64,000 nt of DNA from Pyropia yezoensis (taxonomy: Eukaryota; Rhodophyta; Bangiophyceae; Bangiales; Bangiaceae), in the NCBI GenBank assembly GCA_009829735.1, contig CM020618.1, positions 24,103,346 through 24,167,345 of the forward strand, given 5' to 3'. Position numbers and translations under genes: made by a program. The notes under the pieces were generated by a model. It ran no database searches. It was not told the DNA's origin and saw only the letters and a list, made by a program, of their open reading frames with translations. Shown piece by piece: positions 1 through 64,000 of the stretch; the first letter of the stretch is position 1; each line of letters starts with the position of its first letter.

Positions 1-719
1 GGCCACATCCGGCGCCCGCCGCGACGACGGCCGGCCGGCCGCTGCGGCCGCCGCCGCCGCCGCCGCGGCGGCGGCGGCGGGGCGGCTGCCGGCGGCGGCA
101 CCGCCCGCCCCGCCCTCCGTCCGTGGGTCCCCCCGCCGCCCCCCCCGCTGCCGACAGCGCACAACTCGGTGGGCTGTCCCCGGCAGCGGCGCCCGCCCCC
201 ACCATCTCCCCTCGCGGCCGGCGGCGGGGGGTGGCCACACCCCCCCGTCTGCGCGGCCGCGCGACCGCCGGTCACACATCATCATGCCGACGGTGGGCGA
301 TGCGCTGGCGGACGACCGCCCCGCGCCCGCCGCTGGCGCTGCCGCTGCGCGCGCCCGCCGCGGGTGTGTGTGTGCTGGCGGCGGGCGTGGCGTGGGGCCC
401 CCCGCGCCGCGCCGCGTCGCCCGGTGGTCGGCCGCCGTCATTGCCGCCGGCACGCCGCGGCCGCCCGCCGCCCCCCGGCCGTCCCGCCCCGCGCCGCGCC
501 GCGCCGCCGCGCTGCCCCCCCCCCCGCCTCCCCCCGCGCCGCCCTTCCGCCGCCCTCCCCCGCGCCCCGTCCGCGGCGGCGGCGCGCCTCCCCCCGCGGC
601 GGCGGCGCACGCTACCGCGGCTCGCCGCCCCGCTGGGAGGCGGGCGGGGGCCGGCGGGCGGGCGGGCGGGCCGCCCCGGCGGCGCACCCCCCCCCCCGTG
701 GGGGGTGGCTGTCGGCACC
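1..719. other. GC-rich upstream region, no gene recognised
   Basis: This stretch is almost entirely G and C, with runs of CCG/CGG and C. An open frame begins upstream at 123 and runs into the first gene, but its translation is only Pro/Arg/Ala-rich low complexity, so I treat it as leader or promoter DNA. A 30-bp perfect palindrome of five CCG followed by five CGG lies at 51-80. I see no TATA-like element. Confidence 0.5.
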
Positions 720-2572
720 ATGGCCGCCACGGCGGCTGTGAATGTGACGCAGCTGGTCGCCACCGTCACGGCGCAGCAGGCAGAGTTGTTCGCCCTCCAG
801 AACGCCGTGAAGTACCTCACCAGGGTCGTCCGGGACCAGGAAGTCGAGGCCTCGCGCTCCCTCCTCGGCGCCGACTTTTACACCGTCATCGCCCTGCTCG
901 TTCCGCTGCTGGTCGCCGCCTACCAGCTCGTCCCCGACCCGACAGGCGACCAAGACCACACCGAACAGTCCGAGCTCGGTGTGTACCACGAGTGGCGGAT
1001 GGCCGCGGCGACGCTGTTTGGCTACGGTGTGCTGGTCATTGGCATCGTGTTGCAGCAGCTGCAGTCGGGCTGGGGGGGCGTCGACTTGTGGTGGGTCGTC
1101 GCGCTGATGCTTGCCCCGTGGGCGCCCTTGGCGGGGCAGGTGTGGCGGACGCTGACCGCGTTTTGGCGGGTGCGCTTCATGATGCGCTCGCGCGGGTGCC
1201 GCAACCGGCTGACGGCGGTCATGCGCGAGTACCTGTGCGTTGGGAACCCCTACTTGGCGCCGTCGATAATGGCCGCCAGGCACCGCAGCGTCGAGCTGTT
1301 GCCGCGCCTGTGGGTGCCCCGCTGGGTGGTGCCAAACGTCGCAGAAGAAAAGGACGAGGTCCTCAATACTGTGAGGAAGGCTCTCAATGCGCGCGCAAAG
1401 AAGCGAGACATCCTCCTTGACGCCAGTCGCGCGAGTGCCGCCGCCTATGCTTGGGCAATGCGGGTGAACTTTCTCGACCCCTTGGCGCGGATGTGGAGCA
1501 ATCATGGGGCCAATATACCGCCGACGCGGTCGCGCTCCCTCCGCGGCATCTGCGACGTCCGCAGTTTCTGCGCTCGTCACGCTGTCGGCGAGACCGTGAT
1601 GCTCAGCCCATTTCATCTCCCCCCGGCCAAGACGGCAGGCGACACTGCGCGGGCCGCCGCTGGGGTGGAGGTGAAGCTGGACAGCGGGAAAGTGCGGCGG
1701 TCGTTGAGTTCCAAGGAGGAGACAGTGCTACTGGACGCGATAGACGTTGTGCAACCGGGGGGGACGTTGTCAAAGACGCGCGTGGAGCAGCTGTGTCGCT
1801 GTTGTGAACGATGCGTGATGGCCCTCCGAGCCGCCGTGGAGCTGTTTACTGAGTCGAGCAACTGTGGCCACCAAGGCGTCAACGCGGGCGAGTGGTTCAA
1901 AGACTTTGACCTGATGCCGCCGCGGCCTTCGTCATATGTGCTCAGCGTGTTGCGGGCGGCGGTGCTCGTGGACTGCCGCGCAAGTCCCATCGATGGCCAA
2001 CAGCCCGGCGACGCCGACGCGGAGGACGGGATGGCCCGACCGGAGACCGACCGGGTCCTGACTCTCCTTTTTTTCGTAGCGCGCTCGCTGCTGGGGAGGT
2101 CTGGGCGGCTGGAACCGTTGCGGGCACACATCACCGTCCGGTACCACTCGGCCGCCTGGTGGGACAGCTTTTGGGTCGCTCTCCGCGATCGCCTGAGCCG
2201 ACGCGTCGTCCCCGCCTCGGGGTGGCTGCCGACGGAGGACGGAGCCATGGACGACATCATGCAGTCCGCGGTGCGCGACACCGCCGCGGGCGAGGTGCGG
2301 CGCCTGCTGCAGGTACTGCACGAGCCTGAAGCTCTGTCTGGCTTGCCTGCCGCAGCAGCATCCGACCCGGAGGACAATGTCTCGGGCGAGTACGTGTGTT
2401 CAGTCCCCGACTGCTTCTTCAATCCGGGAGCCGACTACGGGCCGCTTGTGGTGCCGTCGCGACCGGTGGCGTCCACTGCGGCGGCGGTCGACACGGGGGA
2501 GCTGCAGCCCCCACCAGCGTCCCCGCCTGTGCGGCGGCCCGCATCCCGCCCGCCGCCGCCGCCGCCGCCGTC

Positions 2573-2615
<43 letters not shown>

Positions 2616-2717
2616 ACGGCCCCCGAGCAGCGCCTCCCGCCTGCGGTTGGCGGGGCGGCGACGGCCGCCGCGACTGCGGCGGGGGTGCAACCGCGGGAGG
2701 GGGGGGGGCAGCCTTGA
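720..2717 (+). CDS. hypothetical three-TM membrane protein with Pro-rich tail
   Basis: The start at 720 has a textbook context (ACCATGG) and is the first Met before well-formed sequence; it gives 665 residues without introns. The N-terminus (about 10-45) is amphipathic and could form a short coiled coil. Three hydrophobic segments follow at about 52-71, 94-113 and 121-142. A basic region (about 145-250) and a long soluble domain of normal composition come next; its cysteines include a C-R-C-C-E-R-C cluster near residue 360. The last 70 residues hold a poly-Pro run encoded by CCG repeats and an Ala/Gly tail. I do not recognise a family. The topology suggests a membrane-anchored protein with a large cytosolic domain, but no function can be assigned. 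It is convergent with the transporter downstream. Confidence 0.7.
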
Positions 2718-4137
2718 CCCACCCGCTTCGCGGCAGCCCGTTGCCCCGCGCGCGGCGCGGCACGGGCGCGATCGTTTCGGTGCGTTTCGGTTTTGTTCTT
2801 TGTTTCTGTTCCTGAGCGGGGCGCCGACGCCCCATGGCGGCGGCGGCCGCGGCGGCGGCCGCCCCGCAGGCTCCCCTGCCTCCTTCGAGCGGACGCGGCC
2901 GCGCCGCCCCGCCATCCTAGCCTCTGCGGTAGCCCCCTCGCTGCGCCCATGCGCGGGGCGCGCGGGCCCCGCGGACGCGCGGGGCGCTTGCCATGCCGCA
3001 ACAGATCCCTGTCTTGCGTCTACTGTTTTTCTTTTGTTTCTTTTTCATGCGTCGGCCCCTTTTCCCGACGCACCGGCGGTCTGGGCGGCGGGGGCTGCGG
3101 GGGCGGGTGCAGCGGGTGCACGCACGTCGATCACCGACGAATTTGAGCCCTTAATGAGGAAAAGTTAGATCGTCACGATCAAGCCCCCCGTCACACCATC
3201 CATCATCTCTGCCCAACGGAAGACCCCCGCCACACCATCCTTGACCGACTCTCTGCCTCCGACCCCCCTCCTGCGCCCCCTCCCTCGCGACATGGGTCCC
3301 CTCGCTGGTGCATGCGACGCAGAGTATGGGGTCGGCGGGACATCACGCCTCGGTCCCTACGACCGCCTTCCCTGCGTGGGCATCACTACGCGGCGTTGCT
3401 GTGCGCGCTCTCCCCCCCCGCCCGCGCTGTTCTCGTCTGTCGGTCACCCCAGCCACGGAGGAACGGGCTGGTAATGGTGGCCTTAGAGCAGAGTGTAATG
3501 GGCGGTGCGGGTTGTGGGCAGGTGGAGGGGGTGGGGGAGGGTGGGGGGGACGGTGGAGGTGGAGCGTGTGGGAAGGTGCGGGGTGGGAGCTAGAGGGAGG
3601 GAGATGGTGGGGGCAGGTGGGGGGTGGGAGTATGGAGCTGATGGGCGGAGGAGTGGAGAGGCCGCCTGCTACTGGCAGCGCGCAGCTGCGCACCCGTACT
3701 GTGCGCACGGGTCACAGACGGCGCGCGTCCACGGCGCTACATAAGGCCAAGCAGCTACGAGGAGTGCGGGCTGCTCACCCCCGACGGCGGCGCATCAAGA
3801 CCCTTCCCCCCCGCTGTCCGCCCCTCTGACTGCGTGTGTGCAGCTGGCTGTGTTCAGCATCTCTACGGGGCGCCAAGGCCGTCCCCTTCGTGCGGGGTCC
3901 CCCCTTCCTCCCCCCCTCCCTCCCTTGCGCCTCCTGCGCTTGGCTGCGGCCACGGCCATGTTGCTCTTGCGGCTGGTCGCCAGGGCGCTCACCGCCTCCT
4001 CCGCCACTGCGGCCGTCACCGCGCGTGACCCGCCTCCTCCGCACCGACGCGCGGACGCGCCTCCGGGAACGCAACGACGCGTCGACGGCGGGGCTTTGAG
4101 GCGGGAGCCGGGGGGGGGGGAAGGGAGGCGCTTTGTT

Positions 4138-4162
4138 GGGGGGGGGGGGGGGGGGGGGGGGG
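4138..4162. repeat. poly-G tract (25 G)
   Basis: An uninterrupted G25 homopolymer in intergenic DNA, read directly. It is likely to be length-variable and prone to assembly error. Confidence 0.9.
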
Positions 4163-4551
4163 AGCAGGCCCGTTTCTTTGTCGAGGCCTCTGGCCAGCCT
4201 GTGCACACGTCTGCCGCCGGCTGGTGGCCGCCATTGCTGGGGGGGGGGAGGAAGGAGCGCCGTGTGCGGGCGGCGATGGGACCCCTGCGTGCCGTTTTTG
4301 TTCTGTAGCTGCAGGGTGGGCGTGCACCTGCCTGGGGAGGGTGGCGGCGTCGGCGGGAGAGACGTGGACACCCTGGCCTGCCTCTTTCTTGTTGCGGGCA
4401 TACCGGGACCTGTCGCGCGTCGTGTGCGGCGGCCGCTCGATCCATCGGGGGTGGCGGGGTGTGGGCGGTGCGTCAACGTCACCGCTCATGGCAGGAGGGT
4501 AACGGCGGCGGCCGGCAGGGTCGGAACGGTGGCGGCGGCTGTGGCGGGACG

Positions 4552-4599
<48 letters not shown>

Positions 4600-5025
4600 G
4601 TGGTGGCGGGGGCATGAGCGGGGATTGTGCAAGCCAGGTGGTGGCGGGTGAGGGGTGCTGACGGGGAGGGGCGCTGAGGGCGCAGAGGTGCGTGGACGTG
4701 GGCGGGCGTGCTTTATTCCTTCCTTTGCGTTTCTTCACTTTTCTCTTCTCTTTTTTTGCGCTGCGCAATCGGCCCGGTCCCCCCCCCCCCAGCGGGGTGG
4801 CTGGCGCGGCGCGTCAGCGGGCGCCCGCGGCGTCCGTCCTCTGCGGGGGGCACACCACCAGCGCGGCCCGCCACCCCCTTCCCCCTTGCACTCGCACCAC
4901 ACAGTCAATGGACGCGTAGGGGAGGGAGGGGGAGGGGTGGTCCGCCGCCGTCGCCGCCGCCGCCGGCTCATCGTCGCCCCCCCCCTCGTCCCCTGCCGCC
5001 CCCGCCGCCGCTGCCGCCGCCGGCT

Positions 5026-5029
<4 letters not shown>

Positions 5030-5064
<35 letters not shown>

Positions 5065-5070
5065 CGCTGC

Positions 5071-5103
<33 letters not shown>

Positions 5104-5112
5104 TGCCACCGC
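5030..5112. repeat. (CCG)n microsatellite
   Basis: A nearly pure CCG/CTG-interrupted trinucleotide array. It keeps several frames open as poly-Pro, poly-Ala or poly-Arg, which explains the spurious long ORFs around it. Confidence 0.85.
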
Positions 5113-5296
5113 CGCTGCCGTCGCCGCCGTCGCCCACCCACACCACTGGCAGGCGGCCGCGGGTGCGGGCGGGGAGGCGCACCACCCGCCGCGGGGCGGC
5201 CCAGCCGGGGGGCGTGCCCACTACTGCCACCGTTACCGCTACGGAGGCGGTGTTGACAAACACCGCGTGGCGGGCAGTCCCGGTGGGGGAGGGGGT

Positions 5297-5396
5297 GTCG
5301 GTGGTGGTGGTGGTGGTGGCCGTAGCGGCGGTGGTGGCGGTGGTGGTGGCGGTGGTGGTGGCGGTGGTGGCGGCGGTGGTGGCGACGGTGGTGGGG
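5297..5396. repeat. (GGT/GGC)n microsatellite
   Basis: A degenerate GGTGGT/GGCGGT array of about 100 bp, intergenic, followed at about 5458-5495 by a second GGC array. Confidence 0.8.
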
Positions 5397-5457
5397 CCAT
5401 CAAGGGACAGGGGGGCGGCGCCGGCGCTCCGGGCGGCGCACATCCCCCCGCCCCCGT

Positions 5458-5496
<39 letters not shown>

Positions 5497-5908
5497 GCGC
5501 ACCGTCCCACGCCAGCAGGGGCCACGCAAAGTAGGCGGCCCGCCGGGACGCCACCGCCAGCGGCACGCGGAGCGTGCGCGTCCCCCCCCCAACCCCGCCC
5601 ACGGGCGTTGCCGACAGGCCGAGGGTGGCGGCGGTGGCGGCGGCGGTGGCGTCGCCGCCCGCCGGCGCCCCTCCCCCGCCGGCGCCTCCTCCCCTCGTCC
5701 GGACCACCCACACCACCCCACGGCCGCCCGGCGGGAGCGTCAGCGACGGCGGTGACACGACCGCCACGCCCCCACCACCACTGCCGCCGCCGCCACCGCC
5801 GATGGTGGTGCTCCATCCCCCCCACCATCTTCGGCCCCAACGACCCCATGAACTCTCACCCCCCCTCCCCCCCCGCCCCGCCCCCCAAACGCTTGGAAAA
5901 ATAACTGA

Positions 5909-7930
5909 CTACTCGTGAGACCCCCCAATGTCAATGCCCAGCAGGGGCGCGACCACGTCAATGACCGACGCAAAGGCGAAAAACGCCATGCCGCCGACCA
6001 CCGCCGCCGTTGCCGTGCCGTCCCGGAGGGGCAACAGGATGGGCGTGTGAGGGGGAGCCGCTGCCGCTGCCTCCGCCTCTACCGGTGACAGCAGCGGCGA
6101 AGCCGCCGTTGCGGCAGCTCTGCCGCCGGCAGACGGCTTGGCCGCCACGTCGACGGCCACGTCGCGTCCACCATCTCCGCCGCTGGCGACCGGCGGGGGC
6201 GGCCGTGGTGGCCGCTCGACCGACACGCCACTCCCGCCCCCGCCGCCGACGGCGGGCGCCGAGCGGCCGCCCAGCCCCAGCGCAACCGCTTGCTCCCTCG
6301 CGAGCGCTCGCAGCGCCGCGTGCTCCCGCTCCTTGCGCCGCGCATTCCACAGCATGTAGACGACAAAGAACCCCGCTTGTACGTTGAGGCCCAGGCTGCT
6401 GGCCCGTTCAATGACAGCGATAAAGCCCGCCGGGTTGGTCGCCGCGAGCGCCGCGACCGCCCCAAAGGCCGGCACGTAGGCGGCGAGGCGGGGCAGGCCC
6501 GCCCCGTCGGCGAGGCCGTCAACGAGGTGGCGGTAGCCCGCGCCCATGACGCCAAAGCTCACCGTCACAGAGATGGCCACAAACGCGTCAACGAGCGCGT
6601 GGAGGGCGGTGGCCGCGGGGCTCGACGCCCGCCCCGACGCGGCGGCAACGACGCGGAGCTGCTGGATGAGTGGCACCGTGCTGATCTGCCCCGCCGCGTG
6701 GGCGGCGGCCAGAGAGGGGAGGCCCGCCGCGGCGGTGCGGGGGACAATGGCCAGCACCGCGCGGCACCACACCAGGTTGAGCGCCCAGCAGCACGCAATC
6801 GCGCCAACCACCGACGCACGGAGGAGCCGCACCTGCGCCCGCGTCGGCGCCCCCCCCATCGAGTCCCACATGACGGGCAGCACGTTGGCGAGCCCCCCCA
6901 GCGCGACGGTGCCCATCAGGAAGGGCCCCGTCATGCGGTCCGCAACGCCCGCGGCAAGCGCGGGTGGCACCGGGTTGCCGCCCGCCATGGCGGGCAGCGC
7001 CGACACGAGCACAATGACGCCCGTGAAGAGGAGCCCCTTTACCGCCGTCGCCGCCGACAGCGCCGGCAGCACCGCGTCGAGTGCCCCACAAATGACCGCC
7101 GAAAAGGGGAGGATAAAGGTGAGGATTGCCCACCGCGGCACCCCCTCCTGCAGCGCCGTCGCTTCCGTGCCCGTCACGAGGGCGTAGAGGGCGTGGAAGG
7201 CCTGCGGGCCAGCCAGCCCGTAGCTGGTCAGGATGGCTACAAACTGCAGCAGCGCCGCGCCGTAAAAGGCCAACCGCGCGGGCAGAGAGTCGAGGTTGGC
7301 TTCGGCAATGGCATAGAGGCTGGGCGGGGGGGCCGCCGTGCGGCGACGGCGGCGGCGACCACCACCCCCACCACCACCGTCACCATCACCCCCGCCGCCG
7401 CCGCCGCTGCCATCCCCCCCCCCCGCCCCGTCCCAGTCACTCCCCACCGATGCGGAGCTGCCGGTGACGGCGGCAGAGTAGGCCAGCGTTCCGGCCTTGC
7501 CGCCGCCGCCACCACCCACCGCCGCCACCACCCCCTCCTCCAACGACAGCTCCCCCGACACATTGGTGCTGTCCACCCGGCTGCTCTTGCGATACGGGGG
7601 CCGCGGAGGGGTGCCGCCGCCGCTGCCGCCGCCACCGCCGCCGCCGTCGGCGTCCCCTCCCTCCACCCCCCCCCCCGGGTCGGGGTCGAGGTCCCCCTCG
7701 AGCGGCGACGGAGGCGGGGTGGGGGTGTCGCCCGCAGCGGCGGCGCGCTGGAGGAGCTCCACCATGGCCGCCACGCTGGCCACCTGTGCGAGGGCGGTCA
7801 GCGAAAAGACGGCGGTGAAGGGCGGCAGCGTGGACCGCCACAGGGACACGGGCAGGCCGAGGACGCCGGTGCCAATGACCGCCGCCACCGAGACGAGGAA
7901 CGCGTGGGTAGCCAGGCCGGCGCCCTCCAT
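5909..7930 (-). CDS. amino-acid permease-like multi-TM transporter (APC superfamily)
   Basis: A single-exon protein of 673 residues. I start at the Met encoded at 7930-7928, which opens directly into a transmembrane helix; the frame extends further upstream, but only as low-complexity Pro-rich sequence. The first helix carries the glycine-rich break G20-T-G-V-L-G-L-P, typical of aromatic and neutral amino-acid permeases (HAAAP/AAAP). TM2 follows at about 37-60. A roughly 150-residue Gly/Ser-rich loop is inserted between TM2 and TM3, after which eight or so further hydrophobic segments run to about residue 540. A Gly/Ala-rich region and one more helix precede the C-terminus. By family knowledge it would move amino acids with a cation across a membrane. 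Substrate and compartment are not visible; it may be plastid or plasma membrane. The long hydrophilic loop is unusual. Confidence 0.65.
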   Translation of the reverse strand: MEGAGLATHAFLVSVAAVIGTGVLGLPVSLWRSTLPPFTAVFSLTALAQVASVAAMVELLQRAAAAGDTPTPPPSPLEGDLDPDPGGGVEGGDADGGGGGGGSGGGTPPRPPYRKSSRVDSTNVSGELSLEEGVVAAVGGGGGGKAGTLAYSAAVTGSSASVGSDWDGAGGGDGSGGGGGGDGDGGGGGGGRRRRRRTAAPPPSLYAIAEANLDSLPARLAFYGAALLQFVAILTSYGLAGPQAFHALYALVTGTEATALQEGVPRWAILTFILPFSAVICGALDAVLPALSAATAVKGLLFTGVIVLVSALPAMAGGNPVPPALAAGVADRMTGPFLMGTVALGGLANVLPVMWDSMGGAPTRAQVRLLRASVVGAIACCWALNLVWCRAVLAIVPRTAAAGLPSLAAAHAAGQISTVPLIQQLRVVAAASGRASSPAATALHALVDAFVAISVTVSFGVMGAGYRHLVDGLADGAGLPRLAAYVPAFGAVAALAATNPAGFIAVIERASSLGLNVQAGFFVVYMLWNARRKEREHAALRALAREQAVALGLGGRSAPAVGGGGGSGVSVERPPRPPPPVASGGDGGRDVAVDVAAKPSAGGRAAATAASPLLSPVEAEAAAAAPPHTPILLPLRDGTATAAVVGGMAFFAFASVIDVVAPLLGIDIGGSHE

Positions 7931-8273
7931 GGCTGGAAGGAGTGCGGGGGGTGCCGGGGGGTGGGGGGGGGGGCGGTAAAGAAGCAAGATGCCTGAACAG
8001 GGACAGGAGAAGGAGGCGCGGGAGGCGGGGGGGGGGGGAGGAGGAAGGGGACAAAGAAGAAAGCGGGAGTGGGGGACAGCGAGGGCGGGGTGCGAGTTGG
8101 CCGCTGGGTGGGCCGTGTTCCGGCGGCGACGGCGGACCTGGCAAAGTCCGCTGGCAACCGCAAGGGCCACCACGGGCGCCACTGCGAGGGGTGGTGGTGC
8201 CGGGTGGTGGTGGCGGGTGGTGGTGGGCGGTGGTGGCGGGTGGTGGTGGCGGGTGGTGGTGGGCGGTGGCGAC
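7931..8273. other. upstream region of the transporter with GGT minisatellite
   Basis: Leader and promoter space of the minus-strand transporter. It ends in a minisatellite at about 8188-8275 built from GGTGGTGGC/GGGTGGTGGT units. The 1,074-bp transposon is inserted directly at the edge of that array. Confidence 0.5.
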
Positions 8274-8275
8274 CC
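8188..8275. repeat. GGT-rich minisatellite
   Basis: A tandem array of roughly 20-bp units (GGTGGTGGCGGG / GGTGGTGGGCGG variants), four to five copies, abutting the transposon target site. Confidence 0.75.
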
Positions 8276-8277
8276 AC
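8274..8277. repeat. target-site duplication CCAC (left)
   Basis: Repeated as CCAC at 9352-9355, immediately outside the two inverted ends of the transposon. Confidence 0.9.
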
Positions 8278-9351
8278 CACCCCCAGTTAAGGCGTGCCCA
8301 GAGCGGACACTAGAGTTCAGAGCGATTCCGGATCAGCCATTGGCCCAGAGCGCTGTGTCAGGAGAAAATATGGCATATACTGAAAATTGTCACTCTATTC
8401 CAGGGTTCAAGCGACGTGTCTGATGAGAAATGGAGCACAGCTGCCTGGGGCTGCTCTGGAGGGCCTCTTGCGTGGAAAATCGACATGGAATCAGCACATT
8501 TCTTCTCAATGAAAAAGCGCACAGTGCCTCACGGGCATCGCCACAGCAACGACGAAGCCACACAAGACAGCCCAAGGGGGAGCAGGTCCTCTAAGGCGGA
8601 AGGGGATCGTTGCACGGGAACAAGAGCAGCTCAGTTATTTCCCCGCATCCCAGAAGGTCTCTTTCATGGGTTGGTCGTCGTATCTTCCTCCTCGGCATGC
8701 GCGCAAGTCGCACACGGGGCACCCAGGGGAACCTGAGCGAAGACATAGGAGCCTGGAAGATGTACAAAGGAATGTCCAGAGTACACAGGTCATGTGAAAG
8801 AACAGCCAGTGTATCTTTAATCGTCAAGCAAAATGGCAAGGCACATTTCTTCTGCAGCAGCGACCAAGGCATCGTCGGCCTCTGCTTCGGCCTCCTCCGC
8901 TGCTGCTTCCTTGTCCTTTCGCTCTCATGTCCGGATCTGACCGTGGGCTCTGGCAGGAGCGGGTAGGGCCGTTCGATTTGCGCTGTGGATCAGACGGATT
9001 CCCGGGAGAATTGTAAAACTTATATACAAGTGCGAGAGCCCCTGAAAGTTGCATTCGCGCGCGGGCTGATTGCCGAACCACTTTGAACCATTGACTTTTT
9101 ATGCATGGAAAAAATGGCCCTCTTTACGAAGCATTTTTTTGTGCTACGGAAGAGATACTGCTGTACCTCTTTTTTCTCTTGTTATTTCTTTTGTGTTCTT
9201 GCTTCTTTTTTTCTTGCTGCGTATGGTCGTATATCTTTTCTCTCGTCCAACCAGGAAGCCGTATCGAGAGAGAAGTCGCCCGAACGTGGCACGTGTTGGA
9301 TGTAATGCAATATTCCCTCTGAACTCTAATGTCCGCCCTTAACTGGGGGTG
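8278..9351. mobile_element. non-autonomous DNA transposon, 1,074 bp (copy 1)
   Basis: The element runs from CACCCCCAGTTAAG to its inverted copy CTTAACTGGGGGTG. It is flanked by a perfect 4-bp duplication CCAC at 8274-8277 and 9352-9355. The TIR continues inward after a spacer as GCGGACA followed by TAGAGTTCAGAG; the spacer is 11 bp at the left end (8292-8302) and 1 bp at the right (9337). It encodes no transposase and I recognise no protein in it. A second copy of identical core length lies at 47298-48856; by eye the two differ at about 22 of 1,074 positions, so both moved or were amplified recently. The interior is much AT-richer than the host DNA. The left end has the same layout as the left end of the transposase-bearing element at 41353. 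Confidence 0.93.
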
Positions 9352-9355
9352 CCAC

Positions 9356-11893
9356 TGGGCCCCGCACCCGCGGATTGGCTGGGCGCGGCGGTGGCGGTGG
9401 CGGTGGCGGTGGCGTCGAGGATCCCACGGCGGGGGGGGGCGCAGTGGCCGCGGCAGCGAGACGCGCCAGGGGGGGAAGGTTTCTGGAGCGAGTGGATATA
9501 GGACCCCGCAACCCGCCTCGCGTGTACACCGTACTGTACATACATAAATATAGGCGGGCCTGTCGGGTCTTAGGGGGGTCCGACATGCGCTGAATGGAGG
9601 AGGAGGGGGGCCACATCGACGAGTGGAACCGACCGTGCTACCTGGGCGTCCGCTAAGTTGATTGGCCCACTCCTCTTCCAAGATTCTCACTTTCTTCCAA
9701 TGTTTTTGAAATTGTGCGTGAAAGTATGTGTAGATGGTGCAAGTTCTGTCTCCCCAGGAAAAGCAGAAGAAGTTCATCGAGCAAAGTTTTCAGCATGTCT
9801 GGAGCATGGATGGGACCAATAAAATCGATGCATTGAATTAATACATTTAGTCATCGATTACAAATAGATTAATCAGTTGGCGCTTTCCCTTTTTGTATGT
9901 TTTTTAACTAAACGATGAGTGAGCCCTCCACCCCCCCACCCCCTTCTTCCCACTGCCCCATGTCCTGTTCGTTTTACAACTATTTACCCCCGCCACGCCG
10001 CGAAGCAGTCATAGCAGGACTGGCGCCGGGCGACGGTCCGTCGCTCATGCGGACGCTGCCAATAGTGCCACCACTGCTGTAGCTGACACTGCAGACTTCC
10101 TCGCCGCCGCCCTCGCCGACGACCCTCCCACTCTAATGGTAGCATGCACCAGGTACGGTGGGGGCTCTGTGCGACGCTGAAGAATACTAGTGCCGAGACT
10201 GCTACGACCGCTGGCTCTGTCGCCTTTGCTGCAACGCCCAGGGTCGCAGCCGACCCATCGCCGACTTCAACACCGTCCTGGGCGGCAAGAAGCTCAGCAA
10301 CGAGATTGTGATGAGCGAGCACGTGTATAGGGCAGTGTCTGGGCGACGAAGTGAGGGGCGCGCTCCACGGCGTCGTGGCAGCGAGGTCAGGACCAGTCCA
10401 GCAAAAATAGATTAATTAATAATAAAAAGTCGAGAGTTAAAAGATTAGTCTATAGATTAATCTATCTGCGATGTAAAAAATCCCCTTTTTTCCATCCATG
10501 GTCTGGAGCGATGCCATTTTGATCACCACTTTCACTTGCCTCGTCTCTCGACGCTCGCATGGCAGAGCAGCTCTTGAAGCATGGTTGTCACCAGTTTAAT
10601 GAATGCATTCTATTTTTTTTCAATTAAAGCATAGATTAAAGCATAGATTAATCAAACCCCGGAACCGACCGTTGCATTAATCATACAGCACTTATTGGCA
10701 GTAAGTATACGAAATCATGATAAGTGAGGTCTCTTTCGCTGGAGTGCGAAGCTGCGGAGTACCCACCGCTGCCGCTGCTGCGCGCAGAACAACTGTCGCT
10801 CATTGCACTGCACTGGCCGCCTTGGCGGCCATCGCCCGGCGGCACCCGGTGAGTGGTGGTCGTGGGGGCGCCGTCGGGGGATCGCCGGCAGAGGCCGCCG
10901 ATGGCGCGCCCTCCTTCTGGCAGTGCTTGCAGATGGCTCCACAGCCAGGCCGCAGCCGGAACTCCAGCTTTGTCTCACTGGCCTTTCGGCCAGTCGTACG
11001 GCTGCTGGCAGCGGGTGCTGGAATGTCTCCAGCGCCCGCCAAGACCGCCGCTGCCGCAGCGCCCGCCCGTGCTGCCGCAGCGCCCACCGTAGCGTCTACT
11101 GGTTCTGCGTCCTCCGACGCGTTAGGTACGCCGGCGCCGGAAGAAGATCCTGCCACACTGTCAACCTCCATGGTAAGTCTTCACGGGTATCGTGAGCCGA
11201 CCCGACACTCAAAAACGGTAGGCCCCCGAAGCTCTTCTCGTGGCTCGGTGGGAAGGGGGAGGGATAGAGGGCGCGCAAAGAGGACGTCACTGGCACTCAA
11301 ACGTTGCACGGCGACGCTTGGTTGGCGCCCAACCACGCTTATTCACGGTGGCGCATTGTGGGAGGCGCACAAGTCCAGATGTATTTAGTTCAATGTCAAA
11401 AAGTTATAAAATGACACATCGTTGATTAATTGAAACTGTCTTTAATAAAAGCATGCTTTAATCAAAGGCGACTCAAATGCATTTCGCCAACCATGTCTGG
11501 AAGTCAAGCGCAGCGCGAAGGTCTCAAACCGCTCCCTTTTAGTCGGGCCTCAAACCACTCCATTTTATTTACTCTTGCGTCGCGGAGGGTGATAAGGGGA
11601 AGGTTGAAAGCACTCTACTTGACCGGCTCGCGAGGCCACCACACAGCGCTGTTTCGTATTAGCGGGGTCATGTGTACCATGCGTCTGACTGCCGCCTTCA
11701 ATCCCCCCGGCGGGCAATGAAAAAGGGAAGACCAGCCCGTCGGCAGCGGGGGAAAGCGCTCTACTGCAAGTACCCGGCCACCGGCGGTGTACGGCACCCC
11801 CAGGTTTGCAGCAATGGTCGGCTGTTGTCGCCCCCTGTCCAGAGCACCCCACTGGATACGTCGTAGCCCGCCCCCACGCCCCACACCCCGCAC
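9356..11893. other. AT-richer region with no clear gene; possible transposon remnants
   Basis: From about 9640 to 11480 composition drops in GC and contains several TTAATC/ATTAAT patches (9830-9890, 10400-10470, 10620-10680, 11420-11460). This contrasts sharply with the flanking genes and suggests old inserted DNA. Short open frames appear on both strands. One on the minus strand (11171 to 10800, 123 residues) starts at a good ATG and contains a C-x2-C pair (C-K-H-C) preceded by a basic stretch, vaguely like the first half of a BED-type finger of hAT transposases. I cannot confirm that and assign nothing. Confidence 0.35.
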
Positions 11894-13168
11894 TCACACC
11901 TTCCGCCCGCTAACACTACCGCCAGGCGATGCCACTATCTCCTCCGTCTCCACCCCGGTAGCGACGGGCAAGTCCTCCCGCGCCCCCCACTCGGACCACG
12001 AGCCGTCATAGATGGGCACCCGCCACTCACCCACCGCCGCCGCCGCCAGCGCCACCACCGCCGCCGTCACCCCCGAGCCGCACGTTAGGGCCAGGCGCGG
12101 CGGGGGCGCCCCCCCCGGGCCCAGCCGCACCCCCGCGTCAAGAAAGGCAGACGCCAGCTCCCTGACAGGCCGCAAGCCAACGCCGCTGCCGCCGCCGCCG
12201 CCACCCCCCGTCGCCATCACCGCTGTCCACGGCAGGCTCCCCGAGCGGGGCACGTGGCCACCGCGCACCCCCGGCCGCGGCTCGGGCGCCACCCCCGCGT
12301 ACCGGCCGGCGGAGCGCGCGTCGAGCAGCCGCACAGGGGGAGGCGACGCCGCCGCGTTGGCCGCCACCGCTGCCGCCGACCACACGAGACCCTCGTCGAC
12401 CGTCCAACCGCCCCCGTCGCCATTGCCGTGGCCGTTGCTGCTGCCGCCACCCTGCACTGCCGCAGGGGCAGACATGGAAGGGATAGGAGTGTCCGATGAG
12501 GCGGTGGGGAGGCCCGCGGCCACCCACGCGGGGGCTCCCCCCTCTAGTACCGCCACCCGGCGCACCCCAAACACACGGCACATCCACCAGCCCCGTGCAG
12601 ACGCAACGTATTGCCCACCCCCATCATACACCACCACAGGGGTGTCTGGGGTGAGGCCGACCGACGCGGCCGCCGCCGCCCAAGTCGCCACGTCGGGTAG
12701 CATGTGCGGCAGGGGCGACGTCGCGTCGGCCACGGCGTCAATGTCCAGCCGCGCAGCCGCGGAGGTGAGACGAGGTGTTGCTGCGTCGGGAGGTGGCGCG
12801 CCCGGCACGGTCCAGGTCGCGTCCAGCAACAGGATCCCCCGCGGGTGCGCCGCCACAAACCCGGGCGAGACCGTGGGGGTGTTGGCAGGCCAGTCGGCAG
12901 CCGCGGCCGCCATGGCCGCTGCGTCCAGCTCGGGAGGTGGCGCGGGGGAGCGGGAAGAGCTCATCACGAGCGCCCTGTGGAATCCGCTGAGGCCACGAAG
13001 AGGGGGGGAAGACCAAAAGGGCCGGCCTGAGGGGCGCCCCAAAGCTGTAACCGTCCCTGCGGATGCCGGGCGTAGGGACTGCCCGGGGAGACCAAGAGCG
13101 TGGATGCCGCTACTGAGGAGACACTTGCGGGATAACAGAGGGAGGAAGCCAGGAGGGGGACGCCGCAT
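11894..13168 (-). CDS. 3-mercaptopyruvate/thiosulfate sulfurtransferase (tandem rhodanese)
   Basis: A single-exon protein of 424 residues when started at the Met of 13168; a second in-frame Met at 12964 would give 356. The first 68 residues are basic and Ser/Leu-rich with almost no acidic residues, which looks like a mitochondrial or plastid transit peptide. Two rhodanese domains follow. The first has L-L-D-A-T-W, P-L-P-H-M-L-P, V-V-V-Y-D and W-W-M-C-R-V-F-G. The second has L-L-D-A-R-S-A-G-R-Y, G-H-V-P and the active-site loop C363-G-S-G-V-T-A. The CGSGVTA form favours mercaptopyruvate over thiosulfate as donor. The enzyme moves sulfane sulfur from mercaptopyruvate to thiols or cyanide in cysteine degradation. 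A roughly 45-residue Gly/Ser insert separates the domains. It is divergent from the phosphatase gene. Confidence 0.88.
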   Translation of the reverse strand: MRRPPPGFLPLLSRKCLLSSGIHALGLPGQSLRPASAGTVTALGRPSGRPFWSSPPLRGLSGFHRALVMSSSRSPAPPPELDAAAMAAAAADWPANTPTVSPGFVAAHPRGILLLDATWTVPGAPPPDAATPRLTSAAARLDIDAVADATSPLPHMLPDVATWAAAAASVGLTPDTPVVVYDGGGQYVASARGWWMCRVFGVRRVAVLEGGAPAWVAAGLPTASSDTPIPSMSAPAAVQGGGSSNGHGNGDGGGWTVDEGLVWSAAAVAANAAASPPPVRLLDARSAGRYAGVAPEPRPGVRGGHVPRSGSLPWTAVMATGGGGGGGSGVGLRPVRELASAFLDAGVRLGPGGAPPPRLALTCGSGVTAAVVALAAAAVGEWRVPIYDGSWSEWGAREDLPVATGVETEEIVASPGGSVSGRKV

Positions 13169-13575
13169 GATGGTAGTGTTCCCGACCAGAGGGAAGAAGG
13201 CGCGGAACGCGAGCGAGGGCGAAGGGGGAGGAGCAGTCGACACGCAGAGCAGCGGCGGCGCCTTTCGCAATGGAGGAGGACGAAGGATGACGTCACCGAC
13301 GGAGCTCTGTTGAGATCGCAAACCTCGAGACTTCACGAGCAGTTGTTGAGCCATTTCTCGACACAATGTTTCGAGGGAGTCGTACCAGCGTGCCATTCGT
13401 CCATCCTTCCATTGAGCCATACAATTGTAGTAAGATTCAACCGAAGTCCTTTCTCGGCCCTGACGTCACAGGCGCTCCCCGGGCCGCGTCTCCGCGCGGG
13501 GGACGCGCGGGGTCCTGCCGCCGTCACAAAGGCCACAGGAGCGGCAATGCCTTCTGCAGGCCGCCCGTCGCGCCG
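13169..13575. promoter_or_regulatory. divergent promoter with two TGACGTCA (bZIP/CRE-type) sites
   Basis: The 407 bp between the sulfurtransferase (-) and phosphatase (+) start codons must hold both promoters. Perfect palindromic TGACGTCA octamers lie at 13288-13295 and 13461-13468, 173 bp apart. This is the standard binding site of bZIP (CREB/ATF, plant TGA-like) factors. No TATA box is obvious. Shared regulation of the two genes is an inference. Confidence 0.5.
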
Positions 13576-15419
<1,844 letters not shown>

Positions 15420-15804
15420 AGAGACTGGAGAGGAGTGGACGGCACGGGGAATAGTGGGAGATTGAGCCCGGGCGGCCTGAGGTGGGCCCATGCCCGAACA
15501 TCTTCCCCTCGATATGGTGTGGAGGACGGAGGGACGTCAGCCGAGAGCATTGCGGTGCGGCGCCGTGCGGTGCTCTCTGACAACGGAACGTAACGTGTAC
15601 AAATTCAAGCCAGTGTCAACTCTTTACAAGGGTCACTGGAGTTCTTATCTCTTCCATTTCTCGTTCATTCTTTGGTGCACACAGCACGAGCTAACGACCG
15701 TGCCATCTGAGGGAATAATGAAATCATGTAGTGGTATCAAGCAAACAAACAAACCCCCGCCCCCGAACATGCTCGCAATCGATAGGCACGTCTATGACAC
15801 TCGA
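15420..15804. other. convergent 3' intergenic space
   Basis: This 385-bp gap lies between the stop codons of the phosphatase (+) and clpB (-). It must hold both 3' UTRs. TGTAA lies at the phosphatase stop and AT-richer sequence spans about 15600-15790. I see no gene. Confidence 0.6.
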
Positions 15805-18774
15805 CTAAGCCGGCATAGCGTCCATGCTAGACTGGCTCTGGTCGCCCTGCTCTTGCCGCTCCTCATCTGGCTCGCACCGGAAGGACAGGCCCGCGCCATC
15901 CTCGGCCACCGACACACGCACGACGTCACCGTCCTTCGCCTCCCCGCCGAGGATCATCTTGGCCAGCGGCGTCTCCACCTCCCGCTGCACCGCCCGCCGC
16001 AGAGGCCGAGCGCCATAGGCCGGCTCGTAGCCTACTTCGCCCAGCCAATCCAACGCGTCCACCCCCATGCTCAGCCGCATCCGACGGTCAGCCACACGGT
16101 TGGCAACTTCCGCCACCTGCAGCTCAGTGATCGCACGCAGCTCCGTGCGGCCCAGCGGGTGAAACACGATCGTCTCGTCCAGCCGGTTGACAAATTCAGG
16201 GCGGAAGGCCTGGCGCACGGCACCCAGCACAGCGGCGCGCATCTCCTCGTAGCCACCCTCCCCGCCCGACAGAGCCATAATGGACTCTGAGCCGAGGTTG
16301 CTAGTCATAATCACGACCGTGTTCGTAAAGTCAATCGTCCGCCCCTGCGAGTCGGTCAGCCGCCCGTCGTCCAGCACCTGTAGCAACACGTTGAAGACGT
16401 CCGGGTGAGCCTTCTCCACCTCGTCCAGCAGCACCACCGAGTACGGGCGCCGGCGCACCGCCTCCGTAAGCTGGCCACCCTGGTCAGAACCAATGTAGCC
16501 TGGCGGAGCACCAATCAGGCGTGACACGTTGAAGCGCTCTTGGTACTCAGACATGTCAATGCGCACAACCGACGCCTCCGAGTCAAACAGGGTTGCCGCC
16601 AGCGCCTTCGCCAGCTCCGTCTTGCCCGTACCAGACGGTCCGCAAAACAGCAAAGACGCAATTGGGCGGTTGGGGGACGACAGGCCCGCGCGAGACCGCT
16701 GGACAGCTTCCGAAACAGACCGGACGGCTTCGGGCTGGCCAATCACCCGGGCGCCAAGAACAGACGGCAGCGACAACAGCTTTTCCCGCTCTGTCGACAG
16801 CAGCTTGTTCACCGGGATACGGGTCCATGCCGACACCGTGGCCGCCACATCGTCCTCCGTGACTTGCACACGAAGCAGCGAGTCGCTACCAGAGGAGCCG
16901 TCAGACGACAGGGCGGCCTCTGCCTTTTCCAGTTGAGCCTGCAGTCCTGACAACGTTGAGTACTTGAGCTCAGCCGCACGGTTGAGGTCATAGTTGCTTT
17001 CGGCACGATCCACCTCCAGCCGTACCCGATCCATTTCCTCCTTAATGCGGGTTACCTCAGCTAGCGAAGACCGCTCCGTTTCCCACTGCTGCTCGAGTGC
17101 GCGCTGCTCGTCCGACCACGTCTTGAGCTCCTCGTCAAGCCGCTGCCGCCGGCGAGCAGCAGCAGGGCCCGACTCGCTCTTGAGGGAAAGCTTCTCCATC
17201 TCGGCCTGGATAATTTTGCGATCCAGGCGGTCGAGCGCAGCCGGCTTGGACGTACTTTCCATCTTTAGCTTGGCCATACTCTCGTCCACCAGGTCAATGG
17301 CCTTGTCTGGCAGGAAGCGGTCGGCAATGTAGCGGTCAGAGAGCATGGCCGCCGCCACCAGAGCTGAGTCGGAAATACGCACGCCGTGGTGCACCTCATA
17401 GCGACCCTTGAGGCCACGCAGGATGGACACCGTATCGGTGGCGGTTGGCTGCGCGACGGGAACAGGCTGGAAGCGGCGCTCCAGAGCCGCATCCTTCTCA
17501 ATGTACTTGCGGTACTCGTCCAGGGTGGTGGCGCCAATGCAGCGAAGCTCCCCGCGAGCGAGCAGCGGCTTGAGCAATTGCCCGGCGTCCATAGCACCGT
17601 CCGTCTTGCCCGCTCCAACCAGCGTGTGGAGCTCATCAATAAACAGGATGACGTTTGAGTCAGCAGCGGTCACCTCGGCGAGCACTGCCTTAAGGCGCTC
17701 TTCAAACTCGCCACGGAACTTGGCACCGGCGAGGAGGGCACCCAGGTCCAGCGACACCAGCTTGCGACCCTGTAGGTTGGCGGGCACGTCGTTGCTATTC
17801 ATCCGCTGAGCCAGACCCTCGGCAATGGCCGTCTTACCCACACCGGGCTCACCCAGCAGCACCGGGTTGTTCTTGGTCCGGCGCGACAGAATCTGAATGG
17901 TGCGGCGGATCTCTTCATCGCGCCCAATGACTGGGTCCAGTGCACCGCGCTTCGCCTCAGCCGTCAGATCCCGGCCGTACCGTTCGAGGGCCTCGTACGT
18001 GCCCTCGGGGCTCTGGGTGGTGACCTTCTTGCCCGACCGAACGCCCTCGACAGCCTTGACCAGACCGTCATAACCAACGGGCAACGTATTGAGGAGCCCC
18101 CGTTGCAGCCGCCCGTCCCGCCAGCACGCCAGCAACAGGTGCTCGACAGAGACAAACTCGTCGCCCATCTCCTTCTTGAGGCGGGCGGCGCCCTCAAGCG
18201 CCTCCCGCAGGGAGCGGCCCATCACTTGGTTCTCCCCAACATTGGATACCTTGGGCTGCCGCCGCAAAAAGTCGGTAGTCTTGGCGGCCACCGACGTGGC
18301 CAGGTTGGCTGTCGTCGAGTTGTTGCCCTCGTCCGCCTTCTGCAGAATCCGCTTGGCCAGGTCATCCTGCAGCACTGAGGCCAGCAGCACCTCCGACTCA
18401 ATCATCTGCTGGGAGTACTCACGCGCCAGCGGCGCCAAGCGGGTCATCGCAGACCACGCCATTTCGGTGTACGCCTCAGGGTTGAGCAGGTTGCCCGTGC
18501 CCGCCGTGGAGGGAGGGCCGGCCGCCATCCGCGGCGACCCCGACCGGCGGCTCGCCGAGGAGCCCGAACTGGCAGCAGCAGCCGCGGCGGCGGCGGCGGT
18601 AGCGGCAACGCCAAGACGTCCAGAGGGGCGGCCAAACATGCCCCATACCGCTGGGGCACGCGGTCGCGCCGAGCAGTGCGCCGGCAGTGTCGTGGGTGCG
18701 GCCAGAGCTGCCGCACGGGGGGTGGGAGCGACGAAGGCGGTCGTCACGACCGCGGCCGTCGAAGCGCCCGCCAT
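15805..18774 (-). CDS. clpB: ClpB/Hsp100 disaggregase, organelle-targeted
   Basis: A single-exon protein of 989 residues. The first ATG of the frame is at 18774; upstream the frame offers only GTG. Residues 1 to about 85 are rich in Ala/Ser/Arg/Pro with few acids, as expected for a plastid (or mitochondrial) transit peptide. The Clp N domain follows, from about [13 protein letters not shown]+ module 1 has Walker A G308-E-P-G-V-G-K-T and Walker B-like [13 protein letters not shown] coiled-coil middle domain of about 120 residues (rich in E-R-x-x-L-x-E-V) distinguishes ClpB from ClpA/ClpC. AAA+ module 2 has G712-P-S-G-T-G-K-T, L-L-D-E-V-E-K-A-H and the D2-small end. It rescues aggregated proteins with Hsp70 using ATP, as a hexamer. 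Intact in every motif. Confidence 0.96.
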
Positions 18775-20596
18775 GGTGCGCAGGAGGGAGGCGGGACAAG
18801 CGCCAGCCGCCGTCAACAGCGTCACGGGTGGTCAAGGACCAGCGCCGTTCAAGTCAAAGAATACAGCAGCCAAAAGAAGAGGGGGTGGCGAGGGCAGCGA
18901 ACGTTGGGGGTGCGAGTGATGGTGTGGCAGAACGAAGTGCAGCTGGCCGTGACGGGAGACCAACGGTTGTATAGCCGTCCCGTTCTGTTGACGCGCCTAC
19001 CGTCCCACCACCACCAACGGCTGGAGGCGAGGTGCCGAGATAAGAGCGACACGCGGCAGGATATTCAAGATGGCAGTGGAACCGTCGAGCGCACGTTGAC
19101 TTGCATGTGACTGTTGTTCCAAGACTGCAAACTCCAGGGAGGTTCCAGGGGCTTCTCGACGTCTGCTTGCCACGTTGCGTAGCGAAGCCTCTGAACATTT
19201 TGGACATACATCGTCACGCGGCCAATCAATGGTCGGTACTCTCCAACTCTCTCGGGTGCCACCAGGTGAAAAGGTGGAAATCCATTGCGCGTACAGTTCT
19301 AAAATTCAAAACAGACAGAACCAGCAAAAAGTGCGACTCTTTTGGCTGGATCATACCAATCAGAAAGACGAGACGAAGGCCTCAGCTGTTTGTACACCGG
19401 TCGAGGCCATCCAGTGCTTTACTCGAGCATCACCTCACCCGCCACCGCTGTCACTCGCGGCAGCCGCGCGCATATCCCACTCACCATGGGCGCCTGTCAG
19501 GCGGCAGCCGCCGACGCTGCAGCATCGGCGGCTTGCCATTGGATGACACGCAAGTACACACGCCGCAGACGTGTCAGGTAGCTCAAAGTCTCACCAGTAG
19601 CCCCATCTCGAGGGGGCGCCACATCACTCAGAGCGCGTGAGCCCAGCGTGGAAGCCGATGAATAAGGTGGATAGCACTGTCAATAGCGGCGAAATCCAGA
19701 CCCCGGGATACCCGACTGTGGGGCCGCCTCCCGGTAGGCCACCCGCTGGAAGCGCCACATGCAGGAAGACCTCCATTGCCCGCTTATCGATCGTGTATAG
19801 AAAAGCATGTACATGCCAGGGTGGGCGTTCAGTCCCTCCTCAGTCGTGATTGCGTCGCGGGTCACCCTCAACCGCTCCACCCGCAATACGATGATGGGCG
19901 CATTCACCGGGCGACCAACATCACCTCTGGCGAATGCTCCCACGGAGGCCACGGCCAGTTCCAAGGGCATCGCGGCAGCACCTTTGAGAGTGGCCACCAG
20001 TGTTGGAGAGATTGAAAGCGGCCGGCCATTGTCAGCGTGGCAGCCAAACGCCCCCGCTCTCAGCGGGCGATCGGCAGGGAGCGAGTAGACGCCTTCTCAG
20101 TCGCATTGACAAGTCCTATTGTGCCATTCCATGACAGGTGGGTCTGGCTGGGCTCCTGTGCGTCCACTGCGCGGCCAGCGCCAAGGCCAGTCGCTATGTC
20201 GACGGCTAGGCTGGTCACAGACAGACTAAAAAAGAGCTACTCCGTAGACTTGGCATGGCCGAAGTGTGCGAATATGAGCGTCAGGGTGCGGAGGGTCCCC
20301 ATGCCTTGGCGCCCGCGCTGGTGGCCCGCCGCCGACGCGCTCGCGGGTGCGCCGCTCGCCGCCCCTGAAGAAACCACGAGCGAGCATGAAGCCCACGTTG
20401 TGAGGAGCTCAGCAGTGTGCCCCTCTTTCCGACGCTCAGTGGGGGGAACTGAAATCAGCTGTTACTTTGAAAGAAAAGTTGACCCTTTTCATTCTGCCTT
20501 GTCCAAATCGGCCAAAATTAAGAAAACGACGTGTACGTATGTACCACCGCCCCCCACCGTCCCTTCCACCTTTACCCACCCGTCATCCGTTGCCCC
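18775..20596. other. 1.8-kb intergenic region, no gene recognised
   Basis: This region lies between the 5' end of clpB and the 3' end of the OTU-like gene, both on the minus strand. Base composition is more balanced than in the neighbours. Minus-strand open stretches at about 19262-19065 and 19997-19680 read as non-repetitive protein (the second begins M-A-T-L-K-G-A-A), but I recognise no family and see no convincing joining splice sites. They may be exons of an unrecognised gene or chance frames. Confidence 0.35.
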
Positions 20597-22235
20597 CTAC
20601 ACGTACACCAGCACGTCAAAGTGGCCGCTGCGGGCGGGCCCCGAAAAGAGGAGCCCAAACCGGCGGGCGTTGCCCTCCCCCGGCGGCGCCGGCGCCAGGC
20701 CCGGCGTCTCCCCGCCCGCCGCGTCCCCGCCCCCGGCCCCCTCTGGCGGGGCCACCTGCTCCAGCCCGCACGTGTGGTAACACCGCACCGCCTGCTTCCG
20801 CACGTCAAACGCGTACATGTCAATGCACACGCCAAACGCGCGGGCGGCCACCTCAATCTCCAGCACCCCCCACAGGGCGCCCAGCCAGTGGCCGCCCATG
20901 CCCGTCCGCACCACCGACGACTCCCACGACGACACCCCCCGTGTCAGCGTGTCGACGCTGTCACAGTAGAGGGCGAGGCGCTCCCGGTAGTAGTCCCGGT
21001 TGGCCTTGACCGCCCTGGCCATGGCCTGCCGGCACGCCCGCACCTTGCGCGCGTCAATCGCCGGCGGGCTCGCGTCGGGGTTGGCGGCGAGCACCTGGCC
21101 TTTGAGGATGGCCGCGTACCCACAGTCCCCGTTCATCGACGTGGGCGTCAGGCGCATCTTGCGGGACTCCCCAACGGGGCACGTGACCACCAGGATGTGC
21201 GTCTTGGAGGTGCGGAGGAATTCGGCGCGGTGCATGCCGGTGGACCGGTACGTGGGGGTGCCCGCCGCGGGCGTCGGCGCCAGTTTGACCCCAGCCCCCG
21301 CCGCGCCGCCGGCCGCCGCCACCGCGGTGGCTGCCGGCGCGGCGGCCGCCCCCGTTGCCCCCGTCGTTGCGCCGGGTGACCCGTCCGTGGCCGGCGGTGC
21401 CGTCCCCGCCGCCGCCGGCTCGTCCGCGAGCGCGTCGCCGACGCCACTGCCGCCGCCGCTGCTGCTGCTGATGGCACTCCCATCGCCGCCCCCGCCACCG
21501 CTGCCGCTGCCACTCCCACCACCACCGCCGCTGCCGCTGCCGCTGCCGCCGCTCCCGCCGCCTCCCCCGCCAGCCCGTCGGCCCGCCACGGCCGACGACA
21601 GCCGGCGCCAGCGGCGCCACTTGGCCACCGCCGCCGCCGCCGGCAGGTCATCATCTGCCGAGGGGGCACCCCGTGCGGTCAGGTTGGTCAACGACGCCGA
21701 CGCGGGGAGGGAGGTTGCCTCGGTGGTGGCCGGCGCGCCCGCACCCGAGCCCGCACCGGGAGCCGCTGCGCCCCCCCCACCCCGCCAGCGCGGCGGTGAC
21801 GACGCCACCCCCCGGCCGCGTGCCCAGCCGCGGCCAATGGGCAGGATGGGGGTGCTGGTTAGGCTGCCCCCGCGGATGCCACGACCGCCAAAGCGGCCGC
21901 GACCACCACCACCACCACCACCACCACCGCCGCCGCCGTCGCCGCCACCGCCGCCGCCGCGAATGCCGTCGTCGTCGTCGTCGGAAAACGAGTCGGAAAC
22001 CTCCCGAGCGCGTGTGTCAAACGTATCGTCGCCGCCACCGCCGCCGCCACCGCCGCCGCCGTCAGGGTCTTCGCTGAGAACGCCCGCGGCGGCCGCCGCG
22101 GGGCGGCGGCCGGAAAAGAAAGAGCGCAGCGACGCAAAGCTGGACGAGGAGGTCATCCGCGGGCCAAACGACGACGGCTGCTCCCCGTCCGTCCCCGTCC
22201 CGTCGTCGGCGGGGGGGGCGCGGCCGTCGGCAGCG

Positions 22236-22285
<50 letters not shown>

Positions 22286-23018
22286 GTTGCCACCACTGGA
22301 GGTGGTGCCCCCTCCGCTCCGCGGGAAGGAGCGGAGGGACCACAGGGACCAGCTGGAGGGGGGCAGCGCCGCCGCCGCCGGCGTCAGCGGCGGCGGCTGC
22401 TGCAGCGGCGGTGCCGCTGCTGCGTAGGCACCACCCCCCCCCGGCAGTGGCGACGGTGGCAGGGACGCTTGCCGGCTGGCGGGGCTCCCCCCCCCCCACG
22501 CGCCCGCCCGGGGCGCGGGGAGGACGACGCCGGCCGCGTCCAGCCCCCCGAGGCCCGTGTCCAGGGACCGCGCTGCCGACGACCGCCGCCACCGCACCCG
22601 CCGTCGCCGCCGGCGGGGGGGCGGCGGCGGCACGTCCGTGCCCCCCAGGGGAACCACCAGCGGCACCGGGGCGGCTGCGGCGGCGACGTGCGGTGGCGAG
22701 CCCGGCGGGGGCACCACCGCCGACGCGGCGGGCAGCTCCACGGGGGTGACCGTATCGGCCGGCGGGGGTGGCACGGCCGGCGGCGGCGGCGGGGGTGCCA
22801 CCACCGGCGTCGGCGGCAGCGGCAGCGGCAGCGTCAGCGGCGGTGGCGGCGGGGTCGTTGGTGGGGGCGGCACGGCAGGGGGCGCCGCGACGCCACCACC
22901 GGCCGGGGGGCGACCGCCCCGGCAGGTGCTGCTGCCGGTGCTGCTGCTGCTGCTGCTCCCGGCGCTGCACGAGGAGGTGGCCCCCAGGCGGTCATCGTCG
23001 GCGGCGGCGGCTGCGCCA

Positions 23019-23104
<86 letters not shown>

Positions 23105-23221
23105 GGCGGCGGGTGACGAGAGCCGCGGCGGCGGGGGGGGGGTGGAGGGGGGACCCCCGAGGCCGGCGGGCAGACCCGCCGACGGCGCCGTGTGGGCGCC
23201 GCCGACGCGGGGGTCTGCCAT
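20597..23221 (-). CDS. OTU-like cysteine protease with long low-complexity N-terminus
   Basis: A protein of 874 residues from the ATG at 23221; the frame continues upstream, but only as Pro/His-rich translation of G-tract DNA. Residues 1 to about 690 are low complexity: an Ala run (GCC repeats), Pro runs, Ser-rich blocks, Gly runs and an acidic D-D-D-D-D patch. The last 185 residues form a compact domain. It has M-N-G-D699-C700-G-Y-A-A-I, W-L-G-A-L-W-G-V-L-E-I-E-V-A-A-R-A-F-G-V, I-D-M-Y and the C-terminal S-G-H867-F-D-V-L. This is the order of catalytic Asp-x-Cys and His in OTU deubiquitinases. By family it would cleave ubiquitin or a ubiquitin-like linkage. The catalytic domain sits at the extreme C-terminus and is not interrupted. 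Confidence 0.7.
22995..23113. repeat. (GGC)n tract encoding poly-Ala of the OTU-like protein
   Basis: About 120 bp of GGC/GCC repeats within the minus-strand coding region, giving an alanine run near residues 40-75. Confidence 0.85.
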
Positions 23222-23501
23222 GGCGACCACGGGCAGGGGGGGGGGCAAGGTGGGGGGGGCGCGCGTTCCAAGAAGAGGGGCGCCACCGCCGCCTCGCGTG
23301 CGTCGTCGGGGCGGCGGCGGGGGTTGGGGGTGCCGGCGGCGGGGCGGGGTAGACCCGGCGGGGTGCCAATGGTGGCAGCGGGGGGCAGGCAAGGCTGGTG
23401 GCGGGGGGGGGAAAGAGAGGCGGCTGGCGGGCTGCACGCACGCAGGGGGCGGCGGCGGCGGCGCAACTAGTGGCAATGAAGGGGGGGGCGTGGGTGCCCG
23501 G

Positions 23502-23502
<1 letters not shown>

Positions 23503-23534
<32 letters not shown>
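23503..23534. repeat. poly-G tract (32 G)
   Basis: Uninterrupted G32, the longest G homopolymer in the window. Confidence 0.9.
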
Positions 23535-23535
<1 letters not shown>

Positions 23536-25011
23536 GGGTGGCGGGAGGGAGGGACAAACAGGCGGCGGCGCTGTGGCACGCCCCCCACCACGGCGGCGGA
23601 CCGGGGGTGGGTGTCCCAGCCGCGGCCGGCCGCCGGCGGGCGTCCCCGCCTCGCAGTGCCCGCGGCAGTGACCCCAGGGGGAAGGCAGCCGCCGCCGCAC
23701 CCGCCGCCGCCGCCGTCGCCCGCTGCCGCCGCCGCCGCCGCCACCGCCGCCGCCACCGCCGCCGCCCACCGCCACTGCCACCGGTGCGGGTGCCGCTACC
23801 GCTTGCCGCCACCGCCGCCGCTGCCGCTGCTGCCGCGGCCGCCGCCCACCCCCGCCACGCACGTCCCGAGAGTGGGGAGCGGTGGCGTGGGGGGGGCGGG
23901 GGGCGCGGGCGGCCGCCGACCAGGCGCACACCTCCCCACAGAGGTGACCCGCGGCCGAGCGCCCGCCGCCCCCGCGGGTGGGTGGGGGTGGTAAGGGGAA
24001 GAGCGTGGCGGAGAAGGAGGAGGAGGGGGGGAGGCGGGGGGGGGGGGGGGGGGGGGGGTTGCGTGCGTGCGTGCGTGCGCGTCGTCCGCCGCTGCGGCAG
24101 AGGGGCTGCTGCTCTCCCCCCCGCGGTACGAGGCGCGCACAACGCCACTGGGGGGGGGGGGGGGAGGAGCGGGAGGGAGAGACGTGGCAAGGTGGTGGCG
24201 GTGGAAAGGGGGGGGGGGGGGGGGGCGCGGGCGTGGGAGGGCTTGGCGTGGGGACGTGTGGGGAGCGGGGCGGGGGGGGGGGGGGGGCGGCGGTAGCTAA
24301 GGGGGGGTGACGGTGGCTGGGGTAGGGGTATATGGGGGGGGTGGCGGGGGCGGTGGGGGGGTGGGGGGGGGTGGTTTGCGCTTGGAGTGACTCGCCGCCC
24401 CCGGGGTCTGTGGGGGAGAGAGCGCGCCAGCGAGCGAGGCGGTGGACAAGAGGACGGGGTCGGGGGGGGGGGGGGGGGGTAATGGCGGCTTGGTCGTGGC
24501 GGCGTGCGAGGGGGGGGGGGGGGGGGGGGCGGGGGGGGAGGGGGGGGCGGGGGCAGGACGCACAGCGTGGTCGACCCCGCCGCCGTGTGCCGCGGCGCCC
24601 GGCGGGCGAGGAGCGCCGCCACCGTTGGGGCGTCCCACTGCCTGCTGTCGTGGTGGTGTGGGAAGGGCTGGTGTGGTGGGGGGGGGGGTGTCGACGACGA
24701 GCCTCTGGCCCAGCGGGAGGGAGGGAGAGGGAGAGGGAGGGGGAGGCGGGGGGGTGGGGGGGTAGGGGGGTGGGGGGTGGGGTGGTGTGTGCCGCAGCGG
24801 GGCTGTCGGGGAGAAAAAGGAGGGGGGGGGGGGGGGGGGTGGGGGGGGCACGGGCGGCTGCCGCGCGCCGCGGCCGCCGCTGGCAAGCTAGCGTGGCGAG
24901 CGCCCGCCCGCCGCGTGGGCGGCGGCGGCGGCGGCGTGCCGCCGCGGCGGGACGGAATCGGGGGTGGGATGACGGCAAGGGGGCAGGCGGGGGGGGGGTG
25001 GGGACACAGGC

Positions 25012-25077
25012 CAGGGAAGTGGGGGGGGGTGGGGTGGGGTGGGGTGGGGTGGGGTGGGGGGGGGTGGGGGGGGGGGT
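25012..25077. repeat. (GGGGT)n telomere-like array
   Basis: Six to seven GGGGT units in perfect register around 25025-25056, flanked by degenerate G9-12 blocks and TGTGTGTG. Confidence 0.8.
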
Positions 25078-25660
25078 GTGTGTGTCTGCGTGGGGGGGGC
25101 CTGATCGGGGGGGGGGGGGGGGGGGAGAGCTGGGGGGGCAGGGGAAGGCCAAGAGCCGTCCACAGAGGGGGAGGGGTGGGGGAGGGGCACCAGGTGGGGG
25201 GGGGGGGGGGGGGGGTGTGTGCCCGTCTGGGAGGGCGGCCTTCCACCACCACCACCAGTAGATACGACCCCCCCCCCCAAAGCTGCCACTGCCAGCAGTG
25301 CTGTGTTCGCATTCGCGACGCGCGGCCGGTGGGGAGGGGGGGGGGTGGCCCGACCGGGTGCCGCCGCTGCTGCGTGGCGCCGGCGGCGGCGGCAGGGGCG
25401 GGCGGGGGGGGCGGCAGGCAGGCAGGCAGGCAGGCCGGCAGGCCGGCAGCCGGGCAGCCACCGGCAGCCACCGTGTGGCCGTGTCTGGTCGCTGCAGACG
25501 CTGCTGCCACGCGCTGTGCACGCGCGGGGCGGGGGCGGCGGCGGCAGCCGCAAGAGAGGGTGTGGGGCCCCCCTGCCACGGGGGGTCGGTCCGTCTGTGG
25601 CGGGGGGGGGGGGGGGGGGGGCAGGGAGGGGTGGCGGCGGAGCGGACCGCCCCCCACCCC

Positions 25661-26557
25661 CCCGCCCCCCCCCCCCCCATTGGTGCCGCCGTCGGGCCGT
25701 CACCCAAAAGCCAAGGCAACCTGCACATGCTCGCTGTGGGGCTGGGGCATGGGCCGCCAGCACTTGACGCTCTCCCCTCGCCCACCCCCCCCCCCCCCCC
25801 AAAAACACACCTTCAAACACCACCACCACCACACCCACCACCACTACCACCACCACCACCACCACCACCCCCACCACCACTAACTAACCCCCACCACCAG
25901 CAGCCACCCGCTCGTGGCGCACACCCCCCCCCCCCCCCCCCCCACCGCAGTGACGAGGTCCACGACAGGGTGTGTAGGGGCGGGGGGGGGGGTGGGGGGT
26001 TGTCCGCGGCTTTTGCGCCACGGCACAGAGGGACACAGAGGGAGGGCTGAGAGCAGGGGGTCGGCGGCGGCCCGGCGGCGGCACCACCACACCAGCCAGC
26101 CAGCCGCCCAAAACCCCCCACGGCGCGCCGCGCCGCCCGGCCTCACGCAACGCCCGGCCGGCAGGCGCCCATTCATTGGTGGAGGGGGCGGCAGGTGGGC
26201 GGCGCTGGTGTGGGCGGCGCTGGTGTGTGCTGCGGTGGTGTACTGTACATACCTACTGTAGTAAATAGCTACATACATGTACTGTACCTAGTACTGTAGC
26301 CTGCCTAGAGGGGAGGGGGCGCGCCGGGTCGGGTCGTTTCTTTGTGGTTGACCGCGCACCCACGCCCCCACCCCCCTCCTGACAATGCCAGCAGGGGGGG
26401 CCTGGAGGCGTGCGCCCCAGCAGGGAGGCGAGGGAATTTCGAGTCGATGGCTGTCGTCGCCGCGTCTATAATATATAGCCGCGTCACTCGCCCGGTTGGG
26501 GGAGGGAGGGGGGGGGGGCGTGGGGGGGTGTGACGCTGCAAGGCTCTTCCTTCCCAG
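25661..26557. other. intergenic region with C-tracts, CCA repeats and TGTACATA island
   Basis: The homopolymer bias flips here from G to C on the plus strand (C-runs at about 25662, 25785 and 25925). A CCA/CAC microsatellite occupies about 25816-25880. An AT-rich island at 26236-26300 contains TGTACATA and several GTAC palindromes. A TATA-like run (CTATAATATATAG) is at about 26464-26477. Confidence 0.5.
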
Positions 26558-26938
26558 CCTGGTGTGGCGGCGCCAGAGGATCACCATCCCCGCTCGCGAG
26601 GAAGATTCGATGATGGCGCGGACCACCCAACCCAACGGCTGGTGCTCCAATTTGGAGTTACCGGCGTGCCAAATAAATTTACCAGCGTGCCAGCATGGGC
26701 TGCCAATGATACCATAGTCAAGTCCACAATCCTCACTACCGTAGGTACTGTGGTCGGTTTGTATCTAGGAACGAAAAGAAAAAAAAAACTGGCAAACGAT
26801 AGCGCATCGAGAAGCGGCGGTGACGTGCCCACCTCCCCGGATGAGGGGTCCGCAGCAAGAGCCCGCGCGGCGGCAACACGGCGGACGCACACGCCTCCCC
26901 TCTGCCCTTCCGCTCCCCTCAACCAGTCCACGCTCTAG
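26558..26938 (+). CDS. candidate terminal exon of a small single-TM protein (uncertain)
   Basis: An open stretch of 126 codons follows a good acceptor (pyrimidine tract ending CCCAG at 26557) and has no in-frame ATG, so an upstream exon would be required. It reads through a Gly/Val/Pro segment and one hydrophobic helix at about codons 71-91 (I-V-K-S-T-I-L-T-T-V-G-T-V-V-G-L-Y-L-G-T). A basic K-R-K-K-K follows, then a hydrophilic Ala/Arg-rich tail. Codon use is less GC-biased than in neighbouring genes. A TATA-like run sits about 85 bp upstream. It may equally be a chance frame; I recognise no family. Confidence 0.25.
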   Translation, partial: PGVAAPEDHHPRSRGRFDDGADHPTQRLVLQFGVTGVPNKFTSVPAWAANDTIVKSTILTTVGTVVGLYLGTKRKKKLANDSASRSGGDVPTSPDEGSAARARAAATRRTHTPPLCPSAPLNQSTL

Positions 26939-27517
26939 CTAGAGGCGTCGCTGCTCGTCGCTGCCGCCTCAGGTGTCGTCAAGTACGTACACATAACCCC
27001 GGCGATGCGCCGGATGCGGCGCGTCGCTCTCGGGACCGCCGCGGATTGAGCCCGCGCCGTCGCCCCCGGCCAAGACGCTGCCGCTCGGCGCGACCCGCCA
27101 ACGCGCCAACCTCCCCCCCCCCGGGCCCCCACTCCCCCTCCCCCCCGCCGCCGCCGCCGCCGCCGCGCCGCACGCTGCGGGTGGCGGCCGTTTGGTCAAC
27201 GCGGCCGACCCCGCGTGCGGTGCGCGCCGCCCCTCGCTCTTGCGCTACGCGCCGTCATCCCTAGGGCGGTCTTTCCGCCGACGGTGGTGTCGTCAGCGCT
27301 CTTTCCCGCCCGCCTTTTTCCCCACCTCCCTCCCCCCATCACCGGCTAGACGCTGTTTGCCCGCCTGCGCGCGTCGCTCTCCCCTAGCCGACTGCCCCTC
27401 CCACCCGTCTGCCCCCTGCTCCCTCCCGCCATTACCCGCCTGCACCCCCTCCCCCCCCCCCCCCCCCCCCCCGACCTTTACCCCTTCCCCCCCCCCCCCC
27501 CTCCACTGGCCGCTGGC
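26939..27517. other. upstream region of the FkbM gene
   Basis: Intergenic and presumed promoter DNA. It is C-rich on the plus strand, with C20 at 27453-27472 only 45 bp before the start codon. I see no other feature. Confidence 0.5.
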
Positions 27518-28918
27518 ATGGCAGGCTTCGGGCGGAGGTCCTCCTTGGCCGGCCGCCCCGCCCTGCAGCAGCGCGTCGTGCTGAGCCTCCTCGCCGCGCT
27601 CGCCGTTGCGGTGGTCGTGGTGATGCGCGCAGTGTTCCGTGGCAGCGGCAGCGGCAGCGGCGACGGCGGCGGCAGCGGCAGCGGCGGCGGCGGCGGCACG
27701 GGCGTCCTCCTTCCCACTGGCAGCAATGAAGAGGTGGCGGCGTTTGTCTCCCAGCTCGCCGCCCGCTCCCCCGGCCTGTCGGCTGCCGTGACGGCCGCCC
27801 TCAACGGGGGGGTGCCCGTCGCGGCGGCTGGCGCTGGCGCGGCGCAGGCGCTCCCCCCGCCCCCTCCTGAGCGGCGGCGGCGACGGCTGATTGTGGACGT
27901 GGGGGCCAACTCGGGCAACAGCTACACGGACCTGCGGGACCACTGGGTGGGCCTCACCATTGAAGGGAGCATGGCCGACTATGAGGTGTTTCTGTTGGAG
28001 CCCAACCCAGTCTTCCGGCCGTACATCACCAAGCTGATGGCCGCCGAGCACGCGGCGGCGGGCAAGGAGTTTATCACCTACATGCCCGTCGCGGGGGGCA
28101 CCACCAACGGCACGCTCCCCTTTCACATTGACCCGAGCATGCCCCTTGCGGGCAAATTTACCGAGGACGACGGCTACGGGTCGGGCGGCAGCAGCCTCCT
28201 GGGGGGGATGCCGGCGGTGGACCCGTCCAACCCGGCCAATCCCAACCTCCGCAGTGGGGCGGCCGTCGCGGGCTCGCCCCCCGATGTGGTCAGCGTGCAG
28301 TCCATTGACCTGGCCGCGTGGCTGGCGCGGGAGGTGGCGCCCGAGGACGAGCTGCACCTGAAGATTGACGTTGAAGGTACGTGGGTGTGCGGGAGGATGG
28401 GGGGGGGCGTGCGGGGGGGAGGGCGGGAATAGGGGGTGGGGGCGGGGGGGGATGGGTGGCGCTTTGGAACGGGGAGGCACCGGTGCCGCACTCTTGACCC
28501 CCTCCCCACCCACCACCATCGATGGTGGTGGGTGGGGAGGGGGTCAAGGGTGTGGGTGTCGCCCAGCCGGTGCACACGCACGTTGCTTGGTGAAACGGCG
28601 GCAACCTGACGGGCGCCCCGTTGCTTTTTGAACCTCGATGTGCTGGAACCACCTGTGGTGCCTCGTCCGCGTGTTTTCCCCTCTCCCGCGCTGCCCCAAC
28701 TTGTGTCCACCCCCCCAGGCTTTGAGTACGCCCTGATGCAGCGGCTGCTCCCGCGGGGGCTACTCTGTCTCGCGGACCACCTGTACATGGAGCTGCACTC
28801 GGGGATGCTGGACCAGAGCACGGACGTGTCCCTGCATGGGATGCGTGAGCACGAGGCGACAATTTTTTGGGCCCTCCAGGGGTGCGAGAAGAAGGTGGAG
28901 TTCCACCCATGGGCGTGA
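27518..28918 (+). CDS. FkbM-family methyltransferase, type II membrane protein (2 exons)
   Basis: Exons 27518-28376 and 28719-28918 are joined by a GT-AG intron in phase 1 and give 352 residues. A signal-anchor helix lies at about 19-40 (V-V-L-S-L-L-A-A-L-A-V-A-V-V-V-V), followed by a Gly/Ser linker. The methyltransferase core starts with I-V-D-V-G-A-N-S-G-N-S (SAM-binding loop, near 125). It continues with V-F-L-L-E-P-N-P-V-F-R-P and ends with the FkbM signature L-H-L-K-I-D-V-E-G-F-E-Y, which is completed across the splice junction. Family members O-methylate sugars or other small hydroxyl compounds. The anchor suggests action in the Golgi or ER lumen on glycans, which is inference. The intron holds a 56-bp perfect palindrome. 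Confidence 0.82.
28493..28548. repeat. 56-bp perfect palindrome in the FkbM intron
   Basis: Two 28-nt arms are exact reverse complements with no spacer, centred on ATCGAT at 28518-28523. The left arm begins CTTGACC and the right arm ends GGTCAAG. The bases just outside do not pair. Confidence 0.95.
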
Positions 28919-29609
28919 GTGTTGGTGGGGGGTGGAGGTGGCGGGGGGGGGGGAGGCATAGGCTTTGGGGTTGGGACGGCCCCGGGGGTGGGAGGGGGAA
29001 CGAGGGGAAAGTGACAGAGGGCGAGCGAGGGGGGGGATGTAAGGAGGGGGAGAACGTGAAGAGGGGGGGAAGGAGAGGTGTGGGGCAGAGGGGGATGCCA
29101 GGCCCGGGATGTGCATACAATGCGTGACGAGATCGAGCCTGGTACGAGGGGTTTGCGCGGCGCTCGTGCTACGTCGTCGCGACTGGACAGGAGGGGTATG
29201 GCGGCTGGTCTGCAGACTACTGAGCTGGGTCACTGCGCATGCGCGCCGCGACTTTAGCGGCCTTGCCTGGGGGAAGGGGGGGCGCCGGCGCCATGCCCCC
29301 GCGGGGCAAGTCATCCTCATCGGGGGGATTCAGAGAATAGGCGCCCCGTGCGGGCCTCCGCCCTCCCATCACCCCTTCGGATTGCCTCACACCAACCCTG
29401 GCACACTCGTTTGTACGTACATATGTATATGTATGTACATACATCATCTGTCATGGCCGCGACCGTCAGGGGCAGCCAGAGCACACGGCGGGGGCCAGCG
29501 CGGCGCACCGCCACAACCACCGCCGCAGCCTCCACCACCGCGCAGACAGCCGCCCCGTCGTCGTGCGCGCCAACCGCGCCCAGCGGAGCACGGGACGAGG
29601 CGTGGCCAC

Positions 29610-29610
<1 letters not shown>

Positions 29611-29651
<41 letters not shown>
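29611..29651. repeat. poly-C tract (41 C)
   Basis: An uninterrupted C41 run, the longest homopolymer of the window. Confidence 0.9.
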
Positions 29652-29652
<1 letters not shown>

Positions 29653-30339
29653 CGGCCTTCTTTGACGCGCGCGGCGCCTCGGCGGCGGCGGCAGCAAGCG
29701 GCTGCCGCAACGACGAGGCGGCGCAGCGCCTCGCTGGCGTTGCGTGGTCGCCGCCGCCGGTCGGCTGTGTGGTGGGAGAGCCGCGCCCCGCCGACCAGTG
29801 CCTCTGTGCGGCGGCCGCCACGAGCCTCGCCGCGGGAGCGGAGGAGACCCGTGCGGGGGTGGGACCTCCTCCCCCCTTTCCTTGGGGACCGCGCGCCGCC
29901 GCCTATGCCTTTTTGCCTCTCCTCTCGCGCCCGTTCTCTTTTCTCGTCTCTCTCTTTCCGAGTCGTCGTTGGAGGTCAGCTGTACGCATCCCAGTGGTGG
30001 AGGTCCCCCCCCATGGCACACACGCACGCAGAGGCTGGGGAGGCGCTCAAGATACATGGCTCCCCGTGGTATGATGACGGGACGGAGGGGCAACAGGTTG
30101 CGTCAAAGAACCTCGCCCTACGCGGTTTGGCCTCGTCCCCTCTCCCTGCAGCTGTGTCTCCTCTCTTCTCTGCTTGATGGGCTGGCAGCCGCAGGCCGGG
30201 TGCGCGCCATCCCAACTATTTACGTATGTATCTAGCGCCGTGGCTCACGAGGAAGTGGGCGCTCGCTTGCTGACGATACATCGTCGTTGTGGTGAGTACG
30301 CGGGCCGACGAGGGAGCGCATCGTGAACGAGCTGCTGAC

Positions 30340-30411
30340 GGCTGAGGACGAATACACAGTATTTCATCCAATTTTGGCTCAGGACGAATACACAGTATTT
30401 CATCCGATTTC
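30340..30411. repeat. 36-bp tandem duplication
   Basis: Two adjacent 36-bp units start at 30340 and 30376 (GGCTSAGGACGAATACAC...) and differ at about three positions. They are AT-rich within GC-rich DNA. Confidence 0.85.
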
Positions 30412-31503
30412 CCTTGTACTCCACCCTTTTTCATCGGATTCTTGTCGCCAGCCACAGGTGAAGTGCGAGTGCTGCGCACACACGTCCACCCCCCCCTGCT
30501 CGCGGCCGATGTGGCCGCCTCTCCTCCCCGCTGATGAGTGCACGCCGTAGTATCGCTGCCCCGTATTATCGCCGGCCACCACCTTGAGCGTCTGTCTGGC
30601 CGGCAGCGGCCGCAGCTCATGGTGCATTCGTCCGCGCGCGGGGGAGAGGGCTCGTCGAATTGGGTGGGCAGCATGCGGGAGGGGGGGGGGGGGGGGGGTG
30701 GCCGTGGTGTGGGAGCGGGTGGTGGCCACCAAGGCCAATGACGGGTGGCCGTGATGGGATACACACAGCGTCCGGGTAAGGGGGGGCAAGCGGGAGGAGG
30801 CGTGGGGCGGCGGGGGGTGGGGGACAGAGAGCGTGACAAGGGAGACGGCGGCCCAGTGAGCGACACCGAGGCGGCCAGGCGGGGGTCTTGTGCGCAGCGG
30901 GCAGGCTGAGGCGGGCGAGTCGTGGGCATGGGGTGGTGAATGGGTGGGGGGTGGGGGGGGGGCGCATTGACGACACGTGCCGCGGAGCGGTTGGGGTGGG
31001 TGGGCGCCCACGCCCGGCGCCGGGCTTTGCCGCCGTCACCGGGACGGCCACTGGCGGCGTCGCGCTGGCACGTTCCCGACGGGCACCCGCGCGGTAGTTG
31101 GGGGACGGGGAACGGCTGGCGGCCTGGCGGCGGTCGTCCGTTTGGGCGCTCCCTGTGGTAGTCGTCCTCGCTCTTGGCTTCCCTCTCCCGCCCCCCCCCC
31201 CCCCCCCCCCCCCACCCGTGTTGTCTGTTGGCCTCCTGCGTGCGTCTGTGTCTGTGTGTCTCGGCGGCTACCCCCGGGTGACTGGGTGACGCGGTGAGTG
31301 GCGCTGCCATCGGGAGGTACCACGCTCGCCACCTTGGTGCGCTGGGCGACCCGCTGCTTGGTCGTGCCGCTCGACCCAGGCGGGGGGCGGTACTCCCTCC
31401 CGCTCTTCCCCCCCCCGCGCCCCTCCCCCACCCCACCCCTCCTTGTCTCTCACGCCCCTCCCCCCTTTCCTCCTTCCCCCGCCGCCCGCCTCCAACTCAA
31501 GCG

Positions 31504-34500
31504 ATGGAGTCCCCTGTGGCGCCGCCGCCGCCACCGCCTTGGTGGGAGCATACAGTCTCGCAGGGCGACGTCGCGCACCGCCTCCACACGGACCTCGCTA
31601 CCGGCCTGTCATCGGCTGAGGCGGCAGTGCGGCTGGCCAAGGCGGGCCCCAACGCGCTGACCCCCCCCCCCCGGCCGCCCTGGTACGTGGCGCTGCTGGC
31701 CCACTTTTCCGACTTTTTCTCCCTCCTCCTCCTCGGTGCCGCGGCCCTATGTGTGCTGTCGTGGGCGATGGAGCAGGGGCAGGGCGCGGCGACTGTCGTT
31801 GATGCGGGCGAGGAGGGACCTGTTGTGGGGAGCGACGTGGACCTGTACCTTGCCGCGTTCCTCGTCGCTGTTGTTGTTGCGACGAGCGTCTTTGGGTGGG
31901 TCCAGTCGGCCCGCAGCGAGAGCCTTCTGCGCTCCTTTGAGAATGTGCTGCCTCCCATGGCGGTGGCCCTCCGGGATGGGGCCGCGCGGAGCGTTGCCGC
32001 CCGTGACCTGGTCGTGGGGGACGTGGTGCTGGTAAAGGCGGGGGATAAGCTCCCCGCCGACGTGCGGCTGGTGGCGGTGGGCGGCGGCTTTGCGGTGGAC
32101 AACTCGGCGCTGACGGGGGAGAGCGAGCCGCAGGCGCGGATTGGCGGGCCCATTGTGGATGGCGGCGGCGCTGAGGGCGACGCGCTCGAGGCGGCCAACC
32201 TAGCCTTTTTCGGCACCCTCGCCGTTGACGGTGCCGCGACGGCGGTGGTGGTGCGCACCGGCGACGGCACCCTCCTCGGCCACATTGCGGCGCTCACATC
32301 TGGGGCGGGCTCGTCGTTGCCACCCACGGCGCTGCAAAGGGATATGGACACGTTTGTGCTGTCGGTGGCGGCCGCATCCATTGCGCTGGGCGTCGTGTTC
32401 TTCATTGTGGGCATGGCGGTGGGCGTGTCCTTCCTCACCAACCTGGTGCTGTCCATCGGGATGGTTGTGGCCAACGTCCCCGAAGGCCTCATCGCCACAG
32501 TTACCGTTTCGCTGACCGCCAGTGCGCGGCGGATGGCAGGGCGGTGCGTGGTGGTCAAGCGCCTCGAGGCGGTGGAGGTGCTGGGCGGCGCGACGGTCAT
32601 TGCGAGCGACAAGACGGGCACCCTCACCGCCAACTGCATGCGCGTCGGCCACGTGCGAACGGGGGTGGCTGCAGCAGCCACCGACGGTGCCGCCGCCCCG
32701 CGTGTTGCGGCCGTCCCCCGCGACGGGGTGGAGGTGGACCTGCTGGCCGACGATGCGCTTGCAGCGTACGCATCATCGGTGTCCCCCTCCTCGTCGGTAC
32801 CGGCTACGACCGCGGCGCTGCTCACGGGCGCCGCCGTCTGCTCGACGGCCGTATTTGATTATGATGATGGCGCCGCTGCTAGCGGGGCTCACGGAGGCCT
32901 GTCCTCCCCCGTCATCCCCGGCGCCCCTCCCGCGCAGCGGCGGGTACTGGGTGACGCGTCTGAAGCGGCGCTTCTCCGATTCTCCGACACGGTCATGGAC
33001 GTGGCGGCCGTGCGCGCGTCCTTCCCGACCATCGCGTCAGTGCCCTTCTCGTCGGCCCACAAGTACATGGTGACGGTCCACCCAATGGCGGGTGGCACCT
33101 CGCTACGGGTGTACATGAAGGGTGCGCCTGAGCGGGTTCTGGCACGCTGCACATCTGCAGTGCAGGGTGACCGACCCGGGCTGGAGGTGGCCCCATTGTC
33201 CGAAGGCGGCCGTTCGACGGTGGCCGCGGCAGTGGAGCGGATGGCCGCCGCCGGGGAGCGGGTGCTGGGCTTTGCCGTGCGGGACTTGTCACCTCAAGAG
33301 GCGGCGCGGATATTCCCCTCGGCCGGCGGGGGCATGGACTACCGGTCGCTTGCGCGGCCAGGTGCGCAGCCTGTAGAGGTGGTTGCTGCGGGCATCCCCG
33401 TCGACGAGATGGCCTGGGTAGGCGCCGTCGGGCTGCTCGACCCGCCGCGGCCCGCGGTGCCACATGCGATTGCGCGGTGCCGGCGGGCGGGCATCCGGGT
33501 GGTGATGGTCACGGGCGACCACGCGGGGACGGCCGAGTCAATTGCGCGGGCGGTGGGCATCATCTCGGACGACGATGCCGCCGGCGGCGAGCGAGGAGAC
33601 ACGGCCGCATCCATCAAGGAGCATGACGTGGAGAATAGCCTCACCACCCACACCCCGGGTCCCCGCCATTGGGCCGTCTATACGGGCGCGGACGTGGCAA
33701 CCATGACCTCAGAGGCGGCCTGGGACGAAGCGCTCAGCCACGAGCAGCTGGTGTTTGCGCGCACCTCCCCCGCCCAAAAGCTCACCATTGTGCAGGCGCT
33801 GCAGGCCCGCGGCGACATTGTGGCCGTGACGGGGGACGGCGTCAATGACGCGCCCGCCCTACGGGCTGCCAACGTTGGCGTTGCTATGGGTCTGTCAGGG
33901 TCGGACGTGTCGCGCGACGCGGCGGACATTGTTCTCCTGGACGACAACTTTGCCTCCATTGTGAATGGGATTGAGGAGGGGCGGCTCATCTGGGACAACC
34001 TCCGCGCGTCAATTGCTTACACCCTCACCTCCAACGTGCCGCAGCTGGTGCCATTTTTGTTGCTGGCCATCCTGGGCCTGCCGCTGCCCATCACCACCAT
34101 CTTGGTGCTGTGCATCGACCTGGGCACCGACATCTTTCCGGCAATTGCGCTCGCGTACGAGCCCGCCGAGGGGGACCTGATGGCCCGCCCGCCGCGGCCA
34201 TCAGGGCCGGGCGCAGACCCGCTGGTGAACCGGCGGCTGCTGTGCTGGTCGCTGGCCCAGATTGGCATTTTGCAGACGGCGGCAGGCCTCTACGCCTACA
34301 TTGTTGTGTTCAACGACTATGGGCTGTCCCCGTCGCTGTTGCCTGGCCTGGCGCGCGGCGGCCACTTTGCTGCCAGCGCCCTGGCCTCCCAGCGGTGGTT
34401 GGTGACGGAGCGGGAGCGGCCGACGGGCCGCGCGTTTGATCGCTCTTGGTTCACTGCCGCGCCGTCACTCGCGGGCGTGCGCTCTCCGTACCAACCCTAC

Positions 34501-35280
34501 TTTGCGGCCATCCCCCCCGTGGCGGGTCTGGTGCCACAGACGGCTGAGCGGTACTCTCGGCTTCGACCGCTGGGCTCGGCTAACGGCACAGCGGTACCGC
34601 CGGCACTCGTAGGCAGCGGCGCGGGGGCCGCGCCACCGCGCACGACCAACCCTCAATTCAATAACATGGTCAAGATAGTGGCGCGGGTGACCAAGCGCCC
34701 GCCCTGCTGGTCGTACTCGTGTTCCCTGCCGGAGGGGAACACCCGCATTGCCCTCAACGACCCCGGCTGTTTGACGTCGCCATCTTTCTCGCTCGACGGC
34801 ATCCTCACTGGCACCTACAATCTGAAGCTGAGGCCCGGCGTGGGCCCTGGCGTGGGCTGCTTTGATTTGTGGTCCCCGCCCGAGCAGGCGGCCACCCTCC
34901 GCCACGCGCAGACGGCCTACTTTTTCGCCATTGTGCTGGCGCAAGTGGCGTGCCTGCTCGCCTGCAAGACTCGGTCCGCCACCCTCCTCCGGCGGCGGGC
35001 GTGGGCGAACCGGGCCGTCAATGTGGCGCTTGTCATTGAGGCGGCCATTGCATTGACGTTGGTCTACGCGCCGGCCCTGCAGCACGGCCTCGGCACTGCC
35101 CCGCTGCTCGTCGTCCACCTGCTGCTGGGCCTCCCGTTTGTCAAGCTAATCCTCCTGTACGACGAAGCCCGCAAGGCGTCTGTGCGGATGGGAGAAAAAG
35201 TGGAGGCTCGTGGAGGGGCTGGGCCGCGTAACTGGCGCGAGCGGTGGGGTGTGTGGGTGAAAAATATGACCGTCGCGTAG
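31504..35280 (+). CDS. P2C-type P-ATPase (Na+/K+-ATPase alpha-like cation pump)
   Basis: A single-exon protein of 1,258 residues. The ATG at 31504 is followed by the P2C/P2D N-terminus (G-L-S-S-x-E-A). Motifs in order: T204-G-E-S (actuator), V-A-N-V-P-E327-G-L in M4, phosphorylation site D369-K-T-G-T-L, K539-G-A-P-E-R-V (nucleotide site), M-V-T-G-D-H and T776-G-D-G-V-N-D. Further on come T-S-N-V-P-Q847 in M5 and C-I-D872-L-G-T-D876 in M6. The C-terminal half (T-A-Y-F-F-A-I-V, C-K-T-R, Y-D-E-A-R-K) matches Na,K-ATPase alpha closely, so this is an ATP-driven Na+ or H+/K+ exchanger of the plasma membrane. Two oddities: the residue equivalent to Glu779 is Gln847, and the M7-M8 extracellular loop (about 940-1130) is some 150 residues longer than in animals and Cys-containing. 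A beta subunit is not seen nearby. Confidence 0.95.
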   Translation: MESPVAPPPPPPWWEHTVSQGDVAHRLHTDLATGLSSAEAAVRLAKAGPNALTPPPRPPWYVALLAHFSDFFSLLLLGAAALCVLSWAMEQGQGAATVVDAGEEGPVVGSDVDLYLAAFLVAVVVATSVFGWVQSARSESLLRSFENVLPPMAVALRDGAARSVAARDLVVGDVVLVKAGDKLPADVRLVAVGGGFAVDNSALTGESEPQARIGGPIVDGGGAEGDALEAANLAFFGTLAVDGAATAVVVRTGDGTLLGHIAALTSGAGSSLPPTALQRDMDTFVLSVAAASIALGVVFFIVGMAVGVSFLTNLVLSIGMVVANVPEGLIATVTVSLTASARRMAGRCVVVKRLEAVEVLGGATVIASDKTGTLTANCMRVGHVRTGVAAAATDGAAAPRVAAVPRDGVEVDLLADDALAAYASSVSPSSSVPATTAALLTGAAVCSTAVFDYDDGAAASGAHGGLSSPVIPGAPPAQRRVLGDASEAALLRFSDTVMDVAAVRASFPTIASVPFSSAHKYMVTVHPMAGGTSLRVYMKGAPERVLARCTSAVQGDRPGLEVAPLSEGGRSTVAAAVERMAAAGERVLGFAVRDLSPQEAARIFPSAGGGMDYRSLARPGAQPVEVVAAGIPVDEMAWVGAVGLLDPPRPAVPHAIARCRRAGIRVVMVTGDHAGTAESIARAVGIISDDDAAGGERGDTAASIKEHDVENSLTTHTPGPRHWAVYTGADVATMTSEAAWDEALSHEQLVFARTSPAQKLTIVQALQARGDIVAVTGDGVNDAPALRAANVGVAMGLSGSDVSRDAADIVLLDDNFASIVNGIEEGRLIWDNLRASIAYTLTSNVPQLVPFLLLAILGLPLPITTILVLCIDLGTDIFPAIALAYEPAEGDLMARPPRPSGPGADPLVNRRLLCWSLAQIGILQTAAGLYAYIVVFNDYGLSPSLLPGLARGGHFAASALASQRWLVTERERPTGRAFDRSWFTAAPSLAGVRSPYQPYFAAIPPVAGLVPQTAERYSRLRPLGSANGTAVPPALVGSGAGAAPPRTTNPQFNNMVKIVARVTKRPPCWSYSCSLPEGNTRIALNDPGCLTSPSFSLDGILTGTYNLKLRPGVGPGVGCFDLWSPPEQAATLRHAQTAYFFAIVLAQVACLLACKTRSATLLRRRAWANRAVNVALVIEAAIALTLVYAPALQHGLGTAPLLVVHLLLGLPFVKLILLYDEARKASVRMGEKVEARGGAGPRNWRERWGVWVKNMTVA

Positions 35281-36655
35281 GGGTGGGGTAGGAATTGGGA
35301 GAGGGCGCGCAGGGACAGGTACTTGTTTGCCCTCTGGGCGCTGATCTGTGCTGATCAACATGCTCGCGGTCAGCATACATAACTCGCGGAACGTACTGCT
35401 CTCCGTACGCAGCACAGCTCTGAACACACGAAAAGCGCGTCATCGAGTCCGAGGGTGTCCATGACAACTGTCCACTGCTTCTTCGCACGTGTACAAAAGG
35501 GCAAAAATATCAGATCACTGCGTATCCGGCTTCTGGAGATCTCCAACGGGATGGTCGAGGGCGCAGGCCGCGACCCTCAGAACCCCTCTGTTCCAGCTGC
35601 CAATGAGCGGTCGAGCAAGCACGCAGTTCAGATGTTGCGACTGCAGGGCAACGCGCGGGAGGCGGTTTGACCGGGCCTGCGTCGACGCCCCCTTGCAGAT
35701 TGACCCCAATAGCCAGTGTTGCTCGTCGTCGTCTATTGGTCGTATTTACACCGGATACGTTGCGACCTTAAGGAGGGGCGCTCGCCCCAATTGGCCAGCG
35801 CCCTCCCGTTTGAGTGCCCGCCCAGTGGCTGCTGGGGCCGCGTGAGCCAAGCCCGACGCGCGCGCTGGCGCGCTCCCCCTCCGACCAGCGTGACATTCGC
35901 GGTTTTTGAGCCGTTAGTGGGGGGGGGGGGTTGTAGCCGGCGGCAAGACAGAGGACTGCGCGCGCGCGCGCGCCCTAACAAGTGCCTTTGGCTGGCGCGT
36001 CGCGTCGTCTCACTTAGCCTACGGGCGACCACTCGAATGCAATCGCAGAGAGGGGGGGCGGGCTGCGGGGGACGTGCACGGGCGTCCGACGCCCATCCCC
36101 CTTCCGCTCACCCGCGCGCGCTTCTGAGTGGCCACCCGCCCGCCGCGCGCCGACCGCGTTGGCGGCAGCGAGTGGCGGTGTGCGGTGCTCCCTGTGGTGG
36201 CGCCTCCATCCCGCGTCGTCCCGTGGGCCGCGCTCCCACCCGGGCGCCCGCGTGCAGTGCCCGCCGCACCGCACGCGCGCCCTTGCGTCCGAGACGAGTG
36301 GGGGAGGGGGAGGGCGCTTGTCGACGCGTGCCGCTGCTGGCGGGGGGGGGGGGGGGGGGAGGGCTGCGCGCTGTCGGCGCACGTGCAGCGGCTGGGCGGG
36401 GTTTTGGTGGACGCGCGTGGTGGTTTCAGTCATCGGTGGTCGAGGAGGACGAGGAGGGGGGGCCGGGGGGGGGGGGGGGGGGTGGCAGGGGAGGGTGTGG
36501 TGGGGTGGGGGGGCGTTGGCCGGAGGCGGAGAGGCTGCGGCTGGCGGTGGCTGGCCGAGCCGAGTTGGGTGATTGTGGAGGCTTGACGTGACCCATTGGC
36601 GGCGGATCGGGCTGCATCGCGGCGGCGGCCGGGTGGCGTGACCTCGGCGGTGGCC
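35281..36655. other. intergenic region upstream of the NF-YC gene
   Basis: About 1.4 kb. The first 500 bp are of balanced composition (possible 3' UTR of the ATPase, with AT-rich patches around 35340-35400). The rest is GC-rich, with alternating GC repeats near 35955 and G-runs at about 36340-36360 and 36465-36485. I see no gene. Confidence 0.5.
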
Positions 36656-37788
36656 ATGGCCGGCGGCGGGACCAATGGTGGGGGCGGCGGCGCTGGGGGC
36701 AACCCGGCCGCGGCGGCGGCGGCCGCGGCGGCAGCGGCGGCGGCAGCAGCGCCCGCCGGGAGCGCCCCCCCCCCGGCCATAAGCGCGGGGGGCATGCCCC
36801 TCCCGCCGGGCATGATGCCCCCAGAGGCGGGCATGTTTGGCATGCCCCCCCCCGCGCAGCCGCCCATGCCTGCACAGTACCGCCCACCGGCGGCGACGAC
36901 GCACGTGCAGCAGTCACACGCGCAGCAGGGGGCGCAGGTGCTTGACGCGCAGCTGACGACCTTTTGGACAGAGCAGCAGACAGAGGTATGGGCTGCTTCC
37001 TGACTGCGCCTCTATTTGTTACTGAATTCTTGTTCGTGTTCTTCTATCGCGTTCTCGACTCGTGGACTCTCGCTTGTTTTGCAGTTGTGGTGTGTGTTGT
37101 CCGAGGCGGTGTCTCTTTCCAGACCGCTCCCTTTTGATGGTGGGTGGCGCATGCCGGCTGTGTGTCCACTGGACCATCGAAGCCGCTCAGCCACTGACCC
37201 GCAACGAGTGCATTTCTGGTGTGGTCGGCCACCGTCGCTATGATGTCCTACCACTGTATGGTTCTGCTTGGGATGTTTGTGTTGTCCAACCGTTTTGTGG
37301 GAGGCTTGCAGGTGGAGCAGGCGACGGATTTTAAGAACCACCTGCTGCCGCTGGCGCGCATCAAGAAGATCATGAAGTCGGACGAGGACGTGCGTATGAT
37401 TTCCGCCGAGGCGCCTGTGCTGTTTGCCAAGGCATGCGAAATGTTCATCCTGGAGCTGACATTGCGTGCATGGGCGCAGACGGAGGAAGCGAAGCGACGC
37501 ACTCTCCAGCGGTCGGACATCTCGGCGGCCATCCAAAAGACGGACATTTTTGACTTCCTCATCGACATTGTACCCCGAGACGAGCCAAAGAAGGAGGCCA
37601 GCGGTCCTGTGGCTGGCTTCCCCGGCGCCGTGCCGGGTGCTGGGGTGATGCCGCCTGGGGCGCCGCCGGTAGGCGGGTACTACGGTATGCCCAACGCCGG
37701 TATGCCGTACTTGTCCCAGCCTGATCCGTCGGCGGCAGCAGCCATGATGTACCAGCAGCACCAGCAGCAGCAGCAACAACAATTGATG

Positions 37789-37826
<38 letters not shown>

Positions 37827-38124
37827 ACAGCCTGGTCAGCAATCCGGCCAGCAACAAATGTACTATGGCGGGGCGACGAACGCTGCGGGTGGGGCAGGTG
37901 GCATGTACGGGGCGGCAAACCAGGCGGCCATGGCCAACAACCCCAACCTGCAGCAATTTATGCGGCTACAGCAGCAGCAGCAGCAGCAGCAGATGTTCCT
38001 GCACCACCAGCAGCAGCAGCAGCAACCATACCAGGCTTTCAACGGCCATTACAATTCTCTTCTGCCTGACGGCCAGCAAGGGCAGCCTGGCGCACCACCT
38101 GCGCAGCCGCCGCCGCAGCAGTAG
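36656..38124 (+). CDS. NF-Y subunit C (HAP5, CCAAT-binding factor) (2 exons)
   Basis: Exons 36656-36985 and 37312-38124 (GT-AG intron, phase 0) give 380 residues. The start is the first in-frame ATG and has good context (GCCATGG). The N-terminal 95 residues are Gly/Ala/Pro/Met-rich. The histone fold spans about 95-205: [41 protein letters not shown] and [12 protein letters not shown]. This matches NF-YC nearly residue for residue. The protein would pair with NF-YB and recruit NF-YA to CCAAT promoters in the nucleus. The C-terminal 170 residues are a Gln-rich activation region encoded by CAG/CAA repeats. The intron lies just before the conserved T-D-F-K-N-H segment. Confidence 0.96.
37750..38030. 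repeat. CAG/CAA repeats encoding poly-Gln of NF-YC
   Basis: Several CAG-rich blocks (about 37750-37840, 37970-37992 and 38009-38025), interrupted by CAA and ATG, all in frame. Confidence 0.85.
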
Positions 38125-41015
38125 CCGCCGTGTTGGGGCCTAGACGGTGGCTTGCCTAGCTGGGTGGCCACTCGTATCGTGGGTGTGGTATTTGCGTTGC
38201 CAAGGTGCTGCGTCGGTGGTGGTGGCGTGCGGGACGTGAGGCGAGCTCGTCGGCGACCTGGGTGCATCACGTTGCTGTATTGGTTGCAACTGAGCCGTGG
38301 TGTGCGGGATGCGCAGCCACTGCGTTCGTGGCTGAGTCCCAGTGCTCCTGCGTCACGGCGTGGTTTCATTGCTGTCCGTGAACCCTGTTTCTGCCATGCT
38401 GAGCTCGCACCAGTCCGCCTTTGAGGAATCACCGATTGGACATATGCCACGGCTGTGGTGATTGATGTCGCTCCTATCGACAGATTGGAAGCTTGAGCTC
38501 CCCGCGGCGTCTGGCTAGTGCCCCCCTCTCTTCTCTGGGTGGTGTTTTGTATTGCGCTCGTCGTTGTCATGCTCTCCTCTGCGCTATTCGTGTGTGCCTT
38601 GAAGCCCTTGTTTTTTGTGTCTCTGTCTTGTCGTCTCCCTTTGATGATGTCCCGCGCCCTGCTTTTCTGCCAGATTGCAAGTGCGGGCGGGCGTGCTTGC
38701 TGGGCTCTCTTCTTTCTTCCCTGTCTTTTCGTTTTCTGCTCTCGGAGTGTGGTGGGTCTGGCAGTCGTACAGAAAGAGCTCCACTTGGCTTTCCCTCCCG
38801 CGACCCTGATGGTCACAGGTGCAAGTGTCACCTTTCGCTGCTAGTTGACCGTGACACTCCTCAGAGCAGCCCGTGTCGTGCGGGTAGTTGCGAGAGGGTG
38901 AAAGAAACTGGTGGTATGGACAGAGGCGGGTGGGCCGGAGCGAGCAGCCGCTCAGCGCTTTGACGTCGACCAGCGCCTGTTCTGCGTATTCGATCGTGAT
39001 AGGTGGTGATGAGTTGGAAAATAAACAGTCAAGCCGGTCCTACACAAGCAGCTACTCCTTACGGGTCCTCGCCGGCTATGTACGCCGACCGAGCGAGAGT
39101 CCCAGTCCAGCCAGAGGCGATTCACAAGAGGACCACGTGTGACCAACAGGCGCCGCGCAGGGGCTGCCGCTCCTCGTCGCTGCAGCGGGGAGGGGCTCCC
39201 CGTACTCGATCGGCCGAGGAGCGGCAGCAGATAGCGGCGGCTCGGGCCGCCGCCGCCACCCCACCCTGCAGGCCCTCCGAGAAGAGCATCTCCGAGTAGA
39301 GCCGATGGGAAGGGGCGGCAGCGGCAGCTTAGTGGTGATAAAGCCGGGACCGACCACAAGCCTGTTTCACGCCGGAAAAGCTGTGTGCGGCTAGTGCAAC
39401 AGGCCCTGCCGGCTGAAACGACGGTGAAACGACCTCGAATCTTGGTGGCTAAGGCGACTCAAAGAAGGAGGAAGTTCGACAAAGTGCGTCCTGTTAAGCT
39501 AACGCATCGCTAATAGATGGATAAAGAGTACCGATTAAGTGCCTGAAACTCCAATAAGAAACACCAGTCGCCCGTAGACACAACAGGTACAGCTGCCGGC
39601 TACCCCCGCCGTCACCCCCGCCGACCACAGCCGCAAGTCACTGCTGTCCGCCTTTGCTGTCGGCAACAGCTGCAGGCCACCGTCGCCGGCCACCGCCGCC
39701 GGCCACCGCCGCCGGCCAACCCCGCCAGCCACCCCCGCCAGTCACCGCCGCAGACCACCCCCGCAGGCCGCCGCTGTCCGGTGCGTCCGTCTGGCAGATC
39801 CCCAAGGGAGCGGTCGACATGCACCACCTCGGGGACAGGTGGCCACCCCCGCCGGCCACCCCAGCCAGCCACCGCCACAAGCTCCTACTGCCCGCCACCC
39901 CCGCCGGCCAGCCCCGCCGACCACAAGCCGGAACCACCGCTGCCGGCCACTCACGCAAGCCTCTCTCGCAGGTCACTGCCGCCAGCCATCGCCGCCGACC
40001 ATCGCCGCCGACCATCGCCGCCGGCCACCGCCGCCGGCACCCCCACTGGTGCACCCTCGCGGGTCACCCCTACCGGGTACCCAACCCCGCCGGCCAACCT
40101 CGCCAACGAACGCCGCAGCCGCCGGCAAACCCCGCAGGCCACCGCCGCAGTCCCCAGCGGCATGTCATTGCCGCAGGCCAACCCCGTCAGCTCCCCCCGC
40201 CGGCCACCGCCGCAGGCCACCCCGGCCACATCGTCGGTCGCAGCGACGAGGGGGGGGAGGGGAGGGAATGGGGGGGGGGGGGGGGGGGGGGTTGGGGAGG
40301 TGGAGCATGGCGGGGGGACGATTCGTCGTACAGCTTGTCGCGGGGGGACGCCAACGCCTGATCAGCGTGGTGCCCATGTGCCTAGCATTGCGTACACGTG
40401 ACGATTGCAGTGAAGGGAGCACTAACGCTAACACTCACCTGTGGAGTGTCTGTTTATTTCTTCGCAATGGCTCAGTTGCCTCCGGCAATCCGTCCCGACT
40501 TCTTGTCGGAGGGTGTGGGTCGACAAACAGGGGCTTCGCAAGTCTCATCAGACTACGAAGTGTGCTCTACAGTCCCAACAACACCAGGTCAGATGCCAGT
40601 GGGGCCGCCTATTCCAGGGGTACTTCCTCTTAGTTCGGGCCGAGCACGCCTAATCGCAGCCTGCAACCGACGTGCTGCCACGGCCAAGTGCTTGTGAGAT
40701 GCTTGTCAAGTGTTGTTGGATGGTCCTGAAATACGTAAGAACACACTTTTTTTACATCTTCTGGTACGCACCGTCGCTGCGCGTCTTTTCATACCATCAT
40801 AATCGTGTGGGGGCGACGTCTAGGGGCATTGCACAAGCCACAAAGAAGAGGACAATAAAAAATCGGCCTGTATGGGGGTGTGGAGGGGGATTCAGGGGGC
40901 CAGTTGACAAGCCGCGCACAAGCTTTTCCGGCGAGACGGGCTTGTGGTGGATCCCGGTTTTAGCACCACTGCGCAAGCGGGGTTCCGCTCGGCAAGAAAA
41001 GAGCAGCACAGTGGT
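38125..41015. other. 2.9-kb intergenic region with GCCACC minisatellite
   Basis: After the NF-YC stop, about 900 bp of T/G-rich balanced sequence may include its 3' UTR. A degenerate minisatellite covers about 39630-40245, followed by G20 near 40271-40290. The rest up to the MITE at 41016 is AT-richer. No protein family is recognised in any frame. Confidence 0.5.
39630..40245. repeat. degenerate GCCACCGCCGCCG minisatellite
   Basis: About 600 bp built from variants of GGCCACCGCCGCC and GCCACCCCCGCCA, in units of roughly 12-15 bp. Because the unit is not a multiple of three, the same Pro/Ala/His or Trp/Pro/Ala peptides appear in several frames of both strands. Confidence 0.75.
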
Positions 41016-41300
41016 CACGCCCAGTTAAGGGCGGACATCTGGGTCAGAACGGATGTATCTCATTGGTTGAAAACTCTCCACTACACCGAGAAAAAGCGCA
41101 GAGAGACGCGCCAGACAGGCACCAACGGGTACCTGGAGACAGACTGGCGCAAGAGAAACAGAGGAACCCTATACCATAAAAAGCGCTATGAGTTATCCAG
41201 TTTTATGCGCGTTTTTTTGTGCCCTGAACTGCTGTGCTTCACGCTGCTTCATGGGGTAGCAAGCCAGACGTCCGCAAACAGATACTCTTAACTGGGCGTG
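41016..41300. mobile_element. 285-bp MITE of the CACNCCCAGTTAAG family
   Basis: Inverted ends CACGCCCAGTTAAG and CTTAACTGGGCGTG are flanked by a perfect TGGT duplication at 41012-41015 and 41301-41304. The inner GCGGACRTCTGG box is 1 bp inside AGTTAAG at the left (spacer 41030) and 11 bp inside at the right (spacer 41276-41286). It has no coding capacity and lies 52 bp from the transposase-bearing element at 41353. Confidence 0.92.
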
Positions 41301-41352
41301 TGGTCGTCTCGCGACTACTGCCGCGACACCCGTGGCGGGCTGGGGACCGCCA

Positions 41353-44300
41353 CACACCCAGTTAAGACCCCCTCTGAGCGGTCATAGAGGTTTTCGAAGG
41401 ATTGCCAGCGCTCCATTGGCGACCGGTAAACATCTGAGGGGTCTGAGCCCACTGATTGGTGGCAGCACAGAATATCAGCAGGAACACTGAAGAAGCTCCG
41501 AAGTCGGAAACGTGGCTTCATGCACCCCGCCAGATTGCTCGAGTGGGGGCGCCCTGCTTCAATTCATGGACACTTGACGGTGCTGGTGCCCCACTTTAGA
41601 GAGTTTCCGTGATGAATGATTCAAACGGCTCCAGGCCTTTCACGGCCGCGACTGATTGACTTGGCCGTTTCGCAGGAGTCGACTCGCTATGGATCCACAC
41701 CTCAGGAGGGGGGGGGATTCACGCGCGGCGCACACACCAGGTGACTCCCTCGCCCTTCTCAGTGACTGCGCAGGGAGCATACATGCACAATGAGTGCGGC
41801 TGGAAATTCTTCACCAACTGCGAGACCTCATAGCGAACCCAGTCAAGGTGCATAGGCAGGAGAGAGGAATAGGGCCTCGTAGCGAAAAAGTGAGCAACGG
41901 TTCCAGGGGTTCCAATGGGACAGGAAGAATCAGCAAGTCATCGCGCATCCGCTCATACTTGCACCTGTCCAAGAAACGCGGCGCACACGACCGTTCTTGC
42001 GCTCCAAAGACAGTACAGGTCCGGTTGATATCGCTTTCAGCCGTATTGACGCCAGCTGGCTACCTCTTACGTTCGGTGTGGCACAGAGGCCTACTTTTGT
42101 CTCGGGTGGAAGACGTTCCTGGGCGCTGGTTCGACTGCATCGGCAAAGAATGCGCTCAGAGTGCCCGCATGCCCGGACTTGGTGGTGCAGCCCCCGCGGT
42201 TACAGTCAATCCCCGATGCTGGGGCGTCCTACATAGTGCCATGTGGCACTATAACGAGTTGATCGACGACCGCAATCGTCAGAATATTTTCTGATACGAT
42301 TGACTACTGCCCGGTCGACCGAGCCTCAAACTTGTAAACATTGGAGGTGGTTATCAACTAATGAAAGTCCGAAAAGATCCGACCGTGCGGGGAGGTGCCG
42401 CTGACGCGTGCCGTCGCCGGCCCCCCGTGCCGCCGTCTCCACCACCGCCATCCCCAGCGCGTGACGTCGCCCACCCCCCGCTCTTCTCTGTCGCTGCCCT
42501 GCACCTGCCGGAACGCCCCGGCCGGTCTTTCCCATCCCCGGGATCATGGCAGGCCCCAGTCACCCAGTCGCGCCGTTGTTGGACCGGATTGCGCGCGGAT
42601 CGCTGGCTGACCTGCAACGTATCGCTCGCGACCTGCTATCACTTTCGCCGGCCGACATCATGGCAGACCTGACACAGGGAGCTGCGCGGGGCGGAGGCAC
42701 GGCTCAAGGAGCCTGTGGCACGCATGGAGAAACACCGGCTCGCGGCGCGAGCGCGGCGGCGGGGCGATCCGCGACAGACGACCGCATGCTGGAGCGGCCA
42801 CCTATCGGCATCGTCGAATCGCTGCGTGACGGCGCGGAGGCAACCGTTGGTCCAATGACTGCTCAGCGCGACGCACCTGGTGTCAGATCTGACGTGGGGG
42901 GCCATCTGGCATCCCCGCTCAGTGCCACAGTCGCGGCGGCGGAGGCAGCGTTCGCGGTCATCTGTCCTCATCTAGTGGACGCCGCTCGGGACGGGATCCG
43001 GGCGGCTGCTCGAGCCGCCGCAGCCGTCGTGGTCCATTTTCGGATTGGCGACACGTCAGCTGTCGCGGAGGACGCGGATTCAGACGGAGGGGCCCAAGAG
43101 CGGGGGGGGCGCGTTGCTGACTCCCCTTTCGCGACGGCACATGATCGGGCGGTCGAGCCAACGGCAAGCCCGGCCAGGCATGTGGGTGGCGCGCGTCGGC
43201 CTGCGGCAGCGCGGCCCGGGAGAGGTGGGCTACGTGGCGCTGCAGTGCGTTCAGGCGGGGTGCCGCGCGCTCACGTCACCATGCGGCACAGACTGATGAT
43301 TATCTGCCTGCGCAGCGCGGGGATGACTTTCTCCCAGGTGCAGAAGGAGCTGCCCATCTCCATGTGCCCTCGAGCCATTAGAAACACGTGGTACCGTCGT
43401 GAGAGGTATCTTGCCGCGATGCGACTGGATAGTGTGGACCTGAGCTCGGCACGTTTTCGGTCTGCCCTGCACCCCGCCCTTGACGCTGCATTGCTGAGCT
43501 GGTTCCTTGCTGTCCGGGCATGCGGCCGTCGCACCGTACCGGTCACTGTTGAGCTGTTGAAGGGTCGGGCGAAGGAGATTGCGGAAGAAATGGGGCTTAC
43601 GGACTTTCGGGCGTCCACGGGCTTTGTCTGCCGGTGGGCTAAGCGGCATCACGTCAGGAGCATCGCACTCGTGGGTGCTGCTGCGTCAGCGGACCGCAGT
43701 GGCACGGTTGCTGAGATGGACGCCCTCCGACAGGTACTCCGTGGGGTTGAGCCCCGTCTCATCTATAATATGGATGAGACGGGGCTCTTCTACCGCTGCC
43801 TCCCTTACCGCTCGTACGTCACTGCGAGGGAGCGGAGGACGGCTCGTGGCTCCAAGGCAATGCGGGCCAAGGACCGGGTGACGGCGGTTCTGTGTGTGAA
43901 TGCGGACGGGTCGCACAAGCTGCCTATTGATGTCATTGGCAAGGCAGCGCGGCCGCTGTGCTTTCGTCCGCCGGCCGCGCCCTGCCCCGTGCCTTACTTC
44001 AGCCAGACCAACGCATGGATGGACGGGCCTACCATGGCGGCCTGGTTCAGGACCGTGTTTGTGGCGGAGGTACGCCGGGTCACCACGGAGCCGGTATACC
44101 TCATTATGGACAATGCTCCATCTCATGGCGTTTTACGGGAGGACGGTGTGACTGTGCTGTGCCTTCCCCCCAACACGACATCCATCTACCAGCCGCTCGA
44201 CATGGGAATTGTCTCCGCCGTCAAAAGACGCTACAAGTCCCGTCTTCTTCGCAAAGTTCTACAAGAATTGCGGTCGCAGCTCGCCGCCGGGGCGCCGCGT

Positions 44301-47182
44301 GAGGGAAACAATGGGACGGCGGGCTGCGGCAACACTGGGCCGGCGGGATGCCGTACCATCGGGGAGGCGGGCAGCGGCGCCGTCGGTGCGGCGGCGGGCG
44401 GCGGCGCCGCTGAGGCGACGCCGGGCGGCGCCGCCCCTGGGGCGGCCGGCGGCAGTACCGTTGGGGCAGCCAGAAGCAACGCCGCGGGGACAGCCGGCAG
44501 CAGTGCCGCTGGGGCAGCCGGCGGCAGCACCGCCGAGGCACCCGGCGCCGATGCCGCCGTGGCGGCTACCGCCGCAGCCGCCTGGACGGCCGCCGCCGCC
44601 GCCACCGCCGCGGCCCGCGCCGCCACCGCCACGGCGGCCGGCGGCGGCAGCGCGTTGGCTGCTGGCCGCGGCGCCTCTGGGGAGTCTTTTGGGGGCGCTT
44701 CTGGTGTTGTTGGCGCCGGCGAGGCCGCAGGGGCTGGCAGCGTCGCCGCTCGGGGGACGGGGGGCGCCACCGCCGTGGCGTCTGGAGGCGCCGCCGCTCG
44801 GGCTGTCGGGGGCGCTGCCGCTTGGGCACCTGGTGGCGCTAATGCTGGGGCGCCTGGCGGCGCGGCCCCTGGGGCGGCCTGCGGCGCGGCCGCCGTGGCG
44901 GCCGGCCGCGGCGCCGCCGGGCCAGCGAGTGGCGGCGCCGCCCGAAGCCGCAGCGGCGCTCACGGCCCAGGGCCTGCTCTCCGTCCAGATGCGGTCAACG
45001 CATCAGGCGTGCGTCCCTCCGCCGCTTTTGAGACGGCAGAGTGGGCCGCGCTCCGCGCCCTTACGCCCTCAAGGGCGCCCACTGCCCTTTTCTCTCCCTC
45101 TTCGGCGTCTGGCAACGAGGCGCCTTCGTTGGGGCGCTCGCCCTCCTCTGTTCTCCACCCCCTTCGGCTGCCGTTAATATCGGGCCTGCCGTTCCACTTC
45201 AACCTGTCGACCATGCCCCAGCCTCCACCGCGCCGCACATTTGTGGGGCCATTTTCGCCGCGCCAGCCGCCGGCAGCGTCCGTCGCCGGAGCTGATGACG
45301 AGCCGGAGGCTGACGATGGAACGGGCTTGCACACCATTACCCTGAAGGACGCGTGCACCATGTTGCGGACGGAGTGGGGCGCGGTGACAGAGGCCACCAT
45401 CTGCAATTGCTGGATTAAGGCGGACGTCCTCCTCCCGGAAGCGAACGCTACCCTCCGCAGCCGCCACTCGAGCTACCACACCGGCACATTGCGGGTGGAT
45501 GAGGAGGTAGGGGACATTTTGCAGATGGTGCAGGCATGGACCTGCTCTGCCGAGCCCACCACACCATCCCAGGTTGCAGAGCGTGTGATTTCGGTTTCTG
45601 AGTGGCTTGAGGCTGAACAGCTACCCCCCACAGTACTCGACACTGTCGCAAACATGCCTCGTGAACTTGAGAACGAGGGAGATGAGAGCGAGCCATAACC
45701 ATCCCCATAACTGGATGATGGTGGGAGAGGCATAAAGAACGATACGATGAACGGGTCGCACAAACATCATTATTCGGATACCAACGCGCGGGACACACGC
45801 ACGTGCTTGGGTCGCTCCCACCCCATCCCTCGACACAAAACGATTCTCCCCAGCAACCTACCTCCCCCAGTGCCGACCTCTCCCAGAGCCAACGTCTGCC
45901 AGCACGCGCCACCACCGAGCTCCCATCACCCCCCAGCGGACCTGACCCCAACGCACCCCAACGCGCGCATCGTCTCTCCCGCGCCTCTCTCAACCCCCAC
46001 CCTCAACGCAGCCTCCCACCAAAATGAGGGCATCCGCAACAGCCCCGCCCACCTGCCTTGCCCCTTGCTCACGTACGCCTCACCACCGGTGGCACACGGG
46101 GGCTTGTACAGACTCTTGAAGATGCACACCAGCCCTGTGTAGAAAGAGGGGGGGGGGGCAGGGGTGGCAGACCGGAGGGAAAGACAAAAAGAGGACACAG
46201 GGGAGGGAGAGTACAAGGAAAAACAGGATGGGAAAACACGGGGAGAAAGACATCATGAGGGAGACCGCGAGGGGGGGGGGGGGGGGGTGGGACACTGGGC
46301 TGAGCTAAAAGCATACGCTGGTCGCAGGGAGTTGGGAAAGTAGGAAAGAAAGAGCGGCATCTTAGCCGGAGCAAACACATGATCAGGAACGCACACGAGT
46401 ACAAAGGATGGGAAGAAGAGCTATAACGCAAGAGACATGGAGGTGAGCACTCCCGGACAGGGCCACCATGGTGGCGGGGAGGGATAAACGGGAGGAAAGC
46501 CGGCGGCGCAGAAGGAGAGCAAAAGACGCAACGGGACGAGTCATCGTTTGGCGGGCAGGGTGCGTGGACGGACGGTGCAGCAGCAAGGCAAAGGTTGTCG
46601 TGGCTGGGGGTGAGAGGGAGACAGTCGGGCGATCGTCCTTGAAAAGGATGAAAGATTGAGGTCTACGCCGCTGGCAGGTGTGCGAGGGCCCCGCTGCTCG
46701 GGAGAATCGCAGCAGCGTGTGGCGAGGAGGCGGCACAAGGGCCAGTCTCCTGAAAACTCTCACCATCTGCCAGCGCTTGCATGTGATTATTGACCGAAGA
46801 TTTCGAGCATATGGAAAGAATCGGATGACTTCTGGCCCGATCGACTTCTGAGAAACTCGCGGGCGACGACTGTCTGTCGCGCTTCTGGATGATCAATGCC
46901 CACGACCTGGCTGGAAGCGGCCTGACGGGGGCCTGGGTGCACGACGGCGCAGCCCGTTTTACGACCCACACAATCGATCTGACACAGTAAACCTGCCCGC
47001 GCACGGCGCGGCAGCTGCAATTCATGCCATAGGGGTGGCACATCATCGGGGATTGACTGTACCCTCACCCCGACGGCGCGCACAGGCCACACAGACCACG
47101 CAAGTTTTATAATATATTCAAATTCTGTCACACGTGGCTTTGTAATGAGCCAATACGCTACGTCCGCCCTTAACTGGGTGTG
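41353..47182 (+). mobile_element. complete-looking autonomous DNA transposon with pogo/Tigger-like transposase (5.83 kb)
   Basis: The element runs from CACACCCAGTTAAG to CTTAACTGGGTGTG (14-bp perfect TIR). It is flanked by GCCA at 41349-41352 and 47183-47186, a perfect 4-bp duplication. The left end has AGTTAAG, an 11-bp spacer (41367-41377) and GCGGTC; the right end has GCGGAC with a 1-bp spacer (47168). This is the same asymmetry as in the two non-autonomous types of the window. The body encodes one long transposase (42546-45698). About 1.2 kb of 5' and 1.5 kb of 3' sequence are without recognised genes. The open transposase frame and matching target duplications suggest it may still be, or recently was, active. 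Confidence 0.88.
42546..45698 (+). CDS. pogo/Tigger-like transposase (CENP-B type HTH, DDE_1)
   Basis: An uninterrupted frame of 1,050 residues inside the transposon. Residues 1-240 are unassigned and Ala/Gly/Arg-rich. About 245-285 looks like a first helix-turn-helix (M-I-I-C-L-R-S-A-G-M-T-F-S-Q-V). About 310-385 resembles the CENP-B/Tc5 HTH (A-L-L-S-W-F-L..F-R-A-S-T-G-F-V-C-R-W-A-K-R-H). The catalytic core has N-M-D410-E-T-G-L-F, L-I-M-D522-N-A-P-S-H and Y-Q-P-L-D552-M-G-I. D522 to D552 leaves 29 residues, the DD29/30D spacing of pogo-like enzymes. Residues 580-805 are an Ala/Gly-rich insert. The end (about 915-1050) returns to a folded segment with L-K-D-A-C-T-M-L-R-T-E-W and T-I-C-N-C-W, as in Tigger proteins. 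It would cut and rejoin the element ends in the nucleus. Confidence 0.9.
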   Translation: MAGPSHPVAPLLDRIARGSLADLQRIARDLLSLSPADIMADLTQGAARGGGTAQGACGTHGETPARGASAAAGRSATDDRMLERPPIGIVESLRDGAEATVGPMTAQRDAPGVRSDVGGHLASPLSATVAAAEAAFAVICPHLVDAARDGIRAAARAAAAVVVHFRIGDTSAVAEDADSDGGAQERGGRVADSPFATAHDRAVEPTASPARHVGGARRPAAARPGRGGLRGAAVRSGGVPRAHVTMRHRLMIICLRSAGMTFSQVQKELPISMCPRAIRNTWYRRERYLAAMRLDSVDLSSARFRSALHPALDAALLSWFLAVRACGRRTVPVTVELLKGRAKEIAEEMGLTDFRASTGFVCRWAKRHHVRSIALVGAAASADRSGTVAEMDALRQVLRGVEPRLIYNMDETGLFYRCLPYRSYVTARERRTARGSKAMRAKDRVTAVLCVNADGSHKLPIDVIGKAARPLCFRPPAAPCPVPYFSQTNAWMDGPTMAAWFRTVFVAEVRRVTTEPVYLIMDNAPSHGVLREDGVTVLCLPPNTTSIYQPLDMGIVSAVKRRYKSRLLRKVLQELRSQLAAGAPREGNNGTAGCGNTGPAGCRTIGEAGSGAVGAAAGGGAAEATPGGAAPGAAGGSTVGAARSNAAGTAGSSAAGAAGGSTAEAPGADAAVAATAAAAWTAAAAATAAARAATATAAGGGSALAAGRGASGESFGGASGVVGAGEAAGAGSVAARGTGGATAVASGGAAARAVGGAAAWAPGGANAGAPGGAAPGAACGAAAVAAGRGAAGPASGGAARSRSGAHGPGPALRPDAVNASGVRPSAAFETAEWAALRALTPSRAPTALFSPSSASGNEAPSLGRSPSSVLHPLRLPLISGLPFHFNLSTMPQPPPRRTFVGPFSPRQPPAASVAGADDEPEADDGTGLHTITLKDACTMLRTEWGAVTEATICNCWIKADVLLPEANATLRSRHSSYHTGTLRVDEEVGDILQMVQAWTCSAEPTTPSQVAERVISVSEWLEAEQLPPTVLDTVANMPRELENEGDESEP

Positions 47183-47297
47183 GCCAGCTGGGAAGGGGAA
47201 GATGACAACAGCCACGCTCGCTGGTGCTCCCCTCAGACCCTGACCCCCGATTCCCTCCTTGGGACCCAGGCCTCGTCTGCCCACTCCCCTTGACATC
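47183..47297. other. short spacer between two transposons
   Basis: About 115 bp of host sequence, including the GCCA and CATC target duplications at its two edges. No gene. Confidence 0.7.
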
Positions 47298-47468
47298 CAC
47301 CCCCAGTTAAGGCGTGCCCAGAGCGGACACTAGAGTTCAGAGCGATTCCGGATCAGCCATTGGCCCAGAGCGCTGTGTCAGGAGCAAATATGGCATATAC
47401 TGAAAATTGTCACACTATTCCAGGGTTCAAGCGACGTGTCTGATGAGAAATGGAGCACAGCTGCCTGG

Positions 47469-47948
47469 CGTGAATGAGCAGCGGCGGTTCGGGCGCGGGG
47501 CCACACTGGCACGCGCCCGCTCCCGCCGCTGCATCATGTGAATGAGCAGCGGCGGTTCGGGCGCGGGGCCACACTGGCACGCGCCCGCTCCCGCCGCTGC
47601 ATCATGTGAATGAGCAGCGGCGGTTCGGGCGCGGGGCCACACTGGCACGCGCCCGCTCCAGCCGCTGCATCACGCCGCCACGTAACGGCGACAGTTTACA
47701 AGGGACGGTGCGACCACGGGCGGCCTCGGGTGCACAAGATAGGAGGGGCGGGGCAGGGGTCCCCGCAGGCTGACACGAGGGGGCGCCACTGTGGAGGGGG
47801 CGCCAAGGAGTGGCGCGCGCGCGGTGCGTGCGCGCGAGGAACGATGCTTCCCCGCTTCCGGGGGGGGCCTCTGGGTATATGGGCAGGTGAGGAGAGACGG
47901 GGGGTAGCGGTGGGACGAGGGCAATAAGAATGCAAGTCTCTTTTCACA
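47469..47948. mobile_element. 480-bp nested insertion with 5-bp duplication CCTGG
   Basis: Comparison with copy 1 shows 480 bp inserted between 47468 and 47949, flanked by CCTGG at 47464-47468 and 47949-47953. The ends begin CGTGAA and finish TTCACA, a 5-bp inverted match. The first 204 bp are three tandem 68-bp units, followed by GC-rich sequence without a recognised protein. The family is unknown. Confidence 0.8.
47470..47673. repeat. three tandem 68-bp hairpin units
   Basis: Units start at 47470, 47538 and 47606 and are identical except for a few bases at the end of the third. Each is itself an imperfect inverted repeat: GCAGCGGCGG, GGGCGCG and CCA pair with TGG, CGCGCCC and CCGCCGCTGC around a CAC loop. 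Confidence 0.9.
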
Positions 47949-48862
47949 CCTGGGGCTGCTCTGGAGGGCCTCTTGCGTGGAAAATCGACATGGAATCAGC
48001 ACATTCCTTCTCAATGAAAAAGCGCACAGTGCCTCACGGGCATCGCCACAGCAACGACGAAGTCACACAAGACAGCCCAAGGGGGAGCAGGCCCTCTAAG
48101 GCGGAAGGGGATCGTTGCACGGGAACAACAGCAGCTCAGTTATTTCCCCGCATCCCAGAAGGTCTCTTTCATGGGTTGGTCGTCTTATCTTCCTCCTCGG
48201 CATGCGCGCAAGTCGCACACGGGGCACCCAGGGGAACCTGAGCGAAAACATAGGAACCTGGAAGATGTACAAAGGAATGTCCAGAGTACACAGGTCATGT
48301 GAAAGAACAGCCAGTGTATCTTTAATCGTCAAGCAAAATGGCAAGGCACATTTCTTCTGCAGCAGCGACCAAGGCATCGTCGGCCTCTGCTTCGGCCTCC
48401 TCCGCTGCTGCTTCCTTGTCCTTTCGCTCTCATGTCCGGATCTGACCGTGGGCTCTGGCAGGAGCGGGTAGGGCCGTTCGATTTGCGCTGTGGATCAGAC
48501 GGATTCCCGGGAGAATTGTAAAACTTATATACAAGTGCGAGAGCCCCTGAACGTTGCATTCGCGCGCGGACTAATTGCCGAACCACTTTAAACCATTGAC
48601 TGTTTATGCATGGAAAAAATGGCCCTCTTGACGGGGCATTTTTCTGTGCTAAGGAAGAGATACGGCTGTACCTCTTTTTTCTCTTGTTATTTCTTTTGTG
48701 TTCTTGCTTCTTTTTTTCTTGCTGCGTATGGTCGTATATCTTTTCTCTCGTCCAACCAGGAAGCCGTATCGAGAGAGAAGTCGCCCGAACGTGGCACGTG
48801 TTGGATGTAATGCAATATTCCTTCTGAACTCTAATGTCCGCCCTTGACTGGGGGTGCATCCC

Positions 48863-49146
48863 CTACAAAATCGAGCAAGTGGGCCCCGGCCGGTTGTACG
48901 CACTCCCCGCCGGGCACTGCCAGGCGGCCGCGAAGTCTGGCGACAGCCCCACCATGCCCTCCACCCTCACCCGCGACGGCGCCAACGACAGCCTGCCAAG
49001 CGCCGCCACCACCGCCGGCGGCTCGTACGTGCACACCTGCTGGGCAACGGCCAGCCAGTAGAGCTGCTCGTCGCTGTACCGGGCGGCCAGGACCGGGTTG
49101 GTCGCCGCCACGCTCCCCGCCCACCCCTCCGCCCCTGTGCACGTAC

Positions 49147-49202
<56 letters not shown>

Positions 49203-51586
49203 CCGTCGCTGCCGCACTCACAGCCGCTGGTGCAAGTGCCGCCGCCGTCCCCCCCCCCCGCGGCCGCCCTCTCTGCCCGCAGCGCACCCAGCGCCGCCGC
49301 AACGGCGGTGGCGTCCCGGGCGGCCTGCACCACCACGGCGCCGCCGTCGACGCGGGCGCCTGCGGGGTCGTCCGGGATGGGAAGGGTGGCGTAGTGGGCG
49401 GCCATACACGCGGAGCGGGCGACAAAGGCGGCCGACACGGCGGGGGTCCACCACCCCTTTGGCCCCCGGGGGCCCGCCACCGGTCGGGGGCCGATAGTCG
49501 AGGCGTAGGCAGAGCCGTACACAAAGCCCAGCCGACCGTACGTGTAGGCCACGGGCGCGCCCCCGCCCGCTGCGCCGGCGCCGCGGTCGCCATTGCCGGG
49601 GCTTGCCGCCCCGTCGGTACAGTTGCGCCCGCCCGCGCCGCCCCCTGGGCTACCGCCGCCGCCTCCGCTGCCGCCCCGTACGTACAGCAGGGGCCAGGAA
49701 AAGAGCATCGCCGGCACGGTGACGACGTGGAGCTTGCTGTCATAAGCACCCCGCGGGTTAAAGGCAGACATCAGGCTCCACAGCGGGTTTTCCCGCCCAA
49801 TGGCGGCGCAGGGGGTGGCCAGCGCATCCAGGAGCCCCCCCCAAACCGCTCCAAACGCCGCCACCCGGTTGGCGACGTACGCGCCCCCGGCGGGGCGGAA
49901 GGTGACGTTGGCGACGGGGTCCTCGGCGCGTGGGTCCACCTCGGAGCCGTCCACGTCACGCAGGGTGGCCAGCGCCGCCTCCTCCCCGCCACGCGCCCCC
50001 CGGGGGATCCACGCCCCCCCCCGCAGCAGCGCCCCCATCGCCGCCCGCACCCGCCCCGCAATGACTGCGGCGGCCGCACGGGCCGCCGGCGGCCGCTGCG
50101 TCGCCACGTACCACCGGCGGATGTCGGCGGCGAAGACGACGGTCGACTCCAACAGGCAGGCGGGGACGGCGGTCTGCGGGGTGGTGACGACGCCCCCCAC
50201 CGGCGGCGGGGGCGCTGGCGCGCCCGCCGCGCGGCGGAGGGCGGGGCCGAGCATCGTCGCCGCCTCGCCAGTGGTAACGGCCAGCGCCAGGTAGGCCTGC
50301 AGGGGCGCCAGCGGGTGGGGGCCCCCGCCGCCGCCCGCGCGCCACGCTGCCGTCGCCCGCACCGCCGCGCGGAGCAGCGCGTCGACGCCCTCAAGGTAGG
50401 GCCTGTCACGGGTGAGCACCGGCGCGACGCCCTGCGGCCGCTCCCCGCCCGCTGCCGCCGCCGCCGTTTCCACCCCCGCCGCCGCCGCCGCCGCCGCCGC
50501 CTCCCCAACCACCCCCGCCACCAGCCGCAGGGGCCCCCCCGCAGACGCGCGGGGCGTGCGCCACTCGAACGGCTGCCGCGCGTTGGCGGGCGGGAGGCCC
50601 GTGGCCGCCACGTCGGCGGCCACGGCGGCGGCGACCAGCGGCGCCAGCTGCGCCCGAAAGCGGTCGGCCGCGGCCAGCGCGTCGGCGGTGTTGCGGAGGC
50701 CCGCCGCGGCCAGCCCGCCGGTGCCATTGCCGAGGAGCCCCTCGGCGTGGGCGGCGGCAAGGAGCGCCAGCGGGTCCTCCTCCCCCCCGCCGCCACCACC
50801 GCCGCCGCCGCCCCCCGTCGCGTTGGCGGGGGCGGTGCGGATCAGCTCGGCCCGCTGCACGAAGAAGGTGGCAGTGGGGCAGGCGGCCCCCCCCGGGGGC
50901 CCCGCCGACACGCCCACAACGCGGGAAAAGGGGTGGTACGCCCCCACCGGCAGCACCGTGAGGCGCGCCAGCGCGGCGTAGACGCTGTCCACGGTGGTGG
51001 CGCGGAGGAGGTCCCGCAGGGGCGCCCCGTACGGCCGCAGCGCCGCCGTCGATGGCGCGTCGGCGAGGCGGCGGGAGCGGCAGGACGCGAGGTAGGCGGC
51101 CGCGGGGGTGGCGCCCAGCGGCCCGCCCGGCTGCAGCGCTCCCTCCACCGCCGCGAAGGCGTCGCGGGAGAGGGCGTCGGCGGTGGTCTGGTAGCCCCGT
51201 ATGGGGTTTGGTGGGGTGCCCGCCGCCGCCGCCGCCGCCGCCGCGGCCGCCACCGCCGCGCGGATGCGCGCCAGCGCGCCGCCGCAGGCGTAGGCGTAAA
51301 AGTCGACACACGGGTCCACCGACCGGTTCATGGGCGCCAGCACCGCCGCCGCGTAGGCGGCGGCGGTGGCCGGCTGGGCGGTCAGCGGGGGGCCCACCGC
51401 CGATGACGCCGCCGCCGCCGTCGGCGTCTCCGCCGCCGTCCCGTGGGCAGGCCCCCCCGCCATCATCCCCACCGCCGCCACCGCCAGCACCACCGCCACC
51501 ACCAGCACCGCCGCCGCCGCAGAGGCGGCAGCGGCAATAGTGGGGTGGCGGTGGCGGGCGGGGGGCCTGGGGGGGGGGCGAGCCAT
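48863..51586 (-). CDS. M13 (neprilysin-like) peptidase homologue, predicted catalytically inactive
   Basis: A single-exon protein of 907 residues from the ATG at 51586. A signal-anchor helix lies at about 17-44 (type II membrane protein), then a Pro/Ala stem. The M13 N-terminal signature follows at 86-102 (N-R-S-V-D-P-C-V-D-F-Y-A-Y-A-C-G). Family landmarks persist toward the C-terminus: A-Y-D-S-K-L, G-W-W-T-P, D-E-Q-L-Y-W-L-A-V-A-Q-Q-V-C, V-G-L-S-P-D-F-A-A-A-W-Q-C-P-A-G-S and a terminal Cys four residues from the end. Where active members have H-E-I-T-H this protein has S692-A-Y-A-S696, and the later G-E-N-x-x-D zinc/catalytic motif is also unrecognisable. It should therefore fold as an ectodomain but not hydrolyse peptides; a binding or chaperone role is inference. 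Several Gly runs (GGC repeats) interrupt it. The transposon ends just past its stop codon. Confidence 0.85.
49150..49206. repeat. (CCG)n encoding poly-Gly in the M13-like protein
   Basis: Nearly pure CCG/CCA array, in frame on the minus strand as about 19 glycines. Confidence 0.85.
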
Positions 51587-54221
51587 GGCGATGACGGTGG
51601 GGGGAGCTGGGCGGGCGGGGGGGCGGAGGGGCGTACAGAGGGCAGTGGTGCGCTTCCGCAACAGAGGGGCGCTGGTGGAGGGGGAGTGCGGAGGGCGGGG
51701 TGTTGGGGACGGAGCGATGAGGACCAGAGAGGCTGCGCTGTGATGGATGGCAGGCGACCATTGGGTGGGAGGAGGGGAGGAGGGGGCACCTCTTAATGGG
51801 CCGCCGCGCATGGGGAGACGGCCGTCGGCTCGCCCAGCGTGGTCCCCCCTGCGGCGGCGGCGGCAGCGGCGGCGGCAGGAGATGGCGCAGCCGAGGGCCG
51901 CTCGCCCGCCCGGCGGCTGGCACGGTCGCCGTCGGGTTGGGGCCAGGGAGCGGCCGCAGGGGTGAGGGGAAGCGGCAGCGAGTGGGGGGAGGACGAGGGG
52001 AGAGTAGACGACAAGGGGGGGAAGACACAGTGGGGTTGACGAGGGAGGGGGGGGGAGGGGTGGGGAAGGGGCGGCGGGGACGGAGAAGGGAGGACCGCGG
52101 GGGAGGGCGGCCACCGCCATTGGGGCCGACGTCGCCGGGGCGGCAGCGGGCGGCGGCGGGCAGGCGCAGCGCCGTCGGCGGCGGCGGGGAGACGCAGCGT
52201 CGTCAGCGGCGACGGGCCCGGCCGCCCGGCCGCCCTCCCCGCTTGTCCCACCAGCGCCCTCCGCAGTGGTGGTGACAGAGGCTGGGCGGCCGCCCCCCCC
52301 GGCTGTGGCCTTGGCTGGGCTGGCGGGCGCTCCCGTGGGATGCCCGTGCGCTGCGGTGAAAGGAGTGGCGGTTCGCCCGGCCGCGTCCTCGTCATCAGCA
52401 GGGACACTGGTCTGTCCCGGCAGAGGTTGCAATCGATGCCGTTCCCCCCCCCCGCCCCCCCCGCCCCCCCCGCCGCCAAAGATAAGAAGAAAACACAGCG
52501 GAAATGGAGGGCGGGGGACCTGCTGCCGACGGGCAGGCCGCGCCCAGAGCGGCTCTACAAGACATCGCGCTGTGCCCCTGTACATGCTGTACATGTACCC
52601 TGTACGCATGCACGAGGGGGATGGAGCGCGTCCCTTCTGGCCGAGGCGGGGGGGTGAATCAGCCAGTGGGTGGCGCTCCTTGGTGGCGCTCTTCCAGCCC
52701 CTGGGGCCGCCGTGCCCGCTTGGCCGATGGCCACCTTCAGCACCGCCAGCCTGTGACCTCCTGCCACGCCCATCGGCGGCGCAGCTGGGCCAGACACAGC
52801 CGTGGGCGCTGGCGTCTCCCTCCCCCCCACTCGGCAGTGCGGCGGCACAGCCCCGCAAACGCTGATCCGCACAAAACAGTGGAGGAGGACTCTTCCGTCT
52901 CTCAAGCGTCAGCTGCTCCTTCCCCGTCTGCTGCGTCACCCGGCGACCCCACCGCCCCGCGGCCGACCCCCCCTTCCGCCCCCCTCCCCACGCCCCCTTC
53001 CCCACGACCTCAACACCCCCCGGCGCGCCCTCCCCACTGGATGACAATGAGGTTGACGAGGAAGAAAGTCTGGCCAGGCGAAAGAGAGCCTCTCCTGGCT
53101 GATGAGGCACTCGACGTAGGTAAATGTGCATAGCAGTTCAAGCAGTCAGCTCAAGAGGGCAGAGTATTTCCGTGAGCACTTTCATATTGTGTATACTGTA
53201 AATATATTTGTAAGTTTCTCTTTTCGTTGTTTGCCAATTGTTCGAAGTCCTCCCTTTCCAGTCACGCCCGTTTTTGTGTTTTTTTGGCAGTTCCCCCTAC
53301 AGTGGGCTCCCACCAACCCGACAGCGCACAGCTGTGCTGCAGCTGTGCTTCCGTGGATCCCCGTCCAGCGCCCTTCGCCGCGGGGCCGTGGGGCTCGCCC
53401 TCTGCCGACCAGGCTCGCCCGCCCCACCGCCAAGGACGGCGTCCGTCTCTGTCCCCCACTGCTCACCCGCCCGCCCGTCCGCCCGCCCGCCCGCGCCCGC
53501 AACCTCGCAGCCTGCCCGCCCCCCATCCACCTGGTGGGACAGCGCGGCGCGCGCGCGTCGGCTCGGGGCCAGCTGCGGACGGGTCTGGCGGCCTCGGCAG
53601 CAGAGCAGCCGCCGCACCCCCCCCACGCACATCTCTTCCCCCGCTCCCTCTGCGGGGCCCCCCCCGGCTCGACCCTTTGGTCGGCCGCTGGTCGTGCCCC
53701 GCCAGCCTGCACGCAGCGACAGGGGAGGGTGGGCCGGCCGCCGCCCCCGCAGCGGCAACGGCGGCGGCGGCGGCGGCGGCCGCGGCCGCGGTCGTGGGTG
53801 CCGCCAGTGGCGCGGAGAGGGGGGTGGGGGAGGGCGCGGACGTGACGGGCGCTGGCCCGTTGCGTGGCCGCTTCCCCGCGGCCCCTGCCACGGCCCGCCG
53901 CCCCGCCACTGCCCGCTCTTTTCCTCCCGCCTCCTCCCCCCGCCGCGTACACACGCACTCCCGGTGTGCGTTCCGCTTACTGGGACGTCCCCCTCGCCAA
54001 CCCGCCTCTACTCTGCGCTGAGTGGGCCTACTGCCGTTGCTGCTTGTCGTCGCCCCGCTTCCCACTGTGCGCCCCGCCACCGCGGCCGCCACGGCCAGCC
54101 CGCTGCGCCCCAGACAGCCGTTGACCAGCAGTGTGCTCCCGCGCCTTTGTGCCCTTTTCCCCCCCCCCGCCCCCTGCCGTCCCCTCCCCCTCCCTCTATC
54201 TGCCCCCCCCCCGCTTCCGCC
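51587..54221. other. 2.6-kb divergent intergenic region
   Basis: This lies between the M13-like gene (-) and the F-box/LRR-like gene (+). It is mostly GC-rich without recognised coding potential. Notable spots are GTACATG/GTAC palindromes near 52578-52612 and an AT-rich segment at 53180-53235 (TGTATACTGTAAATATATTTG) that is the best promoter-like patch. The plus-strand frame stays open from 53238 into the LRR gene, but its translation is low complexity. Confidence 0.5.
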
Positions 54222-56903
54222 ATGGGGTTTGATGGTGGCCACGACGCCTGCCCCCCCGCCACTGCGGTCCTGCCACCCCCCCCCTCCGCCGTCGGCGACA
54301 CCCTCCTCCCTTCCCCCCGGTCGCTGACGCTGCTGGACCTCCCCGCCGACGCGCTGACGCTCATTGCCGCGCGCGTCCTGGCCGCCGCCGCCACCGACAT
54401 GGCCGCCGCGGCGGCGGCGGACGAGGACGGGGAGGACGGCGACCCGGCTGCGGACGCGGCAGCCGCCGAGGCCGTCTCTGCCACTGCCGCCGCCGGGGAC
54501 TGGGGGTGGGGACGGCGCGGCGGCGACAGTGGCGGCGGCGCCGCCGCCGACGATGGCAACGACCCGTGCCTGGGGGGGGTGCCCCTCCCGCCGACCGCGT
54601 CGGGCTGTGACAGCGGCCGCCGCCGACACACCCGTGGCGGTGGCGGCGTTGTGGGCGGGAGGGGCACCCTCGGTTGGGGGTTCCTGGCCGGCAGTGCCGC
54701 CGGCGGCAGCGGCCGCGCCAGCGGCGGCGGCGGCGGCCGCCGTGGTGGTGGCGCAATGCGGCCGCCGACGGTGCCACCGCTGGGGGATGTGGCTGTGGAT
54801 GCGGCCACGTGGGCGGCCGGCGCGGGCCTCCGCGGCGCCTGCCGGGCGACACGGGCGGCCGTGACCGCGGCGCCGTCGGTGGTGCTGCTGGACGAGCCGG
54901 CGCTGCCGCCGTCGCCGTCGCCGCCGGTGGTGGGGGTGCCGGTGGCGTCGGTCGAGGCAGCAGTGGCGGCGGCAGCGGCGGCGGCGGCGGCCACGGTGGG
55001 GCGCCTCTGGGGGGTCCACCGCCTGCACCTGGGTGGCAGCCGGTACGTGGTGGGTGGCCCACCGGCTTGTGCGGTGGCGGCGGGGGGGGGGGGCGCGGTC
55101 GGTGCCGCGCTCGTTTCGGCGCTGCCCCTGACCGACCTGCGGCTGGAGGGGGTGCCGCTTTCGCCGCCGCTCCTCGCCGCTCTGACGGGCGTGCCCGCCG
55201 CAGACGCTGACGCGGCCGCCGACGCTGTCGACGCGGCCACCGCCGCCGTGGTGGACCCGGCGGGTGTTCCGGGCGACTTTGCCGAGACGGCAACCGCCGC
55301 AGCGTCGACGGCACCTGCAGCGGCGGCGGCTCCCGCCCCCTCCATGCCTGGGCGTCTGCGGGTGTCGCCGCGGCCCCCCGTCGCGCTACGGCGGCTGCAC
55401 CTGGGCGCCGCGGCGCTGGCCACCCCCGCCGCTGCGGCGGCACTACTCGCCGCCCTCTCACCGACGCTGGCCCACCTGCGGGTGGACAGGCCGACGCGGC
55501 GGACGGGGCCCCCCCTGCTGCTGACGCTCTTCCCCCCTGGCCGGCGATGGCCCGCCCTGACGCACCTGTCAGTCGCTGCGTGTCTGTGCGCGGCGGACCT
55601 AGCCGTCTTGCCGGCGGCCGCGCCGGCGCTCACGTGCCTCCTCCTACCCCACGCCGGGGTGGACGATACGGCGCTGGACGCCCTGACCACCGCCGCCGTC
55701 GCGGTTTCCGGCCCCCAGACGCCGGGGGAGGGGGGCGGCGATGGCAGTGGCGGCGGCGGCGGCGGCGGCGGTAGAGACCGGGGCGGCCTCCGTCGCCTGC
55801 GGGTGGTGGACCTGTACGGGTGCTCGGGGGTGACCCCGGGGGGGGTGGCGGCGTTGGTGCGCGCCCTGCGGCCGCGGGTGCTGGCGCGGCTGGTCCTCCC
55901 GTGGCTCCCTACATTGCCTGGGGGCGGCGGGGGGGGCGCGCTCTCCAGGAAGGGCGCCGCCGACGCCCTCCGGGGGGAGGGGGAGGAGCCGCTGACCGCG
56001 GGAGCTGGGGCGTCTGGTGTCGTGGGCGTCGCGGCCGCCGCCGCTGCCGTGGCGGCGGCTGGTGCCGCGGCCGCCACAACCGCCGCTGCACCTGTGGGGG
56101 CGGGTGCGCCTTCCCCCTCCCCCCCAGCCCGTGGCCGCAGCACCCTGCCCGCCCACGTAGAGTGGGGCCACAGCATCACGCCCGCGGATGTGGCCACGCT
56201 GCTGGGCACCGATGCCGCGGCGGGGTTGCGGTCGCTCGTCATCCGCGACGGCCGGGGCCTCGGCGCGGACGGGTGGGCGGCACTGGGGTCGGCCGCTGAT
56301 CTGGCCGTCCTCCACGTGACGCGGCTGCCGCCTGGCCTGACCGGGAGGTCGGAGGGGTGGGTGCCCCCCCGGCTGGTGCGGCTTGAGGTGGAGGCGGCCA
56401 TGTGGTCGGTGGATGACCTGGCCGCTTTTTTTGTCAGCCTCCGCAGGGGGAAGGGGGAGACGTCCGCGGCGGGCGGCGCTGACGCAGCCGGCACCACCGC
56501 GGACCAAGACAGCACCGCGGCGATGCGCGCCGACGACGGCAACGGCGCCAGTGGCTGTGGCGATAGCGATTGCGGTGGCGATAGCGGTGGCGGTGGCGGT
56601 GGCGGTGGCGGCGGTGGCGGTGGCGGGGGCGGTAGCGGTAGCAGTCACGGAGGCGTTAGCGGTGACTGTGGCAGAGGAGGCCGCCCCGGGGGCCTCGTCG
56701 AGCTGGTGTGGGAGTACGGAGCACCCCTACGGACGGGCGGCGCGGAAGAGGTGCTGGCGGCGGGCATGGCGTCCCTGGCCGCCACCCTCCGCCGCGTCAC
56801 CGTCCGCCGGTGCGCGGGCTTTTCCCCCACCCACCCCGCGCTGGTGGCGGTGCTGGCCGCCCACCCACAGCTGTCGCTCATCACGGAAGGGCGGGCGCGC
56901 TGA
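54222..56903 (+). CDS. F-box/leucine-rich-repeat-like protein
   Basis: Intronless, 893 residues from the ATG at 54222 (CGCCATGG context). An F-box-like motif lies near residues 27-50 (L-T-L-L-D-L-P-A-D-A-L-T-L-I-A-A-R-V-L). It is split by an acidic/Gly low-complexity insert from the rest of the domain (W-A-A-G-A-G-L-R-G-A-C-R-A-T-R). Degenerate leucine-rich repeats then run to the C-terminus: L-T-D-L-R-L-E-G-V, L-R-R-L-H-L-G-A-A-A-L, L-T-H-L-S-V-A-A-C and L-R-V-V-D-L-Y-G-C-S-G-V-T. Gly/Ala inserts separate them. F-box/LRR proteins are substrate adaptors of SCF ubiquitin ligases; that role here is inference, as the F-box is weak. A TGTACATA element lies 176 bp after the stop. Confidence 0.65.
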   Translation: MGFDGGHDACPPATAVLPPPPSAVGDTLLPSPRSLTLLDLPADALTLIAARVLAAAATDMAAAAAADEDGEDGDPAADAAAAEAVSATAAAGDWGWGRRGGDSGGGAAADDGNDPCLGGVPLPPTASGCDSGRRRHTRGGGGVVGGRGTLGWGFLAGSAAGGSGRASGGGGGRRGGGAMRPPTVPPLGDVAVDAATWAAGAGLRGACRATRAAVTAAPSVVLLDEPALPPSPSPPVVGVPVASVEAAVAAAAAAAAATVGRLWGVHRLHLGGSRYVVGGPPACAVAAGGGGAVGAALVSALPLTDLRLEGVPLSPPLLAALTGVPAADADAAADAVDAATAAVVDPAGVPGDFAETATAAASTAPAAAAAPAPSMPGRLRVSPRPPVALRRLHLGAAALATPAAAAALLAALSPTLAHLRVDRPTRRTGPPLLLTLFPPGRRWPALTHLSVAACLCAADLAVLPAAAPALTCLLLPHAGVDDTALDALTTAAVAVSGPQTPGEGGGDGSGGGGGGGGRDRGGLRRLRVVDLYGCSGVTPGGVAALVRALRPRVLARLVLPWLPTLPGGGGGGALSRKGAADALRGEGEEPLTAGAGASGVVGVAAAAAAVAAAGAAAATTAAAPVGAGAPSPSPPARGRSTLPAHVEWGHSITPADVATLLGTDAAAGLRSLVIRDGRGLGADGWAALGSAADLAVLHVTRLPPGLTGRSEGWVPPRLVRLEVEAAMWSVDDLAAFFVSLRRGKGETSAAGGADAAGTTADQDSTAAMRADDGNGASGCGDSDCGGDSGGGGGGGGGGGGGGGGSGSSHGGVSGDCGRGGRPGGLVELVWEYGAPLRTGGAEEVLAAGMASLAATLRRVTVRRCAGFSPTHPALVAVLAAHPQLSLITEGRAR

Positions 56904-59900
56904 CTACAAGTGGGGGAAGGCCGGGTGGTAGCTGGGGGGGCGGGGGCAGAGTGGGTGCGGGCTGCCGGGGGGGAGAGAGCGGGGGACACGGTGGGACGGA
57001 CCGGGGATGGCTGCTTTCCATGGCGGTGTTGGGGGATGACCGCTGCTGTCAAGGGGACAGTGGTCGCAGGACAGCTTCTGTACATACATGCATACATACA
57101 TATTGAGAGTGGGGTGGAGGGCACGTTGACGGGTACGGTCAAGGGACGACGACTGCTGCCTGGTGGCTGCCACCGCGCCGTGTCGCTGTCAGCGCTCCCC
57201 CGCGCTCCGCATCGTCGGCAACCGTCGGTGAGGGAGGGGGGCTCCGTCGGCCCGCGGACTTCTTCCCCCCCCACACCGCCAAGTCCTCCCCCCCCCAACC
57301 CTCCCCTCGTCACTTGCAAGAGAGAGGAGAGTGCCAGAAAGCAAGCACCCTCGGCCGCCGGCCGCCGCGGGGTCAAACGTAGCGGGACACCCTGCCCGCA
57401 GGGGGCGCCATGTCATCATGACGGGATGTGGAAGTCTCCAGCAACCCACGCAACGCTCAACCCCTCGCGCGAACTGGGCGGACCCTCGGGAGGTAGAACT
57501 GAAAAAAGAGCGCCGCGCCGGCCGTCGCATAGAAAGGGTGGACCTCAGCCCCTGATCATCAGGAGCCATGATGACTCATGCTGTTCCTGATCGGGATGTG
57601 TGTCATAGGCTTGGTCGACGAGGTCCTTCCCGCCCCTCGCGGATGATAGAACTTCTATGCGACCTGAAGTCGCATCCGAACGCTCCATCTGTGCGAGCGC
57701 TCTTCCCCGAGCTTGCGTGAGACAAGCGTAGGCGGCGTGACCACGCGAAGGCCCAGGTCTCCACACCGTCAATGCCCACACTGGGCATCGGGGATGGCGC
57801 GCGAGCGGCGGCGGACCCTGTTTTTCCCACCCCGATGTGACAAGGGTGTCTGTCGAGGCGGAGAGGAGGGGAACGCGTGCCCCTCTGTACTGTACGGTAC
57901 ATGGGGTGTCGGTCAGGCGCCCAGCAACCCCGCGCGAGTCCAGAGGAGCGTGGCTGGGGGTGAGCGACCATCCCCCCTTAGCGTCTCTGACGTATGCATA
58001 GGGCAGGTGCCTTTGCCTGCCGCCGAGCCGTGGCAGGACAGCACAGCCCGTAGGCCGTTTCTTGTTCCCTTTCCTGACCGTGGACTCGGCTATCACGCGT
58101 TCCCACACCTCCACCCGATACGTTATCAGATACGCTGTGCTGTGGAAGAGCTCCGATGGTCGCCCCCCGGCCCCGCACCCTTTCCGTTCCCGCTGTTGCC
58201 CGCCACCCGTTTGAAAAGAGCTCCATCCCCCCGTCGTCGGTCAACGCCAATCCAAACCTTCTGACACCCACCCCCGCAGCTGGAAAGGTCCAACCTCGCG
58301 CACGCGGGCATCCTCTCTCCGCCCCCGCCTCGACCCGGATCAACCTAACCCCTCTGCCCCGCCCCGTCGCTGTGCGGGTGCGCGACAGCACCCAGTCGGC
58401 GCCAGCCAGGAAGCAACGGCCGGATGTGTCCTCTGGGGAATTGCAAGCGACGAAAGTGGGACCGGCCCGGTGGGCAACGGCGCTTGCTTCCGCGCCACCG
58501 CTGACCCCATCCCGCCTTTCGACGTGTCTCCGCCACCCCGGCATTTACGATGGTTGACGGGACGGGCCAGACCGCCGCCGTCGGATGTCGTTGCCATCAC
58601 GCATAGAGGTCGACCTCCTATGGCATACGCTCAGCTGCCCAGGGACATCTCCACACCTCAGGGGCGGCTCCCCTTCCTCCACCCCTTTTCCCGCACACAG
58701 TCCATCCTGATCCTCATCCACCACGCATGCGAGCCACACGACCGGGTCAACGGGCGAGTATGTCAGGTCAGGGGCGGCGCCGCATCGAAGCACCCACGCG
58801 TGCGAGGGGCCCCGCCCGCGGGCCATCGACGGCCATGGATCTTTTTTTGGCGCTGTGGCGGTCGTCAACGCTCGCCACTGCCAGTTGGGCGTGTGGGACA
58901 CACGCACACACACACGCCCCCATGATGATGATGATCAGTCTGTCATGTGTGTCAAATGACGGACCTACGCCGGCGTTTGCACCGGCTCTGCAAGTCCATA
59001 CATATAGCGGCGAGGACCCCGCTCGGGCGCGGCGAGAAAAACGCTGCCCCCCCTCTGAACCACCGACTCTCTTGCGGTACCCGACGGTCGACCGCGGAAT
59101 CCAGACGCGTGGCGAGGCGGCTCCAGAGGATACCCTGCAGTCTTGGAATTGAGGTTAGAGGGACCACCGCCACCGCCCGGGCACGCTGCCGTCTACTGTC
59201 GAAATATGACGTCATGCGTGCATCCTCCACGGCCCCCCGCTGGCGTCGCTCTTTGGTCTGTGCTGGGTGTTCCCCCAGCCCACCCGCCCAGCTTGGCCAG
59301 CACAAAATGCAGACGGGCCCACTTGGTGGCTACCAGCGCGAGGCCCTCCAAGCTAGCTCTTGGCCTGCCCTGCGCCTTTCATATGATGCCACGCCTGTTA
59401 CACTGCGTCAAGGGCCTCTGAGGGGTTGATACTCTCGCTGCCCGCCGTGGCGTGATGGCCTCCCATCTGGCAGCCGACGAGGCGTGGGGTGGGCGTGGCG
59501 CCGCCGGCTGGGCGCAGGCTGGTCGGCGGGGGGGGGTGGGCCCAGGGGGCCTTGCAAGAGTGGCGGGCCTCGCCGGCCCACGTGGGACACTCTTTGCCCC
59601 CCCTCAGCAAGGCCCGTCTGGGGGCTGCTGGCCAACCGTGCCCCTTTCGCCAGTTATCTCACGAGACTGATCCGACAGGCCCCGCGCGCGGGGCCCTCTA
59701 CGCACCACGCCCCCCCCTGCGCAGCGCTCTGTTGACGCCGAGCTGGATCAAAGCCGCGTCGTGCCCCGCCGTCCAGCGGCAACGGGGGCCTGGGCCCCCA
59801 CGGCAGCAGCTGGCCAATTCCCCAGCCTGATCGCTGCCGCCCCCTCCCTCCCTGCCGCGACGCAAGACAATCGCGCCAGCACTCCTCTGCCACGAGGGTG

Positions 59901-61736
59901 ACAGGAGAGGAGCCCAGACGGTGCTGGCCGTGGTTGTCACACACACTCGCTGCGTAGGCCTCTCACCCCAGTAGGGAGGCCTCCCCCCCTCCCTAAACAC
60001 GCGCTCTTGTCTATGCGACGATGCCTGCTTGCCCCGCCCGACTGTGGTGCACACACCGCTCACTGTCGCCTCTGCGGTGGCTCTGCTCGCTGCCAATCCA
60101 CCAGGCAGGCCCCCCCCCCGGGGGGGGGGCCTGGCTGGGGCCCCCCGCCCCCGTGGGTGTGGAGGAGGTGGGCGGGGCACGGCTATTGCGCACGGTCCCG
60201 GCCGCTCTTGTGGTCTCGTGTGTGTCACATCCACGTTGCCAGCGGCGTTGGGTGCCGGGGGTCGTGCGGCTGCCATGACGGGAGGGGTCCCTCTCGGGCG
60301 TTGGCGCAACGACGTCTCCCGGGTGTGACTGGCCCACGGGGGGGGGGAGCCGGGGACGACTGCCCGGAGACGACTGTGCCTGCGCGCGCGCGCGGCCGCG
60401 TCTCACCTCCACGCGCGGGGCTCCACCACCCGCCGCCGTGGCCTCGCCGCGTCGCTGCGGTCCAACGCGTGGAGCGATTCTTTGTTTTTTGTCTTTTTTC
60501 GTGGTCCACGGGCACCGGACCGCTGGCCGCCCGCCGCGGAGTCCCCCCGCACCTCCTACGTCGCTGCCGCACCCCTCACCCCCCCCACCGCACCGCCCCT
60601 GGAGCGTCATTCGGAAAGGACTGCGCTGAAGGGTGCCCTCCACAGGCGGTGAGAAGTGTCCGCCCGCCCCCCCATGAGCTCAATCGGGCGTCGGATATGT
60701 AGCGGAAAAAATAGAAAATAGTGAGGGGGCGGGGTGGGAGGGGGGGGCCTTCCGCAAAGCTCTCTCCCCGGCCCTCCACCAACCGTAACCTTGCGTGGCT
60801 CCGGGCGGGCGCCCCCGCCGCAGTGGCGGCAGCGCCCGTCTGACGGGACCTCCTGGCTGTCCACACGCCCCTCCGCCGGCTACCACGCTCCCCTCTGTAC
60901 GCTGCGTCACGAGGGGGTTCCGGAACCTGCGGCCGCCCTCCGCAGTGGGAGGCGTCTCGCGGCCGGGGTGCGTTGCGATGCCTCGCCACCTCGGCTGTGG
61001 GTGGGGGGGGCGGAGGGGTGCGACCCCGCGACCCCTACGCAGCCGGCATCTGGGTGGCGGCGCGCCGCCGGCAGGTCACTGAGCGGGCCGCCAGCTTGAT
61101 TTCGCAGCGCCGGGGCGCTGTGGCGACTGCGCGGCCGCCGCGTCGTGCCTGCGGCGGCAGGCGCGCGTCGACACGCCCCCCCCCGCCCACCCGTCCCCTC
61201 CGCCGCCCCTTGTGCTTGCGTCACTGCCGGCTAGCGCGACCGCTGCTGCCGGTGCCACGACAGGGGGGTGTGCGCGTGTCCCACATAGCACGCGGCTGGT
61301 GGGGATCCACCACTACTCTCTCCTCATCTTTGCCGGTGTCTTCAAGAGTTGGAAGGGGAAGAGGGGGGGAGGGGTCGGCGCCGCCTTTAAAAACCGGTCG
61401 TTGTCCCGCCGTGGTACGCCTCGCGGGCAGCGCGATCAGTCCTCGCCGGCGTCCCCCCCCGCGCACGGAAGACGTCGGTAGGAGGTCGTGTGGCGCCTAC
61501 ACGTCAGCCGCACCTTTTCTCCCCATCCCATTGTCGGGATTCCCCCCGTGCCCATTCTGGCACATGCCCTTTTGCCACACCTGTCAACCCCTGCCACCCT
61601 CCCCTTTTACCTCTTGATTGCTCTTCTCACACCTCCCCCGATCTCATCCTTCCCTGCATCGCTCCCCCCCCCTCGCGACAAGACCCCTGAGAGCAGTCCG
61701 GACGGTACCTGCATCCTGTGGTAAGACTGCCCGACC
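56904..61736. other. 4.8-kb intergenic region, no gene recognised
   Basis: Composition is mixed and GC-rich. It holds an AT-rich TGTACATACATGCATACATA patch at 57079-57098, a TGACGTCA octamer at 59207-59214, and a C10G10 palindrome at 60106-60133. A TTTAAAAACC TATA-like stretch near 61385 lies about 350 bp upstream of the zinc-finger start. Many frames of 60-230 codons exist on both strands, but all are Arg/Pro/Ala-rich and resemble no family I know. Unrecognised short-exon genes remain possible. Confidence 0.45.
60106..60133. repeat. 28-bp perfect palindrome (CAGG C10 G10 CCTG)
   Basis: Ten C are followed directly by ten G, flanked by CAGG and CCTG, with zero spacer. Confidence 0.9.
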
Positions 61737-63572
61737 ATGGACGTGTCCCGGATGGTCGGTGACCCGGCCCCCCCCTCCGGCTCGGGGTGGTCCATATCCG
61801 ACTGCTTGGCGGTGCTCAACGGCGGGGGCAACCCCCACCCGGGCGGCGGCGGCGGCCTCGACGGCGGTGGCGGTGGCGGCGGCGGCGGTGGGGGCGGCGG
61901 CGGCGGCGGGCTCGGCTGCCTGGGCCTCTCCAAGGATGACGACCCGTCCAGCCCGGTGAGTCACTCGGAGACTGTCGCCGCCGTCGCCGCTGCCGCCTCG
62001 GGCGGTGGCGGCGGTGGCAGCGGCGGTGGCGGCGGCGGAGGTGGGCCCTTCCCCGGGTCGCCCGCTGACGTGGCCGCCCACCAAGGAGGTGGTGGCGGGT
62101 GGCCGGTGGAGGAGTGCCCCCTGTGGGGGGTACCCGCGGGTGCGCCCAAGGCGCCCTCGACAGACCCGTCCACAAGCACCACGACCGAGTCCTCCGCGTC
62201 CCGCGCGGCAGCGTCGGGCGGTGGCGGCAACGGCGGCAGCAACGGTGGCGGACACCGCGGCGTCGCCGGCCTGTCGGCGCTGCTGCCGCCGCCGCCGCTG
62301 CCGGCACCACTGCCCCTGCCGGCGGTGACGCCGGTGGCGGCCGACGCGGCGGCGGTCGCGGCGGCCGCGTCGGTGCCGCCGCTCGACTTCCCCACCCCGC
62401 CCTTCCTCGCGCAGCGGTGGGCAAGCCCGTCCCCGTCGCCGACGGGGCGGCCGGCGTCGGCGTCGGTCGCGTCGCTGACGCCCTCCCCGTACGGAGGGGC
62501 GCTGGGCACAAGCGGCAGTGGTGGCGGCGGCGGCGGTGGCGGCATCGGGCCGGCGTCTGCCCCCGCGTCGGCGCCTCCGGGGGGTGGCCTCCGTGGCGGG
62601 TGGGGCGGCCGGCCGTCGGACAACGGCCCGCCGATGGTGGTGGTCCCCAGGCCGCGGGCGTCTGAGCCGCGGGACCCCCCGCCCCCCCCCCCGCCCACCA
62701 CCACCACCACCCCCCGCCCGCGGGTGCCGTGCATCCCCTGTGGCCGCACCTTTTCCGGCGTCAGCAGCCTCAACCGCCACATTAGCCGGGTGCACCAGCA
62801 GCACCGCCCCTTTGGCTGCCCCGCCTGCGCGGCCGCGTTTGGCCAGCGCGGCTCCCTCGCCCGTCATGTGTCGTCGGTCCACGCGCGGGAGCGGCCGTAC
62901 GGCTGCTCCTCGTGCGCGCGTGCATTTGGCCGCAAGGACAACCTGGCTGTCCACGTGGCGACGGTGCACGAGAAGCGGCGGCCGTACGGGTGCGGGGTAT
63001 GTGGCGCGGCGTTTGGGGGCAAGCGCCCCCTCCGCATGCACCTCCGCGCGGTGCACGGGGGGGAGGGTCTCCAGGGGGGGGGGGGGGACCCGTCCCCGTC
63101 CCCGTCCCCGTCGCCGTTGCCGGCGCCGTCGGCGTACGGCGTGGGGGCGGTGGCCAAGGGGGAGGCCACTCTCGTGGCCCAAGGGGGGGCGGGCGCCCAC
63201 CCGCTGCTGCCGCCGCTGGGCATGCCGGCGGCGGCGGTGGGTGGCGGCGGCGGCGGGATGGCGCCGCCGCCGCCCCACTGCCTGCTGCCCGCGCCTTCGC
63301 GTCACGGTGGCGGCGCCTATGGCCCCGTCGGGGGTGCCTGGGCGGCCGAGTGGGGGGGAGGGAATGCGGGAGGGGGTGGCGGCGGCGGCGGCGGTGGCGC
63401 GGCCATGCCGCCCGCCGAGTATGGGGTGCCCCTCCCCGCCGTGGGCGACGCCGGCGGCGGCGGCGGCGGGTGGCGCGGGCGGGATGGGCGGGCGGGGGAC
63501 ACGTGGGGGGTGTCCCTCCACCTGGGGGGGGAGCGGGAAAGCGGGGGAGTTGCTACCGCCCTGGGTCTCTAG
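61737..63572 (+). CDS. C2H2 zinc-finger protein (four tandem fingers)
   Basis: Intronless, 611 residues, start ATG in ACCATGG context. Residues 1-325 are Gly/Ala/Ser/Pro-rich, with one short conserved-looking N-terminus (M-D-V-S-R-M-V-G-D). Four classical fingers occupy about 332-440: C-x2-C-x12-H-x4-H units with linkers Q-Q-H-R-P-F-G, A-R-E-R-P-Y-G and E-K-R-R-P-Y-G, close to the TGEKPY linker of DNA-binding arrays. Tip residues differ between fingers (for example S-L-N-R-H and S-L-A-R-H), consistent with sequence-specific DNA binding. The C-terminal 170 residues are again Gly-rich. It is a likely nuclear transcription factor; the target is unknown. Confidence 0.88.
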   Translation: MDVSRMVGDPAPPSGSGWSISDCLAVLNGGGNPHPGGGGGLDGGGGGGGGGGGGGGGGLGCLGLSKDDDPSSPVSHSETVAAVAAAASGGGGGGSGGGGGGGGPFPGSPADVAAHQGGGGGWPVEECPLWGVPAGAPKAPSTDPSTSTTTESSASRAAASGGGGNGGSNGGGHRGVAGLSALLPPPPLPAPLPLPAVTPVAADAAAVAAAASVPPLDFPTPPFLAQRWASPSPSPTGRPASASVASLTPSPYGGALGTSGSGGGGGGGGIGPASAPASAPPGGGLRGGWGGRPSDNGPPMVVVPRPRASEPRDPPPPPPPTTTTTPRPRVPCIPCGRTFSGVSSLNRHISRVHQQHRPFGCPACAAAFGQRGSLARHVSSVHARERPYGCSSCARAFGRKDNLAVHVATVHEKRRPYGCGVCGAAFGGKRPLRMHLRAVHGGEGLQGGGGDPSPSPSPSPLPAPSAYGVGAVAKGEATLVAQGGAGAHPLLPPLGMPAAAVGGGGGGMAPPPPHCLLPAPSRHGGGAYGPVGGAWAAEWGGGNAGGGGGGGGGGAAMPPAEYGVPLPAVGDAGGGGGGWRGRDGRAGDTWGVSLHLGGERESGGVATALGL

Positions 63573-64000
63573 TCGGCCTTGTAGGAGGAGGGCAGGGGGG
63601 GTAGGCAGCAGAGGAGGGAGGAGCGCGTAGGGAGCGGCGGGTGGGGGTGCGTCAACTTTCGTAGGGTGCCCAGCTCGCCAACAGAATCATCGTGACGTTG
63701 TTTGGATTTCCCATCACGGCAAGGTGGTCGCCCGCCTCGTCCCCCACATGTCCGCTTTCGTCCCCGTGCGTTTGATTCGCCTCCGCGTGCTCTGCACATG
63801 AACAAGCACGCCTGTCGCGGCAGCACAGAGCACGTCAAGGCCATGTGGCCAAGCGCAGCGGCACAAGCCGCACCCCCCCCGCACTCCCCCCCCACCACAA
63901 ACACCCCGGTCCCTCCTCACTTCCAGCTCCCCCAGTCCAGCCACCGCAGCCACCCCCGGATCTTGACCTCCTCCGTGTCCTTCCCCCCTCCCTCCCCCCC
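63573..64000. other. 3' flank of the zinc-finger gene
   Basis: Presumed 3' UTR and intergenic DNA to the end of the window. It has balanced composition in the middle and C-rich sequence at the end. No gene seen. Confidence 0.5.

Follow-up and report, generated by a model that had tools for sequence, protein, structure and literature searches.

Transposons with 1-bp and 11-bp end spacers and a predicted RAG1/Transib-type transposase in the red alga Pyropia yezoensis

A family of DNA transposons in the red alga Pyropia yezoensis has two unlike ends, in which the same two boxes, AGTTAAG and GCGGAC or GCGGTC, are separated by 1 bp at one end and by 11 bp at the other. This 1/11 spacing is real and strict: 96 of the 98 elements with both ends read or located possess it (the other two are 12/1 and 13/1), although all copies come from one genome and inherit their ends within the family, so that 96 elements are not 96 independent tests. 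No like-ended element (1/1 or 11/11) is present among the 98. From this anatomy we infer an enzyme preference for unlike ends, and the elements are probably cut-and-paste transposons of the RAG1/Transib type with a pairing mechanism similar to the 12/23 rule. Why RAG demands one 12-bp and one 23-bp spacer, and since when, is a long-standing question.

The window, i.e. the whole stretch of 64,000 nucleotides that was analysed (69% GC), contains seven matches to the pattern CAGTTAAGN{0,25}GCGGWC against 0.01 expected; an eighth end, at 48842, reads CAGTCAAG and has one mismatch. The coordinates which a sequence-only reading of the window had given for all 11-bp and 1-bp spacers are correct. The features, with their target duplications (TSD), are:

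8278..9351, plus strand: non-autonomous element A, 1074 bp, 11-bp end left and 1-bp end right, TSD CCAC at 8274-8277 and 9352-9355
8292..8302, plus strand: 11-bp spacer of element A, GCGTGCCCAGA, between CAGTTAAG and GCGGAC
9337..9337, minus strand: 1-bp spacer of element A
41016..41300, plus strand: MITE B, 285 bp, 1-bp end left and 11-bp end right, TSD TGGT at 41012-41015 and 41301-41304
41030..41030, plus strand: 1-bp spacer of MITE B
41276..41286, minus strand: 11-bp spacer of MITE B, AGTATCTGTTT on the minus strand
41353..47182, plus strand: element C, read as a non-autonomous copy of about 970 bp split by a nested pogo element, 11-bp end left and 1-bp end right, TSD GCCA at 41349-41352 and 47183-47186
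41367..41377, plus strand: 11-bp spacer of element C, ACCCCCTCTGA, preceding GCGGTC
42203..47059, plus strand: nested pogo-type element with inverted ends CAGTCAATCCCCGATG, TA flanks at 42201-42202 and 47060-47061; the AGTTAAG ends do not derive from it
42546..45698, plus strand: 1050-aa ORF of the nested pogo element with DDE_1 (E 1.5e-31) and HTH_Tnp_Tc5
47168..47168, minus strand: 1-bp spacer of element C
47298..48856, plus strand: non-autonomous element D, 1559 bp, a relative of element A, 11-bp end left and 1-bp end right (the CAGTCAAG variant), TSD CATC at 47294-47297 and 48857-48860
47312..47322, plus strand: 11-bp spacer of element D, GCGTGCCCAGA
48842..48842, minus strand: 1-bp spacer of element D

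By eye, about three tandem GC-rich units of about 70 bp are located at 47470-47680 within element D and are missing in element A.

The genome (107,475,971 bases in 11 contigs) was searched for CAGTTAAG followed by GCGGWC with the spacer left free between 0 and 25 bp. This yielded 295 ends in 107 Mb, compared with 24 matches of the reversed-pattern control, and 283 of them have a spacer of exactly 1 or 11 bp, which bears out genome-wide the fixed length proposed for the window. Separate pattern searches found 142 ends with an exact 11-bp spacer (111 + 31) and 141 with an exact 1-bp spacer. The 12 matches of other lengths do not exceed the control. Seven of them are among the matches listed, and two of these are true copies: L099 and L100, with spacings 12/1 and 13/1 and an intact 4-bp TSD each. 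L101, a 10-bp match, lacks the proper tip and was rejected as a chance match, and the other four have spacers of 16-25 bp. The place is known for 243 of the 283 exact ends, among the matches listed; they form 75 adjacent convergent pairs less than 7 kb apart, and all 75 join a 1-bp with an 11-bp end where random pairing would give about half, the copies being related to each other.

The tabulation of spacer length per end, which had been proposed as a check of the rule, is thus available for the 98 elements. The 96 with 1/11 spacing comprise 66 perfect-box elements, 9 paired from the listed places, 11 rescued from lone 11-bp ends, 6 rescued from lone 1-bp ends and 4 of divergent lineages. Two pairings, a duplicated end and a false pair of 7.5 kb, were left out of the 66, and two ends of the GGCGAC lineage that lie 10 kb apart (C2:16510712/16520748) were kept out of the 98. 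The matches listed include 63 lone 11-bp ends outside the window, of which 17 were read and 9 more were paired from the listed places. Among 18 lone ends (the 17 loci and element D of the window) 11 have a diverged partner, always with a 1-bp spacer and at most one mismatch in the inner box, and two of these partners are split by a nested insertion; for the other 7 of the 18 no partner end was found. From 33 lone 1-bp ends, nine were read (L102-L110) and another lies within L099. Six of the nine have an 11-bp partner, one of them with a box mismatch and one with a degenerate tip, and for three of the nine no partner end was found. L073 and L079 were considered as exceptions with a second end devoid of the inner box and were rejected, as reading by eye revealed 1-bp ends split by a nested element in TTAA. 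This nested element is small and separate, has the ends GTGCGTCCCGTAAAAAGTGGAC and is inserted into the TTAA of both 1-bp ends. L042 and L059 have a common left flank and may represent one duplicated insertion; the same may apply to L102 and L104.

The ends start further out than the sequence-only reading had set them, namely with CACNCC-CAGTTAAG directly inside a 4-bp direct repeat. CAC, the terminus of elements with RAG1/Transib-type transposases, begins 124 of 132 tips. An exact 4-bp TSD is present in 56 of the 66 perfect-box elements and a 5-bp match in 2 of 66, with 3 to 5 of 66 in shifted controls. The TSD is therefore neither the TA of pogo and IS630-Tc1-mariner, nor the 3 bp of CACTA/EnSpm, nor the 5 bp of Transib and RAGL elements. 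For Chapaev we know of no printed end-spacer rule. The CAC...GTG termini and the 3-4-bp TSD given for Chapaev and the CMC(T) clade in the parts of the sources used here (PMC4079192, also as criterion; PMC12730594) are common to those elements and the algal ones. The inner boxes start 16 and 26 bases from the tip, i.e. 10 bp or about 0.95 helical turns apart, and even elements of 0.2-0.3 kb carry both ends.

Autonomous relatives encode a transposase of 850-990 aa. A structural model of a 99%-identical homologue, in which much of the first 330 residues is of low confidence, has its best PDB matches in RAG1, Transib and RAG1L, by a wide margin over every other entry, and on this basis the transposase is predicted to possess a catalytic core with the RAG1/Transib-type fold. 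In L039 the residues D502, D579, C598/C601, H820/H825 and E845, which do not vary among four autonomous lineages, correspond to the D, D and E with C(2)C and H(4)H motifs; histidines and E are aligned with RAG1, and the C(2)C segment is aligned with RAG1L only as a separate stretch of negative score. Sequence similarity to RAG1 by itself is not significant, and profile A1 gave no match in the PDB at E<=10. With four transposases no Pfam family was found above the cut-off (DUF1280 and RAG1 were sub-threshold); among 26 homologues DUF1280 matches 10 (best 1.3e-6) and RAG1 matches 2 (best 0.0088). A search of the protein database with profile A2 retrieved 10 proteins, including three short ones that were new, and a search of viral contigs with one protein found no relatives. 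L039 has no room for a RAG2-like gene: its transposase ORF at 550-3528 leaves only about 0.4 kb of the element free on either side, and any other ORF has at most 171 aa. This judgement of space refers to L039 only; L010 and L033 also contain antisense ORFs.

Searching the genome at the protein level uncovered transposase lineages down to 43% identity among the best 46 of 1387 candidates, and 13 matches among these 46 cover at least 680 of 992 residues without a stop. At G000:C1:9167988-9193004 there are six RAG1-fold transposase matches of nearly equal score with 5 stops each, spaced 2.6 kb or multiples thereof, apparently a tandem array that arose from a dead copy. With one of these six array copies kept, 41 of the 46 scored loci entered the count of polarity. 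Among the matches listed, the 11-bp end lies downstream of the transposase gene in 29 of 29 loci where it could be placed; both ends are placed at 23 loci, always with 1 bp upstream and 11 bp downstream, and 12 of the 41 loci have no end of this type among the matches listed.

The transposase lineages with both ends have 43-55% identity. The divergent loci C2:17699442, C3:28909189 and C1:34694145 are all 1/11, the first two with a 4-bp TSD. In the flanks read, C1:5497818 has only a degenerate 1-bp end and C3:6774806 only an 11-bp end, which pairs with an exact 1-bp end among the matches listed. C3:28909189 carries the inner box GGCGAC at both ends, and a free-spacing search with this box found 7 of 7 ends at 1 or 11 bp and none in the control. 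A search for the 11-bp end of the TAGTTAAG lineage gave 12 matches, of which 11 have 11 bp and one has 10 bp, again with none in the control. Changes that followed insertion may account for this 10-bp spacing as well as for the 12/1 and 13/1 spacings, or the enzyme may accept a deviation of one or two bases.

The 11-bp spacers were grouped by us into 17 types. In the sequence-only reading the spacers were held to be fixed in length and unrelated in sequence; the first part stands, the second does not, since the types share on average 4.78 of 11 positions, compared with 2.84 in 1000 letter shuffles (largest value 3.31), even if the least similar pair has only 1 of 11 positions in common. A C is found at position 6 in 15 of the 17 types and an A at position 1 in 14 of 17. 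A minimum spanning tree of the 17 types requires at least 48 substitutions and zero length changes. In single copies length variants relate to substitutions as 2 to 16, from which about 6 length changes would be expected and none with a Poisson probability of about 0.0025; this is a rough value, as the grouping into types is our own and the ratio contains two length events only. The ratio leaves the 10-bp end of the TAGTTAAG lineage outside the count and takes length variants from a shorter list than substitutions, which rather understates length change.

These data bear on two other explanations of the asymmetry. It could be a frozen accident, a single 10-bp insertion in an ancestral end that was inherited and that the enzyme tolerates and does not require. 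One origin is likely, given that every lineage with both ends seen has the same arrangement and polarity and partly related spacers, and copies inherit their ends passively. However, as many as 10 of the 11 spacer positions differ between types, the spacer length stays constant between lineages while substitutions accumulate and transposases diverge to 43-55% identity, and the length changes that really occur in single copies have founded no family that was seen. We regard an accident as unlikely. Somewhat less credit still is given to the possibility that the two ends are different protein-binding sites and the 11-bp segment is sequence-specific, bound by a host factor or another transposase domain at the downstream end only, its length being unread. 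The sharing of 4.78 positions against 2.84 in shuffles and the preferred letters at positions 1 and 6 speak for such sites, and a sequence contact by the partly conserved spacer is an alternative to pure length. On the other hand, the length is unchanged even between types sharing 1 of 11 positions, and RSS spacers are likewise partly conserved in sequence and yet read by length, as stated in the part of the source consulted (PMC8289069).

The third explanation, a pogo-like (DDE_1) family with an asymmetric rule as proposed in the sequence-only reading, has practically no chance: an ORF with DDE_1 and HTH_Tnp_Tc5 is indeed located within 41353-47182, but it belongs to a separate nested element with its own ends and TA flanks, the best DNA matches of element C to its other copies span about 41351 to 42203 and end at the pogo border, the TSDs of the hosts are 4 bp and not TA, and complete relatives encode the RAG1-fold transposase instead (no DDE_1 match in four of them), so that the nested structure refutes this reading of the AGTTAAG-end elements. 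Since the matches stop at this border and the pogo element has its own ends and TA flanks, the host is read as a non-autonomous copy of about 970 bp like L012, L049, L058 and L071. The first 100 bp of the nested element (from 42201 on) match six other loci at 99-100%, and for this reason it has probably been active recently.

The preferred explanation, pairing of unlike ends by a RAG1/Transib-type enzyme, proceeds from the 1/11 anatomy with its fixed polarity, which divergent lineages have kept, from the TSD and from the predicted fold; a need of the enzyme for unlike ends, the inner box as a protein contact and the tilting of domains would complete it. The comparison with the 12/23 rule made in the sequence-only reading is supported by the predicted fold and the strict 1/11 spacing, whereas its pogo setting was wrong. 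A catalytic tip, CACNCCCAGTTAAG, at each end would be cut at CAC and inserted with a 4-bp stagger. Behind each tip block an inner recognition box, GCGGAC or GCGGTC, would act as putative protein contact. On the upstream side of the transposase gene 1 bp separates block and box, on the downstream side 11 bp, and the far box, one helical turn further, would appear on nearly the same face of the DNA. A transposase dimer with two active sites would bind both tips symmetrically, and its joined pair of domains binding the inner boxes would tilt as a unit, which fits a near and a far box and not two alike. In RAG the nonamer-binding dimer tilts and reaches a near and a far nonamer. Because the geometry is similar, with boxes 16 and 26 bases from the tip, the same logic as in RAG is suggested.

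Signals of V(D)J recombination resemble the algal ends in a tip starting with CAC, an inner box, two spacers whose lengths differ by about one turn (11 bp, against 10 bp in the alga) and the RAG1 fold; they border immune gene segments, whereas the algal boxes belong to transposon ends. Transib elements have 5-bp TSDs, in contrast to 4 bp here. They share the RAG1-type core, the CAC tips and, in some or all members of a subgroup, the asymmetry: some have a 12/23 asymmetry and others are symmetric (PMC8355894), Subgroup I is described as asymmetric throughout (PMC9435367), and one example of a 5-bp TSD is given (PMC4411706). The closest published case found in the portions of the literature covered is AanRAGL of the pelagophyte alga Aureococcus anophagefferens (Tao et al. 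2022), with a 13-bp tip CACACCCAAACCT, a 10-bp box, spacers of 4 and 13 bp, a 5-bp TSD and a RAG2L gene (PMC9435367). Both have a CAC tip, bipartite asymmetric TIRs and a RAG1-like enzyme, and the first 8 letters of CACACCCAAACCT match the CACACC-type tips found here; they differ in the step (9 bp against 10 bp), the TSD (5 bp against 4 bp) and RAG2L, for which L039 has no room. ProtoRAG of amphioxus likewise has a CAC tip and a bipartite TIR with asymmetric spacers, which are 27 and 31 bp long and rigid in length, and unlike TIRs are more active than like pairs (PMC8289069); it differs in this step, which is one helical turn in the alga, and in its RAG2L partner (room judged in L039). The Drosophila P element also has unequal spacers, of 9 and 21 bp between TIR and transposase site, which have been likened in print to V(D)J signals (PMC7776569). 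A rather low sensitivity to asymmetry is expected of invertebrate RAGL elements (PMC7204232), and this counts against its importance.

The kind of asymmetry is thus known, since RAG1/Transib relatives with such ends have been published, one of them from an alga. The earlier statement that no such description existed holds insofar as no contrary report on pogo was found among the papers listed, and fails in that asymmetric spacers are published for RAG1/Transib relatives (PMC9435367, PMC8289069, PMC8355894) and the P element (PMC7776569). Strictness, the one-turn step, the 4-bp TSD, the lack of room for RAG2L and the red-algal setting were not seen described in the parts of the literature examined; none of the titles and abstracts searched names these red-algal elements, Repbase being outside this search. 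A single genome provides 17 spacer types and hundreds of ends from transposons whose transposase has a predicted RAG1 fold, with an asymmetry of about one turn, fixed polarity and no room for a RAG2-like gene (L039). It is about an even bet that a red-algal RAG1-fold clade with 4-bp TSDs and no RAG2 partner obeys an obligatory 1/11 rule of unlike ends with fixed polarity in every active lineage and that, together with AanRAGL and the asymmetric Transibs, asymmetry is old and independent of RAG2. If true, the 12/23 rule would have been inherited and not invented for immunity, and asymmetry would be older than RAG2. As two-ended elements of 0.2-0.3 kb and 13 stop-free transposase matches are at hand, the pairing rule is directly assayable, and the natural spacer variants of 10, 12 and 13 bp are potential tests of tolerance.

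Two minor observations concern the ends. Past the inner box, many 11-bp ends carry a third subterminal motif, ATTGG/ATTAC, after 20-21 or 30-31 bp (in one case after 49 bp; several ends lack it). At 1-bp ends its distance from the box is mostly 13-15 or 24-25 bp, in other cases 17 or 26 bp, and some of these ends lack it. The spacing may hint at further helical steps, or the motif may be a CCAAT-type promoter motif. In L022:120-260 (G000:C1:21087754-21087814) two copies of the 1-bp end lie 40 bp from each other and enclose a copy of the palindromic flank TGCGCAGGGCCTGCGCA, possibly the trace of an aberrant excision or of an end duplication.
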